A stretch of 64,000 bases of DNA from Candidatus Nitrosocosmicus oleophilus (GTDB lineage: Archaea; Thermoproteota; Nitrososphaeria; Nitrososphaerales; Nitrososphaeraceae). The DNA is taken from contig NZ_CP012850.1 in the NCBI RefSeq assembly GCF_000802205.1, positions 2,418,001 to 2,482,000 of the forward strand, given 5' to 3'. The notes under the pieces were generated by a model. The model was not told the DNA's origin and made no database searches. It worked only from the letters and a program-made list of their open reading frames with translations. Position 1 is the first letter of the stretch, and every line of letters starts with the position of its first letter. The position numbers and the translations under genes are program-made. Shown in pieces: positions 1 to 64,000 of the stretch.

Positions 1-207
1 AGTATCATAAATAGTGTCAATGGTATTAGGTTAAAGATTTTTTGTTTAGGCTCAAGACCACAGGCTTAACATCTAGATGAATGAGAAATTCATAAACTTG
101 AAATAAATGGCTGTGAGTTGAGAGATTAGTCAAATACAAACCTATCAGATTCTATAATTCCAAACCTACTAAATTCTTAAATATATTATTTGAGGTGAAA
201 AATAAAT
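1..207. other. Non-coding left edge
   Basis: No supported gene is seen here. The stretch is AT-rich and precedes a doubtful small frame and the large surface-protein gene. Confidence 0.5.
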
Positions 208-222
208 TTGGTTATCGAAATT

Positions 223-453
223 ATGGAAAGTACTTTAATTACTTTCATTAACAATAGTAGTAATATTTTTCGTATAACTATACTGTACATATTTCAGATT
301 AGTATTCACATTAAATTAAGTCATTTCAAAATCTTCAATAACAATTGCGTCAGTTTCCCGAAAATTGGGACAATAATATCAAAAAAGACAAACAATAATT
401 TCAAACGACCAGTAGAGATTAACTACCACGATGCATGGGGTAAAAATCTTTGA
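223..453 (+). pseudogene. Possible remnant of a surface-protein repeat
   Basis: An ATG at 223 opens a frame of about 76 codons whose stop overlaps the TTG start of the next gene (TTGA). Most of it is low-complexity and matches nothing I recognise. Its last residues, PVEINYHDAWGKNL, resemble strands that recur in the next protein, such as VSYNDAYGNKK. It may be the decayed end of a related surface-protein gene or a short upstream coupling frame. I do not claim a function, and it could be spurious. Confidence 0.25.
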
Positions 454-3400
454 AATATACTCTTCATTCTAGATTTCGTATCTCGATTTGCGCTTCGTTT
501 TGTTTTGTACTATTGGTGGTCAATAGCGTCATTCCAGTAAGTCTGCTTACTACTTCTTTTGGACAACAGTTTGAGCCGTCCTTGATTCAAATGCCCTTAG
601 GTATATCTACCGAATTTGGGCTTCGCCAGGATGACGACAAAACTGCTCTGCATGATAACATTTTCGAAGGTTCTTCAGACATGTCCGCTCAGATCAGAGA
701 TGAAAAAGAAATAAAGCAAGATAATATTGCATATGAGAGACAGGATATTGATTCTCAATCTGGGAATGTTAAGAATTTAGTTCAAGCTGATTCTGAAAGG
801 GTTAGTGTAAAAGAACAGGATAATTATGAAGATGAAAAGCAGAATGGTCATCATGAAGATGAAAAACAGAATGGTCAGAATGGTCAGAATGGTCAGAATG
901 GTCAGAATGGTCAGAATGGTCAGAATGGTCAGAATGGTCAGAATGGTCAGAATGGTCAGAATGGTCAGAATGGTCAGAAAAACATCAAAGGTCCTGTTAA
1001 ACTAAATTTTGTCGATTCGTACTGGACAAATAATATTGCTCCAGAAACTGTAGTTGCGAGTATTTCATCTGGTCAAGTAACTGCCCAGCAAATGCCACCT
1101 GTTCCTAGACAAGAAGTGGATCCCGCAGAAGGTAACTCAGTATTGGCGGTAACTATCATCAACCAAGGTTTTTCAGATATATCAGGGGTTAAAGGGTATT
1201 TTGACTTCCCAACTGGATTTAAAGCGTTAGTTACTCCTGATAATGTTGATTCTGATACAGCAATTTCCACATACAATGGTGTAGTAAAAGCTGGGCAATC
1301 ATTTGTTCTCTATTTCCCTGTAAGCATTTTGCAAAATACCCAAGTGGGAAAAGAGTATCAGGGACAATTGAAAATAAAGTATTTCAAATTGACTGAACAA
1401 TCTAAAAAGGATTTTAGAACAGCCAATATTGAGGTTCCATTTAGACTCTCTGGTAAAGTAATACTTGAAGTGCAGGGAAGTAACCAAAATTCAATCGCCC
1501 CAAATTCCAACGGGCAGTCCTCTCAATACCCCTTTTCGAATTCAGATATAATCAACGCAGTCGCTGGTACACCAAACACCCTAAAGATCGAAGTTTCTAA
1601 TCTGGGAAGCGCAAGTGCTACTGGAGTGATTGTAAATGTTTTGAATAACAATCAACAAATAACCAACGGCAATCAAGTTGTTGGGGCATCCAATTCAAGT
1701 ACTGCAAGTGACATAACCACCACCCAGGTTCCATACATAAATTTAGGTGACACAGTTTTTAATATTGGAACTCTATCACCCAATCAAAAATCTGAAATAG
1801 ACCCCATCATATTTCCGCCGGTTTCATCTGCAAACGCGATCCAAAATATCGAAATCAGAGTTTCATACAATGATGCATATGGCAACAAGAAAACAATTAA
1901 TCATTTGTTGGGAATACAGGTGGTACCTACATCTCCTCAAAATGATTTCTTTATTTCACCTGCCTCAAACGAAAAAGAAGCAATAATTCAAAACTTACCC
2001 CAATCTGTTTCAGGGCAGGCTGAGTACTACAGTAATTATGGTGAAGTTAATTATGTGGGAATGAGTGATATATTTCCTTTTAGAGCGCATCCTATCACCA
2101 CTCTTTTGTCGCCAGCTCCACCCAGCTTAATTGAAAAACCAACAATACAAAATTCAGAAAAACAATTAGAAATTGTGGCAGGCAAGGTAGAAAATATGAG
2201 CTTTAGTATAAACAGCTTTGGAGAATCTGGTCAAACAGGTAATGAGACGCTATCTAATATTGCGATTACACTAACCCCACAATCCCCGTCAGTCAAAATT
2301 CTTGGAAATTCGGTCTGGAACATACCTAATGTAGGTAATGTACCCAACGTCCTCACTACTAAGGTTTTTGCATCTCCATCACTTATAGGGAACCCAGTAT
2401 TTTTTACCGTTAATGTAAAGTATTTGAAAAATTATCAAGAACTAAAAACGGCCAATTTTAATCTAGGTGCTGTCGTAACTGGAAATATAAATTTGGATGT
2501 AAATGATCTAACTTTAAGACCGATTGGCAATTCATACAACATTGCTGGAAATATTTTAAATCAGGGTAATGCATTAGCGCAGTTTTCAAAAATTTCCATA
2601 ACTGAGCAACAAATTCCAAGTAATGTAAAAAATACCAATAACAGCTCTGCTACCAATGAGGTTACCCAAAAAGAAAATGGAATTTCAGAATATATAGGAG
2701 ACCTGCCAGTCAACCAACCAATTCCTTTTAACATGCCAATTCCAAAGTCCCAATTGCAATATCTCTTGGGTACCGGTGAGAATCCATCGGGACAATCAGC
2801 CGATCTGCCAAATAAAACCATAGTCTTGCCGGTCAAATTGACATATACAGACAGTATTCAAAAGGTGCATGAAATTGTTCTATACAAGTCACTTCCAATT
2901 GATCCTAGTTCAATGAACAACTACTTGGGACAGCCTCCAAATAATAATGGGTTTATAAGCACTTACTGGGCTTCCGATGCACCGCTTCAAAGTAATTCTG
3001 CTTCAACTTCCAATACATTTTCTAAATTATCCAATCAAAGGGCAGTAGGCCCGGGTGAGGGTAGCTCCATTCTAGCTATAGAATTATCTAATACAGGGTT
3101 TTCAGACATCAGCGGAGTCACAGGATACCTGAAATTACCATCAGGATTTGTAGCTGATAATTCTGGCTCACCTAGCGCAATGAATGATCAACAACAGGAG
3201 ATTGATAAATTTACTTCAGTCGCAAGTTCAAATGATGTGATTAAATCAGGGCAAACTTATACGTTATATTTCAAAATCAAGGTGTTAGGCAGTGCCACTC
3301 TTGGAAACCATCTCGGATCACTATCTCTATACTACTTTAAGGTGCCTGATACTAAGATCGGAACTTACCGCATTCAAGATATTGATATACCCTTTTACCT

Positions 3401-5108
3401 TCCAGGGAAAGCGATCCTAGACTCTACGTCTAATACTACTGATCTTCAACCCGGAATAAACAATCCAGTAAAATTGATAATTAGTAACAAGGGTACTGCC
3501 GACGCAACTGGGGTGATATTACAAATATCCGAGTCAGATCAAACAGTAATATCAGATAGCTCACGTGAAAGTGTTATTTCAAATGAAACATCAATCAACA
3601 CTCTTGATCAAGATACATCTTCTCTGCCTGTTATTAACACTGGACAAAGCACGTTTAGTATTGACAATATACCAAAGAATGGATCAACTGAAGTCCTAAT
3701 TAAAATAATGCCATCTATTAATGCCGGTGAAAGCCTTCAAAAAATAAATTTGCACATAAACTACATTAATTCAGTGGGGGTGCCAAACTCAGTCGATAAG
3801 AGCATAGGATTTAGAGTCCTACCAAATCCACCTGATGGGGGGCTGAGCATATCTACAACTGCATCGGGCACCCCTGAGCCTATCGAACCTAGTGCTCCTA
3901 GTAATGATAACAATCAGGTAGAAGAGGAGGGATTGAGCGTCTCCCCTAGTATGGCTAATAACCTTGAAATGGAGAGTGGGTCAGGCAATGCAACATTTAT
4001 GAATGAATATCAACAAAAATCAGGTTATGTGGATGTAGATCTTAAAAAACCAACAAATATTCCAAACCCTATGTATTTTGTCTCAGCTGAAAATTCTACC
4101 GTTTCCCCCCAACAATTACCCCAAAATGAGCCCAATGTGAATACCCTTCCTCAAACAAGTGAGGATACCGTATTCTTAACAGCTGGAAAAATTGATGATT
4201 TCAGATTCAATATTACTAATAATAACAACAATCCGATTCAAAATGCTGTGGTAACCCTCTCTGCTAATAATGGCGCTTTAGAAATACTTGGAAATTCAAA
4301 ATGGAATCTAGATATGATAAACCCTAAAACTACTCTACAATTTCCAACCAAAGTATTTGCTTCTAAAACCTTGATCAATAGTCCGATATCTTTTGAGGTA
4401 AATGTAGAGTACGTCAGTAATGGTCAGCTGAAATCAGATTCATTTTTTATAGGTGCAAATGTGGTCGGAGAGATAGAAGTAAGCATAAACGACCTTTCAA
4501 TAGATAATATAGGCGGAACTTTGAATGTAGTAGGTAACCTCTTAAATAAGGGTAATACAGGTGGTTTGTTTACGACTATCGAGTTAGTCACTGACAAGGA
4601 AATGATTGAAAGAGAAATCGAAAATTTGTCTGCAACCGGACAGAATGTTAGTAACCTAAGAATAGCTACCCCAGCTTCTACAACTCCAGAATACTTGGGC
4701 GATCTAGAGGAAGATTCTCCACTACCATTCAATATCCCTATTTCTAATAGTAACGAGTCGGCTTCTGGGAACTACTTGGTACCCCTCAAAGTTGAATACT
4801 ATGATGACTTGAGAAATCAATACATCATTTATGAAAATGATATCGTTACCGTCGATTTACCCCAACAACCTAATAGTGAAAACCAAGGAGTTGGGTCGCT
4901 ATTTTCAACGTCAAATCCGCTTGGATTGATCATCTTAATTGTAATCATCATAGTAATCATAATTATTTTGAGATATCTGCGAACAAGATCAAAAAAGAAA
5001 AAAATAGCCAAATCCAATCCAAATAAGAATAATTCAAATTTTATAGATTTACTGGATAATGTAAAAAAAGATGATGAGTTGCAAAAGAAAAAAGATGAGC
5101 AAAAGTAA
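450..5108 (+). CDS. Giant secreted surface protein, COG1361/S-layer-domain-like, duplicated
   Basis: This 1552-residue protein starts at TTG and has an N-terminal signal peptide (hydrophobic core CFVLLVVNSVIPVSLL, then SFGQQ). A single membrane anchor lies near residues 1491-1511 (LGLIILIVIIIVIIIIL), followed by a Lys/Asp-rich cytoplasmic tail. Residues about 70-180 are a charged, Asn/Gln-rich linker containing twelve NGQ triplets. The ectodomain is two tandem copies of a unit of about 645 residues: SYWTNN near residue 189 pairs with STYWASD near 838, and SDISGVKGYFDFPTGF pairs with SDISGVTGYLKLPSGF. Each unit holds several beta-sandwich repeats with NxGxAxATGV-type strands, as in COG1361/CARDB-like archaeal envelope proteins. 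It is probably a long extracellular stalk or adhesin-like protein. An S-layer role is possible but not shown. Confidence 0.8.
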   Translation: MKYTLHSRFRISICASFCFVLLVVNSVIPVSLLTTSFGQQFEPSLIQMPLGISTEFGLRQDDDKTALHDNIFEGSSDMSAQIRDEKEIKQDNIAYERQDIDSQSGNVKNLVQADSERVSVKEQDNYEDEKQNGHHEDEKQNGQNGQNGQNGQNGQNGQNGQNGQNGQNGQNGQNGQKNIKGPVKLNFVDSYWTNNIAPETVVASISSGQVTAQQMPPVPRQEVDPAEGNSVLAVTIINQGFSDISGVKGYFDFPTGFKALVTPDNVDSDTAISTYNGVVKAGQSFVLYFPVSILQNTQVGKEYQGQLKIKYFKLTEQSKKDFRTANIEVPFRLSGKVILEVQGSNQNSIAPNSNGQSSQYPFSNSDIINAVAGTPNTLKIEVSNLGSASATGVIVNVLNNNQQITNGNQVVGASNSSTASDITTTQVPYINLGDTVFNIGTLSPNQKSEIDPIIFPPVSSANAIQNIEIRVSYNDAYGNKKTINHLLGIQVVPTSPQNDFFISPASNEKEAIIQNLPQSVSGQAEYYSNYGEVNYVGMSDIFPFRAHPITTLLSPAPPSLIEKPTIQNSEKQLEIVAGKVENMSFSINSFGESGQTGNETLSNIAITLTPQSPSVKILGNSVWNIPNVGNVPNVLTTKVFASPSLIGNPVFFTVNVKYLKNYQELKTANFNLGAVVTGNINLDVNDLTLRPIGNSYNIAGNILNQGNALAQFSKISITEQQIPSNVKNTNNSSATNEVTQKENGISEYIGDLPVNQPIPFNMPIPKSQLQYLLGTGENPSGQSADLPNKTIVLPVKLTYTDSIQKVHEIVLYKSLPIDPSSMNNYLGQPPNNNGFISTYWASDAPLQSNSASTSNTFSKLSNQRAVGPGEGSSILAIELSNTGFSDISGVTGYLKLPSGFVADNSGSPSAMNDQQQEIDKFTSVASSNDVIKSGQTYTLYFKIKVLGSATLGNHLGSLSLYYFKVPDTKIGTYRIQDIDIPFYLPGKAILDSTSNTTDLQPGINNPVKLIISNKGTADATGVILQISESDQTVISDSSRESVISNETSINTLDQDTSSLPVINTGQSTFSIDNIPKNGSTEVLIKIMPSINAGESLQKINLHINYINSVGVPNSVDKSIGFRVLPNPPDGGLSISTTASGTPEPIEPSAPSNDNNQVEEEGLSVSPSMANNLEMESGSGNATFMNEYQQKSGYVDVDLKKPTNIPNPMYFVSAENSTVSPQQLPQNEPNVNTLPQTSEDTVFLTAGKIDDFRFNITNNNNNPIQNAVVTLSANNGALEILGNSKWNLDMINPKTTLQFPTKVFASKTLINSPISFEVNVEYVSNGQLKSDSFFIGANVVGEIEVSINDLSIDNIGGTLNVVGNLLNKGNTGGLFTTIELVTDKEMIEREIENLSATGQNVSNLRIATPASTTPEYLGDLEEDSPLPFNIPISNSNESASGNYLVPLKVEYYDDLRNQYIIYENDIVTVDLPQQPNSENQGVGSLFSTSNPLGLIILIVIIIVIIIILRYLRTRSKKKKIAKSNPNKNNSNFIDLLDNVKKDDELQKKKDEQK
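870..977 (+). repeat. 9-bp coding microsatellite, 12 perfect copies (NGQ)
   Basis: The unit aatggtcag is repeated twelve times without interruption inside the surface-protein gene and encodes (Asn-Gly-Gln)12. The unit is a multiple of three, so changes in copy number would alter the length of the extracellular linker without a frameshift. An imperfect DEKQNG duplication lies just upstream. Confidence 0.95.
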
Positions 5109-5245
5109 ACTTAATTCTTTGACTTAAAAGCATTACGAATTAGATCTCCTTTCCTTCTGTAAAAATTATCAAAGCCTCGGCTATTTAGCCGTGCATCCTT
5201 TTTGACCAAAAACAGCACCTAATCTATTAGTCTTTTTTTACTTGT

Positions 5246-6010
5246 CTAATTCTTGAAAAATCCCAATCCTAAAGGAAGCAAGAATAAATCATTGAAAGTG
5301 GCTTTTTGCGCGAGAATTGAAGAAACAAGTAGGAAAATAAATGTCAAAGATATCGTACCTATACTTAATAATTTGAGGAGCAACTCATATTGGTAAGTGG
5401 TCATAGTCTTGCTGTTATTTCTCTTATTATTTTTATAGAGTCTAGAAATTCTAATCTCCATGTAGCTAAGCATAAATGGTATTAGTGATAGAAACAGAGA
5501 AATGGATGTTATGGTATTTGTTTGCAATACAAATCCTGCAAGAAATGGCAACATCCCCCATGATAATGCGAACCAATAATTCTTATGAAACTTTCCCTTA
5601 AAAAGCTCAAAGTTGTATGCGAATAGAAAAAAACCTTCTATGATTCCAATAAATGCTAAAAGTGGAGCATATAAAAGTGCATAGTACAATCCCAGTCCGT
5701 ATGAAAAACCCAAACAAGCCAGGATAATAATCCATGACTGCCTCTTACTGAATAAATCCCCCCACGGCTTTATTTTTTTGGAGCCTATATTATCTGCAAC
5801 ATGGGCCCCTATTCCTAAGGCAACGAAATAAATCAAAGCTAAAATGGCGATTCTCTCTAAAAAAATTGTATCGGCTATCAAACTACCCCAGACGACAAAT
5901 GAAATACACATGCCTGTATATGGAAGAAAAAGCATTCCACAAAACATTCGAAATCTTTGAGGACCGAACTTGGGTACGAACCACTCATTCAGTCTAGAGT
6001 CGTCATTCAT
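5246..6010 (-). CDS. UbiA-like polytopic membrane protein (putative prenyltransferase)
   Basis: The 254-residue protein has about eight hydrophobic segments. Its layout resembles UbiA-superfamily prenyltransferases: an Arg-rich start before helix 1, an acidic region in the first loop (GIGAHVADNIGSKK, residues about 68-81), and a mid-protein segment (FAYNFELFKGKFHKNYWFALSWGMLPFLAG) like the FAYT..KR..N....WG.LPFL.G region of that family. The canonical NDxxDxxxD motif is not clearly conserved. The gene overlaps the upstream methyltransferase by 8 nt, so the two are co-transcribed. A UbiA-like plus UbiE-like pair would fit quinone or another prenyl-lipid pathway. Family assignment is tentative. 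Confidence 0.5.
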   Translation of the reverse strand: MNDDSRLNEWFVPKFGPQRFRMFCGMLFLPYTGMCISFVVWGSLIADTIFLERIAILALIYFVALGIGAHVADNIGSKKIKPWGDLFSKRQSWIIILACLGFSYGLGLYYALLYAPLLAFIGIIEGFFLFAYNFELFKGKFHKNYWFALSWGMLPFLAGFVLQTNTITSISLFLSLIPFMLSYMEIRISRLYKNNKRNNSKTMTTYQYELLLKLLSIGTISLTFIFLLVSSILAQKATFNDLFLLPLGLGFFKN

Positions 6011-6680
6011 CTTTGAACGCTGATATTATGGCAGATGTTTCAAAGGTTTGATATTGCCTGTGTATGTTGACAAAGCCGTGTGACTCAAGGATCGAATTTA
6101 TCTTTAGGTCCCAATGGTTGTTAATAATAAGCTTATCTAGTCCGTTGAACACATTGGCCCATCTCACATCTAACCTCCAAAGGGTCTTGATAATTCTAAA
6201 ATAAATCTTCCAAACCAATTGATAAACAAGTCTCTTTGGGTAGGTGAAATCATGAAGTATCAAAAGACCCTTTTTCTTCAAAACTCGTTGACATTCACTA
6301 ACTAGGATCTTTAGATCAACATATTTGGGCAGATAAGATGCCACAATACAATCAAAATATCCATTTTGAAATGGCAAGAATTCAGCTGAACCGTTTATGG
6401 AATCGATATCAATCTTTTTCTCACCCAGTTCATAAAGATATTCAAACGTCAGGTCAATGCCATATACCTTGTTATAATTTTGTTTTAATAAGGAGGTTAA
6501 GATTCCAGTACCACAAGCCATCTCTAGGACCAGTGATCTCTTGGGTACACGTTCAACCAATTTCTTTTTCCAAATCAAGTCCTGTCCCAATGTTGCGAGT
6601 TTTACCAATCTATCATAGCTTCTAGAGTTATTCTTATTGAAAAAGCTCTGCGCTAATTTAACTCCCATAGTCATATCCAT
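6003..6680 (-). CDS. Class I SAM methyltransferase, UbiE/MenG-like
   Basis: The SAM-binding motif I is VLEMACGTGILTSLL, followed by an acidic YGIDLT loop. DCIVASYLPKY and LKKKGLLILHDFTYPK match motifs II and III of UbiE/MenG-type C-methyltransferases. The frame is open up to a TTG at 6737, but that TTG lies in an AT-rich TATA-like stretch (about 6729-6737). I therefore prefer the ATG at 6680, giving 225 aa. The 3' end overlaps the UbiA-like gene. Methylation of a prenylated quinone is plausible from the pairing; the substrate is not proven. Confidence 0.7.
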   Translation of the reverse strand: MDMTMGVKLAQSFFNKNNSRSYDRLVKLATLGQDLIWKKKLVERVPKRSLVLEMACGTGILTSLLKQNYNKVYGIDLTFEYLYELGEKKIDIDSINGSAEFLPFQNGYFDCIVASYLPKYVDLKILVSECQRVLKKKGLLILHDFTYPKRLVYQLVWKIYFRIIKTLWRLDVRWANVFNGLDKLIINNHWDLKINSILESHGFVNIHRQYQTFETSAIISAFKDE

Positions 6681-6779
6681 GTCATGAATATCGTCCAAAA
6701 CTAATATTATTGGTGGTTGATTATCATTTAAATACAATAATTCAAAGGATTAAATTATTTTGGCATTATTAGTTATAAC

Positions 6780-6941
6780 ATGACTCAAATTACCAATGTA
6801 TTGTATATTGTAATGATTACCATTGCTATGTGTGTAAGTGCCACTTTGCTAACAATTTTGGTGGACCATACTTTTGATGTGCCAGAATTAGTGGATCAGA
6901 TTCCTCATCTCATGATTTATCAAATTCTTCAAATGCATTGA
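6780..6941 (+). CDS. Small 53-aa single-span membrane protein
   Basis: An ATG at 6780 opens a 53-codon frame ending in TGA at 6941. Residues about 6-28 form one hydrophobic helix (NVLYIVMITIAMCVSATLL), followed by an acidic tail (DHTFDVPELVDQ). A TATA-like element, attaaattatttt (about 6749-6761), lies about 25 nt upstream of the ATG, the spacing expected of a leaderless archaeal mRNA. The gene sits 15 nt before the HD-domain gene and may be its operon partner. Function unknown. Confidence 0.5.
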   Translation: MTQITNVLYIVMITIAMCVSATLLTILVDHTFDVPELVDQIPHLMIYQILQMH

Positions 6942-6956
6942 CTAGCTAGAAATCTC

Positions 6957-7592
6957 ATGATGAAAGTGAACAAATCAGAGCAAGGAAGCATAACAGATAT
7001 TACAGAGTACTTTTACAAATTGAAAGAAACACCCAGAACTGGATGGAAACAGAAGCTGGAAATTAGAAATACAGAGTCTGTTGCATCCCATACATTATTA
7101 ATGATAGTTTTGGTTTTTCTTTATTCGGAGAAATATGGATTTTCTTGTAAGAAAAAAGTTAAGCTTATTGAAATGGCATTAATTCATGATCTAGCTGAAT
7201 CGATTACAGGCGACATTACTCCAGAAACTATGAATAATAAGAGGAAAAATAAACTAGAAAACGAAGCATTTGGTAAGATAACAGATAAGATATACACAAA
7301 AGGTTTGAAAAAAAGATATTTAGAATTGTGGCATGAGTATCAAACGAAAAAGTCCTTTGAATCAAAGTGTGTTCACCTTCTTGACAAGCTTGAGATGGTG
7401 CTACAAGCAAACTATTATTTAAGGAACAGAGAGGAGCTCACAAGAGAAAACGTTGAACCATTTTTCCAATCAGGTCGGTCTTATTCCTCTCACAGGCCAA
7501 ACTCTCGATTACCCAAAACCTCCAAAAAAAATATTCAAGACACAGAGGATTTAGAGGATATAAAAGAGATATTAGAGTACTTTAGTAATTAA
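6957..7592 (+). CDS. HD-domain phosphohydrolase, YfbR/HDDC2-like
   Basis: The 211-residue protein carries the HD-hydrolase metal motifs: the first His in ESVASHTL, the HD doublet in ALIHDLAE, and ITGDITP, a signature of the HDDC2/YfbR 5'-deoxynucleotidase branch. A later conserved Asp is in HLLDKLEM. The family removes phosphate from (deoxy)nucleoside monophosphates using divalent metal. The C-terminal 45 residues are charged and not obviously part of the domain. It is followed after 3 nt by a small conserved-looking protein. Exact substrate is unknown. Confidence 0.75.
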   Translation: MMKVNKSEQGSITDITEYFYKLKETPRTGWKQKLEIRNTESVASHTLLMIVLVFLYSEKYGFSCKKKVKLIEMALIHDLAESITGDITPETMNNKRKNKLENEAFGKITDKIYTKGLKKRYLELWHEYQTKKSFESKCVHLLDKLEMVLQANYYLRNREELTRENVEPFFQSGRSYSSHRPNSRLPKTSKKNIQDTEDLEDIKEILEYFSN

Positions 7593-7595
7593 GTT

Positions 7596-7928
7596 ATGCA
7601 ATATTTCGTTGCCTTAAAAATTGGAGAAAAGAGGGTGAAAAACGCACAGGAATTATTATCAACCTTTTTATCCGATGGCACTCCTGCATTACCTGCACTT
7701 GCGCTCAAAGATAATAACAGTAACAATTGGGAACCCGTCGGAGAGGAGAACTATTTTGCCGTAGTTCAGGAGGAACAAGGATATTTGATCGCAATATGTG
7801 ATAAGAATGGCATTGCAAAGGCGATAGCTAACTGGTTTTCACCTCAAACTAAAGACATTATAAAAAATAAATTAATAGAAGTAGGAAACATTGAAGAATA
7901 TTTTGGTAAAGTTTCGTTACCAGTTTAA
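7596..7928 (+). CDS. Hypothetical 110-aa protein
   Basis: I do not recognise the family. The protein is soluble, mixed alpha/beta, with no signal peptide or cysteine motif. It begins three bases after the HD-hydrolase stop, so co-transcription is likely. The coding region has the same base composition as its neighbours. Confidence 0.65.
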   Translation: MQYFVALKIGEKRVKNAQELLSTFLSDGTPALPALALKDNNSNNWEPVGEENYFAVVQEEQGYLIAICDKNGIAKAIANWFSPQTKDIIKNKLIEVGNIEEYFGKVSLPV

Positions 7929-7981
7929 TATATATCCTTCTTGAGGAAAGGAATTTTAAAAAGCATAAATAATGAGTACAG

Positions 7982-9220
7982 ATGGGTATATTCGAAAAGG
8001 AAATTGAAGTAAAGGGTCATTTGGTTGACTCATCAATACTTACCCGGATTTTTGACAGGATTATGGATTTAAAAGGCGATTTCACAGTATTGGAATTTCA
8101 AATAGGAAAAAGGAAGGAAGATTACAGCTATGCACGCTTGGTGATTAGGGGTGAGAGCGAAAGTCATTTGACAAAAATATTAGAATACTTGTTCCGAGAA
8201 GGTGCTACTAGTGTTTCAGTAGACGAGGTAAAATGTATTCCTTCACCCAGAGATATGGTTCTACCTGATGACTTTTATAGTACCACGAATAACCCGACCC
8301 AACTGTTTTACCATACAGAATGGATAAATGTTGGAAACATGATGATGGATAAATGTATCGTCTTAAATCCCGACACCAATAAAGCAGAATGCAAAACCAA
8401 TCGTGATGTAAGAAAGGGTGACTTGGTGGTTACCGGTGAAAGGGGAATTAGAATTATACCACAAGAGAGACCTAGGGAAGGAGTCGATATATTTCAGTTT
8501 ATGAGTAGTTCAAGTTCCAGCGAGCGACCTACTCAACAAATTGCAAAAAAGGTGGCTGTTGATCTTTATCGCACTAAGAAAAACCATGGGAAGATAATTG
8601 TCGTGGCGGGTCCTGTAGTAGTCCATTCCGGGGCATCAGACTTATTAGCAAGACTCATAAGATTAGGTTTTGTAGATGGAATTTTAGCTGGTAACGCCTT
8701 GGCAGTACACGATATTGAGAACGCACTTCTTGGAACATCATTAGGAATGCATGTAGATGATGGGACACTTGCTGTGCGTGGGCATCGCAATCATATGTCC
8801 ATCGTAAATGAAGTATTCAAAGCAGGATCTATAAAATCAATGGTACAAAACAAAATCTTAAAAAGCGGAATTATGTATGAATGTATTAGTAACAAAGTTC
8901 CGTTTGTTTTGTGCGGATCAATACGGGATGATGGCCCCATTCCGGATGTCATTACTGACGTAGTTGAAGCTCAAAAAGAGTATAAATTATTGTTGAAAAA
9001 AGCTAATTTGGTTATCATGCTCTCGACGATGCTCCATTCAATCGCGGTTGGGAACATGTTGCCTGCCTCTGTAAAAGTTATAGCAGTAGATATTAACCAA
9101 TCTGTGGTAACAAAATTACTAGATAGAGGAACGACTCAAGCTATAGGCGTAGTTACTGATATAGGCTCTTTTTTGCCTATTGTAATGAGGAATTTAGAGG
9201 AGCTAGGAACCATCAAATAA
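7982..9220 (+). CDS. TIGR00300 family (archaeal LOR/SDH; ornithine cyclodeaminase-like)
   Basis: The 412-residue protein matches the archaeal LOR/SDH family. It has an N-terminal beta-rich domain (KEIEVKGHLVDSSILTRIFD, typical of LOR domains) and a C-terminal nucleotide-binding half (KIIVVAGPVVVHSG, FVDGILAGNALAVHDIE, GTSLGM, LCGSIRDDGPIPDV, VIMLSTMLHSIAVGNMLP). Members studied in methanogens act as ornithine cyclodeaminases, converting ornithine to proline; the cyanobacterial AgrE fusion carries a related domain. Proline synthesis from ornithine is therefore a reasonable inference. The ATG at 7982 is used because the ATG at 7972 runs into a stop. Confidence 0.8.
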   Translation: MGIFEKEIEVKGHLVDSSILTRIFDRIMDLKGDFTVLEFQIGKRKEDYSYARLVIRGESESHLTKILEYLFREGATSVSVDEVKCIPSPRDMVLPDDFYSTTNNPTQLFYHTEWINVGNMMMDKCIVLNPDTNKAECKTNRDVRKGDLVVTGERGIRIIPQERPREGVDIFQFMSSSSSSERPTQQIAKKVAVDLYRTKKNHGKIIVVAGPVVVHSGASDLLARLIRLGFVDGILAGNALAVHDIENALLGTSLGMHVDDGTLAVRGHRNHMSIVNEVFKAGSIKSMVQNKILKSGIMYECISNKVPFVLCGSIRDDGPIPDVITDVVEAQKEYKLLLKKANLVIMLSTMLHSIAVGNMLPASVKVIAVDINQSVVTKLLDRGTTQAIGVVTDIGSFLPIVMRNLEELGTIK

Positions 9221-9659
9221 TCCACATATATGAATGAATATGATCCGACTACATTTAAGTGCATTCTAGGGATCGTGCTTATTCAGGCTAGACAATATGA
9301 TCTTTTAGAAATTATTGTAAGGGTCATATGCTTATTCAAAATTATGTCCGCCAAATCAAATCCAAGTTTGTTATGCGTCACTTCAATAGAATTGCGATAC
9401 CATTAGGAATATACGCTATTGAATCAAAGCTTCACCTCTAGTACAATTAAATAGAGGATAAGACATTCTAGATTGGCCAGGAATTCCCAAAATGGAAAGT
9501 TCATTCATAATCCCCAGCAAATCTGCTCTTGCCAAATAGTTTTAACTAATGGATAGTGTATGCCCTACACCTTTATCTCCTTTACAAACTTAAAGAAAGT
9601 CAATACTAGGTTTAGCGTTTCAATCCACAATTTACTCAGAATTGTCTAGTCCAATTATA
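9221..9659. other. Gene-free stretch
   Basis: No open frame with coding character and no recognisable RNA gene is seen on either strand. It separates the TIGR00300 gene from the convergent zinc-ribbon gene. Confidence 0.5.
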
Positions 9660-9893
9660 CTAGTAATCGTCATTTTTCATGACTTCGTTATCTATGAATT
9701 TTATTAATTTCTTATCAAATATTTTTGTAGTCTGGTTACAAATTACGCATCTAAAGTAGACCTGAGATCTTCTTACGCGAGGTCTTGTTTTAGATTCCAA
9801 ATGTTTCACTATCCAATCCTTTGGGGACCTAGTCTTGCAACCAGGACAAACAATAAATGTAGACACCTCATCTAAATCGTTTGAAATGGACAT
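9660..9893 (-). CDS. Small zinc-ribbon-like protein
   Basis: The 77-aa protein has two CxxC knuckles, VCPGCKT and RCVICNQ, about 30 residues apart, forming a four-cysteine zinc-binding pair. The region between them is basic (KTRPRVRRSQ), which suits nucleic-acid or protein binding. The gene stands alone. Function unknown. Confidence 0.6.
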   Translation of the reverse strand: MSISNDLDEVSTFIVCPGCKTRSPKDWIVKHLESKTRPRVRRSQVYFRCVICNQTTKIFDKKLIKFIDNEVMKNDDY

Positions 9894-10207
9894 GTATTAC
9901 CTATCCTAATGTAATCCCAGGTATTTATTTATGGTCTAGTCTACAAAGAAAAAACTTTGAATTAGATACATAAGCAACTTTGATTGGGTCAACAGGAATG
10001 ACAGTTTGATCTATTATTTACACCATTATCAAAGCCTCTGGTGCAATAACATCCAAGCAGTTCGCATCAATCTCAGTACTTGAATATGCTAATCAGATTA
10101 TACCTAACCTCCATATGACGTTAAAGAAAGTTTGGCTTGAATTTAGTCTATTTTAACCTCATTCATAACCTAATATTCTATTACAAGATTATAACACTGA
10201 ATTAGAA
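9894..10207. other. Gene-free stretch downstream of gatB
   Basis: No supported feature. Short AT-rich runs only. Confidence 0.4.
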
Positions 10208-11746
10208 TCATATATCCTCTAGAGATTCCTTTATCAATCTCAATGCAATCTGAGGATTAACTCTACCTTTTGTCTCTTTCATAATCAGCCCCAAAATGTA
10301 ATTAATGGTGTTTGGGTTATTTTTTGACTGCTCAATTAGTTGTGGCTGAGAAGATAATATTTCCTGAATTACCTTTACAATGGATTTCTCATCAGAAATA
10401 TTTTCAATTTCTAATGTCTCTATTAATTTCAACGGACTAGTACCTGTTTCGATGCTTTTATCAAATATCTCTCTAGCTGTAGTCCTGTTTAACGATTTTA
10501 TCTCAACTAATTTTGCCATTTCAGCTACCTGTTTGGGGGATATAGTCAGAATATCAAGACCCTTTGTGTTATGGTCGGTTAAACCTTGTCTATCCTTCTC
10601 ATTAATTTTTGTAAGCAGCTCATTCACTATCCAATTTGATATTTCAATCGGAGATTTGTGGTATACTAATGATTCTTCAAAAAAATCACTTATTCTTTTA
10701 TCATTAACCAAAATCTTGGCGGTATGTTCGGTTATCTTGTAAACTTCAATATATCTTTTCAACCTCTCAATAGGTAATTCAGGCATACTGGTTCTTACTC
10801 TGGAAACGAACTTGCTGCCCAAAATAATTCTAGGGATATCAGGCTCTGGAAAATATCGGTATTCCTCCTCCTCCTCTTTTGATCTTGCAGCTACAGTTAC
10901 CTTTCTTTTCTCATCCCAATGTCTAGTTTCCGGTTTGACATCAATGCTATGCATAATCAAAGTTTTCTGTCTAGTGATTTCATAATAGATGGATTTCTCA
11001 ACCTCTTTAAATGAACTTATATTTTTGATTTCAACTTTCTTTCCGCCTCCGACAGAAACATTAACATCACATCTGACTGAGCCTTCCAAACTCGGATCGG
11101 TAACTCCAAGATATTCAAACAAGTTAACTATTTCATTTAAGAAGATCCTAACAGCAATTGGGCTAGAAAAGTCTGGTTCGGTTACTATTTCAACCAAAGA
11201 AACACCAGCCCGATTATAGTCGATAAGTGAGTAATTATTTGCAGCGGATTTGTCTTCTTCGTAAGTTATTTTTCCTGGATCTTCCTCTAATTGAACTCTG
11301 GTAATCCTTATTTTAGTTCTCTCTTCGCTATTCTTTAAATCATCAGTCTTAGATTTTGAGTCTCCCACAAATTCAATGGAACCCTCATAACCAATACTAC
11401 TTAATTCATATGAGTTGTATTGTGTTGTCTGATAATTTTTTGGCAAGTCAGGATAGAAATAATTTTTTCTATAAAACGAAATTTTTTCTGGAATGCTACA
11501 ATTAAATGCCAAACAAATCATTGACGCAAATTCGACAGCCCTCTTGTTGAGCAAAGGCAGCGTACCCGGTAATCCCAAACAAATAGGACAAGTATTATCA
11601 TTCGGAGCGGAGTTTCGGTAATTTGAGAGACATCCGCAAAAAAGCTTTGTATGAAGAAAAGTTAGCTGACAGTGTATCTCTAACCCAATTTTCAACTCTG
11701 GCCCAGCTTTATTCCTGTCGTTTAAAATCATATCTTCGGAATCCAC
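10208..11746 (-). CDS. gatB: Asp-tRNA(Asn)/Glu-tRNA(Gln) amidotransferase subunit B
   Basis: The 512-aa protein is GatB, the tRNA-binding and kinase subunit of the amidotransferase. It shows the N-terminal signature IGLEIHCQL, the zinc cysteines (CGC...CPICLGLPG), LPKNYQTTQ, EEDPGK, DYNRAGVSLVEIVTEPDF and VRCDVNVSV. A C-terminal YqeY-like tail ends in KGRVNPQIALRLIKESL. The GTG start at 11746 overlaps the end of gatA by 19 nt; an ATG at 11731 is an alternative. With gatC and gatA it forms one minus-strand operon behind aspS, so its main job is probably amidation of Asp-tRNA(Asn). Confidence 0.95.
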   Translation of the reverse strand: MDSEDMILNDRNKAGPELKIGLEIHCQLTFLHTKLFCGCLSNYRNSAPNDNTCPICLGLPGTLPLLNKRAVEFASMICLAFNCSIPEKISFYRKNYFYPDLPKNYQTTQYNSYELSSIGYEGSIEFVGDSKSKTDDLKNSEERTKIRITRVQLEEDPGKITYEEDKSAANNYSLIDYNRAGVSLVEIVTEPDFSSPIAVRIFLNEIVNLFEYLGVTDPSLEGSVRCDVNVSVGGGKKVEIKNISSFKEVEKSIYYEITRQKTLIMHSIDVKPETRHWDEKRKVTVAARSKEEEEEYRYFPEPDIPRIILGSKFVSRVRTSMPELPIERLKRYIEVYKITEHTAKILVNDKRISDFFEESLVYHKSPIEISNWIVNELLTKINEKDRQGLTDHNTKGLDILTISPKQVAEMAKLVEIKSLNRTTAREIFDKSIETGTSPLKLIETLEIENISDEKSIVKVIQEILSSQPQLIEQSKNNPNTINYILGLIMKETKGRVNPQIALRLIKESLEDI

Positions 11747-13197
11747 GTCTTAAAACCTACGACATTTTCAAGCAAAACAGCCACATCTATCAATTTTTGC
11801 TCGTTAAAACCATTTGCTAAAAGTTGTACCCCAATCGGAAATCCCTTTTCAGATAGGCCACCTGGTATTGATATTGCTGGTATACCTGCAAGGTTAGCCA
11901 AGATTGTATAAACGTCTAAATTATAGTGCTCAATCGGTTGTGAACTCTTTTCCCCGATTTTAAATGGCAAGACAGGCATCGTCGGTAAGAGCAAAATATC
12001 GCATTTATTAAATAAATTATCGAACTCCTTCCTTATCTTTGATCTTAATTTTTGTGCCTTTGCATAATATTTTCCAAAATAGCCTGCTGACAAAACATAT
12101 GAGCCTAGAAGAATTCGAAGCTTTACCTCATCACCAAACCTAGATCTGGATTCAGCAAAATAACTATTCCACTCGTAGCCTTCCGGACTACCTTCATAAC
12201 CATATCGTAAGTTATCATATCTTGATAAATTACTGCTTGCTTCAGCTGTAGCAATAACATAATAAGAGGCCAAGGCGTAATGGGATAGAGATATCCGGGC
12301 ATCCTCTATTTCACAACCATAATTTTCTAACTCTTTAACCTTCTTTCTAGTATTTTTTGCTACCTCGGATTCGGATTCATCAATTAATTCATTAAGTACC
12401 CCAATTTTATATCTTTTTTTCAGAATATTATCAACATTATTTGTTTGATACTCACTTTTTCTATTGATTGTTGTATTGTCTTTTGGATCAAATCCAGAAA
12501 TAGAGTTTAGAAGAGGAACTAGATCATAAATAGTTCTTGCAATTGGACCAATTTGTTCCAATGAATTAGAATAAGAGATCAATCCATTTCTACTTACACT
12601 TCCATATGTAGGTTTGATGCCAACAACGGAACAAAAACTAGATGGGCATCTGATAGATCCACCAGTATCTGAACCAAGGGATAATGGTATTTGCAATGAG
12701 GCAACAGCGGCTGCGCTTCCTCCTGAGGAGCCCCCAGCTACGTATTCAAGATTCCAAGGATTTCGAACGGGACCAAAAGCAGAGTACTCCGATGTAGTTC
12801 CCATGCCGAACTCATCCATATTCAATTTACCGATAACGATGCCATCTTGTTCTTCAATTCTACTGACAACCGTAGCGTTATACGGAGAGACGTATTCCGC
12901 CAGCATGCGAGAAGCGCATGTATTCTTTAGGCCCTGTACACTAATATTGTCCTTAATTCCGACTGGTATGCCGGCTAACAAACCGGTATTAGTGCCCTCT
13001 TTAATTTTTTTGTCAATCGCCCTTGATTTTGTGATGGCATTTTCAAAATTGTGGCTAATAAAGGAGTTTATTCTAAGATCTATGTGTTTTATCCTTTCAA
13101 TAATAATAGATATATATTCTTCAGCAGTTACCTCTTGTTCCTTAATCTTTCGAGAAACTACGAAAGCAGGCAGTTCATAAAGTCGCTTCAAGATCAA
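11728..13197 (-). CDS. gatA: Amidotransferase subunit A (amidase)
   Basis: GatA of 489 aa, an amidase-signature enzyme that hydrolyses glutamine and passes ammonia to GatB. The catalytic Lys lies in GIPVGIKDNISV, and the Ser-cis-Ser-Ser region is AGGSSGGSAAAVA followed by GSDTGGSIRCPSSFC. The TTG start overlaps the TGA of gatC (TTGA), giving translational coupling. The order gatC-gatA-gatB follows aspS. Confidence 0.95.
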   Translation of the reverse strand: MILKRLYELPAFVVSRKIKEQEVTAEEYISIIIERIKHIDLRINSFISHNFENAITKSRAIDKKIKEGTNTGLLAGIPVGIKDNISVQGLKNTCASRMLAEYVSPYNATVVSRIEEQDGIVIGKLNMDEFGMGTTSEYSAFGPVRNPWNLEYVAGGSSGGSAAAVASLQIPLSLGSDTGGSIRCPSSFCSVVGIKPTYGSVSRNGLISYSNSLEQIGPIARTIYDLVPLLNSISGFDPKDNTTINRKSEYQTNNVDNILKKRYKIGVLNELIDESESEVAKNTRKKVKELENYGCEIEDARISLSHYALASYYVIATAEASSNLSRYDNLRYGYEGSPEGYEWNSYFAESRSRFGDEVKLRILLGSYVLSAGYFGKYYAKAQKLRSKIRKEFDNLFNKCDILLLPTMPVLPFKIGEKSSQPIEHYNLDVYTILANLAGIPAISIPGGLSEKGFPIGVQLLANGFNEQKLIDVAVLLENVVGFKTWIPKI

Positions 13198-13493
13198 ATC
13201 CTTGGCCCAAGAATAAAGCCATCTTTGGTGTTCTTTAATTTGAATATAGTTTGAGGCCCATCTGATGAACTTAAATCGAGCTTCGACTTATCATCTCGCA
13301 AGTTTTCAAAAGCTATTTCCAATTTTAGATCATCGATACTCGAAGCTTCAGAATCCCCAGTAGTGAAATCATCTAACTTGTCAAACATTAGGAGTACTTC
13401 TTCCACCTTTCTAGAGATTTCTGTCATATTTTGCTCAGGTATCTCTAATTTAGCTAGTTCACATAATTTTTTAATATCAATACCCTTTGCCAT
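13194..13493 (-). CDS. gatC: Amidotransferase subunit C
   Basis: GatC of 99 aa, the small wrapping subunit that holds GatA and GatB together. The N-terminus (IDIKKLCELAKLEI) and the helix around VEEVLLMFDKLD are typical. The C-terminus ends in FILGPRI, like the PRV/PRI ends of the family. It starts at ATG 38 nt after the aspS stop and overlaps gatA. Confidence 0.9.
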   Translation of the reverse strand: MAKGIDIKKLCELAKLEIPEQNMTEISRKVEEVLLMFDKLDDFTTGDSEASSIDDLKLEIAFENLRDDKSKLDLSSSDGPQTIFKLKNTKDGFILGPRI

Positions 13494-13531
13494 GGTCAGC
13501 TATGGGGATCTAACCGTACATTATATTTATC

Positions 13532-14893
13532 TTATGGGGTCAACCTATCGATGTCTCTTGGATAAAAGGTTGCGTCTCTAATGTTATCTAGTTTTAATAT
13601 GGCCATCAATAGTCTTTCTAACCCTAGTCCAAAACCAGCGTGTGGAGGAACCCCATAGTCAAAAACCCTAAGATGATAATCAAATGCCTTATGACTTAGG
13701 CCTTTTTTTTTCATATTATCCATTAAATCGCCCTTATTATTGATACGCGTACTACCCGATGACAGCTCAAGGCTTCCATACATTAAATCAAAGGATTCGC
13801 TTAGCATACGAGGATCATCTCCATTATTTGGCTCAGCAATTGGATCCATTTTCTTTGATTTCACGTAAAATGGCTTTGTAGAAGAAGGCCAGTCAGTAAT
13901 AAAGTAAAATTCATCTCCAAATAGATCTTTTAGCAGTTTTGGTGAAATATCATCTCCCCACCGAATATACTTGTGACTTTTTTGTAAATTTTCTACCAAA
14001 GTAGAATAGGTAATACGACTGAATGGCTTACTCACATTAGGAAGTTCAGTTCCCAAACTATCGAGTTCAATTTGATTCTTATCATTAACACTTTGAATAA
14101 TATATCGGATTAAATTATCAAGATAATCCATCATATCTGTATAGTCTACATACGCTTTTTCTACATCAACTGACATTGCTTCAGATAAATGTCTGTTTGT
14201 CCTAGAAGGTTCCGCTCTAAATATAGGAGCTATTTCAAACACGTTTTCAAAAGCCATGGTCAACTGCTCTTTATATAACTGTGGGCTTTGCGCCAAGAAC
14301 GCTTCCCTATCATAATAAAAGATTGGAAATAATGCAGCACCCCCTTCTGTGGCGGTAGCTATCATTTTAGGTGTATTAACTTCAACAAAATAGTTGTCAT
14401 TTAAATATTCCCTAATAGAATTTAGGATAGTATTCCTTATTTTGAAAACATTTTGTAAATGATTTCTTCTTAAATCTATAGCTCTAAGGTCCAATCTAGT
14501 ATCAATTCCGATTGAAGAAATGGACTGGGTAAGGAATGGAGCGGGTTTGTTAGAAACAGACAGTATCCTAATGTCTTCAGGAATTACTTCGAATTCATTA
14601 CTCGAATTTTTTTGTTCAACAACTTTTCCCTTAATGGCGATTGAAGAATGCTCTTTGAGACTTTTTAGTGAATCAAATATATTTTCACTCAATTCCTTCC
14701 TCTTCACAAGAATTTGAATATCTCCAAATCTATCTCTTAGTTGGACGAAAAGTACATTCCCATGGTCTCGTTTTGAAGATATCCATCCAATAACTGTAAC
14801 AACATTATTAATTACGGAATCTGAAATTTGAAAAGAGTAATGAGTCCTTCGCCAGTCCCCCAATTCATTTTCAACAATGATTTTGTCTTCCAA
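13532..14893 (-). CDS. aspS: Aspartyl-tRNA synthetase, archaeal type, probably non-discriminating
   Basis: The 453-aa class II synthetase has an N-terminal OB-fold anticodon domain (VIGWISSKRDHGNVLFVQLRDR) and a catalytic core. Motif 2 is FRAEPSRTNRHLSE and motif 3 is GFGLGLERLLMAIL; SPQLYKEQL and EAMSVDVE are also seen. It leads straight into gatCAB, the arrangement expected when one AspRS charges both tRNA-Asp and tRNA-Asn and GatCAB amidates the latter. In known discriminating archaeal AspRS a Trp sits two residues after the conserved GW; here that position is Ser, consistent with relaxed specificity, though this is inference. Confidence 0.93.
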   Translation of the reverse strand: MEDKIIVENELGDWRRTHYSFQISDSVINNVVTVIGWISSKRDHGNVLFVQLRDRFGDIQILVKRKELSENIFDSLKSLKEHSSIAIKGKVVEQKNSSNEFEVIPEDIRILSVSNKPAPFLTQSISSIGIDTRLDLRAIDLRRNHLQNVFKIRNTILNSIREYLNDNYFVEVNTPKMIATATEGGAALFPIFYYDREAFLAQSPQLYKEQLTMAFENVFEIAPIFRAEPSRTNRHLSEAMSVDVEKAYVDYTDMMDYLDNLIRYIIQSVNDKNQIELDSLGTELPNVSKPFSRITYSTLVENLQKSHKYIRWGDDISPKLLKDLFGDEFYFITDWPSSTKPFYVKSKKMDPIAEPNNGDDPRMLSESFDLMYGSLELSSGSTRINNKGDLMDNMKKKGLSHKAFDYHLRVFDYGVPPHAGFGLGLERLLMAILKLDNIRDATFYPRDIDRLTP

Positions 14894-15537
14894 TATGGTA
14901 CAATATTTGCAAATTTTTATAAGAATATATCTTTTTCATCTGAAAAGGAGTGTAACTGTTTAATAGTGCTTCGTTTAAACATTTGGATTAAACAATCTTA
15001 AAAATGTCTGGCCTGCTGAGAAGGGAGAATGCTCAAGGAGCAAATTTGGTCAGACAAGATTCTGGCAATTCGTGGAAAATAGGGGAAGTCCGTTGGACTT
15101 CAACAAACACCCTATATTTCTTGTATGATAGAGGGATTTCAAAATATATGATCTGCCCAATTCTAAATTGAAGTGGTTAATATTTAATGCGGAATAAGGC
15201 CTAATGCTAAATCGGATTTCAATATGAACAGATTTTTATTGAAAGGATTTTATGATTAGATTTATTCATTAAGTATCCATTTTGGACGATACTCAATAGG
15301 ACTGATTTTGATGTTTTATTGATCATTTAAACAAAATTTTGTCATTTCTGCTGCATTTTTTATACTTTTTAGCAGTTTATTATGAAAAATGAGTTATTAT
15401 TATGTAAAGTATTAAATTTCTAATCATTTCAAATTCATTACTGATAGATTTTTTATGTCAATAATATATCAATTTCATCATTTCCTCTAATTATTTTTAA
15501 ACAAATATTCAAATACGGTCAGAGCTCATAAGTATTA
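14894..15537. other. Divergent intergenic region between aspS and thioredoxin
   Basis: About 640 bp with no confident gene. A 55-codon frame (15004-15171) begins at ATG, but it lacks a good TATA box at leaderless distance and resembles no family I know. The right part is very AT-rich; a TATA-like tttttaaac near 15,493-15,501 precedes the thioredoxin ATG by about 40 nt. Confidence 0.4.
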
Positions 15538-15873
15538 ATGGGAAACGACAATGTCACTCATGTAACAACCGGAAATTGGGATTCAGAGGTCTTAAAAGCT
15601 GATAAACCAGTTTTTGTAGATTTTTGGGCAGAATGGTGTGGTCCGTGCCGTATGGTTGGCCCAGTTGTTGAACAAATTGCACAATCCTATTCGGACAAAA
15701 TAAAAGTGGTAAAACTCAACGTGGATGAAAACCAAGAAATCGCGATGAAATACGGTATCCAGTCTATTCCATCATTGTTGATTTTCAAAAACGGAAAAGA
15801 GATAAAAAGAACAATAGGTGCCGCCCCAAAAGATACATATGTTAAATTCATTAACGAGGCAATTTCTTCATAA
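15538..15873 (+). CDS. trxA: Thioredoxin
   Basis: The 111-aa protein has the thioredoxin fold with the active site WAEWCGPC (Cys34/Cys37), the buried Asp in VFVDFW, and the cis-proline loop GIQSIPSLLIF. It is a general disulfide reductant in the cytoplasm. No signal peptide is present. Confidence 0.95.
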   Translation: MGNDNVTHVTTGNWDSEVLKADKPVFVDFWAEWCGPCRMVGPVVEQIAQSYSDKIKVVKLNVDENQEIAMKYGIQSIPSLLIFKNGKEIKRTIGAAPKDTYVKFINEAISS

Positions 15874-15946
15874 GGGAAATCTTTACTTAACTAGTTCGGA
15901 TTGATTTAAAAGCATTAATATTCTCAAGACTTAAATTATTTTTAAT

Positions 15947-18748
15947 TTGGATAAATCCGAGCTTCTTTCACTTTTCTCTTCAGATTATGAAAAATATTAT
16001 AAAGTATCACTTTTTGAAAAATTAGGCTTTATTCGACAGAGCTGTTCTATTTGTAGTAGGTTCTTTTGGGCCATTCCTCAAAGATCGATATGTCCGGATC
16101 ATGAAAACTATACTTTTATTGGAAATCCACCTACATCTAAAAGATTAAGTTATACTCAATCGTGGGAGAAGATCAGGGATTACTTTAAGGAAAATGGTCA
16201 TACTATAGTTAACAGGTATCCGGTTGTATGCAGATGGAGAGATGACCTTTACTACACTATTGCGTCAATCGTAGACTTTCAAAGAGTAGCTGATAATAAA
16301 GTAATGTTTGAATTGCCCGGAAATCCATTGGTAGTCCCTCAGATGTGTTTGAGGTTTAACGACATCGAGAATGTAGGGGTAACTGGTAGGCACTATACCT
16401 CTTTTTGCATGGTGGGGCAAACGTGCGACGCAGATTCTGAGGGAGGTTATTGGAAGGACAGGTGCATAGAGCTGGATTTTGGATTGTTGGTAGACATTTT
16501 TGGGATTTCTCCAGCTGAAATAACCTTCGTAGAGGATGTATGGATAGGAGCTGGAGCATTTGGCAGCTCACTTGAATACTTTGTGAGAGGGTTGGAATTA
16601 GGAAATGCAGTTTTCACGGAATTTGAAGGTAATGAAAAGAATCATAGAGTTCTTAAAAACAAAATAATTGATATGGGTGCAGGACTAGAGAGACTTTCGT
16701 GGATAACAAACGGAACCCCAACGAGCTACGATTGTACTTTTGAGCCGATACTAAAGAGGATTTACGATACCTCCGGAATAGACAATCCTTTTTCCTCGAA
16801 TGGAAACTATAATCTTCAGTCCAAAATCCTTTCAGATTACTTTAGCAGAATTTCAGCAAAGTTGGAATCTACCTCAGACATTTTGCAAGTAAAGAAACAG
16901 CTAGCTCAAGAATTAAGTATAGATTTTGAAAAATTGCAGAAGATTGTAGTTCCATACGAATCGTTGTATACTATTATCGATCACACAAGAACCCTGGTTT
17001 TTGCTATAAGCGACGGGTCGCTGCCCTCAAACGTTGGCGGCGGATACAACCTAAGGGTCATTTTGAGAAGGACACTCTCGCTTTTGAAACAACTCGGCTT
17101 AGGTCTAAAAGTTGGAGATATTGTTGATATGCATTTGGACCAACTCCAACCTCTATACTCGGAATTAATGGACTATAGAAATGATATTCACGAAGTCTTG
17201 GAAATTGAGAGCAAGAGATTTCTTGAAACACAAGAAAGGATTGTTGCAATTTCAACTAAAATAAGAAAAGGCAAAACCATATTGAGTTTGGATGATTTGA
17301 TCCGGTTATATGAATCTGATGGGGTCACACCTGATTATCTGGTTGAAAATGCACTTCTTGAATCGGTCCCGGCAAACTTTTACACTAGACTCTCAGAGTT
17401 ACATTCAACTAGCCGGTCGGAAAAAAGGGATAAAAATGAATTCAAATTGGATGATAATGTTGATCTTGATAAGATCACAGGAACTAAGTTATTGTATTAC
17501 GACGACCCGAGTATCCTTTCTTTTGATGCAAAGATATTAAGAATAATTAATAAAAATCTAATCATTTTAGATAGGACAGCCTTTTATCCAAGGGGTGGAG
17601 GGCAGGAGCCTGATTTTGGTTATATTGGTGCTCACAAAGTAGATAACGTGGTTAAAATTAAAGACAAGGTTCTCCACCATGTGATCGGGACATTTGAACA
17701 AAAGGAAGGAGATATCATTAATTGTGTGGTTGAGAAGGATAGGAGGCTATCCATAACCAAAAACCATACCGCTACTCACATAATCAACCATGCATCGAAA
17801 AGTGTATTAGGTTCATGGGTATGGCAAAACTCGGCATACAAGGACGAAACTTATGCAAGATTGGACATCACACATCATTCCGCTTTATCCAGGGACGAAA
17901 TGCAAGAAATAGAAAGGAAAGCAAATGATATAATTAGAAGGAATTTGCCAGTTCTGATCAATTTTTACGCCAGAGGGGTAGCAGAACAAAATTACAGCTT
18001 TAGAATATATCAAGGAGGGGTTGTGCCATCAAACGATGTAAGGATCGTTAACATTGGGGGACTAGATATTGAAGCGTGTGGAGGAACTCATGTTTTCAAC
18101 ACAGGCGAATTAGGTCTTATAAAAATAATAAAGACAGAGAGAATACAGGATGGGGTTGTTAGAATAGAATTTGTTGCCGGCGCGAATGCACTAAATCGTG
18201 TTCAAGCCCAAGACGATCAGATACAATATATTGCTAATAAACTTGGAACAAACCGCGAAAAAGTTTTAGATACATTTTCAAAGAATATGGATGATTTAGA
18301 TAAATCTAAGAAGAAAATTAAAAGCCTTATAAGAAGCATTTCAAATTCAACTGTAGAGCAAACCATAAAGGACTCCGTTGTTCTCAAATCAGAATCAGAT
18401 GCAAACAGATTTCTGAATTATTATTTTAAGATAGACGAAGAATTAGATGACCAATTCCATCTTTTGGTTGGTCAAAATTCAGTAGAGAGAAATCCAGATC
18501 TTGTATACGTATCAATAGTAATCGTGGAAAGCAAATCCGCAAAGGTTATTGTCTTTTGTGGAAAAAACGCGCTAAAAATTATGAAGGCTAATGTGCTAGC
18601 AAATCACATATCAAAGATGCTTGGTGGTTCAGGTGGAGGAACACCAAATTTTGGACAAGGCGGAGGAACCATCCTTGAAAATCGGCAAGATCTCGAGAAT
18701 ATGTTAAAAAAAAGTCTATTAGAGAAACTTAATGACTTAAATGAATAA
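15947..18748 (+). CDS. alaS: Alanyl-tRNA synthetase, archaeal type
   Basis: The 933-aa enzyme has the archaeal N-terminal extension with cysteines (CSICSRFF...CPDH). The class II catalytic core follows (MCLRFNDIENVG; DMGAGLERLSW). The editing domain carries FYPRGGGQEPD, the metal motif HTATHIIN and later CGGTH. The C-Ala domain ends in a Gly-rich stretch (GGSGGGTPNFGQGGG). It starts at TTG. The editing site removes Ser/Gly from tRNA-Ala. Full length, no defects. Confidence 0.95.
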   Translation: MDKSELLSLFSSDYEKYYKVSLFEKLGFIRQSCSICSRFFWAIPQRSICPDHENYTFIGNPPTSKRLSYTQSWEKIRDYFKENGHTIVNRYPVVCRWRDDLYYTIASIVDFQRVADNKVMFELPGNPLVVPQMCLRFNDIENVGVTGRHYTSFCMVGQTCDADSEGGYWKDRCIELDFGLLVDIFGISPAEITFVEDVWIGAGAFGSSLEYFVRGLELGNAVFTEFEGNEKNHRVLKNKIIDMGAGLERLSWITNGTPTSYDCTFEPILKRIYDTSGIDNPFSSNGNYNLQSKILSDYFSRISAKLESTSDILQVKKQLAQELSIDFEKLQKIVVPYESLYTIIDHTRTLVFAISDGSLPSNVGGGYNLRVILRRTLSLLKQLGLGLKVGDIVDMHLDQLQPLYSELMDYRNDIHEVLEIESKRFLETQERIVAISTKIRKGKTILSLDDLIRLYESDGVTPDYLVENALLESVPANFYTRLSELHSTSRSEKRDKNEFKLDDNVDLDKITGTKLLYYDDPSILSFDAKILRIINKNLIILDRTAFYPRGGGQEPDFGYIGAHKVDNVVKIKDKVLHHVIGTFEQKEGDIINCVVEKDRRLSITKNHTATHIINHASKSVLGSWVWQNSAYKDETYARLDITHHSALSRDEMQEIERKANDIIRRNLPVLINFYARGVAEQNYSFRIYQGGVVPSNDVRIVNIGGLDIEACGGTHVFNTGELGLIKIIKTERIQDGVVRIEFVAGANALNRVQAQDDQIQYIANKLGTNREKVLDTFSKNMDDLDKSKKKIKSLIRSISNSTVEQTIKDSVVLKSESDANRFLNYYFKIDEELDDQFHLLVGQNSVERNPDLVYVSIVIVESKSAKVIVFCGKNALKIMKANVLANHISKMLGGSGGGTPNFGQGGGTILENRQDLENMLKKSLLEKLNDLNE

Positions 18749-18807
18749 GAATCATCTTTCACAGATGAATTCATTTGTCCCAGCTCCGATGTGGTTCTTG
18801 TTGACAT

Positions 18808-18817
18808 TTTTTTTTTG
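18808..18817 (+). terminator. T-run downstream of alaS
   Basis: A run of about ten T residues about 60 nt after the alaS stop fits the oligo-T terminators of archaeal RNA polymerase. No hairpin is needed. Confidence 0.35.
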
Positions 18818-18927
18818 AACGTAGATCAATCATGTTTAATCAATTTATAGTGAATACACTTGTGCAAATTCTTTATCAGCCTAATACTATATAACCTTGG
18901 AATAAAAATTGTTACTGTAAAAATAAA

Positions 18928-20022
18928 CTAGGTAATTAATTTCTTTAGATCGGCTGGGTTACCAAGTCCATGTCTGATTTCTTTTGCTATTCTCCTGCCG
19001 ACACCGAAAGTTTCTCCATATTTATATTTAGTATATGGTGAGGTAGTTGCAAGTATCGGATTTCCTGGGACTCTAAGGGATACATCATAAACGATAATGT
19101 CTAACTCTACAGTAACAACACTCTGTAGGGAGAAGGGGCCAACTATACCAGGTGGATACTCCCTCAATGCACATTGCACAAATTTTTCCCCCATTTTGAA
19201 TACTTTATCCAAAAGAGATTCTCTAATACTTGCAGGTGTATGGCCCACTTCTATATTCTGCAAGTCAATTGACATTTCAAGTTGATTTACAGCAGGTATG
19301 GAGGTAGTAAAGTCATGTATATTAGTCTGTAATCTCCGTTCAATACCTAAAAACTCAACGTCTTTATCAAGTGGTGAATAAAAGTAATTAAAATTGAAAT
19401 AAGTCCCTATAAGGTATTGTTCTATTGTAGAGTTATTCTTCAAGTCTGACTCACTTATTAAGCCTGCTTTGATTCTTTTTGCAGACTTTATTTTATAGTC
19501 ATCGTAAGACGTTACAATAAAAAAGGCTCTCTCAAGTTTTCTTTTAGCTTCTTGAATCTTCACAATAGAGGGGCCTTCAATTTCTTCTGGAATTGAATAT
19601 ATTTTTGGCATAGAAATATGGGCTTTTTTTAGCAGATCATACTGATTATTCGGCAAATGTCTTTCCTCAGCTTTAAGAATATACCGGTTTCCAAAAACAG
19701 GTATTTTGAGTGATTTTTCGATATTATCAATTCCTAAATATACTACGAAGGATCTGTGTGGAATTAAAATAGTGTTCAATTCAAGTAATTTTTTTTGATT
19801 TTCTGTATACATAATATCTGAAAAATTATCTAAAATTAATATTTCATCAGCTAGACGACTAAACTTTTGATATGGCAATTCCCTACCTTTTTGACATATA
19901 CATATAGTCTTAAACCCCTCATCTTTGGCACCATCCATTATCTCCAAAGCAGAGTGGCTCCCAATGACCCCTATAGTAATATTGTCTAAATCATATGTAT
20001 CAATCAGATTCTCTACACCCAT
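18928..20022 (-). CDS. purP: 5-formaminoimidazole-4-carboxamide ribonucleotide synthetase family
   Basis: The 364-aa ATP-grasp protein matches archaeal PurP, which formylates AICAR with formate and ATP in step 9 of purine synthesis. It has the N-terminal GVIGSHSALEIMDGAKDEG, the family marker GNRYILKAEE, the ATP-grasp EQYLIGTYFNFNYFYSP, and C-terminal PPGIVGPFSLQ and DVSLRVPGNP. Full length. PurP has paralogs in some archaea, so the exact paralog type cannot be fixed here. Confidence 0.9.
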   Translation of the reverse strand: MGVENLIDTYDLDNITIGVIGSHSALEIMDGAKDEGFKTICICQKGRELPYQKFSRLADEILILDNFSDIMYTENQKKLLELNTILIPHRSFVVYLGIDNIEKSLKIPVFGNRYILKAEERHLPNNQYDLLKKAHISMPKIYSIPEEIEGPSIVKIQEAKRKLERAFFIVTSYDDYKIKSAKRIKAGLISESDLKNNSTIEQYLIGTYFNFNYFYSPLDKDVEFLGIERRLQTNIHDFTTSIPAVNQLEMSIDLQNIEVGHTPASIRESLLDKVFKMGEKFVQCALREYPPGIVGPFSLQSVVTVELDIIVYDVSLRVPGNPILATTSPYTKYKYGETFGVGRRIAKEIRHGLGNPADLKKLIT

Positions 20023-20087
20023 TTTCTATATTCTCATTCCGGATGAAATTGTGAACTTTTTTCATATTTTAGTTATATGTTCTTAAT

Positions 20088-20402
20088 TTATTTTGGCGTA
20101 CCCTGTTTTTTTAACTCTTCATCAATGGCGTTTTTCAAGTCTTGATCATTTTTATTTGAGTAATCGACACCCAATGTCTCTGCTATTGATTCCAGTTTTT
20201 CTCTGTCGATAGTTTGTTGGGCTTTTTCTTGATTGGATGATTCGTTTGCAAGGGACTTTTTTGCCTCTATTCTAGCCTTCTGAAACTCACTGGTTGCTCT
20301 CCCCATTGATCTAGCTAATTCTGGGATTTTTTTGGCACCAAAAAATATGACAACGATAACTAAAATTATTATTATCCATTCCATTCCGTTTATGAATGCC
20401 AT
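20088..20402 (-). CDS. tatA: Twin-arginine translocase subunit TatA
   Basis: A short N-terminus, one membrane helix (MEWIIIILVIVVIFFGAKKIPELARSMG) with the FFGxKKxPELA hinge, an amphipathic helix, and a charged Lys/Glu tail define TatA/TatE. It forms the pore of the Tat system, which exports folded proteins. The frame opens at 20435, but the ATG at 20402 gives the normal short TatA N-terminus and is preferred. Confidence 0.9.
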   Translation of the reverse strand: MAFINGMEWIIIILVIVVIFFGAKKIPELARSMGRATSEFQKARIEAKKSLANESSNQEKAQQTIDREKLESIAETLGVDYSNKNDQDLKNAIDEELKKQGTPK

Positions 20403-20537
20403 AAAAATTAATTTGCAATCCCCACTAATAAACACATATTTAAAAAGTTGCCTAGGACATTTTGCATTCAGAATTCACAGGCATAAATACTTCCCAAAAT
20501 GTAAATATTGTTGGGGATTAGTAAAACAAATTATACT

Positions 20538-20858
20538 ATGAGGTACAATGAAGCGGCATTTATTGGACAGCAACGTTCACGAGCGGCCCAAATGAAATTA
20601 TTTGATTACGCGGGATTTGCAATGTTAACTTATACAATAAAAAAAAGCCCTAAAGATGACGGTTTTCTACCTGTTGGGGAAGGTCTATTTGTTAGCAAGG
20701 CAATATATGAAAACAACATAATCATATATCTTACAGACGAAGAAGGATATGCCAAGGCACAAACCAAACCCATGAGTATCATTGAAGGTGAAAAAATTTT
20801 TGAAAAGATTTTGTCAGACGACATGAAAGTATTTGATGGAGAATTAAAGACTATATAG
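20538..20858 (+). CDS. Hypothetical 106-aa protein
   Basis: No known domain is recognised. An upstream TTG (20508) is possible, but the ATG at 20538 gives a compact soluble protein starting MRYNEAAFIG. Its 3' end overlaps the convergent pyrH by 8 nt. The coding character (regular alpha/beta pattern, normal codon use) supports a real gene. Confidence 0.6.
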   Translation: MRYNEAAFIGQQRSRAAQMKLFDYAGFAMLTYTIKKSPKDDGFLPVGEGLFVSKAIYENNIIIYLTDEEGYAKAQTKPMSIIEGEKIFEKILSDDMKVFDGELKTI

Positions 20859-21534
20859 TAATTTCTGTTCCCATTTTGACATTATCAAGTACCAATTTTT
20901 CAATGTTGTCTACGGTTGACTTGAATACTACAGTCGGTAGGTTTGATCTTTCTATAACTTTCAAGCTTATCAAATCCATCAAGTCGTATGTGCCAGCCAT
21001 GGACTTTTCTGATTTTAAGATACTTACACAGTCCTGGACGTTTATCTTGTCGTACTTATTGGCGGCTGGGTTTGCCCTAGGATCAGAATCATATATTCCA
21101 TCTACGTCTGTAGCGTTGTAAAACTTTGTTGCGCCGATACGTTCGGCTATCAGAGCAGAAGTTGCGTTGGTGCTCTGACCAGGATAAATCCCCCCTGTTA
21201 TTATCACCAAACCCGATAAGAGAGCTACCGAGATTTCTTCTAAATTTCTGGGTGGAAGAGGATAACAATTTTCTCTTAGACCTGAAATTAAAAGTCTTGC
21301 ATTCAAATGCGAAACCTGAATTCCAATCAGATCCAGTCCGGATTCATCCATTCCCAAGCTTCGCGATAGATTGATATAAAATCTGGCTATTTTTCCTCCA
21401 CCAGTAATTATTACTGGTTGATAAACATTGCTTATTTTTTTTATCAACTGGATATAGTCATTTAGTTGAACAGAGTTAGTGTCAAAATTAAACAAACTCC
21501 CGCTCAATTTTATCACTATCCTTGGTTTAATCAT
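20851..21534 (-). CDS. pyrH: Uridylate kinase, archaeal type
   Basis: The 227-aa amino-acid-kinase-fold protein phosphorylates UMP to UDP. It shows IVIKLSGSLF, IITGGGKIARFYI, the family motif YPGQSTNATSALIAERI, and NATDVDGIYDSDPR. These are the signatures of archaeal UMP kinases. It is transcribed in the same direction as the HD and tmk genes upstream. Confidence 0.93.
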   Translation of the reverse strand: MIKPRIVIKLSGSLFNFDTNSVQLNDYIQLIKKISNVYQPVIITGGGKIARFYINLSRSLGMDESGLDLIGIQVSHLNARLLISGLRENCYPLPPRNLEEISVALLSGLVIITGGIYPGQSTNATSALIAERIGATKFYNATDVDGIYDSDPRANPAANKYDKINVQDCVSILKSEKSMAGTYDLMDLISLKVIERSNLPTVVFKSTVDNIEKLVLDNVKMGTEITI

Positions 21535-21567
21535 AGAATTCCATTTGGCATGTGATTATAAAAATCG

Positions 21568-22869
21568 TTAGAAATTTTGGTTTTCAGCATCTTTTAGCAT
21601 AGATTCAAAGAATTTCCTTTTTTCTGTTGTGGTATATACTCTCATCATATCAAGGTATCCAGTAATGACATTAATCAATGGTAACTGATCAAAAGACTTT
21701 TCGTATTCTGCTTGCTCGCTAATTATCATAATGGATGTAACCTCTTCTTTTTTTGGGGCCAAGGGTATCGATGGAGCACGTGAAATATCTAAAAAAACTG
21801 GTTCCCCAAACTCTTGGTTGCGGCCAATAATGTTTTTCATTATGGCTATTTGTTTTTCAAAATCAACAGTCCTACTATTAAGGCGTCTGGATTGTTTATT
21901 TTCGCGATCGTTTTCATATCTCTGGTTAGACAATGAAAAGTATTCATAAATGCACTTGAGTAAATTTCGGTTTTTATAATCTCTTGCAAGTTTCACGGCA
22001 AAAGAATCCATAGGTCTTGACTTTGACGATCGAAAATTGCACAACAATTCAAGGACCTTTTCGTCATGCAAATTAAAGAAATCCTCAAGGGAATCAAAAT
22101 CAGTCAGGTGAAGTGACTGATTGAGATGTTTCATCGAATGCAATATCATAACTTCGCCTGACCTAACTGTTTTGTGAAAATATACTGACTTAAACATCTG
22201 ATATCGTGAGATTAGCATCGACTCGTACGAATATAATGCGGATTTATTTATCCCCAATACTTTTGAAGAAGAAACTTCCAGAGAATTAATAATTCTAAAA
22301 TAATCTACTTTTCCATATTCAGTTCCTGAAAAATAACTGTCACGCGGCAGGTAATCCATCAAATCTACAGATAATCCGCCAGAAATTACTTCATTTAAGA
22401 AACCCAACTTATGTTTCCCAAAACTCAAAGAAGATATAGTAACAGGATTGTATCCATTTTGTTTAACAATATCAGAAATTTTGGTTTCTAAGATTATTCT
22501 CTCGCCGAGGTTTTCGTGAGAACTATTTTTAGAATCTTTTAAAATTTCCTCAAATAGATGAGAATATGGACCGTGTCCAACATCATGTAAAAGGGCTGCT
22601 AACCTAAGCTGCTGGATTAAATCGATATCTGTAAAGTAACCCTTATCAAATAATGTTTGGCCTGCCATCCCGGCCAAGAACATTGAGCCCAAAGAATGCT
22701 CAAATCTGGAATGAAGTGCCCCTGGATAAACAAGATGTGCACCAGCCAACTGACGAATTCTCCGGAGTCTTTGAAAAATGTCGGTATCAATGATCTCCTT
22801 CTCAACATGTGTAAATTTTATGTTTTTATGTATTGGATCAGTAATTTCTCCAACGTATTTCAAAACCAT
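21568..22869 (-). CDS. HD-superfamily phosphohydrolase, COG1078/SAMHD1-like
   Basis: The 433-aa protein has the dNTPase-type HD core: HSRFEHSLGSMFLAG supplies the first His and ALLHDVGHGPYSHLFE the HD pair, followed by ISGGLSVDLMDYLPRDSYFSG (third metal Asp). This set is shared by bacterial YwfO-like and human SAMHD1-like enzymes that hydrolyse (d)NTPs. It lies beside dTMP kinase and UMP kinase, so a role in nucleotide balance is a reasonable inference. Confidence 0.88.
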   Translation of the reverse strand: MVLKYVGEITDPIHKNIKFTHVEKEIIDTDIFQRLRRIRQLAGAHLVYPGALHSRFEHSLGSMFLAGMAGQTLFDKGYFTDIDLIQQLRLAALLHDVGHGPYSHLFEEILKDSKNSSHENLGERIILETKISDIVKQNGYNPVTISSLSFGKHKLGFLNEVISGGLSVDLMDYLPRDSYFSGTEYGKVDYFRIINSLEVSSSKVLGINKSALYSYESMLISRYQMFKSVYFHKTVRSGEVMILHSMKHLNQSLHLTDFDSLEDFFNLHDEKVLELLCNFRSSKSRPMDSFAVKLARDYKNRNLLKCIYEYFSLSNQRYENDRENKQSRRLNSRTVDFEKQIAIMKNIIGRNQEFGEPVFLDISRAPSIPLAPKKEEVTSIMIISEQAEYEKSFDQLPLINVITGYLDMMRVYTTTEKRKFFESMLKDAENQNF

Positions 22870-22906
22870 TATTCTTCACCACTTTCTTGATCCATGTTCT
22901 AAATAG

Positions 22907-23506
22907 TTAGTGTTCTCCTATAATTTCAAGGATTGAATTAAAAACAATCTCTTTAGAATTATCCGAATGTAAAACATGCCAATTAAATTTTTTAGCCAGT
23001 TCAAGATAATTATTTCTTACTTTATCCAAGAACTCTAGATTTTTCTCAAAATCATCAAGGACAAAATTATTTGCAATACCTCGTAAATACGAAACACGAG
23101 GATTTACATCGAGTATTATAGTAACGTCTTCTTTTGGCATGCCCTTATCCAGGACAGACAACCAATCAATGTTTAATCCATTGGCAAGGCCATAAACTAG
23201 ATTGGATTGACAATATCTATTTAAGATAATTGTTTTTCCAGACTTCAAGGCCTCTAAAATACGTTCTTTTTTCTCCCATCTATTTGCTGAAAGAAGCATG
23301 TGTTTTGTTTGGGCGTTGTATTGGACCTTGCCATCTAAAAAGGACCGTATTAATGCTCCTATTTTGGTAGTGTAATCTGGAAAGCTAAATAATTCTATTT
23401 GACCGGTATGTTTATCATTGAGGTACTCCTGCAACAAATGAGCTTGGGTTGTTTTGCCTGATTTGTCAAGGCCTTCTAGTACAATGATTTTACCCTTGTG
23501 TTCCAT
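22907..23506 (-). CDS. tmk: Thymidylate kinase, eukaryote-like
   Basis: The 199-aa P-loop kinase (EGLDKSGKTTQ) makes dTDP from dTMP. The details resemble eukaryotic DTYMK more than bacterial Tmk: SFPDYTTKIGALIRSFLDG after the P-loop, LLSANRWEKKE in the lid/acceptor region, and the LNRYCQSNLVYG stretch followed by IDWLSVLDKGMPKED. The P-loop lacks the extra Arg of E. coli-type enzymes. It heads a probable tmk-HD-pyrH run. Confidence 0.9.
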   Translation of the reverse strand: MEHKGKIIVLEGLDKSGKTTQAHLLQEYLNDKHTGQIELFSFPDYTTKIGALIRSFLDGKVQYNAQTKHMLLSANRWEKKERILEALKSGKTIILNRYCQSNLVYGLANGLNIDWLSVLDKGMPKEDVTIILDVNPRVSYLRGIANNFVLDDFEKNLEFLDKVRNNYLELAKKFNWHVLHSDNSKEIVFNSILEIIGEH

Positions 23507-23589
23507 GATTACACTTTATCCCTTGACCTAAACATAAGTAATATGTGAAAAAGTTTTAATTTATAAATCCTTTAGATTAAACTACAGCA

Positions 23590-23919
23590 TTGAAACTTGG
23601 ATTTATCAAACCTGTGATCATTTTAGCTAGTATTTATGTCTTGATATACTTTGCATTTTCTGCTGGAGTAATAAATGCAATTATAGAAGGCCATGATTAT
23701 AATCAGGCTGTTTTTTTACCATCTCGAGCAGTGCAAAACAATTATGAGACAATGATAGGGATTGTTTTGTTGGTATTTGGGTTTGTTGGTGCCCTTATTG
23801 CTGTCAAGGCATTTAATGTAGAAAAACTGCATGAAAAATATGCCTTGTTGGGTTCCGGCTTTTTGATAATGATGGTATCTTTAATCTTTATGTACAAAAT
23901 AATGGAACTAAAGGCCTAA
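23590..23919 (+). CDS. Small three-span membrane protein
   Basis: The 109-aa protein starts at TTG and has three hydrophobic helices (about residues 7-28, 55-76, 87-105). The first loop carries NAIIEGHDYNQAVFLPSRAVQNNYE. No known family is recognised. Confidence 0.6.
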   Translation: MKLGFIKPVIILASIYVLIYFAFSAGVINAIIEGHDYNQAVFLPSRAVQNNYETMIGIVLLVFGFVGALIAVKAFNVEKLHEKYALLGSGFLIMMVSLIFMYKIMELKA

Positions 23920-23939
23920 AGAATCAACTTATGAATCTG

Positions 23940-24629
23940 TTATAGGTTCTTTTTTATTTTCCGCGTATGCGGAAATTTAGGAAAACCAGTTAAAGTTTTG
24001 TAAGCAAGACCATGAGTTTTTTTTAAGATTGTTATGAACAAATCATCTTTATCGTGAAAATATTCCAGTAAAGAAACCAAGTTCGATATCCTCCTAAAAT
24101 GATTATTTTCTTGGTAAGGAAACGCATCAGTAGTAATCGTTTCAAACATCAATCGATCGATGCTGCTTTGTGACTGATATGATGTGATTACTACGGGTAT
24201 ATCCTTTTTAGAGTGACATTCAAATATTATTTTTATTAGATTAAGACTTTTGTATCCAGAGTGTTTTGTCGTATTACGATTCAACCTGGCCATACTTTTG
24301 GTGCTGTCCGCATTTTTTTTGTCATTGTTGGAAACTACATTCTCATTAAAATTAAAGTAATCTAACAATCCATTTAACGAATCTATTACAATGAGTGAAT
24401 TGCATTTATCGTATTCAATAAGCTTGGTGATCATTGCATCATGGGTTATTTGGTATGGAAGAAATATCTCAAGACTAGGATGAGGATCACAATTTGGACA
24501 TAATAGCTGATTATTTTCTAGGCAAGATAATTGGGTGTCGAAATCCATAAGCAATATATTCCAACTTCTAAATTCGGTGACTAATTTCTCTATTAAGGTT
24601 ATTTTAGCATTTATATCATAATAATACAT
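23940..24629 (-). CDS. Degenerate KaiC/RecA-like ATPase domain protein
   Basis: The pattern is RecA/KaiC-like. A Walker-B-like strand (NSLIVIDSLNGLLDYF) is followed by a helix and a VVITSYQSQ strand. The region where a P-loop should be reads INAKITLIEKLV instead of GSGKTTLIEKLV. Upstream of the only ATG, the same frame continues without a stop to 24683 with family-like sequence (PIISSGINLMYYYD), so the N-terminus looks truncated. Either the gene has lost ATP binding and drifted, or it is decaying. The C-terminal half is unique. Function unknown. Confidence 0.5.
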   Translation of the reverse strand: MYYYDINAKITLIEKLVTEFRSWNILLMDFDTQLSCLENNQLLCPNCDPHPSLEIFLPYQITHDAMITKLIEYDKCNSLIVIDSLNGLLDYFNFNENVVSNNDKKNADSTKSMARLNRNTTKHSGYKSLNLIKIIFECHSKKDIPVVITSYQSQSSIDRLMFETITTDAFPYQENNHFRRISNLVSLLEYFHDKDDLFITILKKTHGLAYKTLTGFPKFPHTRKIKKNL

Positions 24630-24717
24630 TAAATTTATCCCACTTGAGATTATAGGATATAGGAATGAGGATAGTATTTTAGCTCACCTTAAATAATAAT
24701 GGCTAATCTGATATATA

Positions 24718-25992
24718 TTGAGTAACCAAGAGAATATGACTTTTTTTGATAAAGAAATGTTAGAAAGCATCAGTACAGATTTTTATATAACCAAGAAGAA
24801 AATCTATTTGAATAATGGTTCGATTACCCCTCTTCCCATTTCCACTATCAAATCAATAACAGATTTTAACATACGATATTCTGAAGTTGGACCAGATTCT
24901 AAAGAGTTTACAGGTTATTTGGACGAACTTAAATTGGAGACACGAAAACGGGTAGCGGATCTCTTAAATGGGCACGAAGATGAGATTATTTTTACCCAAA
25001 GTACTACAGAAGGAATCAACATGATTTCTAATGGGCTGCCTTGGAAGGGGAATGATAAGTTATTGATTAGGAATTCCTTAAACGAACACTTTTCAAATTA
25101 TTTGCCATGGATAAAACTCTCGGCAGAAAAAAACCTGCAAGTCAGAACATTTCCAGAAGAAAAGGTCGGGATTTATGGAGAATCATTAATAGAGAATTTT
25201 ACAAGTATATATGAGAAAAACACTTTTAAATTAGTCTCTACGAGTCATGTAATTTATAATGATGGATCTATAACTCCAATTGAGAAAATGGGAAACATTA
25301 TTAAAAAAAGTAACAAAGATACACTGTTTTCCATTGATGGAGCTCAAAGTGTAGGTTCCTTGATTACCGACGTAAGGAAGATGAAATGCGACTTTTTGAC
25401 TTTTCCTAGCTTTAAGTGGCTCTGCGGGCCCTTAGGGGTTGGAATACTCTATGTTAAAAAACAGGTAATGGAAGATTTGAGTCCCATGTTCATTGGATCA
25501 GGAACAGCAGAACTAGTATCATTGAAAAATAAAAACGCAAAGGTAGACAAAATCAAGAAATCAAGGGAATCTACCAAATATCACAAGTATCCAGAAAAGT
25601 ATCAAGCTACTTTTAGGAACTTCCCCGGTTTGGCAGGACTTGAAGCATCATTGCGATATTTGCTAAGAATAGGAATAGACAATATTTTTCAACGAAATAA
25701 ATTCCTTGCTTCAATATTGAGACAGGAATTAATGAAGATGAATGAACTGGTATTGCATGAGGCAGCCTCAGAAGACTTTAGATCATCGCTTGTCTCATTT
25801 TCCTTCAGAAAACAAAATAATGCTAGAATTCAAAAATTAAATGCAAGACTACAAAAAGAAGGTGTGATTTTGGCAGGGAGAGAGATAGGTACAAAAAAAA
25901 TCTTGAGAGCATCCCCACATTTTTACAATTCAGAAGATGAAATGGTAAGGACAGGTAACACAATAAAATCATTGATAAAAGTTCTAGATTAG
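24718..25992 (+). CDS. Class V aminotransferase, cysteine desulfurase/selenocysteine lyase-like
   Basis: The 424-aa PLP enzyme of the NifS/SufS fold shows TQSTTEGINMISNGL, the His of STSHVIYNDGSITPI, the PLP Asp in SIDGAQSVGSL, and the Schiff-base Lys in FPSFKWLCGPLGVGILYV. The usual active-site Cys loop of true desulfurases is not evident, so the substrate is uncertain. A TATA-like ttaaataata (24,689-24,698) about 24 nt upstream supports the TTG start at 24718; the next ATG is at 24736. Confidence 0.82.
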   Translation: MSNQENMTFFDKEMLESISTDFYITKKKIYLNNGSITPLPISTIKSITDFNIRYSEVGPDSKEFTGYLDELKLETRKRVADLLNGHEDEIIFTQSTTEGINMISNGLPWKGNDKLLIRNSLNEHFSNYLPWIKLSAEKNLQVRTFPEEKVGIYGESLIENFTSIYEKNTFKLVSTSHVIYNDGSITPIEKMGNIIKKSNKDTLFSIDGAQSVGSLITDVRKMKCDFLTFPSFKWLCGPLGVGILYVKKQVMEDLSPMFIGSGTAELVSLKNKNAKVDKIKKSRESTKYHKYPEKYQATFRNFPGLAGLEASLRYLLRIGIDNIFQRNKFLASILRQELMKMNELVLHEAASEDFRSSLVSFSFRKQNNARIQKLNARLQKEGVILAGREIGTKKILRASPHFYNSEDEMVRTGNTIKSLIKVLD

Positions 25993-26685
25993 GGTAAGGA
26001 TTAGAGTTAGATTAGTATTGATATAGCAAAAGCATCAGGTCAGATCTCTTTTTTTCTTAAATCCAAACAAATTAATTATTTGGAATGCCCTGTTAAAGGA
26101 ACAGAAACCGTTTAGTATAGGATGTTGTTAAGCCAAATTAGTAAGAAATGTGCTGTAGAAAGACTTGGAATGTCTTCGGAATGACTGTGGGAGATTTTTT
26201 ATTAATTCATGAAATTAATTTGAAATAATATTGAAATCACCATATTGAAGGGATCGTAATATCTTTATTGCCATGATATCCATGGCGATCGATGTGCACA
26301 GATTAAATTTGTCTTTTAAATGGTTGAATTAGTCAGGGGTATAGAAATTAGAAATTAAGTTATACTGCTGAGTTTCCTCCAGGAAGTTCAGTTCTATTGT
26401 ATGATTATAGAATGGTAACAATAATATTTTGGAATTTCGTCCCTCTTAATCCTTTTTAGATCAGACATGTTCTATTTTTAGATAAGTAATATGGATATTT
26501 TCTCTTACTGGATTAATAAATCAGATTTACTAAATTATAAGATATACGAAAAAAACCAAAGGTAAAAAAATAAATAATTGCTATTTTAATATTGATACGA
26601 ATTTTGTGTGTTCGGCACTACCTTGATATGACTTTCGTATCAAATTATTTATACGAACAAGAATTCATAAAAAAAGATTAGTTAT
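25993..26685. other. Gene-free stretch
   Basis: About 690 bp of AT-rich DNA between convergent genes. No coding frame, tRNA or clear repeat is seen. Confidence 0.45.
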
Positions 26686-26928
26686 TCAACGTGATTGTCC
26701 TTCAATAACTATCATCGTCAAGGTGGATCGAACTTTATCTATTTTCCGAATTTGCCAGGTAATAATTTCTCTTAATTTGTCCATGTTGTCAGATGATATT
26801 CGAACTATAATATCATAAACTCCAAACACTCCATTCACTTCAATTACTTCTGGAACCTGTTTAATTTTCTTAATAATCTCGCTCTCAGATCCTAGATCAC
26901 AATTTAACAATACATAAGCAGTTGGCAT
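26686..26928 (-). CDS. Stand-alone Lrp/AsnC ligand-binding (RAM) domain protein
   Basis: The 80-aa protein is only the C-terminal alpha/beta sensing domain of Lrp/AsnC regulators: AYVLLNCDLGSE, VPEVIEVNGVFGVYDIIVRI, and a final MIVIEG strand. It lacks the DNA-binding HTH. Such stand-alone domains are common in archaea and may bind amino acids and modulate full-length regulators. Confidence 0.85.
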   Translation of the reverse strand: MPTAYVLLNCDLGSESEIIKKIKQVPEVIEVNGVFGVYDIIVRISSDNMDKLREIITWQIRKIDKVRSTLTMIVIEGQSR

Positions 26929-27083
26929 ACTTATCAGAAGGTGTATAAAGTATTAAATCTTTATTAGCAAATCATAATGGAGCCTAGGAGATATTTATGA
27001 AACATTCCTCGGGCTACTTTGTGTCGAAAGAAAAATTTTGATTGCAAATAATTAATATAACCATGCCAAAAAATAATGGTAAA

Positions 27084-27167
27084 GCGGGGGTCGCCTAGCC
27101 TGGTAGGGCGTGGGATTGCTAATCCCATGTTCGCAAGAACTCGTGGGTTCGAATCCCACTCCCCGCG
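27084..27167 (+). tRNA. tRNA-Ser(GCU)
   Basis: An 84-nt tRNA folds with acceptor GCGGGGG/TCCCCGC, a D-arm (CCTAGCCTGGTAGGG), anticodon stem-loop GGGATTGCTAATCCC with anticodon GCT, a long class II variable arm, and the T-arm GTGGGTTCGAATCCCAC. The discriminator is G, as in archaeal serine tRNAs, and CCA is not encoded. The 3' end is the insertion site of the element that follows. Confidence 0.95.
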
Positions 27168-27168
27168 C
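27148..27168 (+). repeat. attL core (3' end of tRNA-Ser)
   Basis: The T-loop to acceptor end of the tRNA gene (ttcgaatccc... ...ccccgcgc) is identical to 48312-48332. This copy keeps the tRNA functional. Confidence 0.9.
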
Positions 27169-27181
27169 TTATCTTGGGTAT

Positions 27182-28663
27182 TTGTACGACAATTTTAAAA
27201 GTAATGACAATACAAATGACTTTAGAACGACACATTTGGCGCACGAAACTATTCTCGGTTTTGAGGAAGAGGATAAAAATAGAACAATATCTGAAAAAAT
27301 ATACTCCATAACAAAGTCCTGTTCAAAACCGTACTTTAACAAGATTTTGATTGAATTATATAATCATAACACCGAGAATGCAAATACTGTTTGTGATTAT
27401 CTAATTTCAGAAGAAACGGAAATCAATATAAAAAATTCTACAAAGGAAGGAAGAATCAAAATCCTTGTCTGGCTTTCGGTATTCCATGAGAACAAGAAAT
27501 TGTTTTCTAAAATGAGTAAACAAGATATTCTCTCATTTCTAAATAATTTGAGAAGACCTGTTTCTGAGGATCCAACTCAAAGATGGGTAGGGTCATACAA
27601 TGGTAGACAAATTATTCTAAATAAATTTTTTAGGTGGCTGTATAATCCTCAAGAACCAAACCAATCTCAAAGGATCACGCCAGAATGCATGATAGGTATT
27701 AAACAGTTGCCGCGAAAGGAAAAAACTCCCTACTCCCCTTCAGACTTATGGGAACCTCTAGAACATACTATTTTTTTAAGATATTGTCCAAATGTTAGGG
27801 ATCGGTGCTATCACGCACTAGCTAATGATATGTCGGCCAGACCTCATGAAATCTTGAACCTAAAAATTAAGGATATAATTTTCAAAAAGACCAAGGACAA
27901 TAAACAGTATGCTGAAGTCCTAATCAAGGGAGGAAAAACCAAGTCACGGACTGTACCTCTCATTGATTCAATTCCCTATGTAAAGGAATTGATCAACTTG
28001 CATCCTACAGGGTCAAATCCTGATTCCTGGTTGTTCGTATCAAAACCCAATACAGCATTTGGATCTAAACTTACTCTCGATGGGCTGACTTATCAGTACA
28101 AATATTTCTATAAAATAAGGTTTTTTCCCAGACTCTTGGAAGATCAAACAGTTCCTGAAGCTGATAAGGCGTTAATCCGGAACCTGATTACTAAAAAATG
28201 GAACCTATATGTCTTGCGACATTCCGCGCTCACTCAAAAATCGCAAATCCTAAAGGAGCACGTCTTAAGAGACCACGCGGGATGGTCGATGTCAAGTAAA
28301 ATGCCACAAACATATATTCATTATTTTGGTAATGAATCTGCAAAATCTCTTCTACAATATAAAGGGATACTTGATCCCCAAGACAAGGAAAATGACAACA
28401 CTACCCTACGACCTAGACAGTGCCCTAATTGTAACGAACCTAATAAACTGCATTCAAAATTTTGTGTAAAATGCAGAATGGTTTTGACTTATGATTCCTA
28501 TTCAGAAGTAAGAAATGAAGATAGACAAAAGATCGACAAACTTGAAAAAGATATGGGATTAATGAAAGAAGGAATGAACAAGATCCTTTTGCTTATTCAA
28601 CAAAACAATGACTTAGCAAATGTAAAACCAGAAGTCTTACAGACAGTAATAGAAAAGGAGTAA
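27182..28663 (+). CDS. Tyrosine recombinase/integrase with C-terminal zinc ribbon
   Basis: The catalytic residues fit the family: Arg in SARPHEILNLKIKD, Lys in IKGGKTKSRTVPL, box II LYVLRHSALT (Tyr in place of the usual His, Arg kept), then HAGWSMSSKMPQTYIHY with the nucleophilic Tyr. After the catalytic domain comes a zinc ribbon (CPNCNEP..HSKFCVKC) and a coiled coil. The open frame extends back to 27110 inside the tRNA. No ATG lies near, so TTG at 27182 or 27236 is the likely start. The start is uncertain; the family call is firm. Confidence 0.88.
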   Translation: MYDNFKSNDNTNDFRTTHLAHETILGFEEEDKNRTISEKIYSITKSCSKPYFNKILIELYNHNTENANTVCDYLISEETEINIKNSTKEGRIKILVWLSVFHENKKLFSKMSKQDILSFLNNLRRPVSEDPTQRWVGSYNGRQIILNKFFRWLYNPQEPNQSQRITPECMIGIKQLPRKEKTPYSPSDLWEPLEHTIFLRYCPNVRDRCYHALANDMSARPHEILNLKIKDIIFKKTKDNKQYAEVLIKGGKTKSRTVPLIDSIPYVKELINLHPTGSNPDSWLFVSKPNTAFGSKLTLDGLTYQYKYFYKIRFFPRLLEDQTVPEADKALIRNLITKKWNLYVLRHSALTQKSQILKEHVLRDHAGWSMSSKMPQTYIHYFGNESAKSLLQYKGILDPQDKENDNTTLRPRQCPNCNEPNKLHSKFCVKCRMVLTYDSYSEVRNEDRQKIDKLEKDMGLMKEGMNKILLLIQQNNDLANVKPEVLQTVIEKE

Positions 28664-28692
28664 GCTTATTTTACATCTATTGGCAATGAAAA

Positions 28693-29634
28693 TTAATTCT
28701 TGAACATCCTATCTTCTGCCGTACTTGTATCCATGAACAATATCCAATAATCAATTAAATCATGTATTTTCTTTACCATTTTATTATCTATGTTATTATT
28801 TTTGTTACCGATTTTATAGTCAATGAATTCCTCATTTACTTCGGTCTTATAATCAATCTCATACAACAAATTAGTGGCATCGATATTTCTTGTCCAAAGA
28901 AGATCTAACACTTTGTACAGCTCGTTATCAATACCAACAGCCGTACAAACTCTTGAAAGATTGCATACTTTGTCAATTATGAATTCTTTTTTGCCACTCA
29001 GAAATGTATTGTAAATATCTGTTTTCTTAATTTGCTCAGGAGCATAACTTCTAGTTGAAAATTGGTCTTCCTCAATTACAATCGAATACATTTTTCTTTG
29101 ACTTTCAAAATAGCAATCATATAGTTTGTTTCTACTAATACGATTTATAGGTTTGAAAGGTAGTAAAACAATCAAATTAAAAGTGTAAATATCATTAATT
29201 ACATCTATTAGCCTAAATGGGGCCAAAGTTAAGTGGTCCATGATCCGGCGATAATATTGGTGGTCGACGGTATTTGGATGTTTTGAAATCTGAAAACCAT
29301 TGTTTTTCTTTTCTTGAAGTATATCATAGAATATTCTGAAGCGCAAAAATATTTCATCCAAATCTCTTGGGACGGTCATAAGTAGGTTATCAGGACTCAG
29401 CGTCAACTTATACGACCTTGCATTCTCCTTATCCTTCCTTTGGATAATGACTCCTTCTCCGACTAGCTTATCGATCATTTTTCTCACCGTCACCCTAGAC
29501 CCTTTTGATTCATTTTCACAGTATCTAATTGATTCTTCTTTTGAACAATCAGGATGGTTTTCAATGTAGTTTATTATAGCCTTTCTTAAGGATTTGTTAG
29601 TAAGGCTTGTTACCGTGATATCGTCTTTATCCAT
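28693..29634 (-). CDS. Winged-helix regulator of the element
   Basis: The N-terminal 80 residues are a winged helix: TNKSLRKAIINYIENHP, GSRVTVRKMIDKLVGEGVIIQRKDKEN and a wing RSYKLTLSPDN. The remaining 230 residues are helical and of unknown fold, possibly effector or oligomerisation. The frame opens at 29706, but the ATG at 29634 starts directly before the DNA-binding domain and leaves room for the promoter, so I use it. It is divergent from the replication genes, as plasmid repressors often are. Confidence 0.65.
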   Translation of the reverse strand: MDKDDITVTSLTNKSLRKAIINYIENHPDCSKEESIRYCENESKGSRVTVRKMIDKLVGEGVIIQRKDKENARSYKLTLSPDNLLMTVPRDLDEIFLRFRIFYDILQEKKNNGFQISKHPNTVDHQYYRRIMDHLTLAPFRLIDVINDIYTFNLIVLLPFKPINRISRNKLYDCYFESQRKMYSIVIEEDQFSTRSYAPEQIKKTDIYNTFLSGKKEFIIDKVCNLSRVCTAVGIDNELYKVLDLLWTRNIDATNLLYEIDYKTEVNEEFIDYKIGNKNNNIDNKMVKKIHDLIDYWILFMDTSTAEDRMFKN

Positions 29635-29705
29635 TCGTATAGTTTTTAGTATACTAGTATATCTATATATACATATCAATAAGTTGTTGTATATAATTAT
29701 TGACA
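29635..29705. promoter_or_regulatory. Divergent promoter/operator region
   Basis: A very AT-rich 71-bp gap between the winged-helix gene and the ribbon-helix-helix gene holds alternating TA runs and a perfect 10-bp palindrome atactagtat (29651-29660). It should contain TATA boxes for both directions; the palindrome is a candidate operator for either regulator. Confidence 0.5.
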
Positions 29706-29861
29706 ATGGCTACTATAGTTATTGAGAAGGATACTCGAAGTAGATTACGCAAGACGGGCACCAAAGATCAGACGTATGATGACATAATAAACAGGCTCTT
29801 GGATATATCGATAAAAAGTCCAACTGATTTTACAGAATCAGCTGAACAGGAACGTAGATAG
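29706..29861 (+). CDS. Small ribbon-helix-helix-like DNA-binding protein (51 aa)
   Basis: An ATG at 29706 opens a 51-codon frame. The start MATIVIEKDTRSRLRKTG is a beta strand followed by a basic helix, then DQTYDDIINRLLDI, like archaeal RHH/antitoxin-type proteins (pattern TIxVxxxTrxrLkxxG.. tYDDIIxrLL). It is 3 nt before the next gene and probably regulates the replication operon. Confidence 0.7.
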   Translation: MATIVIEKDTRSRLRKTGTKDQTYDDIINRLLDISIKSPTDFTESAEQERR

Positions 29862-29864
29862 AAA

Positions 29865-30068
29865 TTGACTAAGGAATCATTTTCTACAAATAATACATAC
29901 CCTGGACATAAATTTAAAGATATATGCAATGGCTTTGGTTGTATCAATAAACAAACTGAAAAAATTGAAGTAAGAGCAGGTACGTTTGGAACTATTTTAC
30001 TTTATCTCTGCGATGAATGCATAACCAAGTTCCAACCATTCCAAAAGAATAGTGGGTTTGATACCTAA
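29865..30068 (+). CDS. Small cysteine-rich protein of replication operon
   Basis: The 67-aa protein (TTG start) has four cysteines in a zinc-finger-like layout: CNGFGC early and YLCDECITK later. It is abutted by the RHH gene upstream (3 nt) and the primase-helicase downstream (0 nt), so it belongs to the same transcript. Its role is probably accessory to replication or DNA binding, but unknown. Confidence 0.6.
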   Translation: MTKESFSTNNTYPGHKFKDICNGFGCINKQTEKIEVRAGTFGTILLYLCDECITKFQPFQKNSGFDT

Positions 30069-32312
30069 TTGAGAAATAATAATAGTCCAAATGATTGGGC
30101 AGATTACTGGTATCACGAAATAGGAGTTAATGTTATACCTGCAAATACAATGAAGAAGGAGACCTTCTTCAGGTGGTCACAGTTTCAAGAAACATCGATA
30201 CCGACTGACCTATTTGACGGGCTAAAGGAAAATTATAATTTTAAAGATGGTATGGCCATTATAGCCGGGGAAATATGGCGAGGAAAATACAAAGATAAAT
30301 ATCTCGCATGTATTGACTTTGACAATAAAAAAGGTATTGAGGAATTCTTGGAAAGTTTTCCAGAAGCTCATTCATTGGATGATCTAGCAAAGATGACCAT
30401 CGTGGAACAGCATCCTGACAATCCTGAGAAAGCACATGTTTATTTTATTGTAGAGAAGCCGTTGTCCAAGAGGAGCGGATTACATACTTCGACCAAAAAC
30501 ACAGAAGCGGGTGAAATTCCCGCTATTGAAGTAAAGTCCATAGGCCAACATGGGATAATGTATTGTACTCCATCACAGCACAAAAATGGATCATATTATC
30601 AAATTGTTGGTACAAATGTACCGAATGTACTTACCAGTGTGGAGTCTGAAAAACTAGAGCTTTTACTCAATCAAATTTATATTAAGTATGGACACCCAGG
30701 AGGAGATAAAAAGTCAAGTGAAAATCATGTTTCTATTACAGAATTATTCAAAAAAGATTTTAAGATTTATGAGGGTAGCAATAGACATGAAGCCCTTCTC
30801 CGTATGATGGAATCCCTAATCCAGAGGAATTCAGGGATTGTATCAGATGAAATCATCAAAGGTTGGATTAACGGACTAAACATTCAACATTGTGATCCTC
30901 CATTAGAAGAAAAGGAAGTCCAAAAACTTTGGAATAGCGCCAAGAAATTTATTGATAGAAAAAAAAAGGAAGGAGCTCAGGAATTATTATTTGGAAGCAA
31001 TGAACCGGATGACCCAGTGGTATCAGAGGCTTCAGAATATGTAATGAGTGAATGTAACTTTGTTACATTACAAGAGTCAGACGAAATTCTGTATTATAAT
31101 AACGGGGTATATGTAAATGGAGGCGAGTTTCTAATCAAGAAATTAGTAGAACAAAGGTTTGATTATTTGCTTAACAACAGAAAAGTAGAAGACATACTTG
31201 GACATATAAGACGCAGAACTTACAAATCGAAGAGTTGCTTTGACAAGGATATGAATATTGTTAATCTGAGAAACGGTTTGTACGATATAGAAAATAATAG
31301 ATTATTGTCTCATAGTCCATCCTATTATTCGATTGATCAAAAGCCTATTACGTATGACCCAAAAGCAAGGCCAAAGTTATTTGGTAAATATTTAAGTCAG
31401 GTCCTTTATTTGAGTGAAATAAGAACTGCGATTGAAGCGATGGCCTATACTTTCTATCGTGACTGCCCGTTTGAATATTTCTTTAAGTTGTATGGGTATG
31501 GATCTAACGGAAAGAGTGTGTTTACTGGTCTGTTAACAAGACTTCATGGTGAAGAGAATGTTAGTAACGTCTCTTTGTTAAGTCTAATAGATAACAGATT
31601 TGCTTTATCCGATCTTGAAAACAAGTCTATAAACATCGATACAGAGCTTTCCAATAATTTTATCAAAGACATTTCAATATTGAAAAAATTAACTGGTGGA
31701 AGAAAGCAGCCGATAAGGATAGAGGAGAAGTACAGAAAGGCATATGATACATATTTGTACGCCAAGTTGTTTTTCAATGCGAATACTATAGCTGAATCCA
31801 TTGAAAAGACTGTGGCAATTTACAGAAGAGAAATAATCATTAGTTTTCCAAACAGCTTTGAAGGGAAAAAAGACGACATAAACCTTTTGGCTAAATTAAG
31901 TACTGAGGAGGAGATGAGTGGCATTTTTAATGTATTAATGATTTCTTTGAGACTTTTACTAAAGAACAGGGGTATCCATCTAAATGAAAAAACTGCAGAA
32001 GCGCGAAGAATAAAACATGAACGTGCCGTAAATCCTGTCAAGGCTTTTCTTGCGGAAGCCGTTGCCGATGAATCATTGACTACAGATTATGTTGTTAAGG
32101 AACATTTGTTTGAAGCCTATAGAAAATATTGTAACATTTACAAGCTTCCTCACAAACCTATGGTGGCATTAGGGAAAGAAATTGCAAAATTGAGATATGA
32201 AAGTGGAAGGGAAGGATCTGGTTTAAGAAGAACCATATGGTTCGGAATAAGATTAAAACCAGAGTATGTACCTGACAGGGAGAAGCAGCATCAGGTTATA
32301 CTACCAATTTAA
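30069..32312 (+). CDS. Primase-polymerase-like/D5-type SF3 helicase
   Basis: The 747-aa protein has two parts. Residues about 1-220 resemble bifunctional primase-polymerase domains (IAGEIWRGKYKDKYLACIDFDNKKG with acidic residues; later IEVKSIGQHGIMYCTPSQHKNGSYYQIVG). Residues about 380-620 are a D5/SF3 helicase: Walker A GYGSNGKSV near residue 475, Walker B-like INIDTEL, then KLTGGRKQPIRIEEKY and LFFNANTI (sensor Asn). The C-terminus is a poxvirus-D5-like winged region. Such fusions replicate archaeal plasmids and viruses, so the element probably has or had a replicating episomal form. Confidence 0.85.
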   Translation: MRNNNSPNDWADYWYHEIGVNVIPANTMKKETFFRWSQFQETSIPTDLFDGLKENYNFKDGMAIIAGEIWRGKYKDKYLACIDFDNKKGIEEFLESFPEAHSLDDLAKMTIVEQHPDNPEKAHVYFIVEKPLSKRSGLHTSTKNTEAGEIPAIEVKSIGQHGIMYCTPSQHKNGSYYQIVGTNVPNVLTSVESEKLELLLNQIYIKYGHPGGDKKSSENHVSITELFKKDFKIYEGSNRHEALLRMMESLIQRNSGIVSDEIIKGWINGLNIQHCDPPLEEKEVQKLWNSAKKFIDRKKKEGAQELLFGSNEPDDPVVSEASEYVMSECNFVTLQESDEILYYNNGVYVNGGEFLIKKLVEQRFDYLLNNRKVEDILGHIRRRTYKSKSCFDKDMNIVNLRNGLYDIENNRLLSHSPSYYSIDQKPITYDPKARPKLFGKYLSQVLYLSEIRTAIEAMAYTFYRDCPFEYFFKLYGYGSNGKSVFTGLLTRLHGEENVSNVSLLSLIDNRFALSDLENKSINIDTELSNNFIKDISILKKLTGGRKQPIRIEEKYRKAYDTYLYAKLFFNANTIAESIEKTVAIYRREIIISFPNSFEGKKDDINLLAKLSTEEEMSGIFNVLMISLRLLLKNRGIHLNEKTAEARRIKHERAVNPVKAFLAEAVADESLTTDYVVKEHLFEAYRKYCNIYKLPHKPMVALGKEIAKLRYESGREGSGLRRTIWFGIRLKPEYVPDREKQHQVILPI

Positions 32313-32821
32313 GTGAATTTTCCAGTTTGTGCTGCACTTGTATTACCTTTCCATTACATCCAACCCGTCATAGACGTCACACTCGTCAGAGTCACTGCAT
32401 TTTTACTTCTGGTTTTTAATATATATACCACGTCAAAAAAAGCAATAACAATACAAAACCCATCACATCTATGACCGCCTTGACGTCTCACTTAGGCTCC
32501 TTTCAACTAATTGATTATGCCAATTGCGTTAAATAACTACTTATCATCGCAAATAATAATTTAACAGCGTTTAATGATTGATGATTAGTGCACCTTAAAT
32601 GTTTACTACTACAGGCATCAACTTATTGAGTAAAGCACTTTTGACAAAATCCCTAAGAGCCTTTACTCTACGGCTTTTGCATTTTTGTTTATACTCATTT
32701 TCTTAGAGCAGTTTATTCTATCAAATACACGAACGGTGATTAACATCTATCAATTAGATGTTAAATACTAATGATGAGGTATGCTTAATAGTAAATTATT
32801 AATTCTAAATATTTAGCTTAG
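32313..32821. other. Gap with iteron-like repeats, possible origin
   Basis: Between the primase-helicase and the OLD-like gene, the pentamer cgtca recurs with exact 9-bp spacing at 32366, 32375 and 32384, with another at 32431 and a reverse-oriented tgacg near 32481. A TA-rich run (32,413-32,429) is adjacent. Short spaced repeats next to a replication protein and an AT-rich tract suit a replication origin, but the units are short. No gene is seen. Confidence 0.35.
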
Positions 32822-35743
32822 ATGAAACCCGTATCTTTATATCTCAGTAACTTTAAGAGTTTTCTCGATATTAAGCTAAATTTTAGAGATGACCTACAAC
32901 TTATTTGCGGCAAGAACAACACAGGTAAATCCACAATCCTGGAGGCGATTAGCTTACTTTTACAGAAACCACTAGACGATGCTCAGTTAAGAGATAAAAT
33001 AAACGTCTTCCAAAAAAAGAATACATTTGAGATAGTCTTAAAAGTAAAAATCGAAGAAAATGATATCTATCCGATCATAAAGAACGCAAAAGTTAGCAAC
33101 ATCCGTCTCTCACGCTCTAGTAAGGATGAAATTTATAATATGCAAAATAAAGAAATTACTATTTCTCTGTCTTATGACAGGATTATGGATAATTATACGA
33201 AGAACATTAGCTATTTTTCAAAAAACACTCAAGAAGAAATTATTGAAGTCAAGTGTTCAGTTGAAGATTATTTAGCCAAAAAGTTTTTATATATCAATTC
33301 AGACAGAACGGTTTTACCATCTGAATACTTTACCCCCAAGAATAATTTCGACAAGAATTTCATTAGTCAGAATCACAATGTTAGACATTATATTTTGTAC
33401 CTCAAAACATACAGACCAGATCAGTTTGTTAAATTTCAAAGTGCTATCAGCCAAATTTTCGAAAATATGTTGGTCAAGCCAAGAATCAACTATGAGGAAG
33501 GATTCGTAACCGTAGAAGTTAACCTTAACGGACCTAGCACAGAAATTGGTCTAATAGGTGCCGGACAAAAGGAATTGTTATTGATACTATCAAAAATATT
33601 TTACTATTCCCCAGATTTGGTTATGATAGATGAACCAGAACTGAATTTACATTATGATTTGATAATTAAATTTTTGAACTTTATGAAAAATCATAATTCA
33701 CTTTTCGTTTTATCTTCCCACAGTGATCTCTTGATCAATAATGTCAATCTGGATCAATTGATATACACGAAGCCACAAAATAATTTTATCTCTTCTATTA
33801 GTAAAATTGATAGAGAAGGTCTGAGTGAATTATACGAGGACCTTGGCTATATTCAATCAAACTATGAAAAATTAAGAAATCTTGACTATGATATGATGAT
33901 TCTTTATGAGGGTAAAGATTCAAAGGAAAAAGAAAAAAAAGTCATAAACAAATTTCTTTCAGAATCAAAAAACTCGAATACATTATCAAAGGTTAGAAAG
34001 AAATACATTCCTTTGGGAGGAAGAAAGGATAAGATCTTACACAATATTCTCGATGGTGTTTATGATATTAAATTTCCATTTATTTTGATATTGGACCGCG
34101 ATGAAGTAAATGAAAAAGATGTAGAAAAATATAATCAAACATACGAGACTCGGATTCACATTTGGGGTAAGAGGGAAATCGAGAATTATTTAATTAATAT
34201 CAGAGCTATTGTTAAAGTTCTAAGACTAAAAGGAATAGAGACAGACCCGCAAACTATCCATAAAGTAGTGGAGGACTTGTCACTTAAACTATTGAATAAA
34301 GTGGCAATTTTAAGGGTTATCGAAAGATACAAGAGAAAAACACTTATCGAAGACCATCAACGCATTTCTAAGTTTATCAGCGAAAATCAGGGTAAAAATA
34401 CTCTTGATATTGCCTCAAATCTAGGAGATTTTGTTCTTCAAGGACTTCAAGATCTGAATAAGAATAATATTGAAAATGAATTCAACAATCAGATTCTAGA
34501 ATTGAAAAATAGATGGAAAAAGGATTTTCTTACTATATGTCCAGGAAAGGAACTACTTGCACTTCTAAAAAATTATATCAATAAGACTTATCATGTGACT
34601 GTTCATGATTTTGAAATACTAGATGAAATTGAAATACTAGATGATGACATCGAAACTTTGAGTAGCAAAATTGTTAAACAAATTGATTCTATGGAAACGC
34701 ATCAGAACGAGTCGGAATCAAACAAATTCATCAAAATAGGAACATGGAATTGGCCAGTTTTATTTGAATTAACTGCGAGTGAAGAGATAGTCGTTATCAT
34801 GCCAAATTTGGAATATGATTGGAATAATACAAACTATGAAATTAAGGTGTTTAAAGAAGGAAATGTTAGATCTACTTCTATTTTGACAACCAACCTGATC
34901 CCATATGATCTAGCCATTATTGAGAGGAAAGTGTATATCCTTTGTAGTAAAGTACTTGTTGAGGATGATCGCGAATTCGAATATGACACCCTGTTAATAT
35001 ATGATATTGAATCCCAAAACCTTGATAAAGAGGTCCATTTTTACTATGAAGAAGAAGAAGGTAAGGAAGGTGATCCCTCATGCATTGCGATAAACAAGAT
35101 TACCAAGAAGGTTTATGCTTCGATATTCTATTACGAGGGAGGCAACCCGGGATTGTTTTCGCTCGAGCCACCTTATATTAATAGCAAGCAGATTTCAGAT
35201 GGCGAAGTAGGTTATTTTGATCTATTAGTAGATGAAAAAAATAATCGACTATTTGGAATATTTTATGAGAACCCGAAATATTTTCTGCATGTTTATGACA
35301 CTGAAAATGATGTAATAATTTATGATTATGAAATTGAAGCTTCAACCAGTTCGGAGTTAGTATTAAAGAATGACAATGAAATTCTAATTCAAAATCAAAA
35401 CAGCTTGCTTCGTTTGGAAGTAGCGAGTGGCCTAACTGAGATACTTCTGGAATGTAATACCTTTGAAGCGGTAAGATTTGATCCCTTGAATGAAATTGTC
35501 TATGTAATATCTCACGATAGTAATTCTGAGGTGTTTTCGCTAAATCTTTGGGATCCGCAGTCGATGATACCCATTCTGTGTAGCAAATTCAGAATTTCAG
35601 ATTTGCGAATCAGCGCACAACAAATTTGTTACTTACTTAGCGTACCAGATGGAGAAAAACAGAATAAGTTCGTATATACAATCAAGCAAAGTAGTGTTCA
35701 ATCTATTTTGCGAGAAAAGACAGAAGGTGCGTTGTTTTCATAG
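32822..35743 (+). CDS. OLD-like ATPase with TOPRIM-like region and beta-propeller tail
   Basis: The 973-aa protein joins three parts. Residues 1-330 are an SMC/OLD-type ABC ATPase: SLYLSNFKSFLDIKLNF, P-loop GKNNTGKST (30-38), signature-like LIGAGQKELLLI, Walker B LVMIDEPELNLH (about 268) and the switch LSSHSDLL. Residues 355-460 resemble the TOPRIM/DUF4435 region of OLD nucleases: ILYEGKDSKEKE, ILDRDEVNEKD, and HIWGKREIENYLI. From about residue 650 to the end, repeated strands such as INKITKKVYASI, VDEKNNRLFGIF and FDPLNEIVYVIS fit a YVTN-like beta-propeller. No signal peptide, so cytoplasmic. OLD proteins are nucleases, several acting in anti-phage defence; the propeller tail is unusual and may be a sensor or binding platform. 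Confidence 0.8.
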   Translation: MKPVSLYLSNFKSFLDIKLNFRDDLQLICGKNNTGKSTILEAISLLLQKPLDDAQLRDKINVFQKKNTFEIVLKVKIEENDIYPIIKNAKVSNIRLSRSSKDEIYNMQNKEITISLSYDRIMDNYTKNISYFSKNTQEEIIEVKCSVEDYLAKKFLYINSDRTVLPSEYFTPKNNFDKNFISQNHNVRHYILYLKTYRPDQFVKFQSAISQIFENMLVKPRINYEEGFVTVEVNLNGPSTEIGLIGAGQKELLLILSKIFYYSPDLVMIDEPELNLHYDLIIKFLNFMKNHNSLFVLSSHSDLLINNVNLDQLIYTKPQNNFISSISKIDREGLSELYEDLGYIQSNYEKLRNLDYDMMILYEGKDSKEKEKKVINKFLSESKNSNTLSKVRKKYIPLGGRKDKILHNILDGVYDIKFPFILILDRDEVNEKDVEKYNQTYETRIHIWGKREIENYLINIRAIVKVLRLKGIETDPQTIHKVVEDLSLKLLNKVAILRVIERYKRKTLIEDHQRISKFISENQGKNTLDIASNLGDFVLQGLQDLNKNNIENEFNNQILELKNRWKKDFLTICPGKELLALLKNYINKTYHVTVHDFEILDEIEILDDDIETLSSKIVKQIDSMETHQNESESNKFIKIGTWNWPVLFELTASEEIVVIMPNLEYDWNNTNYEIKVFKEGNVRSTSILTTNLIPYDLAIIERKVYILCSKVLVEDDREFEYDTLLIYDIESQNLDKEVHFYYEEEEGKEGDPSCIAINKITKKVYASIFYYEGGNPGLFSLEPPYINSKQISDGEVGYFDLLVDEKNNRLFGIFYENPKYFLHVYDTENDVIIYDYEIEASTSSELVLKNDNEILIQNQNSLLRLEVASGLTEILLECNTFEAVRFDPLNEIVYVISHDSNSEVFSLNLWDPQSMIPILCSKFRISDLRISAQQICYLLSVPDGEKQNKFVYTIKQSSVQSILREKTEGALFS

Positions 35744-35920
35744 TATGAGATAATGTTGAAATATAATTCGGTTTCAAAATGTAAAAAATTGTAATAATTC
35801 GTCATTAACTTTTTTCACTCAAAATGGGTCACCTAAGTACCTCAACTGTCTTCTCCTGTCTGGAAGTCATGTGTTCGGTATGGTGTTATTCCACTCTCGA
35901 AACCCTTCAATCCCTTAATC

Positions 35921-36430
35921 CTATCTCAGGTCCATCTTTATAATATTCAGTCTACCAATCTCGTCATAAAGAACATAAATGTTTCTGATTAAATCTCTCA
36001 ATTGTACTTGAGCTCTTGCTATATTGACGATATCTTTTGTAGTTAGCAATCCTTCACTTTTCATCCTTTCATATAACTCTATGGATAATTTTAGGTCTTT
36101 GTCCAAATCATAATAAAGATTAATAAGCTTATCTAAATTGGATAGTTTAAGATAGTCATGATAAAGTGAAATGACTTTAGCAGTTGATAGATTTAAAGCA
36201 ATGGCTATATCCACGTTACCGTTGCCTTCTTTAAACATTCTGAAAGACTGTGACTATATCGTCAGATTCCTTAGTTTGTCAGGTTCTTAGTCAGGGTCTC
36301 CTGTATGCTTTCTTATTATTTTACCAATTACTTGCAAGGAGACATGGGCGATTTTGGCTATATCTCTGGTTGTTTTCCCGTCCTCTGCTAGTCTGATGAC
36401 TTGTTGTTCTTTTTCTCTTCTATTTAGCAC
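35921..36430 (-). pseudogene. HTH regulator pseudogene, paralog of 47397-47948
   Basis: The GTG at 36430 begins a helix-turn-helix segment, REKEQQVIRLAEDGKTTRDI then HVSLQVIGKIIRKHTGD, closely matching the start of the intact protein at 47.4 kb. A TAA at 36287-36289 ends it. The same frame continues with a second stop (TAG) about 30 nt later and then resumes as FRMFKEGNGNVDIAIAL, matching FQEGHSNVDVAITL in the intact copy, down to 35921. Two in-frame stops with homology on both sides indicate a decayed gene, not two genes. The 105-aa second part could still be translated from ATG 36238. Confidence 0.8.
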
Positions 36431-37595
36431 TAATTATCTACATCTATTTATGAAAAAATTTTTAGATACAGGCCTGATTCACTTGATTCTCTTGTTTACG
36501 ACATGTTAACCGACATATACAGAAAGAGTTAAAATATCTAAGGAAAAAAATTCAAAAAAATAAAATTCATTTAAATAATCGTTTTCTCTTTTTTTGACCT
36601 ATAGTTTTTGATGTCTAAACGGTCAGATGTTTAACATAATACTACATCAATTACAGGCTCAAAATAATTAAACTTGAACTATTCCTGCTTATGTGCCAGG
36701 TAAATTGCATAGCTATTTATTTAACTTCTAATTTAGAGAGAGGCTTAATTAAACTAGAATAATGCTATAATATTTGCCTCGATTTTGCTACTTTCGGGGT
36801 TGTTATAGTTTTGGGATAAATCGCCGTACATTGATGTGTATACTAGACCTTAGTGATCTATTTAACCCATGGAAAAGGGAGTGCTGCCCATGGTTACTCT
36901 TCTCTGCAAACTCAACATTCAACATGTCAAATGACATTTTTCGTCAAAAGGTTTGCAAAATCCTTAAAAAAATTTTTTAACAGAGAAGACACATAGTCTT
37001 GTCCCTCTTTAATTGACTGATTTTACTCCTGCACCTAGTATGTAAACAAGGTCATTCATAGTTGAAGCACCCCCTAATTTCCTATCTATTTTGCCAATTA
37101 ATTAAACTCCCTAATTAAGTATTAGCGATAAAAGATATCGATTTAAAAATATCTGAGGGTCAAGAATAAATGGTAGAAATAATGAGAACGAGCCCATGAT
37201 TAATTAATGAACTTCGATATTTCTAACTTTTTTGTCTTTTTAGATAAGTCCATCAATTTGAGTCTGAGGATCTTTAACAAATTTCACTATTTGTTTACAA
37301 CTATAGCAGGTCTGAGAAAATTTGTTTTATTATTCTAGTGTTTATCTACCAATCTAATGCATTGCACATCAAATACCTGGTCCTTCCCTTGTTTTACTAA
37401 TTCTTAAATAATAAGATCCTCACGATAGCCTATAGCATTTGAAATACAACCCAGCATATGACATTGGTATTATATTGTTCCCCGAATATTCTAACCGATT
37501 TCAAATTGCAACTCAATTTAGTTCAACAATATTTATGACAAGTATGGTAAAAGTCAATGTCAAATGTTTTTAAATAACTTTGATCTGAAATTGTT
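36431..37595. other. Long gene-poor stretch in the element
   Basis: About 1.2 kb, AT-rich, without a convincing gene. A frame at 36774-36980 has no family-like content and no promoter at the right distance. Near its right end a TATA-like tttttaaata (37567-37576) lies about 25 nt before the ATG of the next gene, giving a leaderless promoter. Confidence 0.5.
37567..37576 (+). promoter_or_regulatory. TATA box of the 186-aa gene
   Basis: The sequence tttttaaata is centred about 25 nt upstream of the ATG at 37596, as expected for a leaderless archaeal transcript. Confidence 0.5.
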
Positions 37596-38156
37596 ATGCA
37601 GAACATAGTAACACAAACAAGTCAAGCTGAATCTATATTGAAGCCAATTAACCGCGTTTATGAATCAATTGATCTTCCGTTTTTGGAAATATTCGGAATC
37701 GAAAAAGGAACAAACCTCTATAGTCATACAGTAACATTTCCTACTATAGACATTTGCCCTGTAGATTCGGACACAATACTTTTCAAGTTAGATAAAAATT
37801 CTTTGACATTGTGTAGATTGGAAAACCGGAGCACTATGGAAAACAGATTTTGTTATATTATTAAAACTGAGCTCACTTCATTTGGTTACGAGAGTAAAGA
37901 AAGCTTAAATTGGGAGGTCCTTTTCTATGGCCATCACGGGGGTTTGCATGGATTGCATCACAACACGGTTAATTCATACATAATTAACAACGATGACACC
38001 AGGAAAGGATTTTACGTTAAGTGCGAACACAAGAATAAAATTTTAACAGCACTGATAAATCTAGACAATTGTGACTGGTATGATGAATGGCTCTGGAATA
38101 CAAAAACTGTTTGGGAATTTAAAAGCGGAAACTTAGTTATCTGCAAAGCTTCATAG
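37596..38156 (+). CDS. Unknown 186-aa protein with His/Gly-rich loop
   Basis: I do not recognise this family. The protein is soluble and rich in beta strands, with no signal peptide. Its centre contains FYGHHGGLHGLHHNT (about residues 109-123), with five histidines that could bind a metal, and the C-terminal third is Trp-rich (CDWYDEWLWNTKTVWEF). It lies about 850 bp from the radical-SAM locus inside the same element; a role there is only a guess. Confidence 0.65.
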   Translation: MQNIVTQTSQAESILKPINRVYESIDLPFLEIFGIEKGTNLYSHTVTFPTIDICPVDSDTILFKLDKNSLTLCRLENRSTMENRFCYIIKTELTSFGYESKESLNWEVLFYGHHGGLHGLHHNTVNSYIINNDDTRKGFYVKCEHKNKILTALINLDNCDWYDEWLWNTKTVWEFKSGNLVICKAS

Positions 38157-39000
38157 AGTCAACCAACCTCATAATTGTTGTCAGACAGCGAGTTAAAAAA
38201 GCATTTTGTAATATATTTATCCTCCATTAGGAGTTATTGCTTGGACACTGATTGATAGTATTTCTACCGAAAATCCGAATATTCTTTAATTACCATCCCA
38301 ATGTTCGAAAATGAAATTTAGATAGAGTTCCATAGTTTCTTCAATTTTATCCATATAAGAAATCTGTTAGATATCTAAACGATTCATTAGGCCCAAACGG
38401 AGTCTTCCTTCAAATTCGAATTAATATCCAAATCATGTTAACTATACATAATTAAGGTTAGTCCGAACCTCGGCATTGCAACAAAAAAATACTAAGAGGA
38501 CAAAAATATCCTATTAATACTAGCATATATGCTTCTAACTTACAGTGGATGAATCTTTACACGGGTTCTTATTTAATATTTCAAATTACCACCTCATGAT
38601 TTGCTTCTTTAGAACCAAATGTTATAGGGTTAATTGAAAAATATGACCCCAACTGTGAAGTTTAAATCTAAGGTATATCATATCTATTGATGAAACGGTT
38701 CATACTAGGAGAAGGTTAATTAATCCCAATATCAGGATAGTTAATATCAAGGAGGCAAAAGAAATTAACTCCTTGAATCATCTCAAACAAAATAGAGGCA
38801 GTTCTATTTCACGAATTTCGCATTTTTTTTCTACTACAAGAACTGTTTAAATTTTCGGAGTAAATATTGAACTATTTTATGATAAACTAACAGAGACTCA
38901 TTATTTCAGTAAATATAGATCATTATGTAGGTCTGTTCACATAAAAAGGACCATCACATCTTTGGATTAGTATCTAATCTTTTAAACTGCTATACCATTG
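38157..39000. other. Gene-free stretch left of radical-SAM locus
   Basis: About 840 bp. A stop-free stretch near 38,670-38,850 encodes basic sequence but has no usable start codon. No precursor-like frame was found here on either strand. Confidence 0.45.
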
Positions 39001-40170
39001 TTATTTGTGATTAAATAGTTTTTCATTGAGATTTGATCCCTTAATTTCACTAAATACCTTATTTTTTATATGCACAATTAATTTCATGAGATCATTACAA
39101 TAAACACTTGGATTATCAAATTCGCTTTTTGTCGAATAACGATGAGGCAAATATCCACCTCCACAGATATCAACTATTGAGCATTCTCTACACTCTGCAC
39201 AAAGTGATTCAAAACCCCTTTGCATTAGTTTAATGATAGCATGTGAAGAAACTTGATCTAAAGTATTTTCAAATACGTTGTATCCTAGACGAGCCGCTCC
39301 ACTATAAGTGGTTTTCAGAACATCCAGGCCTTCAATATCTCCGTTGGTTTCAATAACAACAAATTCCATAGGCGTTAATCCGAATGAATCCATAGTAGAC
39401 CTTTGACCTAACACACTACGTATTAATACATCAAACATTCTTACATTTGTTTTTGTTTTATGACTAAACCAATAGTCAAAGATTTCAATTAACCAATCTG
39501 CATATATGGTATTATTATTTTTCATACCTAATGGTAAATAGTCATGATTATTATCTGGGAGAAGAAAATCAATGGAAGCTGGTTCATAAGATAATAAATA
39601 CTCTAATACTAAAATCGGGTTCGATTCGATATTAATTACGCATAGAAATCCTCCAAAAATTTTTCTATATTTAGATGATGTTAAAATATGTAATTTACTT
39701 TCCAAAAGATTCGTACTTGGGTTTCCAAAATGATCGATCCGGTTCTTATCATTTATTACAGGAGGTCCATCAAGGCTAATCGATAGCGTTACATTTTTTC
39801 TTAACAGTAGATCACCGATTTCAGGTGAAAATAAAAGTCCATTGGATTGGATACTTATATAAAACTTTACAGCATATTTATGGAATACGTTTTCTAAGGT
39901 CGATATTATCTTCGCTAAATAATCTGCACCCCCAAGAAGAGGTTCGCCTCCATGAAAAACTATCCCAATTTTTTTTATTGAATTGGAATTGCAATACCTA
40001 GCAATATTTAATGCTGCTTGGGATGCTACTTCCGCGGTCATAAAAGGGGGCTGATTTTTCCAGTTATTATCTTGTCCATTATATATGTAACAATATGAAC
40101 AATTTAAGTTACAACGACTTGAGATTTTCCAGACAAAAGTAGTAAATCGTATAGTTGTATTTCTTTTCAA
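39001..40170 (-). CDS. Radical SAM/SPASM peptide maturase, FxsB-like
   Basis: The 389-aa enzyme has the radical-SAM cluster motif CNLNCSYCY (Cys20, 24, 27), preceded by FVWKISSR, then FHGGEPLLGG and SISLDGPP. The C-terminal SPASM-type cysteines (CAECRECSIVDICGGG) are followed by YLPHRYS and FDNPSVYCNDLMKLI. The N-terminus and the HRYS...FDNPSVYC ending match the FxsB family of peptide-modifying enzymes, related to the three-residue cyclophane (triceptide) synthases, which crosslink an aromatic side chain to a residue two positions on. It probably modifies a ribosomal peptide in the cytoplasm. The TTG start at 40170 lies 6 nt after the stop of the small peptide gene and in the same frame. Confidence 0.82.
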   Translation of the reverse strand: MKRNTTIRFTTFVWKISSRCNLNCSYCYIYNGQDNNWKNQPPFMTAEVASQAALNIARYCNSNSIKKIGIVFHGGEPLLGGADYLAKIISTLENVFHKYAVKFYISIQSNGLLFSPEIGDLLLRKNVTLSISLDGPPVINDKNRIDHFGNPSTNLLESKLHILTSSKYRKIFGGFLCVINIESNPILVLEYLLSYEPASIDFLLPDNNHDYLPLGMKNNNTIYADWLIEIFDYWFSHKTKTNVRMFDVLIRSVLGQRSTMDSFGLTPMEFVVIETNGDIEGLDVLKTTYSGAARLGYNVFENTLDQVSSHAIIKLMQRGFESLCAECRECSIVDICGGGYLPHRYSTKSEFDNPSVYCNDLMKLIVHIKNKVFSEIKGSNLNEKLFNHK

Positions 40171-40176
40171 TAACTT

Positions 40177-40356
40177 TCATTTGAGGGTCTTTTCAAACTT
40201 TATCGTTATTTTATCTTCAAAAGGCTCGTCTTGTTGCTCTTTAGCCTGTTGGATTAAATTCTTCAATATTTCTTTTAATTTTGCATTTGCTATACAATCT
40301 ATATCCTTTTCTTCTAATTCTGCAGGATTCATTGATAAATCTAGCGTTTTATCCAT
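40177..40356 (-). CDS. 59-aa peptide, candidate RiPP precursor
   Basis: An ATG at 40356 opens a 59-codon frame that ends 6 nt before the radical SAM gene. The peptide starts MDKTLDLSMNP, has a central charged amphipathic helix (KLKEILKNLIQQAKEQQ) that would suit a leader, and a strand-like C-terminus KITIKFEKTLK. The FEK near the end is an aromatic-X-X triplet of the kind crosslinked by three-residue cyclophane enzymes. A TATA-like element (40381-40390 on the other strand) sits about 27 nt upstream, giving a leaderless mRNA that begins at this ATG. Size, position and promoter support a real gene; the precursor role is inferred. It could instead be a small partner protein. Confidence 0.6.
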   Translation of the reverse strand: MDKTLDLSMNPAELEEKDIDCIANAKLKEILKNLIQQAKEQQDEPFEDKITIKFEKTLK

Positions 40357-40531
40357 ATCAATTTAAGGTAACACAAATGTGTATAAATCTTTTTTGTTAT
40401 TGAATATTTCATTTTATCACTTATCCTAGAGTATTCTGCCTTTTTCTTAATTGTATACCATAAAAGACGTTCTTACTATATGCATGAATATATATTAAAT
40501 TTAAATATGAAGATTAAATAGTGAATTTGTT
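40357..40531. promoter_or_regulatory. Bidirectional promoter of the radical-SAM locus
   Basis: This 175-bp gap drives the peptide/SPASM operon leftwards and the cobalamin-type radical SAM gene rightwards. Leftward TATA: minus-strand agatttatac at 40381-40390. Rightward TATA: tatatattaaat near 40,489-40,500. An inverted repeat acacaaatgtgt (40371-40382; arms acac/gtgt) touches the leftward TATA and is a candidate operator. Confidence 0.55.
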
Positions 40532-42337
40532 TTGGATGTTGCTCTTGTTGTAATGCCTTTTGGGATAATTCAACGCCCTTCACTAGGAGTTAGTCTTCTT
40601 AAAGCTTCACTCAGTAAAAACCAAATCTCAAGCAAAATCTATTATTTCAATCTAGACTTAGCAAGAATGATTGGATTTAAGCTTTACAGTAAGATCGCAG
40701 GACATTCAAGCTTACTAGGAGAATACTTATTTTCGAGAACTGCATTCGATTCAAAACAATGGAACACAGAAGAGTTAAAACATTTTGTAAAAAAATATAC
40801 AGACGAGTCTTCATTAGAATTAATCCAACAATTGGCCAGAATCAAAGAAGACATACCATGCTTTATAGAAGAATGCGCAGAGAAAGTTTTGAGTGAAAAT
40901 CCGAAGATAATTGGTTTCAGCAGCATATTCCACCAGAATTGTGCTTCCATATCTGTTGCTAGAAAAATTAAAGAGAAATCTTCTGCACAAATAATATTTG
41001 GTGGTGCTAATTGTGAAAATGAAATGGGCGCAGCACTCCTCAAATGTGTACCCGATATTGATTTTGTTTGTTCAGGAGAAGGCGATAAATCATTCATAGA
41101 ATTCACTAAATTATTTCTTCAAAATATGAACGCTAAAGTACAGGGTATAATTACAAGTCAATCATCTGAATTAGAAAAATATTTGACCCAACCAATATTA
41201 GACATGGATAGTCTTCCTATTCCTGACTTTGATGAATATTATAAGAAAATAAAAGATCTCTCGCTAGAAGAAATCCAACCAAAATGTACCATGGAAACTT
41301 CACGTGGTTGTTGGTGGGGAGAAAAACATCAATGTACATTTTGTGGCCTTAATGGCGCTACGATGAATTTTAGATCGAAATCAGTACAGAGATGTTTAAC
41401 AGAGATAAAATATTTAAAGAGAAAATATGATATTAAAAATATATACGTTGTTGATAATATTTTAGATTTAAGATATATTAATAGTTTATTTCCAGAACTT
41501 GAAAAAGAAGAAATCGGTGTTCAATTTTTTTATGAAACTAAATCCAATCTTAGTAAACAACAACTTATACAAATGAAAAATACTGGGGTTAATTATCTTC
41601 AACCAGGAATAGAAAGTTTAAGCGACAAAATACTAAAGATTATGGAAAAGGGAGTAACAGGACTGCAAAATATTCAACTCTTAAAATGGTGTAGAGAATT
41701 AAATATTAATGCATACTGGAATCTTCTATATGGATTTCCTGAAGAACCGTATGATGAATATGACAAAATGGCAGGAATGGTGCCATTATTAACACATATC
41801 AAACCTCCATCAGGAATTTTTCAGATTAGTCTGGATCGATTCAGCCCATATTTCATTAATCCAAAATTTTATGGATTGACGAATGTCCGTCCTAGACAAG
41901 ATTATTATGATGTTTACCCCTTTGCCGATCAGGATATACGAAGTCTAGCTTATCATTTTGATTTTGATTATGAAGAGGATAGGTACCCGTTTCAATATGT
42001 TACTAAACTGAGAAATGAAATTTCTGCTTGGTCAAACAAATGGAAACAAGAAGCACCGGTATTAGTAGCAATCAGTACAGATGACGAAAATTTATATATA
42101 CATGATACACGAGATTGTAGAAAAAATACTAAGGATTTATTAAGAGATCAGACTGCCCTAATTTATAGAATATGTGACTCTGTTCATTCTTTTAATAGTA
42201 TTTACATGAAAATCAAATCTACTTTTCCAAATATGGATAAAACTATGTTATTAAGTGAACTTGAAAGTCTCATTAATAGAAAAATAATGATATCTTATGA
42301 CAATAATTATTTATCTTTGGCCAATACTTTTAAATAG
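40532..42337 (+). CDS. RiPP maturation radical SAM protein 1-like (B12-binding)
   Basis: The 601-aa protein has an N-terminal cobalamin-binding-type Rossmann region (residues about 1-215, with IGFSSIFHQN and IIFGGANCENEMG; no DxHxxG). A radical-SAM core follows with the uncommon cluster motif CWWGEKHQCTFCGLNG (CX7CX2C; Cys260, 268, 271), then FRSKS, QPGIESLSDKILKIMEKG, NLLYGFPEE and PPSGIFQISLDRFSPYF. The C-terminal tail ends in INRKIMISYDNNYLSLA, as in the same family. All of these are signatures of the TIGR03975-type RiPP maturases, several of which act as peptide C-methyltransferases. Expected substrate: a ribosomal peptide. TTG start, divergent from the SPASM gene. Confidence 0.88.
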   Translation: MDVALVVMPFGIIQRPSLGVSLLKASLSKNQISSKIYYFNLDLARMIGFKLYSKIAGHSSLLGEYLFSRTAFDSKQWNTEELKHFVKKYTDESSLELIQQLARIKEDIPCFIEECAEKVLSENPKIIGFSSIFHQNCASISVARKIKEKSSAQIIFGGANCENEMGAALLKCVPDIDFVCSGEGDKSFIEFTKLFLQNMNAKVQGIITSQSSELEKYLTQPILDMDSLPIPDFDEYYKKIKDLSLEEIQPKCTMETSRGCWWGEKHQCTFCGLNGATMNFRSKSVQRCLTEIKYLKRKYDIKNIYVVDNILDLRYINSLFPELEKEEIGVQFFYETKSNLSKQQLIQMKNTGVNYLQPGIESLSDKILKIMEKGVTGLQNIQLLKWCRELNINAYWNLLYGFPEEPYDEYDKMAGMVPLLTHIKPPSGIFQISLDRFSPYFINPKFYGLTNVRPRQDYYDVYPFADQDIRSLAYHFDFDYEEDRYPFQYVTKLRNEISAWSNKWKQEAPVLVAISTDDENLYIHDTRDCRKNTKDLLRDQTALIYRICDSVHSFNSIYMKIKSTFPNMDKTMLLSELESLINRKIMISYDNNYLSLANTFK

Positions 42338-42359
42338 TCATGTTCAATTTGTTATAATA

Positions 42360-43112
42360 TTAACTTAAACCTAATTCCCTCTTAATTGATTCTCCATTGC
42401 TAATGTTGTTTAATTTTGTTACCAGATCCTCTATTAATGCATCTATCCGTATACCCTCATTATTGACATAAATATCTAAACCAAAACTATCTTGAGTTGT
42501 ATCCCCGAAAGCATGGTGAAGAGATATCAAATCCCATTCGTTGTTAAACACTGGAGACCCAGATGATCCCGTTTCAGTGTCTGTGAAGTATCGAATATAT
42601 TTCGCAAATATCTTTGTCAAACGATTTTCTTGAATTGAGATCTCTTTGTACCTACCATCGGGATGTTGTATAATATTACAAAATGATCCTTTCTTATACT
42701 GAGGATTCTTGTTCAACTGAATGTAGCCCCACTTATCTCCGGGATTGTTATTTAATTTAATTAAAGTGTAATCCAAATCGTTTTTGTCGCTTGTTATGAA
42801 GACATCTTCTGACGCGGTGTAAGAATCCGTGGACTGAACATCACCATGTATATCTTTCTGATAATTAAATTCAAATGTTGAATTTTGGATTTGACCTTGT
42901 GTGCTTATAACATGATTATTCGTCAAAAATAAGGATGATGAAACTAAAAAACCACTAGCAAATTTAGACCCCATCTTAACCCTTGCAACTGCTCGTTGTC
43001 TGATTAACCCTTTATCCAAATAAGATACTGGTAGAAATTCATTCGTTTCTATCATTGCTTCAAAGGGTTCAAGTGCTAGGAATCTATTTTGGTCTAAATC
43101 ATGGATTGACAT
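42360..43112 (-). CDS. Cytoplasmic trypsin-like serine protease
   Basis: The trypsin/HtrA fold carries a full catalytic triad: His in FLTNNHVI, Asp in DLDYTLIKL, and Ser in TETGSSGSPVFNNEW (GSSGSPV motif). With the ATG start at 43112 (250 aa; an in-frame GTG lies at 43133) these are His67, Asp114 and Ser186. No signal peptide and no PDZ domain are present. It converges on the B12 radical SAM gene with 22 nt between stops. A role in removing a leader peptide, or as the effector of a modified-peptide system, is inferred from context. Confidence 0.8.
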   Translation of the reverse strand: MSIHDLDQNRFLALEPFEAMIETNEFLPVSYLDKGLIRQRAVARVKMGSKFASGFLVSSSLFLTNNHVISTQGQIQNSTFEFNYQKDIHGDVQSTDSYTASEDVFITSDKNDLDYTLIKLNNNPGDKWGYIQLNKNPQYKKGSFCNIIQHPDGRYKEISIQENRLTKIFAKYIRYFTDTETGSSGSPVFNNEWDLISLHHAFGDTTQDSFGLDIYVNNEGIRIDALIEDLVTKLNNISNGESIKRELGLS

Positions 43113-43133
43113 CTTTATCGGAGTTAGTACCAC

Positions 43134-43653
43134 AGATAGGTGTCATACCAAAACTCTATTAATATTTTTGTTGCCAGAACTTCATTGTCGTGAATTGTGA
43201 ATTGAGGTTACTAACCTAGTATCATTATTGTAAATCCTTTGATTACTTTTTTTATTGCTCAAACCTGGAGCGTTATTCTGATAATTATCTAATTTCTTTT
43301 AAATAAATTCTGCAATGTAGTTCATCGCTTTTAGCATGTTTGTAATGTTGAACCTGATACATAGGACCAATATCCTCGTAATGATCAGGAGTCACTGTAA
43401 CATTAACATATCAACCCTCTTTTTCCTATTCTACTTGAGGTGGACAATTTATCTGTTGTAGTTTTTTTTACTTATCTAACTTTTATTTGATGAAACAAGT
43501 TTACCCTTCTTACAGATTCAGAGTAGGGTACGTTTTGAGTCCTAATATCTAAATAAATTTAACAAATTCTAACAGTGGTTTAAAAAAATCCCTGTCTAGA
43601 CAATTCAACTATTAAGATTAGTATTGAGACAACTGTATTTTTATCAAAAAAAA
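43134..43653. other. Gene-free stretch
   Basis: No supported gene or RNA. Its left end should hold the promoter of the protease gene. Confidence 0.4.
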
Positions 43654-44037
43654 TTAGCAGTCTCGGCAATATCCTATAAACCAAGTCATGTTATCGCCTA
43701 CGCTATTTGAATATGTTCTACTCTCGATGCTTTCATTTTTTAAGTTAGCATTATACAATTCATCCAGAGTCTGATTTAAATAATTGGAACTGACCTGAGA
43801 GAAATTGTGCTTAATTTGACCTAAGTTTTCTTTTGTAATGTTTTTCAGTACGTCATTCTCAAATTTAAATATACTAAAGACTGTTGGATCTTTATCGGAT
43901 GCATTCTTGAAATTACCTGAGATATTACTGATAAGACTAGCTGGATTAGTATCTCCGTAAGCAGATACATTGACAATGGAATAGCTCAGTATAGATACCA
44001 TAATTGCAAAAATAGCTGTTAAGGATACAATACTCAT
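43654..44037 (-). CDS. Small secreted protein
   Basis: The 127-aa protein has a signal peptide (AIFAIMVSILSYSIVNVSAYG), an Asn/Ser-rich body with several N-glycosylation sequons, and a C-terminal MTWFIGYCRDC with two cysteines. A TATA-like gttttatata on the minus strand (about 44,060-44,069) is about 27 nt upstream of the ATG. Family unknown. Confidence 0.6.
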   Translation of the reverse strand: MSIVSLTAIFAIMVSILSYSIVNVSAYGDTNPASLISNISGNFKNASDKDPTVFSIFKFENDVLKNITKENLGQIKHNFSQVSSNYLNQTLDELYNANLKNESIESRTYSNSVGDNMTWFIGYCRDC

Positions 44038-44210
44038 TAAACCCTATAAAATAATTTATTATATAAAACCATCGAAATAATACGATGTATCGGAAGTCGA
44101 CTTTGCGAGACACAGTCATTATGAATCCTTCTCATTTCGCTTTAGCATAGTGATATTTAACTATATGAAACATTTAAGAAAGAATAGAAAGCCAGAAGAA
44201 TTATTATCAC

Positions 44211-44245
44211 GTACTCCCAAGATTAACTAATGGATTCGAATCCCA
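44211..44245 (+). repeat. Partial att-like repeat inside the element
   Basis: This copy is about 85% identical to the left arm of attR (48287-48322), sharing cccaagat, ctaatggattcgaatccca, but it stops before the acceptor-stem part of the core. It is either the remnant of an earlier insertion boundary or a duplicated attP arm. Confidence 0.7.
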
Positions 44246-44495
44246 AACTTAGGATTTGTCGTAGATTGGAAAGGCGAATTTGAGTGTCATTATAATTAAA
44301 ACGTATCTGTTTAAGCCAAATTAATACAAGGCGAATTTGCGGTGTAATTTCTTAAAAAAAAGTAAGTTTAATTGGGGGGTAAATGTGATTTTACAACAAT
44401 AGCTAGATTCTGATAGATCGCTTATATTATTGGAGATATCATCCAATTCAGTATTCCTTTTATAAAAGTATTTTTCTATAAGGATCAGAACTAAT
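44246..44495. promoter_or_regulatory. Gap with promoter of the CHRD gene
   Basis: Mostly featureless, but a strong TATA-like ttttataaaag at 44458-44468 lies about 33 nt before the CHRD gene ATG. Confidence 0.45.
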
Positions 44496-45071
44496 ATGCG
44501 ATCAGAACACTCGGTACTAGATCTGGATAATCCTATTTTTATCGTTCTTTTAGTTTTTTTCGCCATCCTTTCCAATATATGTTATGTATGGGGTCAGACA
44601 AATTCAACCTATATTGCTTCATTAAATGGTACTAATGTGTTACCCTCCGCCTATGCAAATTCATCAGGGATTGGTGAAATTGTTATTAGCAGAGATAGTG
44701 AAGGGAATGTTTACGAAGTTGTTTACAACATACTTCTCAAAAATATTTCAAACATTCTCACCGTTGATCTCCACAACGCACCAGAGGGAATCAATGGAAC
44801 GACAACTTATTCTATTTATGATATTTTTAGTATTCCACGGGTTGACCAAAACTCAAGCTCAGTGGTATTGAGAGGATCTTTGGACTTAATTAATTTTGAA
44901 AGTACCTTAGGAGGTAAGGCTGATCCCTCTTTACTTTTTTCTGGATCTAACCCTTTTACATATGAGGCACTAGAACGGGAACTACTTTTTAATCGAACTT
45001 ATATTGACGTTCATACAGCGAAATTCCCAGAAGGGGAACTACGAGGGCAGTTACACCCAATTTACAAGTAA
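44496..45071 (+). CDS. Secreted CHRD-domain protein
   Basis: The 191-aa protein has a signal peptide or N-terminal anchor (IFIVLLVFFAILSNICYVWGQ) and one CHRD domain: YIASLNGTNVLPSAYANSSGIGEIVIS at the start, VDLHNAPEGINGT in the middle and YIDVHTAKFPEGELRGQL at the end. CHRD domains are extracellular beta folds of unclear function, common in soil ammonia-oxidising archaea. Asn-glycosylation sites are frequent. It may be a late-acquired cargo gene, lying right of the partial att repeat. Confidence 0.85.
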   Translation: MRSEHSVLDLDNPIFIVLLVFFAILSNICYVWGQTNSTYIASLNGTNVLPSAYANSSGIGEIVISRDSEGNVYEVVYNILLKNISNILTVDLHNAPEGINGTTTYSIYDIFSIPRVDQNSSSVVLRGSLDLINFESTLGGKADPSLLFSGSNPFTYEALERELLFNRTYIDVHTAKFPEGELRGQLHPIYK

Positions 45072-45111
45072 GAAATTTTTCTTCTGTATTGTACGGATTC
45101 ACCAAATTGAT

Positions 45112-46692
45112 CTAAGCACCGGGTTTCTTATAATTGTGTAATGCATCGTACAAACGGTAATATCCATATGCAAAGAAGACGGCACTGACAAAATAAGATA
45201 CTGGATATAATAAGGCATTATTTTTATTATTTCCAACAAATACTCCTGAGAATTCTTCCTCCTTTATTAATTCAGATGAATAGATGGATAGATAATAAAC
45301 TGAAAAGAGGAACAATAAAAGCGGAAACACCAGAGTTAGTAATTTGATAAATAAAAGTGTCCTAGATCCATATGGATCAACCCATAGAGAAGCTAGTAAT
45401 GAAATTCTATACTTGTGCAAATCTATAGGTAGTAGTGTAGAGAATCGTTCAAGGCCTCTCCTAAGTAAAATGGTATCACTTAGGAGTGATGCAGAAATCA
45501 AAAAGCCCAAGCCGATTCCTATCGGAAAAAATGAAACCGTATCAATTATGTTAAGTGGTATTTTTCCAATTGGAAATTCGATCTCCTTAAGCATTTCAGT
45601 CGTTTCATTTTTCTTTATTTCTAATTGAGTCATTTTTTTATTGACATTATCTATGGTATTGTTATAGTATACAAGTTGATACCTTAATATATCATCAATT
45701 TCACTGAATATGGGATTGTATTCGTTTATCTGCGATGAAATAGTGGATAGGAGCTCGTTAAATTGTGTTGCACTAAGCGTCTGGGAAGAATTCATAAAAT
45801 TAAAATGATTAAGAGCTGAAGCTGCATTGAATTTTTTTACATAATCATCCCTTAGATTTGGAATATTTTTTTCCAGCTTTTGCAAATTGTGTTTTATCGT
45901 AACTATTTTTTCCGACACGCTTGTGTTGAAAAGCTGTGAATTTGAATTAATGTCTTGTTTAACTTTCGCAATGTCATTCATTAATACCTGCACTTGGTTC
46001 AAATGCTTAATATTAAGCGAATCCAATCGATTTATGAGATTGTAATTCAACCAAAAAGGACTTCCTGCATAATAAGCAGATTTGTAGTATTCTAAGTTCT
46101 CAACCTCGCTTTTATCTAGCATGGGACTTTCATATTCCTCATTGTAACTGTCTGGGACAAAATTACTATACGCATGGTATTTCTTTTCAGATTCATTATT
46201 ATTATAGAAAGACAATAATGTGGAATTGTTAAGTGCAGGGAAGGAGTTTCCCCGTGAGTCCGCAATCACATAGCATATGTCCAATAACCAAAAGGCTTTA
46301 TTCTTAACATAACCTTTAACTTCGTCAATGTCTTCTTCGGAAGTTTGAATTAACCGGTGAGCATATTGGTTATTATTACATTTCTGAATATTATTTGCCA
46401 CTGTTTCTGTAATGCTTTTGTAGTATTGAACAATGGTAGCATTATCATTGTGTAAAGTAGTATTAAAGGCAACTGCATTGGTTTGAAATTGCAATAGACT
46501 GTTTTGAACAAGTTCGAGAAACCGAATTTGATCGTTCAGATCCTTATGTTTATCTAGGATTGACAAATAAGGCAAAAAAATAAAAAAAAAGAAAAAAACA
46601 ATGATACCTATAAAAACGGCAAATGTGCGGTTAAAACTTTTCGACTTGTCCTTAAATTGTTCATATCTGTGATCAAAGTCGTCTACGGCCAT
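45112..46692 (-). CDS. Large membrane protein with extracellular helical domain
   Basis: The 526-aa protein has one N-terminal membrane helix (FAVFIGIIVFFFFFIFLPYL), about 330 mostly helical, coiled-coil-prone residues rich in Asn and glycosylation sequons, then about four C-terminal helices (for example FPIGIGLGFLISASLL and LLTLVFPLLLFLFSVYYL). This layout fits a surface sensor or anchor. I do not recognise the family. It starts at ATG and faces the CHRD gene. Confidence 0.65.
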   Translation of the reverse strand: MAVDDFDHRYEQFKDKSKSFNRTFAVFIGIIVFFFFFIFLPYLSILDKHKDLNDQIRFLELVQNSLLQFQTNAVAFNTTLHNDNATIVQYYKSITETVANNIQKCNNNQYAHRLIQTSEEDIDEVKGYVKNKAFWLLDICYVIADSRGNSFPALNNSTLLSFYNNNESEKKYHAYSNFVPDSYNEEYESPMLDKSEVENLEYYKSAYYAGSPFWLNYNLINRLDSLNIKHLNQVQVLMNDIAKVKQDINSNSQLFNTSVSEKIVTIKHNLQKLEKNIPNLRDDYVKKFNAASALNHFNFMNSSQTLSATQFNELLSTISSQINEYNPIFSEIDDILRYQLVYYNNTIDNVNKKMTQLEIKKNETTEMLKEIEFPIGKIPLNIIDTVSFFPIGIGLGFLISASLLSDTILLRRGLERFSTLLPIDLHKYRISLLASLWVDPYGSRTLLFIKLLTLVFPLLLFLFSVYYLSIYSSELIKEEEFSGVFVGNNKNNALLYPVSYFVSAVFFAYGYYRLYDALHNYKKPGA

Positions 46693-46944
46693 GATTATTT
46701 ATTTTATATAATACACTTAAACTTATTGTTATGGCGTGGCAATCGTTAACAATACCATTTTTATCTTATGTGAAGCACTTTTCTGAATAAATTATTTGAA
46801 CATGCAACCCTAGCTTAATTTAACATACTAAAACTACTGGCACTGATTTATTAACGTAAAGGGATTTGAAATCATTCCCATTCTAACATTCGAGGTCAAT
46901 TCCTATATATAACTATTAAAGTACAAAGTTCCAACTATCGTGGA

Positions 46945-47178
46945 TTGAAACAAAAGGGTGCTTTAAGTGAAGAGGAATTTCAATTACTCAGGAATAACAT
47001 TTTAGAGAGGATATCCCGTGTAGAAGGGAATATTGCTAAGTCACCAAGCCCAGCTGCCGATTTAAATCAGAATTCAAAGTATGATGAAAACAACTCCAAA
47101 CTATGTTCTAATTCCAACTATAATTCCAGCAACTCATCTGATTCATCGTTTTGCAAGGATTGTGGAACTAGACTATAA
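46945..47178 (+). CDS. Small SHOCT-like/zinc-ribbon protein
   Basis: The 77-aa protein (TTG start) begins with a short SHOCT-like hairpin (KGALSEEEFQLLRNNIL). A Ser/Asn-rich linker leads to a half zinc ribbon FCKDCGTRL at the C-terminus. A TATA-like ctatatataact lies about 35 nt upstream. SHOCT motifs usually mediate oligomerisation. It could be a fragment of a longer protein. Confidence 0.5.
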   Translation: MKQKGALSEEEFQLLRNNILERISRVEGNIAKSPSPAADLNQNSKYDENNSKLCSNSNYNSSNSSDSSFCKDCGTRL

Positions 47179-47396
47179 TCTAAACATAGTATGCATAACG
47201 GGTACCTTGCATGAATTAGTATGTAAGAAAGTCAACTTAATAATTGATAAAATCATAGTAAATCAACAATAATTTGTAGATAGAATATACTCATGAATAA
47301 GATTAACAGACGACACAACATACATCCCAATTATATCAAGGAATCAAGAAAATCAGGTCTTTATTTGTATTTTCTATTATGTTTTGTATGTAGAAT

Positions 47397-47948
47397 ATGA
47401 TTCTAAATCGTAAACAAAAAGAGGTTTTGGTTATTAAATTAGCAAATGAAGGTAAAACTACAAGGGAAATTGCTCAAGTAGCACATGTTTCGCTAAAGGA
47501 TATAGGCTCAATTATAAGAAAGTATACAGGAGACGACAATAAAAAACAACATGATGAAATCCCGACAAAGAAACTGTCGTTAGATTCAAAGTGTCTTCAG
47601 ATGTTTCAGGAAGGCCACTCCAATGTGGACGTTGCAATAACTCTAGACATGCCAGCTGATGAGGTAATGGCTAACTACATGGACTACCAGAGGCTTCAAG
47701 AATTAAATGATTTTATTCAGTTGTATAGAGACCTCGGGGATGATCGGCCATTATTCATATTGCTTTACAAGAGGATGAAAGCAGAAGGTTTGTGGAGCAA
47801 GAAAGAAATATTACGTATTGTGAGCGTCGAAAGCGATTTAAAAGATTTGGCTTACAAGGTTGAAGAGGAGTGTAAAGAAATAGGCCGCTTAAACCTACTA
47901 AAGTTACAATTGGAGGATCGGATAAGGGCCATGGGTGGAATTGTATAA
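47397..47948 (+). CDS. HTH regulator of the element, intact copy
   Basis: The 183-aa protein has an N-terminal helix-turn-helix (NRKQKEVLVIKLANEGKTTREI, then VAHVSLKDIGSIIRKY). A linker follows, then a second HTH-like segment (FQEGHSNVDVAITLDMPADEV) and a helical C-terminal domain (LYKRMKAEGLWSKKEILRIV). It lies near the right end of the element. A broken paralog sits at 35921-36430. It is probably a DNA-binding regulator; target unknown. Confidence 0.7.
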   Translation: MILNRKQKEVLVIKLANEGKTTREIAQVAHVSLKDIGSIIRKYTGDDNKKQHDEIPTKKLSLDSKCLQMFQEGHSNVDVAITLDMPADEVMANYMDYQRLQELNDFIQLYRDLGDDRPLFILLYKRMKAEGLWSKKEILRIVSVESDLKDLAYKVEEECKEIGRLNLLKLQLEDRIRAMGGIV

Positions 47949-48311
47949 CAATAACTATTGGAAGTGAATACCATGATCTAGATCCAACACCTAATTGTTT
48001 TTTATATTTATCAACAAGTAAAATGTATTGAAAGTCTTAATTTGATTATAGAATTTTCGATATGTGAAAAGCCCTAGTATTTTGGCTTGGCTTGTTGCTA
48101 GTTGTCATATTATGATATTAATCCTATCCATTCCGAACTTGTAAACATTTTGAAGTTAATTCCTGTGTTACCATAATCAAATAACCCTTTATTCAGAAAA
48201 GGAGGCCAGAAAATTGACTTGTCTCCTCGAGTATTGCTACATAGTTCAAATACCACTCTCGGTGACTAAAACATTTTTTAAGTAATACACTCCCCAAGAT
48301 AACCTAATGGA
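47949..48311. other. Right end of the element, gene-free
   Basis: AT-rich DNA leading to attR. It contains the attP arm that is repeated at 44.2 kb. No gene seen. Confidence 0.45.
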
Positions 48312-48332
48312 TTCGAATCCCACTCCCCGCGC
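48312..48332 (+). repeat. attR core (copy of tRNA-Ser 3' end)
   Basis: 21 bp identical to 27148-27168, preceded by ggattc.. instead of gggttc... No tRNA 5' half is present here, so this is a target duplication and not a gene. Confidence 0.9.
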
Positions 48333-48870
48333 CTTAGTTGCGGATTCATATGAAAATAGTATTACCTCAAAGAAACAAAACAATGTTGATAATTTGAATA
48401 TCCAGGTAAGCCGCAATATTCTTCTCCTAATTCGAGAGAAGACGCCAAAAGAATCAATTACTTAGAGTTCCGATTATAAAAAACCTTTTTCTAAAAAATC
48501 TTAGGATAGACTGTTTGATAAATCAATTGTAGACAATGAGATTATTATAAATGAATCACTGCAGAACAAAATTTAGTAAATCTAAGGGACCCAACCATAA
48601 AAGATTACAAGGCTAAAGTTCTTTTAGATCTAACCATTCTTACTACACATCTATAACGAAAATTATGGTATGAATATCTCAGTAATAATTGATGTGGACA
48701 TTTCCACTAGTATTTTTTAAACTCTGCGGTATTACTTATATCAGAAGTTAACTGCTTGTCATTCTATTTTTGCTTATAAATCCAAGATCTTAAAATAAAT
48801 ATGAATGAAGTAATTAGTAGAAGGAAAAATACAAGTCACTTTTATACATCCTTTTTAATACATTTAGTTG
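48333..48870. other. Gene-free chromosome flank after attR
   Basis: No gene or RNA recognised. Confidence 0.4.
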
Positions 48871-49449
48871 ATGAAAAAACAATCAGCAATTATATTTGCA
48901 ATTATGATGATGGTAACAACTATTTATGCACTTTCATTAGGAAATATAGGCTATTCACAGCAACAAGGTGAAAGCAGTATTCTGGATTCTATAAATGTGA
49001 AAAATTCTAATCTGACTCTTGGTAAACCCTTCTACACTGAAAAATTTGAATTTCCGATAAATCAAAATTCCGGAGACTCCAAGAATAATGGTACTTCTGC
49101 AAGTTCTGGGTACTCATTTGAGGGGAATGGAACTTTAGACGATTTGCAGATAACTGCTTCTGGAAATGGGAATGAAATTTCAAGAGAGGATGGAACCAAT
49201 TTTCTAACTGGTAGAGCTCTTTTTACCTCTTCACAAAACGGTACTGCAAGTTATTCCTTTGAGGCCATAACTAATACTACTGGAGAAGGGATTAGAACCA
49301 GTCTAGGAGCTGCCTTCTTTGATGCAAATGCAACTGGAAATCTAGAATCACTTAGGAGTATTGTTGGGGTCTATGAATCATATATAGATGAAAGTCACGG
49401 AAAAGGGATCTTTGCAATGTGGCATATTAATGACCTATTATCAAAATAA
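48871..49449 (+). CDS. Secreted hypothetical protein
   Basis: The 192-aa protein (ATG at 48871; a TTG precedes it) has a signal peptide (IIFAIMMMVTTIYALSLGNIGYSQQ). A beta-rich, Gly/Asn/Ser-rich domain follows (FEGNGTLDDLQITASGNG, FLTGRALFTSSQNGTASYSFEAI). Several N-glycosylation sequons are present. It resembles small beta-barrel secreted proteins frequent in this lineage; function unknown. Confidence 0.65.
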   Translation: MKKQSAIIFAIMMMVTTIYALSLGNIGYSQQQGESSILDSINVKNSNLTLGKPFYTEKFEFPINQNSGDSKNNGTSASSGYSFEGNGTLDDLQITASGNGNEISREDGTNFLTGRALFTSSQNGTASYSFEAITNTTGEGIRTSLGAAFFDANATGNLESLRSIVGVYESYIDESHGKGIFAMWHINDLLSK

Positions 49450-49537
49450 TAGTAGATCATTGAACTATTTTTTGTGTCAGGTTAGATATTTAGGATTATA
49501 TCTATAGTTGATGCAAAACACCTAGGGCCCGAACATT

Positions 49538-49819
49538 GTGTTAATCAAGGATTTACAAGATTCAGTTTCTGTCTTTGTTACGCCTATCCCTCAAAGTCAA
49601 AAACTCAAGATTCTAAACTGTTTGGACAATTATAGAAATTACCTTTTATCCTCAAATATTAAAAACACAAAACACATTGACACATTTTGTGTGATAAATA
49701 CACAAAGAAATAGATACCTCTTTTTATTACAAGGCTTAGAATCTCACTCCAGGCACTTGGACATTCATCCACCAATAATATTAGTAAGAAAAGAGGGTTT
49801 GTCTCGGTCTGAATTTTAA
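49538..49819 (+). CDS. Doubtful 93-aa protein
   Basis: A GTG start opens a 93-codon frame with mixed alpha/beta composition (LKILNCLDNYRNYLL; RYLFLLQGLESHSRHLD). No family or promoter is obvious, and it lies at the edge of a decayed region. It may be real or a remnant. Confidence 0.35.
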   Translation: MLIKDLQDSVSVFVTPIPQSQKLKILNCLDNYRNYLLSSNIKNTKHIDTFCVINTQRNRYLFLLQGLESHSRHLDIHPPIILVRKEGLSRSEF

Positions 49820-50167
49820 CCCATTCTGAAAAGGTTGAAGATTAGAGAGTAGAAAGGAATACTAATAGGATTTACGGTTTTGATATCTCTATGATATTTA
49901 TATCAAGTAATCTCATTACCACCCAAAGACATTAGCCCAGAGTTTTTCAAAGTTTAGATAACGATCTAGATGGTGATCACAACCCCCAATCGTCAAAAAC
50001 TCTCCTTCAGTTATGGCAATATATGCAATGAATTAATATAAAATACTATTCACATTTGATGATTTATTACCATTAGTGGATTAATATACTGTCCATGTAA
50101 CAACCCTTCAGAGTCACCCTTCCAGTTGATTTGATTTTCCATCTCGTCAAAACATCCCCATACTGGT

Positions 50168-50440
50168 CATTTTATTCAAACATGAGTGATTTGATGTTTA
50201 ATTGAGCTTCCCAATCAGCAGCCGATATTGTTTCAAAACCGTCTTGCAATAGATTTGGATGTAAATTAACAGTAAAAAAAAATTTGTGTTGGTGACGGGC
50301 ATATGAGAGGTAATGACCCTTATTGGATAAATTTGAAGGATTGTCGATATATTTTCCAACTGAAATTTTGAAATTTTTTTTTTTTGGAAGTTAACCTTTT
50401 TGCTGGAACACCACATTCGATAAACACAAAATCGGGTTAC
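50168..50440 (-). pseudogene. Fragment of an unknown protein, frameshifted at an A-run
   Basis: On the minus strand one frame gives protein-like sequence (ISVGKYIDNPSNLSNKGHY, then FETISAADWEAQLNIKSL) ending near 50168, with no start codon in frame. An adjacent frame carries FVFIECGVPAKRLTSKKKK upstream; the join is at a homopolymer of about 12 A (about 50,376-50,387). This looks like one gene broken by slippage in the A-run. Family unknown. Confidence 0.3.
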
Positions 50441-50540
50441 CACCTACTTACAATGAGTACGTCACAATGCAAAAAATTCTATGTAACCTTCGAATAGGTT
50501 AACCAACGGATGAAAAACATTATCTAAACATTATCTCCCC

Positions 50541-50592
50541 GCTGTTGTAATACTTTCGCCGCTGTTGTAATACTTTCGCCGCTGTTGTAATA
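50541..50592 (+). repeat. 20-bp tandem repeat, 2.6 copies
   Basis: The unit gctgttgtaatactttcgcc occurs twice in full and once in part (gctgttgtaata). It is non-coding and locally GC-richer than its surroundings. Confidence 0.9.
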
Positions 50593-50619
50593 TCCTCAAC
50601 TTTATCTGTCATTCATTCT

Positions 50620-51150
50620 ATCATCATTCTCCCAGATTCAATAGCCATTTTTTTCTCTTGTACTTTCTGTTATACCGACATCTCACCAATTCCTTCAGCT
50701 ATAAGGTTTTTCCTGAATTATCATATTGCCAGTCAATTGTATCGTACTTTGGATCATTCAGTGGGTGTTCTTGTTTATGATGTGCTGATAGTTATGAGTA
50801 TAGTAATGTGTTTTTCAAAACGAAGGAGAATGGGATCTTCCTCTTGCCGTTTTCATAGTCTTCTTTTTCTGGAATGGCCCCAGAGCCCTTCAATTATATT
50901 GCGTTGATTATGAACAAAATAATAGTTAACCTATACATTATTTAATACTTGATTCAGAGTATTGATTTTACCGTCCGAAACTACGTATTATTTTGTCAAC
51001 AAAATATTTTTGGCTTTTCATAGGCTTTTTTTGTTGCAGCTCTACTAGCCTCTTTTTTTCTGTAATGATCCCTTTATCTCCCGTGTAAATTCTTCCTATT
51101 GGCCTTTGTTTGTGCTTTTTTCCGAAAGAATATTAATTATTATGGATTCC
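50620..51150 (-). pseudogene. Degenerate transposase-like remnant
   Basis: Minus-strand translation in shifting frames gives pieces such as VNYYFVHNQRNIIEGLWGH, which resembles the VNH(S)...NTIEGxW motif near the end of DDE transposases (ISXO2/IS1595-like), preceded by basic Lys-rich sequence (GIITEKKRLVELQQKK). Several stops and frameshifts interrupt it. No terminal inverted repeats were found. Assignment is tentative. Confidence 0.35.
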
Positions 51151-51750
51151 TAAAAAGAATTGTCAATCGATCTTGCAACTAGGAACGATGTTCCTAAATT
51201 TTCTCTTAAAACTGTATAATAATGTTCTATTGGAATTCATAATAAAAATTTTTAGATATTAAAAAAACACTTGTTAGATGATCTTAAGCTATATATTAAG
51301 AACATATTAAGTTAACTTGCAAAAATCAATCTATCATCTAAAGGAGTGTAATGATAGATGTATACTCAAACAAGTTGACCATAATAAAGCTACTCACCAT
51401 GCTATGTAAATATTTAACAAGACTTGTTAGTAATGATATAGGCTTAGATCATACATTCCTGGCTATTGATGCTATATTTTGAATAACTTCTTCCAATTTT
51501 TTTAAGATGGTAGTGGTTCTTACCTAGATTTTCCATCCATTTTTCTAAAATAAGGTTTGTTAGTTTTTTCTTCAATTTTCATATTATTTCAGTCATTGAA
51601 AATTTCATTTATTCTATCGTCGATTAACGTGACTTCTGATTAAGATTAACAAAACCTATAAATACTGTATTTACTAGAAGGCAAATTGAATGGTTTATGA
51701 AATTTTCTGTCATACAGTAATCTGATTAGGGATATGATGGGGGCGGCGTT

Positions 51751-53652
51751 ATGTTGTTTGTTATCTATCTCTTTTTATTAATTATTTTGCCTAACCTGTT
51801 TTTCAGTAATAATGCAATTGGACAGACCTTGGAAAGTTTAAATGAAAAGTATCATTTAACCAATCCTCAGATCCAAGTAGGATTAGAGCCAAAAGAGGTA
51901 AAAGTCGATAAATTTTTAAACAAAGTATACGTAGCAAATGAACGTTCAAATTCTATATCAATTTTAGACAGTAATTCGGGAACGTTAAAAGAAATTTTTA
52001 TTAATACAATACCTCACGATGCAGAAGTAAATGACAAAATACATCATGTCTATGTTTCAGGTAAATCTCCTTCTGAAACCATCTCCATAATTGACGGAAG
52101 GACCGAAGAGTTACTCCAAAATATCCAATTGGATCAAGAACCACGTGATATCGAAGTTAATGAAAAAGAAAGCAAGTTATATTTAGCAGGTAAAGACGGT
52201 ATAAGACTTATTGATGATAATGGCTCTATGTCACTCAGCATCGACCCAGTTAAGAAATATGAGGTAGAAGGGAACTATTCCAAAATAGCAGTAGATGAAG
52301 AAGCAGAAAAAGTTTACGTAATTAATGAATATCCTCCCCAACTTCTCATTTTTAACAATGATTTGAACCTTTTAGACAACTTATCGATTCCAGATAAAAA
52401 AGAACCGCTTGATGTGGAAGTCGATGAAAACGATCATTCTGTCTATCTGATCACAGAGAAAAATTTCTACAAACAATATAATGATACCGGGATGATGGGT
52501 GTTGAATTAAAGAATAAACCCAGTACTTTAGAAGTCAATGAGGACTCCGATATAGTATATGTAATTTCAGATCATGATGTTTCAATTATTAATGGAACTA
52601 CAAATACTAAAATTGACAAGATAATTCCTTTATTAGGACCGCTCTTGGAATTAGAAGTCAATGAGGACTCCGATATTGTATATGTACTAGCTGAACATGG
52701 CCTTTATTCATTAAATGAAAAAACTAACAGACTTTCTAATATCAGCATATCTGAACCACTCTCGAATATCGAGGTAAACGAGAATAGTAACATCGTTTAT
52801 TTGACTTCAAAGAATTCTGATAGCCTGTTTGCAATCCATGGTCCTAAGAACAAAGTTGCGGTTGGAATTACTTTCAATATATCTCCATTAAACTCAGGCA
52901 AGATCATATGTGGCGATGAGAAAACCGAATATCCAATAAATCAATACTTGTACGAAGTACCCGGAATAACCTGTACAGCGAAGGCAAATAGCGGCTATGA
53001 GTTTATATCCTGGAACGAAAACATTGATTCAAACACTACAAGACCGCTGAAACCGTGCATAGAAGAATCCCATAGTTTTTTTGATCCAATCATAGAACCA
53101 ATTCAAAAATCTTTGCAAATATACAATGATACTGCTACGACATCCTTTTGTATTACTCAATATGGTACATTTACTGCAAGTTTTAAAGCATTGCCTGCCC
53201 CCCTTCCTACCGAGTACTGGATTCCTCTATACGGTTTAGTTGTTTCAACCGTTATTGGTGCATCTATTCCAAGTATTATATTATGGGCTAAAACAAAAGG
53301 AGAAGTAAAAAAATCAAATCTTCACCATAATAGGATAAAATCCATATATGACGAAGGTAAGCGGGATGAACATGATTTGGAATCACTGGATAAACTCAAA
53401 AATGAAATCACTGATTCATTTTCAAAGGGCAATATAAGCCAAATTCGTTATTCAAATTTAAAGGATGAATTATCCGTACTTTATCAGGAAATTTTCATGA
53501 AAAAAGTTGATTCCATGGACGATGATAAAGGTATGGATCCTGCAATAAAGTTAAGACTTGTAAGAGAGATTAGGGATGCGTTTTCAAAAGGCAAATTAAC
53601 GGAGCTCCACTATAATATACTTATGAATAAAATTACAGAGACGGAAAAATAG
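51751..53652 (+). CDS. Secreted YVTN beta-propeller protein with membrane anchor
   Basis: The 633-aa protein has a signal peptide (LFVIYLFLLIILPNLFFS). Six or seven propeller blades follow in residues about 35-360 (VDKFLNKVYVANE, VNDKIHHVYVSGK, VNEDSDIVYVIS, VNEDSDIVYVLA, VNENSNIVYLTS). A small domain with CGDEKTEYPINQYLYEVPGITC and SGYEFISW comes next. One membrane helix (YGLVVSTVIGASIPSIILW, about 495-513) leads to a cytoplasmic tail with two related helical hairpins, DSFSKGNISQIRYSNLKDEL and DAFSKGKLTELHYNILMNKI (SHOCT-like). It is probably a surface binding or sensing protein. Confidence 0.8.
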   Translation: MLFVIYLFLLIILPNLFFSNNAIGQTLESLNEKYHLTNPQIQVGLEPKEVKVDKFLNKVYVANERSNSISILDSNSGTLKEIFINTIPHDAEVNDKIHHVYVSGKSPSETISIIDGRTEELLQNIQLDQEPRDIEVNEKESKLYLAGKDGIRLIDDNGSMSLSIDPVKKYEVEGNYSKIAVDEEAEKVYVINEYPPQLLIFNNDLNLLDNLSIPDKKEPLDVEVDENDHSVYLITEKNFYKQYNDTGMMGVELKNKPSTLEVNEDSDIVYVISDHDVSIINGTTNTKIDKIIPLLGPLLELEVNEDSDIVYVLAEHGLYSLNEKTNRLSNISISEPLSNIEVNENSNIVYLTSKNSDSLFAIHGPKNKVAVGITFNISPLNSGKIICGDEKTEYPINQYLYEVPGITCTAKANSGYEFISWNENIDSNTTRPLKPCIEESHSFFDPIIEPIQKSLQIYNDTATTSFCITQYGTFTASFKALPAPLPTEYWIPLYGLVVSTVIGASIPSIILWAKTKGEVKKSNLHHNRIKSIYDEGKRDEHDLESLDKLKNEITDSFSKGNISQIRYSNLKDELSVLYQEIFMKKVDSMDDDKGMDPAIKLRLVREIRDAFSKGKLTELHYNILMNKITETEK

Positions 53653-54181
53653 AATATACCGATCATTTATATAGGTATTTACCAACTTTAAGACCTAAAT
53701 TTATCATTGTATTTGTTTAAACCTTTTAAATCCACGATCCAAACTGCACTTAAATTTGCATTCATTAAGTTATCAAGCACAGACTTAAATTAGAAAGTCC
53801 ATAAAAAACATCACGCTTAATATTGGGAACGCATGTCCAAAAGTATCTTGTTCAAAAAATTTGGATTTACGATCAAGTTCTGTTGGTAATGATCTATTGT
53901 CTATATCTATTAAAGTGTCTAAAAATGGTTGGATATTTCTATGTCGATAGGATGATAGTTGAAGAGATGGATTGTATTCGATCTTGAATTATGAACACAC
54001 TATCCCGAGACTTAGGTTAAATAAATATTTACAAATTATCATGTCTTTTCTTTAAAGAGTGTTTAAAAGACTTAGATTCAAATCCCGACTTAATTCTGAG
54101 TGTATTATTTAGCACCCAAAATTTTACAATTAAGGGTCTAGATTACGCCAATCAAATAACTTCCTTATGAAAGGGATTTGT
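53653..54181. other. Gene-free stretch with a T-arm-like motif
   Basis: No gene. At about 54,075-54,092 the sequence agattcaaatcccgac resembles a tRNA T-arm/B-box, but no tRNA folds around it. Confidence 0.35.
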
Positions 54182-56653
54182 TTAATGAATATATTTAAAC
54201 AAAATACTATCGAAAAATCTGATAAATCTTTCATTTCCTAATACGTCTTCAGAAAGATAAATCCCAAAATCTATGACCTTACCTTTCTTATAGTTGTGCT
54301 CATATGTTGCAATTCTATAGTCAGGGAATTTATCTTGATAAATAGTCGGTATAGTTACATTGTAGTCAAGTAAGATTGTGACATTGGGATTAGTGATAAA
54401 TTGTTCCTCGTGTTTTAAATAGCCAAAGGGGTTATTTCCAAATATAATCCCAGGGACCTGAGCATAATTGCTACCTACCCACTTTGATGTTTCATTTAGC
54501 CATCTCTCAGCAACACTGTTTTTTACGGCTTTTCCATCAAATTCCCAATTATGGCCCTTAACTAGAGTTATAGTGTTATCATCAGGATTATACTTTATCT
54601 CTGCGTAGAACATATTACTATATGGAAGGATCAAAATACCTCCATTTGCTACGAACTGTCTTAGGTAATTATACTCTTCCTGTGTTACATATTCTTGATG
54701 CTCTAAAATTATTGCATCGTATTTGTTGTTTGTAATTATATTGTCATTAAAAATATATCCTTTGTGTACATCGGTATCGGATATAATAGTAACATTTGCC
54801 TTTGGCATTAACCTAGCTATATGGTCATGAAGATAAAGTGTCCTAAAACCGGGCATTGATTCCGTATCAATTTTGCTTGTCAATAGGTTAACATGTTTTG
54901 TTGTGTTTTGATGGAACGAATCATTGTTGTAGAGATTGTATAATATATAAAATGAATTATCATAAGCGGTATTTGTATATGTTGGATCAACAAGTGCAAT
55001 ACTGATATTATCGAAATTATTTGAAAAAAAAGAGTTATCCGAGGATCTGTTATTTATATTTTCCATTGGAAAATAATTATCGAGGTTGTAGTCGAGAGTA
55101 GTATTTATTTTATTGGTTTCCTTCTCATTATTGTTTATTCCATATTTACCATTATCGGTATATGGATAGTCAATACTTGCTAAAAAAATCTCGTCATCAA
55201 AGTCAGAATACCCATTCCAGAGGATAAATGCTTTATTATCTACATCTGAGATTGCCACTTGAGGATTTGAAGCATTTGCATCTATATTAAATAATGTTGT
55301 TGTACTTTCCACATAATCATTTATTTGGTTATGAATCTCTTTGATACCGATGGATGATGAAAAATTTGAATTTTCATTTGTCCAAGCAACTAGAGCAGTA
55401 TTATTTAATATGTCAAGTGAGGGGTCAAAGGAACTGTTACTATCATTGCTTAAGTTTATCTTGAAATTACATTCCTTTGTATCTTTTATGTTTATTACAC
55501 AAAAATAAATGTCGCTATATCTATTTTGGTTTATTTCTTCCCATACTATGTATAATTTATCGTCGTTAGTTTTTATCGATGGATTAACTGACCACCCTGT
55601 ATAATTGTTTAGACTTATAGTATCATGAAATGTTTGTCCTGAATTATCACTATATTTAAACATAGTATCTGTAAGTATAGGAAATTCGTCTTTTACAAAA
55701 GTCCCATTGGTCCATAAAACAAATACGTTGTTTCCTGACGATGCTATTTGTGCATTAAAAGATATCTTTGCAAAATTTGTTAAATAGATTGCTTTGCCAA
55801 ATGTAGTTCCTCTGTCCATACTCTTTGCAAATGTAACTTCTCTTGTCTCATTTTCCATACCTTTGTTATTAATGGTTACCCAAATTGCATATACGTTATC
55901 TCCTTGCGTAGTAATTTTTGGAAAAAATGATATAGGATAATTTTCACTTAAACTGATGGCTTTTTTAAATGTATTACCTCCATCATCACTCTTTCTTAAT
56001 ACTATGCCTTCAGAAGAGTCATGCCATATCACATGTACATTAATGGAATTACTATCTATATCACTTGAGTTGTCTTTTGAAACCGATAGTTGGGGAGTCC
56101 CAGATAATCCGGTATTGTTGCCCAAGTTAATAGCTTTTTCAAATGTCTTTCCCCAATCAGTACTTCTCTTAAAAAAAATTTGACCATTATTATCTGGCGA
56201 TTGTTCCCATATCACAAATACAAAATTATCTATTACAGCAATTTGATGGTCAAATGCTCCTCCGGGAATATTACCTAAGTTTATAATTTTTTCAAATGTT
56301 TTTCCACCATCGCTACTTCTTTTGAAGTAAACATCCCTGTATCCGGACGAATCGTCTAACCATATCATAGAGATATTTTTTCCAACTACCTCGAACTTTG
56401 GAAATTCGGAATGCCCTTGATTTGAACTGATATTAATCAGATAATCATTTTGAGACTCATTTATTCCATTTCCCCAATGATTGGAAATGTTGGTCCCTAG
56501 ATTAGAATTAAAACCAAGGGATGTGTCACCATTGTTATAATTTGTTGTTGGTGGTTCAAATGCAAATAAGGAATAGGCAAATTCGAAGTGAAGATAAATG
56601 CAGTTTAATAAAAACAGTAAAACAATGCCAAGGGGAATTAAAGTAATATTCAT
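54182..56653 (-). CDS. Secreted Asp-box (sialidase-like) repeat protein with C-terminal GATase-like domain
   Basis: The 823-aa protein has a signal peptide (IPLGIVLLFLLNCIYLHFEFAYS). Residues about 80-500 are a beta-propeller with Asp-box turns SSDGGKTFE, STDWGKTFE, SDDGGNTFK, SMDRGTTFG and SDNSGQTFH. The sialidase catalytic Arg/Asp/Tyr set is not evident, so it is more likely a binding or structural propeller. Residues about 570-823 (ISIALVDPTYTN, YDAIILEHQEYVTQEEYNYLRQFVANGGILILPYSN) resemble a ThuA/class-I-glutamine-amidotransferase-like flavodoxin fold without its Cys. Probably extracellular; substrate unknown. Confidence 0.75.
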   Translation of the reverse strand: MNITLIPLGIVLLFLLNCIYLHFEFAYSLFAFEPPTTNYNNGDTSLGFNSNLGTNISNHWGNGINESQNDYLINISSNQGHSEFPKFEVVGKNISMIWLDDSSGYRDVYFKRSSDGGKTFEKIINLGNIPGGAFDHQIAVIDNFVFVIWEQSPDNNGQIFFKRSTDWGKTFEKAINLGNNTGLSGTPQLSVSKDNSSDIDSNSINVHVIWHDSSEGIVLRKSDDGGNTFKKAISLSENYPISFFPKITTQGDNVYAIWVTINNKGMENETREVTFAKSMDRGTTFGKAIYLTNFAKISFNAQIASSGNNVFVLWTNGTFVKDEFPILTDTMFKYSDNSGQTFHDTISLNNYTGWSVNPSIKTNDDKLYIVWEEINQNRYSDIYFCVINIKDTKECNFKINLSNDSNSSFDPSLDILNNTALVAWTNENSNFSSSIGIKEIHNQINDYVESTTTLFNIDANASNPQVAISDVDNKAFILWNGYSDFDDEIFLASIDYPYTDNGKYGINNNEKETNKINTTLDYNLDNYFPMENINNRSSDNSFFSNNFDNISIALVDPTYTNTAYDNSFYILYNLYNNDSFHQNTTKHVNLLTSKIDTESMPGFRTLYLHDHIARLMPKANVTIISDTDVHKGYIFNDNIITNNKYDAIILEHQEYVTQEEYNYLRQFVANGGILILPYSNMFYAEIKYNPDDNTITLVKGHNWEFDGKAVKNSVAERWLNETSKWVGSNYAQVPGIIFGNNPFGYLKHEEQFITNPNVTILLDYNVTIPTIYQDKFPDYRIATYEHNYKKGKVIDFGIYLSEDVLGNERFIRFFDSILFKYIH

Positions 56654-57531
56654 CTTAATCTAACTGTTTATTTGGAACCATAAAAAAGAATGCTTTTTGT
56701 AATTGACTATTTGGTTTAATAATATCCATTTTTTCTGATTCTTGCAAATCATTGATTAAATCATCCAAAGTTACTTAAAAACTTATAAATTGCGAAAGAC
56801 AACCAGAAAAAAATAGGTCCTGAAAGCAACAAATTCGTGACCCAGATTCACAATATTATGTGCAAAGAAAGATCCATTCAGAAGTCTGATTAGTGAGATT
56901 GGAAGTATTCGGACTTTTCCGGTTCAATATTTATGAAATCATCCCAACTAGTACTAGCAATCAAAATCAGATAGTTATTGCTAGGTAGAATTTCTCCAAA
57001 AATTCCAAAATAGATCAGTTATTTGATGATTGAAAAATAAGGACTATTGGTGTTCTCCGGGCCTATTCAGTCAATAATAATTTTTAGAGTCTAAAATCGG
57101 ATCTAAAACAAAATTACCTGTGTAAAATATATCAAGTTATAAACATAAATTCATAAATTGACATAACTGTGAATGCAGAATAGGGATTAGAATTCCATAC
57201 CTACTTAAAGACTTATGAATTCTAGTCAAAATATTTTTATTGATGTTTTGAAAAAATATTTTTTATCAAAAGGACTAGGGTTCAGATTGATCGAATACAA
57301 CTAGAGGACTGGTAAGGAAATCATTTTCCATTCGAAAGTGAATTATCCACTATGTTATTGATCACGTATTTCTAATAGCCAGCTACCAAAATAGTATACT
57401 AGTTCTCAAATCTTTCGTATAACAGGCGTTCATTCTCCAAAATACATTTTTCCAATATTTGTTGTAGTCTGTGATATTTCTAAGTTCCAATGGAGACTTC
57501 AGGTGACTAAGTTACGTGTCAAAGGTAAACA
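56654..57531. other. Gene-free stretch
   Basis: About 880 bp. No coding frame, RNA gene or repeat is seen. Confidence 0.45.
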
Positions 57532-58188
57532 ATGGTTATAATAACAACCACATTATTTACTACAATGACAAGCACGAATTCAAACAGAGTAAAAAATAAG
57601 GTGATACTATCCGCGATTCTTATAACTGCAGTTGTTGTCACAGGAGTTTTTTTGGCAAGTCCAGTAATATCTTTTGTTACTGCAATTCAGTCGTCAAATA
57701 CGACCATAAAAGAGAGTGGAATATTTAAAGATCAATCGCCAAAGATAAATGGGTCAATAAATATCTTTGAAAAAGCACATGCAGCCATTGAAAAAAATCT
57801 AAAAACAACTTTTGTACAAGCAGCAGACATAGCCTCAAGAGAATTAAACAATGACACGATTTTAGTAGCGGGTCATTTAGGGATAGACCAAGGATATTTA
57901 GTATACAAATTCTTCACAATAAATCCAACCACCCAAACAGGAATTTTGACTATCGTTGATCCGGGGAATGGTGCCGTCCTATATAAATCTGAGAGTCTAC
58001 AGCTGCTGAATTTCCTTCACATTCTAAGCGATCAAGGCATGGGACATGGAATTTATGGATTTTCAGGCGAACATGGAAATAGCCAAGGACAGGGACAGGG
58101 ACATGAAACACTCGGATTTGGACACTGGAAGAGCCCGTGGGGATTCCATGATCACGATGGTAGATTCGGTGACGGACCATGGCATTAA
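57532..58188 (+). CDS. Membrane-anchored PepSY-like protein with His/Gly-rich tail
   Basis: The 218-aa protein has an N-terminal membrane helix (VILSAILITAVVVTGVFLASPVISF). A PepSY-like domain follows (TTFVQAADIASRELN, LGIDQGYLVYKFFTIN, LTIVDPGNGAVLYKSESL). The His/Gly-rich tail (MGHGIYGFSGEHGNSQGQG, HDHDGRFGDGPWH) could bind metal. ATG 57565 is an alternative start. PepSY domains are thought to inhibit proteases or bind small ligands outside the cell. Confidence 0.7.
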   Translation: MVIITTTLFTTMTSTNSNRVKNKVILSAILITAVVVTGVFLASPVISFVTAIQSSNTTIKESGIFKDQSPKINGSINIFEKAHAAIEKNLKTTFVQAADIASRELNNDTILVAGHLGIDQGYLVYKFFTINPTTQTGILTIVDPGNGAVLYKSESLQLLNFLHILSDQGMGHGIYGFSGEHGNSQGQGQGHETLGFGHWKSPWGFHDHDGRFGDGPWH

Positions 58189-58950
58189 TCACCAAAAAAA
58201 ATGCAATGGTTACTGTAGTTAAGGGCTTTGACCACCATCCTGATGAAGATTGACCTGAATACACAAAATAGGCAAATACAAAAATTGAGAAATCAAATAG
58301 TAAAAGTCAAATTCTAATAATTCAAATACTGAATCGAATCTCTCATTCTTTATTTTAGTATCATTTTTTAGATAATTTAGAAATCAACATCATCAAGGTA
58401 TCATGGTCTATGTTGACTCAATTAGCTTGAATGAATGATCTGCTTTTCCCTGCATCCTAGTAAGCATAGATCAGTTTTCTATATATTTTCATATTTTCTA
58501 TTCAGGAAAAGATATACTGTATAGCAATCCTCTCCATTACGTCAGATGGTTTTGATGGCTGAAAATCTTATCCTTAAAGAATTATCCTTTTTATTTTACC
58601 TTGCCGTTTTTGGCATCGCTATGCCCATGCACTACAAAACAGGATGAACACGATCCGATCAAACCAGTCATAACCTCAAATATTCTCCCTCTTTTTTTGC
58701 AAGAGAATTCCAACCCCATCAACTTCATATCACGCTATTCATGTAGACGTATGTAACAAAATTAAAGGCCATGTCTTAAAAATAAATATTACTTTTCCGT
58801 CATTCATTTATCGTACTTACATCTTACCATTATCATGCGAAGAGAAAGCATACTATCAAAAATCATTCAAAGGTGGGATAGAGGACCGAAAACGAAAAGA
58901 AAGGAACAATCTTTGATTTTTACCTATGTAAAAGGAGGTTCGGGATAAAA
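58189..58950. other. Long leader region before methyltransferase gene
   Basis: About 760 bp without a gene. The end carries a strong ribosome binding site (listed separately). Confidence 0.45.
58931..58938 (+). promoter_or_regulatory. Strong Shine-Dalgarno sequence
   Basis: The sequence aaaggagg (with a following tt) lies 12 nt before the ATG at 58951. Most genes in this window lack any SD and appear leaderless, so this one stands out and fixes the start. Confidence 0.75.
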
Positions 58951-60009
58951 ATGGTAGTAGATGAAACAAAGTTACATGAATTTATTGGAAAAGTTGTTAA
59001 TGAATGGGGCGCTGCAGAAGGCGCATTAATCACTTTTATCGGCGATAGACTTGGGTTATTCAAGGCCATGATTGGAACAGATGGGGTGACATCAGACGAA
59101 TTAGCAAAAAAGACTGGAACACATCCACGAATAATAAAAGAATGGCTTGCTGCTCAAGCTGCCGGAGGCTATGTTATCTACGATCATATCAAAGACACTT
59201 ATACCCTTCCTGAAGAACATGCTATGGCCCTCACTGATGAAAATAGTCCAGCATACATAGCAGGTTTTTACCAATCATTAGTTAGCCTTTTCAAAGACGA
59301 GGAAAAAATTATTGAGACCTTTAAAACTGGAAAAGGCCTTGGTTGGGGAGATCATCATCATTATTTGTATGAAGGTACAGAGCGGTTCTTCAAACCAAAC
59401 TATGTAGCAAACCTCACAAGGAATTGGATTCCAGCATTAGATTCCATCGAACATAAGCTTAAGAATGGAGGAGCTAAAGTAGCAGATGTTGGCTGTGGGC
59501 ATGGTGCCTCAACAATTCTAATGGCAAAAGCATATCCAAATTCACAATTTATAGGATTTGACTCGCACAAACCCTCTATTGAAAGGGCCAGAGAGCAAGC
59601 TGAAAAGGAGAATCTACAAAATCTAACGTTTGAAGTAGCACGGTCTACAGATTATCCAGGAGATGATTATGATCTGGTAGCTTTCTTTGATTGCTTCCAC
59701 GATATGGGTGATCCAAGCGGAGCTGCAAGACATGTTCTACAAACATTAAGGAAAAAAAAAGGGATATGGATGCTCGTAGAACCTTTTGCAAATGATAAAC
59801 TTGAAGATAATTTGAATCCGCTTGGAAGGGTCTTCTATTCGGTATCATCTATTGTTTGTGTTCCTGCTTCGTTAAGTGAGAATGGACCAGCCTTGGGTGC
59901 ACAAGCAGGTGAAAAGAGAATATCAGAAATAATAAAATCGGCAGGGTTTTCAAAATTCCGTCGGGCAACCCAAACACCATTTAATTTGGTCTTTGAAGCA
60001 AAACCTTGA
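58951..60009 (+). CDS. SAM-dependent methyltransferase with winged-helix N-terminus (Rv2258c-like)
   Basis: The 352-aa protein has an N-terminal winged-helix dimerisation domain (LGLFKAMIGTDGVTSDELAKKTG; RIIKEWLAAQAAGGYV). The class I Rossmann fold follows, with motif I VADVGCGHGASTILMAK, acidic IGFDSHKPSIERAREQAEKE, and DLVAFFDCFHDMGDP; ILVEPF-type motif III reads WMLVEPFANDKLEDN. This architecture is shared with bacterial Rv2258c-like and O-methyltransferase-like enzymes. Full length; substrate unknown. The strong SD suggests acquisition from bacteria or tight translational control. Confidence 0.85.
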   Translation: MVVDETKLHEFIGKVVNEWGAAEGALITFIGDRLGLFKAMIGTDGVTSDELAKKTGTHPRIIKEWLAAQAAGGYVIYDHIKDTYTLPEEHAMALTDENSPAYIAGFYQSLVSLFKDEEKIIETFKTGKGLGWGDHHHYLYEGTERFFKPNYVANLTRNWIPALDSIEHKLKNGGAKVADVGCGHGASTILMAKAYPNSQFIGFDSHKPSIERAREQAEKENLQNLTFEVARSTDYPGDDYDLVAFFDCFHDMGDPSGAARHVLQTLRKKKGIWMLVEPFANDKLEDNLNPLGRVFYSVSSIVCVPASLSENGPALGAQAGEKRISEIIKSAGFSKFRRATQTPFNLVFEAKP

Positions 60010-60394
60010 CCGGTCATTTAACTATATCAATGTAGGATCGACAAACCATTTTCTTCTATTTTTTTGTCAATAGATTTTTGTTACCTATTGAGAGTAGAAC
60101 CTATAGACATAAAAATTAGGAACATTTTACAAATTATCTAACTGAGATGGGTTGGTGCTCATTACAATCTCTTATGAAGACCGCTTGTCGCATTGTTATT
60201 GAAATTATTCAAAGAATGACCACAGTTTATAGTCAGTTCCGAAATTCACATTCTCGTAGATCTGTCAGACTCCGCGTTATATTGGTTACTCGGATTATGG
60301 AGAAATATTTTCTATCGGACAGTATTTAAAAAAATGTTGCCGTTCTAGGGTCTATTGTTTAAAGATCACCGGATAGGTCCATTATTTGCTAACT
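60010..60394. other. Gene-free stretch
   Basis: A 60-codon frame (60147-60329) has basic, low-confidence content and no promoter. Nothing else seen. Confidence 0.4.
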
Positions 60395-61063
60395 TTAATA
60401 AGGTCCAAATGTTGTGCCATTGTCACTACTCACTCTAACCACAGGATCATTGCTTGTTTGGTTTCGTTCCCACCACGTAATTATTACATTATTGCCACTT
60501 GCGGCTATCTCAGCATTAACAGAATCTGCATTTGTAGTATTGCTTAAATTAATCTTGTCTGAAAATGTTACTCCAGTGTCATTTGAATATCTAAACAATA
60601 CTTCTGAGCTGTTGTTTAGTATATTCTGATCATTAAACCACACAATATATACATTCTTACCTGAAACAGCAATTGGTGCTTTTTTATCAATTTCAATTTG
60701 TGCATCTAATTCTTCATCATTATCATTATTATTAATATTCGAATTATCATCTACTTGGAATACGTCCCTAAATTGCTCATCTTTTTCCTGTATTGCAGCT
60801 TCATTGTCATTGTCATTTTCATTTTCTTGTTGCTGAGAGTTAAATTGCGATTGTCGTTCAGGTTGAATGGTAGTAGACCCAGATGCTTCTGGTGACTGCT
60901 GAGAGTCTCTTTCGGGTTGAACGGTGGGCTCATTGGATATCTCTTTTGTTTGCTTTTGTAAGCCTTTGGTTGCGTACAAATCGAGTACCATATTCGTTGT
61001 TGAGCTACCAATTACTACCAGCAATACAAGTCCGACAAGGATGAAAGCTAAAACCTGACTCAT
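60395..61063 (-). CDS. Membrane-anchored protein with short Asp-box domain
   Basis: The protein has an N-terminal anchor (LAFILVGLVLLVVIGSS). A long Gln/Asn/Glu-rich disordered linker with near-repeats (TVQPERDSQQS, TIQPERQSQFN) leads to about 100 residues with Asp-box strands (VYIVWFND, SNDTGVTFSDKINLSN, VSSDNGTTFGPY). This is like a piece of the large propeller protein at 54-56 kb. It has too few blades for a full propeller, so it may oligomerise or be truncated. The preferred ATG is 61063; the frame opens at 61105. Confidence 0.6.
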   Translation of the reverse strand: MSQVLAFILVGLVLLVVIGSSTTNMVLDLYATKGLQKQTKEISNEPTVQPERDSQQSPEASGSTTIQPERQSQFNSQQQENENDNDNEAAIQEKDEQFRDVFQVDDNSNINNNDNDEELDAQIEIDKKAPIAVSGKNVYIVWFNDQNILNNSSEVLFRYSNDTGVTFSDKINLSNTTNADSVNAEIAASGNNVIITWWERNQTSNDPVVRVSSDNGTTFGPY

Positions 61064-61334
61064 AGTCGGTTCAAATGAATTGCAATATTTAAACATGTAT
61101 TTCATTAGGAGATGTTAATTCAATTTCGTTAAAGTTAAGTTTGCAGAATGATTCAAATTTCATAATTAAATCTTGTTTTTCAAAATCATTAAGTTACAAA
61201 AACAGCAATCATTGTTCAGTGTAATTTTGACTACTGATGAGATAAATTCATCAAATCGTGAATCTCATGGAGTGTATAATCATTTCCGTCACGACTAGGA
61301 ATTTTCAATATTCTAATAAAGTATACTGGTCAAG

Positions 61335-62559
61335 TTATTTATGATAAAGAAGGAATGGAATTACAAGATTTATCATTTCTTGTGATGAAAAATCATCATA
61401 ATTACAACCACAAAGTATCACTAATCCAATCTGCTTGCCAGGATTAAATCCTATAATACTTGTGTAACCGTCTATCGAGCCAGTATGCCAAATAACTACT
61501 TTTCCAAAATCCGTTGTTACTGTCCAGCCTAAACCTATGTAGTCCTTTAGTGATTTATTTTCAGAAGATTGGCCAAATGAATTTCTTATCAAATGGGTTT
61601 CCTGAATGGAATCATTAACTTTAGTTTGTATTAATCCGAGATTTGCTGACAAATATTTCAGTAAATCATTGGCTGTAGAATACATTGCGCCGGCTGAGTG
61701 AATTGTCTCTGGAATAAACTCCAAATTAACCTCTTTTCCGGCTATATGACCTTGTGCAAATCTAGATTTGATATCCTCAGGAATCGATATTTCTGAAGCA
61801 TTTATGCGCATGCCAGTGCTGTCCATCCCGAGAACGTTCAGGATTCTGTCCTTTACAAGTTGGTCAAACGAAACGCCGGCCCCTTGAGACAATACATGGC
61901 CTAATAGACCCATCCCTATGTCCGAGTAGCTTGCTTTGGTTCCTGGCTGTGTTGATAACGTCGAATTTGACACAAAGTCATAGACTTGCTGAGGAGTGTA
62001 ACTATGGTTTCTGACAGCCAATTGGAAAATCGGGCATGCCCGATGTATGTGTTGCAAGATCCTCCAGTGTTATCTTGTGACCATTAAACGATGGGACTGT
62101 CACCCTGTCAGCCGGAAGATATTTTTCAACAGGATCGTCTAGCTTGACCAATCCCTGATTTACCATATCTGCCAAAATGATAGCCACAGATGTTTTTGAT
62201 ATGGATGCTATATCAAATACAGTATTTCCATCAACTGTTGATGGGTTGAAATTTGATATGTTACCATATCCGGAAACTTGTGTTCCATTTGGAGTTACAA
62301 CACCAACAATAATTGGTACTGAAATATTAGAAGTATCTCCAGATAAGCTGTGATCAAATACTATTTCTTTAAACTGTTCCAAAAGTGCATTTGATACGTC
62401 ATTTCTTTGAGAATATTGAGAATTATTCGATAGTACGTCTTGCCCATGCTGACTATACGCCAACTGGAAATGATTTTGAAAAACATATGAGAAAATAAGA
62501 AATGATATGAAGACCATAGCCATCATGAATGAATATACAAATAGTTTTCTGTAAGGCAA
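61335..62559 (-). pseudogene. Serine beta-lactamase/penicillin-binding-like protein, split by a frameshift
   Basis: The first frame (62559 to 62002) has a signal or anchor helix and the class C/esterase motif FDIASISKTS (SxxK at Ser119), ending THTSGMPDFPIGCQKP then a stop. The second frame (to 61335) continues SYTPQQVYDF, YSDIGMGLLGHVL (YxN-like) and IWHTGSIDGYTS (KTG-like HTG). Removing one base near 62003 joins KP to SYTP and restores a full 400-residue protein. The family hydrolyses peptide or ester bonds outside the cell. Either the gene is a fresh pseudogene or the base is a sequencing error. Confidence 0.8.
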
Positions 62560-63684
62560 ATATATTTACCATTTCCTTGGATACATATAAAAATTCATAA
62601 TCTCGTAATTTCTTATGAACCTTCTTCATATAGAGAAATTATGGATTTGTCTAAATGCATTGGGACCTCGCTATCGCAAGTACCTATTGCTTTGCGGCAA
62701 AGTCATCTAGAAACAAGAATATTTAGACATAAGATATATAGTAAAAATATACCATTTTCGATCATCAATTGACACCTATTCCCTATTTTTCCTTTAGAAG
62801 TATTATAGTGGGATCTATCTCACTAAATTTTTCGGCCATGTCGTTAATCAAGACGTATACTGATGAACCGTTATCTGTATCCAACAATGTAGATCTGATT
62901 ACTCATGGTTTATTGAAAAATAGACTATATCAAAATTGATGAAATAGGACAATAGTAACCTTTGGATCCATATGAGTGAATACTTAAGAAAGATACTAAT
63001 CCTTTGACAATGGAGCAGGTTCAATATTGTATCAGACCTTCATAGACCAAGGCTATGGATTATTAAAGCATTGACAAGAACATGATCATTTTTAGATTGA
63101 AACCCACACCTGAATTGCATAGATTAGAATCCAACTCTTGTTGCCTTCAGAAAAATAATCAATTTCAAGAATAATTTCATCTTTAACAAGACTGTCTTTA
63201 ACATCATAAGATAATGACTAATAGAAATACTAAAGGCGCTAGTATCAGTTTTTTCTTTCCATCTGGTTAATACAAACACAGGTAGAAAGTTAATTCCCTC
63301 ATCATTTTTGAATGTCCAGATCATACCTCGAAGGTCTGAATGACTTTCTAACAACAAATAGTTTAAAACCAGTTCGGAAATAAAAGGGATTTCTGAGGAT
63401 TAATGTAATTGAAGATTTTAATCAGACGGTTAAGTAGGAGACAATATCTTACTTAGTGCGGATCTAATCAAAGCAATTGCACAATGTAACTGATTAGATC
63501 CAAACTAGTAACTCAAATTTGGTTATAATCAGATATTAGAGTGAATTTAGTATATAATCTGATTGTTGAAAAGTGGAGTACAATATATGTAAGAAAGTTT
63601 CTTTCTCTTTAGTAATAATCCTGTTAAGGGGAACAGATTAATTATCTAAATAAGTTATTCTCCTAACATTATCTATATTTCTTT
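62560..63684. other. Gene-free stretch
   Basis: About 1.1 kb. A small palindrome ctttgcggcaaag (62690-62702) is the only structure seen. A 77-codon frame at 63124-63357 lacks coding character. Confidence 0.4.
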
Positions 63685-64000
63685 TTATTTTGGTCTTTCT
63701 GAACAATTAAAATTGGGAACAAACTTATCAAAGTTAGGCATGTTAGTATATTCTTCTTTTATTCTAGAGGCATTCGATAGAAAATTATCTCTAATGAGGT
63801 CTAACTGATGCATCATTGATTTCTTTGATTCCTCATTCAGAGCTAAAAAATGTGATTCCACTTTTTCAATATTGCTTACTATCTCGCTATTACCAAACAT
63901 GTTAGAATAGTTTTTCATTATAGATGCATTTGTTTCGATCATTTGTTTCTGCTGAAGGTATGCATTTTCAATTATATTTTTAAATTGAGTATAATTTAGT
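63685..64000 (-). CDS. Partial helical protein, cut by window edge
   Basis: The minus-strand frame is open from the right edge of the window to a stop at 63685, so the 5' end is missing. An internal ATG lies at 63942. The visible 104 residues are helical and charged (VESHFLALNEESKKSMMHQL), ending in a Cys-containing tail (FVPNFNCSERPK). No family recognised. Confidence 0.5.
   Translation of the reverse strand, partial: LNYTQFKNIIENAYLQQKQMIETNASIMKNYSNMFGNSEIVSNIEKVESHFLALNEESKKSMMHQLDLIRDNFLSNASRIKEEYTNMPNFDKFVPNFNCSERPK

Follow-up and report, generated by a model that had tools for sequence, protein, structure and literature searches.

A probable FxsB-type RiPP precursor gene on a tRNA-Ser-integrated element of the archaeon Candidatus Nitrosocosmicus oleophilus

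Introduction

Bacteria are known to make radical SAM cyclophane peptides, and the described systems closest to the locus reported here are the FxsB/MscB triceptide systems (maturases of TIGR04269; FxSxx-COOH precursors of TIGR04268) and the YhhA-YhhB pair (NF041705, NF041707). MscB carries IPR026335, which we take to be the FxsB family. In 3-CyFE chemistry, MscB makes a C4(Phe)-Cbeta(Ser) bond and Tyr-Asp and Tyr-Arg crosslinks are formed as well, so that the i+2 residue is Ser in MscB, while Asp at this position has a precedent in the other 3-CyFEs YxdB and OscB (PMC11002830). The maturase gene of bacterial and viral FxsB loci is usually preceded directly by a small gene, which encodes YhhA, HaaA or an unnamed peptide, and such upstream precursor genes are present in YhhB, HaaA, FxSxx-type and viral FxsB loci alike. 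The aromatic-X-X triplets of the bacterial precursors include YDR, YDK, FNS, FSS, YTS and YNS. On contigs classed as viral (IMG/VR), two FxsB-like maturases (L081:946-2509 and L083:3621-5074) were found with repeat-bearing precursors of their own.

Another radical SAM family, the TIGR03975 C-methyltransferases of RiPP maturation, is known from pheganomycin-type, Os1348 NHLP and CefA clusters. Cryptic integrated elements of Thaumarchaeota, with a median size of 17 kb, integrate at tRNA 3' ends and carry a tyrosine integrase and a primpol-S3H-like replication protein, and the text of the survey that describes them does not name radical SAM or RiPP cargo (PMC6563490). Our literature search, whose coverage was incomplete, found no paper describing an FxsB-type system in archaea. 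Here, we describe a 59-aa frame in a 64,000-nt stretch of Candidatus Nitrosocosmicus oleophilus, an ammonia-oxidising soil archaeon of the family Nitrososphaeraceae (NZ_CP012850.1, positions 2,418,001 to 2,482,000; hereafter the window), which we consider, with a probability of about 0.76, to be an FxsB (triceptide) RiPP precursor gene of bacterial origin, carried on a tRNA-Ser-integrated element and encoding a peptide with FxsB-made cyclophanes.

The small frame and its promoter

The frame, its promoter and the gene that follows it are:

40382..40387, minus strand: TATA box TTTATA, centre 28 nt before the ATG of the 59-aa frame
40177..40356, minus strand: 59-aa candidate RiPP precursor (by translation, coding score and position directly before FxsB), with a leader of about residues 1-40 and a core of about residues 41-59
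39001..40170, minus strand: FxsB-family radical SAM/SPASM cyclophane-forming peptide maturase (TIGR04269), TTG start, 389 aa

The translation of window:40356-40177(-) is MDKTLDLSMNPAELEEKDIDCIANAKLKEILKNLIQQAKEQQDEPFEDKITIKFEKTLK* (59 aa), exactly as given in the initial annotation. Codon statistics derived from 34 long genes in the window were applied to ORFs of 45-90 aa. With a mean codon log-odds of +0.20, the frame ranked first among 39 intergenic ORFs, scored higher than every spurious ORF located inside genes (0/81 as high) and exceeded 94% of length-matched fragments of real genes; none of the other small ORFs in the locus came near this score. The TATA box that had been claimed upstream of the ATG was also found, at a position that fits a leaderless mRNA, and an exact TTTATA stands in the -18 to -36 zone of only 228 of 20000 random window positions (1.1%). 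Since the codon score lies above that of the spurious ORFs and the TTTATA box is in place, the frame is very probably a gene rather than a chance ORF. Its TGA (40179-40177) is followed by AAGTTA and then by the TTG of the maturase at 40170, so that the maturase starts 6 nt past the stop and shares both strand and reading frame with the small frame. This is the layout usual for bacterial and viral FxsB loci, in agreement with the proposed placement of a precursor directly before its maturase.

The maturase and its relatives

The adjacent gene, called a SPASM gene in the initial annotation, belongs to the FxsB family of three-residue cyclophane maturases, above the curated NCBI cut-off (398.8 bits against TIGR04269, cut-off 370, covering positions 1-362 of the 363 in the profile). 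The second-best family model was YhhB, with 383 bits, under its own cut-off of 445. The radical SAM cysteines C20-C24-C27 and the SPASM cysteines C327/C330/C336/C358 are invariant in 17 homologues, and the nearest solved structure is the cyclophane synthase ChlB (9gm3, 272 bits). By family assignment, the enzyme is predicted to form a C-C bond from an aromatic residue to the i+2 side chain. The archaeal locus shares with YhhA-YhhB and ChlB a leader followed by an aromatic-acidic-X triplet, but its precursor has no YDRxHHRHNR core, and its maturase, at 389 aa, lacks the fused C-terminal domain of the Rhizobium and Novosphingobium proteins (711-716 aa).

The genome contains one FxsB, which is the only one above the cut-off among 398 sampled genomes of the phylum, where the other matches reached 111-133 bits. 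The nearest complete relatives are bacterial, on a Calothrix plasmid (40% identity) and in Paraburkholderia (39%), and a 17-protein tree placed the archaeal enzyme as sister to Paraburkholderia with support of 98/95 and long branches. In the sampled phylum, TIGR03975 proteins are confined to this genome and one other genus of the family, where the copy adjoins a different candidate precursor. The simplest reading is that the FxsB and TIGR03975 genes were acquired from bacteria. The archaeal FxsB is an ordinary member of its family; the novelty in the sample lies in the host domain, in the precursor sequence and in the association with TIGR03975. In a genome of the same family (G035), we also observed an FxsB remnant (L068:10353-10466) comprising the N-terminal 38 aa, 63% identical, in a gene that is apparently interrupted after its first 50 codons.

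The peptide as a precursor

The candidate core contains two triplets, both recognised from the sequence:

40213..40221, minus strand: candidate core triplet Phe46-Glu47-Asp48
40189..40197, minus strand: candidate core triplet Phe54-Glu55-Lys56

The initial annotation had proposed the FEK triplet as an aromatic-X-X core; this triplet is present, but it is just one of two, and Phe46-Glu-Asp had been missed. Phe46-Glu-Asp lies 18 aa past the NAKL leader motif, a distance inside the 14-19 aa range of bacterial precursors, which is a weak indication. For Lys at i+2 (Phe-X-Lys), the literature examined yielded no precedent with an FxsB enzyme; darobactin joins Trp and Lys (PMC9055067). In the general sense, the locus has the composition of a triceptide-type precursor, namely a small gene beside a 3-CyFE, with a leader and C-terminal aromatic-X-X. 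It resembles the FxsB/MscB systems in having a maturase above the family cut-off, an upstream small precursor gene and an aromatic-X-X triplet near the precursor C-terminus, and differs from them in its archaeal host, in a precursor without FxS or a C-terminal FxSxx, in having Asp and Lys at i+2, and in a B12-type C-methyltransferase as partner instead of FxsC, HEXXH or GNAT genes. A search of the genome with the FxSxx precursor model (TIGR04268) gave nothing up to E=10, and the peptide had no NCBIfam match at E<=1, including the YhhA model (NF041705).

Conservation in related archaea had been proposed as a check on the peptide; no homologue was found in 60 related archaea, because those relatives have no complete FxsB, and none was found in plasmid records. 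Against shuffled sequences, the leader aligned with 3 of 12 FxsB precursors at p=0.006-0.016 (13 comparisons, p uncorrected), and the Paraburkholderia leader aligned with it better than 99.4% of shuffles. In a search with a profile from nine bacterial precursors, the peptide ranked 16 of 1083 with E=22, which is not significant. We therefore do not claim leader homology to bacterial precursors, for which the pairwise likeness is suggestive and the nine-precursor profile is not significant. A leader-to-core regular expression was dropped because it matches 13-21% of random ORFs too, and a likeness to the peptide that follows a Niallia C-methyltransferase (INNSKLKEIL/IANAKLKEIL, p=0.009 uncorrected) is probably due to chance. 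An AlphaFold model of a peptide-FxsB read-through fusion, built with five homologues, had a mean pLDDT of 65 and a poor SPASM region and was not used; the pLDDT of the peptide was about 34-61, too poor for docking to show.

Neighbouring enzymes

Three further genes flank the precursor and maturase:

40532..42337, plus strand: RiPP maturation radical SAM C-methyltransferase (TIGR03975), divergent from the precursor
42360..43133, minus strand: trypsin-like serine protease, V8/glutamyl-endopeptidase-like (PF13365, 74.9 bits), candidate leader peptidase
37596..38156, plus strand: flanking gene for a 186-aa protein without a family (no match in NCBIfam or Pfam)

The C-methyltransferase matches TIGR03975 over its full length with 652.2 bits, far above the cut-off of 281.85; its B12-binding Pfam domain, taken alone, is under the cut-off (24.9 versus 32.1). 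It is 44.6% identical to the copy in the other genus of the family. No TIGR03975 gene was found near FxsB in 21 FxsB loci (0/21), and conversely, unlike the archaeal gene, those in the 7 TIGR03975 loci inspected are paired with other precursors and never with FxsB (0/7). A second precursor was sought near the C-methyltransferase, but none of the small ORFs there came close in coding score; joint action of this enzyme with FxsB is our guess. In the other genus (G016, L074:7819-11135), the TIGR03975 gene is followed by two others. One encodes an 84-aa peptide that contains GG and ends in AAFWPI, the other a 368-aa protein that looks terpene-synthase-like by eye and has no Pfam match. Archaea may thus have a further RiPP locus, of another type, in this segment.

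The protease gene is convergent to that of the C-methyltransferase, and its H/D/S triad is aligned and apparently complete; the V8-like fold suggests cleavage after Glu. From the gene order together with FxsB, the C-methyltransferase and the V8-like protease nearby, we conclude that the peptide is most likely the FxsB substrate. We regard the 59-aa frame as probably encoding a triceptide-type RiPP precursor, in an archaeal host and within a mobile element.

The integrated element

The RiPP locus is enclosed by an integrated element of about 21 kb (27148-48332), with these landmarks:

27084-27168: tRNA-Ser(GCT)
27148..27168, plus strand: attL, the 3' end of tRNA-Ser(GCT), an exact 21-nt repeat
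27110..28663, plus strand: tyrosine integrase (PF00589, 29.1 bits), true start uncertain as the frame overlaps the tRNA
30069..32312, plus strand: primase-polymerase/D5-like helicase, the element replication protein (PF09250, PF08706, PF19263)
48312..48332, plus strand: attR, an exact 21-nt copy of attL

Past the tRNA, the genes for the tyrosine integrase, a winged-helix protein and the primase-polymerase/D5 protein follow in this order, and the integrase beside the tRNA and the recurrence of the tRNA 3' end, in direct orientation, at the opposite border mark a tRNA-targeting element, as in the cryptic elements of Thaumarchaeota. Three congeners (G003, G005 and G010) have related elements at the same tRNA, with integrases 54-72% identical and the 21-nt copy about 19-23 kb away, and no FxsB was found in them; the element-side attR arm CCCAAGATAACCTAATGGA is common to the window and the attR of two of the three. 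The tRNA-Ser(GCT) is therefore an integration hot spot of the genus. An empty site was sought as well, and the right flank had no match in the congener pieces compared.

A degenerate third copy of the right end (30 nt at 44216-44245, 93% identical to 48293-48322) points to a tandem pair of elements or to an attR of greater age, and the tandem reading would put the RiPP locus within the first element (27.1-44.2 kb). The cargo of the ~21-kb element also includes a 973-aa AAA ATPase (32822-35743), defence-like of the AriA/OLD/Gabija type, with PADLOC scores of at most 88 bits and a long extra C-terminal part. In 12 congeners, the protease has no counterpart and the gene at 45112-46692 has a sole one (in G008, 25% identical); this scarcity is as expected of accessory DNA.

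Discussion

We propose that the precursor and FxsB would be co-transcribed from the single TATA promoter, and that the N-terminal helical part of the peptide would serve as a leader guiding FxsB. The enzyme would crosslink Phe to the i+2 side chain of Phe46-Glu-Asp, of Phe54-Glu-Lys or of both, and the peptide would thereby acquire one or two three-residue cyclophanes. This core may then be methylated by the divergent C-methyltransferase and set free by the V8-like protease; if the protease cleaved after Glu40, a 19-mer containing both triplets would result. The role would most likely be that of an antagonistic or element-maintenance peptide, because carriage on a mobile element and the lack of conservation fit such a role better than a housekeeping one. 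The fullest version, in which the element carries a complete two-radical-SAM pathway for a C-methylated peptide crosslinked at both triplets and acting as a weapon or maintenance factor, is tentative, and we put it at rather long odds.

The best-surviving alternative is that the FxsB-modified peptide acts inside the cell in a conflict or signalling module rather than as a secreted antimicrobial. A role of this kind is suspected where FxsA/HaaA-type loci adjoin NACHT, TPR or caspase genes; the nearest bacterial FxsB is two genes from a NACHT protein and a caspase-like neighbour occurs in Rhodococcus, and in the archaeal locus no transporter gene was seen and no signal peptide of the protease was obvious by eye. 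Nevertheless, no NACHT, TIR or effector gene lies beside the archaeal locus, and the closest ATPase of defence type lies 3 kb past FxsB, possibly as a separate piece of cargo, so that we regard an intracellular role as unlikely, though the most serious competitor. Decay of the locus, as mobile-element cargo without a product, would agree with its retention in no relative and with the short FxsB remnant that is all a genome of the same family holds, but none of the four genes is damaged, FxsB has kept each of its catalytic cysteines, the promoter is present, and the codon adaptation of the precursor is high; we therefore consider decay improbable. Slightly less probable still, the frame could encode a genuine small protein, such as a regulator or antitoxin, with another peptide as the FxsB substrate. 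Its charged helical sequence without a homologue and the non-significant precursor-family matches would allow this, yet no other small ORF near the maturase scores strongly as coding, and the frame lies 6 nt from the maturase gene in an operon and has two C-terminal aromatic-X-X triplets. Finally, a chance ORF, which the short frame and the missing homologues might suggest, is highly improbable for a frame that outscores all 81 spurious and all other intergenic ORFs and has an exact TATA box at the right distance and FxsB directly behind it.

The precursor reading thus remains our preferred one. The combination of FxsB and TIGR03975 chemistry in one pathway is absent from the loci examined, and with a complete and intact precursor-maturase pair in an ammonia-oxidising archaeon, the radical SAM cyclophane peptides would reach into a further domain of life. 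If the reading is true, integrated elements move RiPP pathways into archaea, and the locus would be a hint of peptide-mediated competition among soil nitrifiers.
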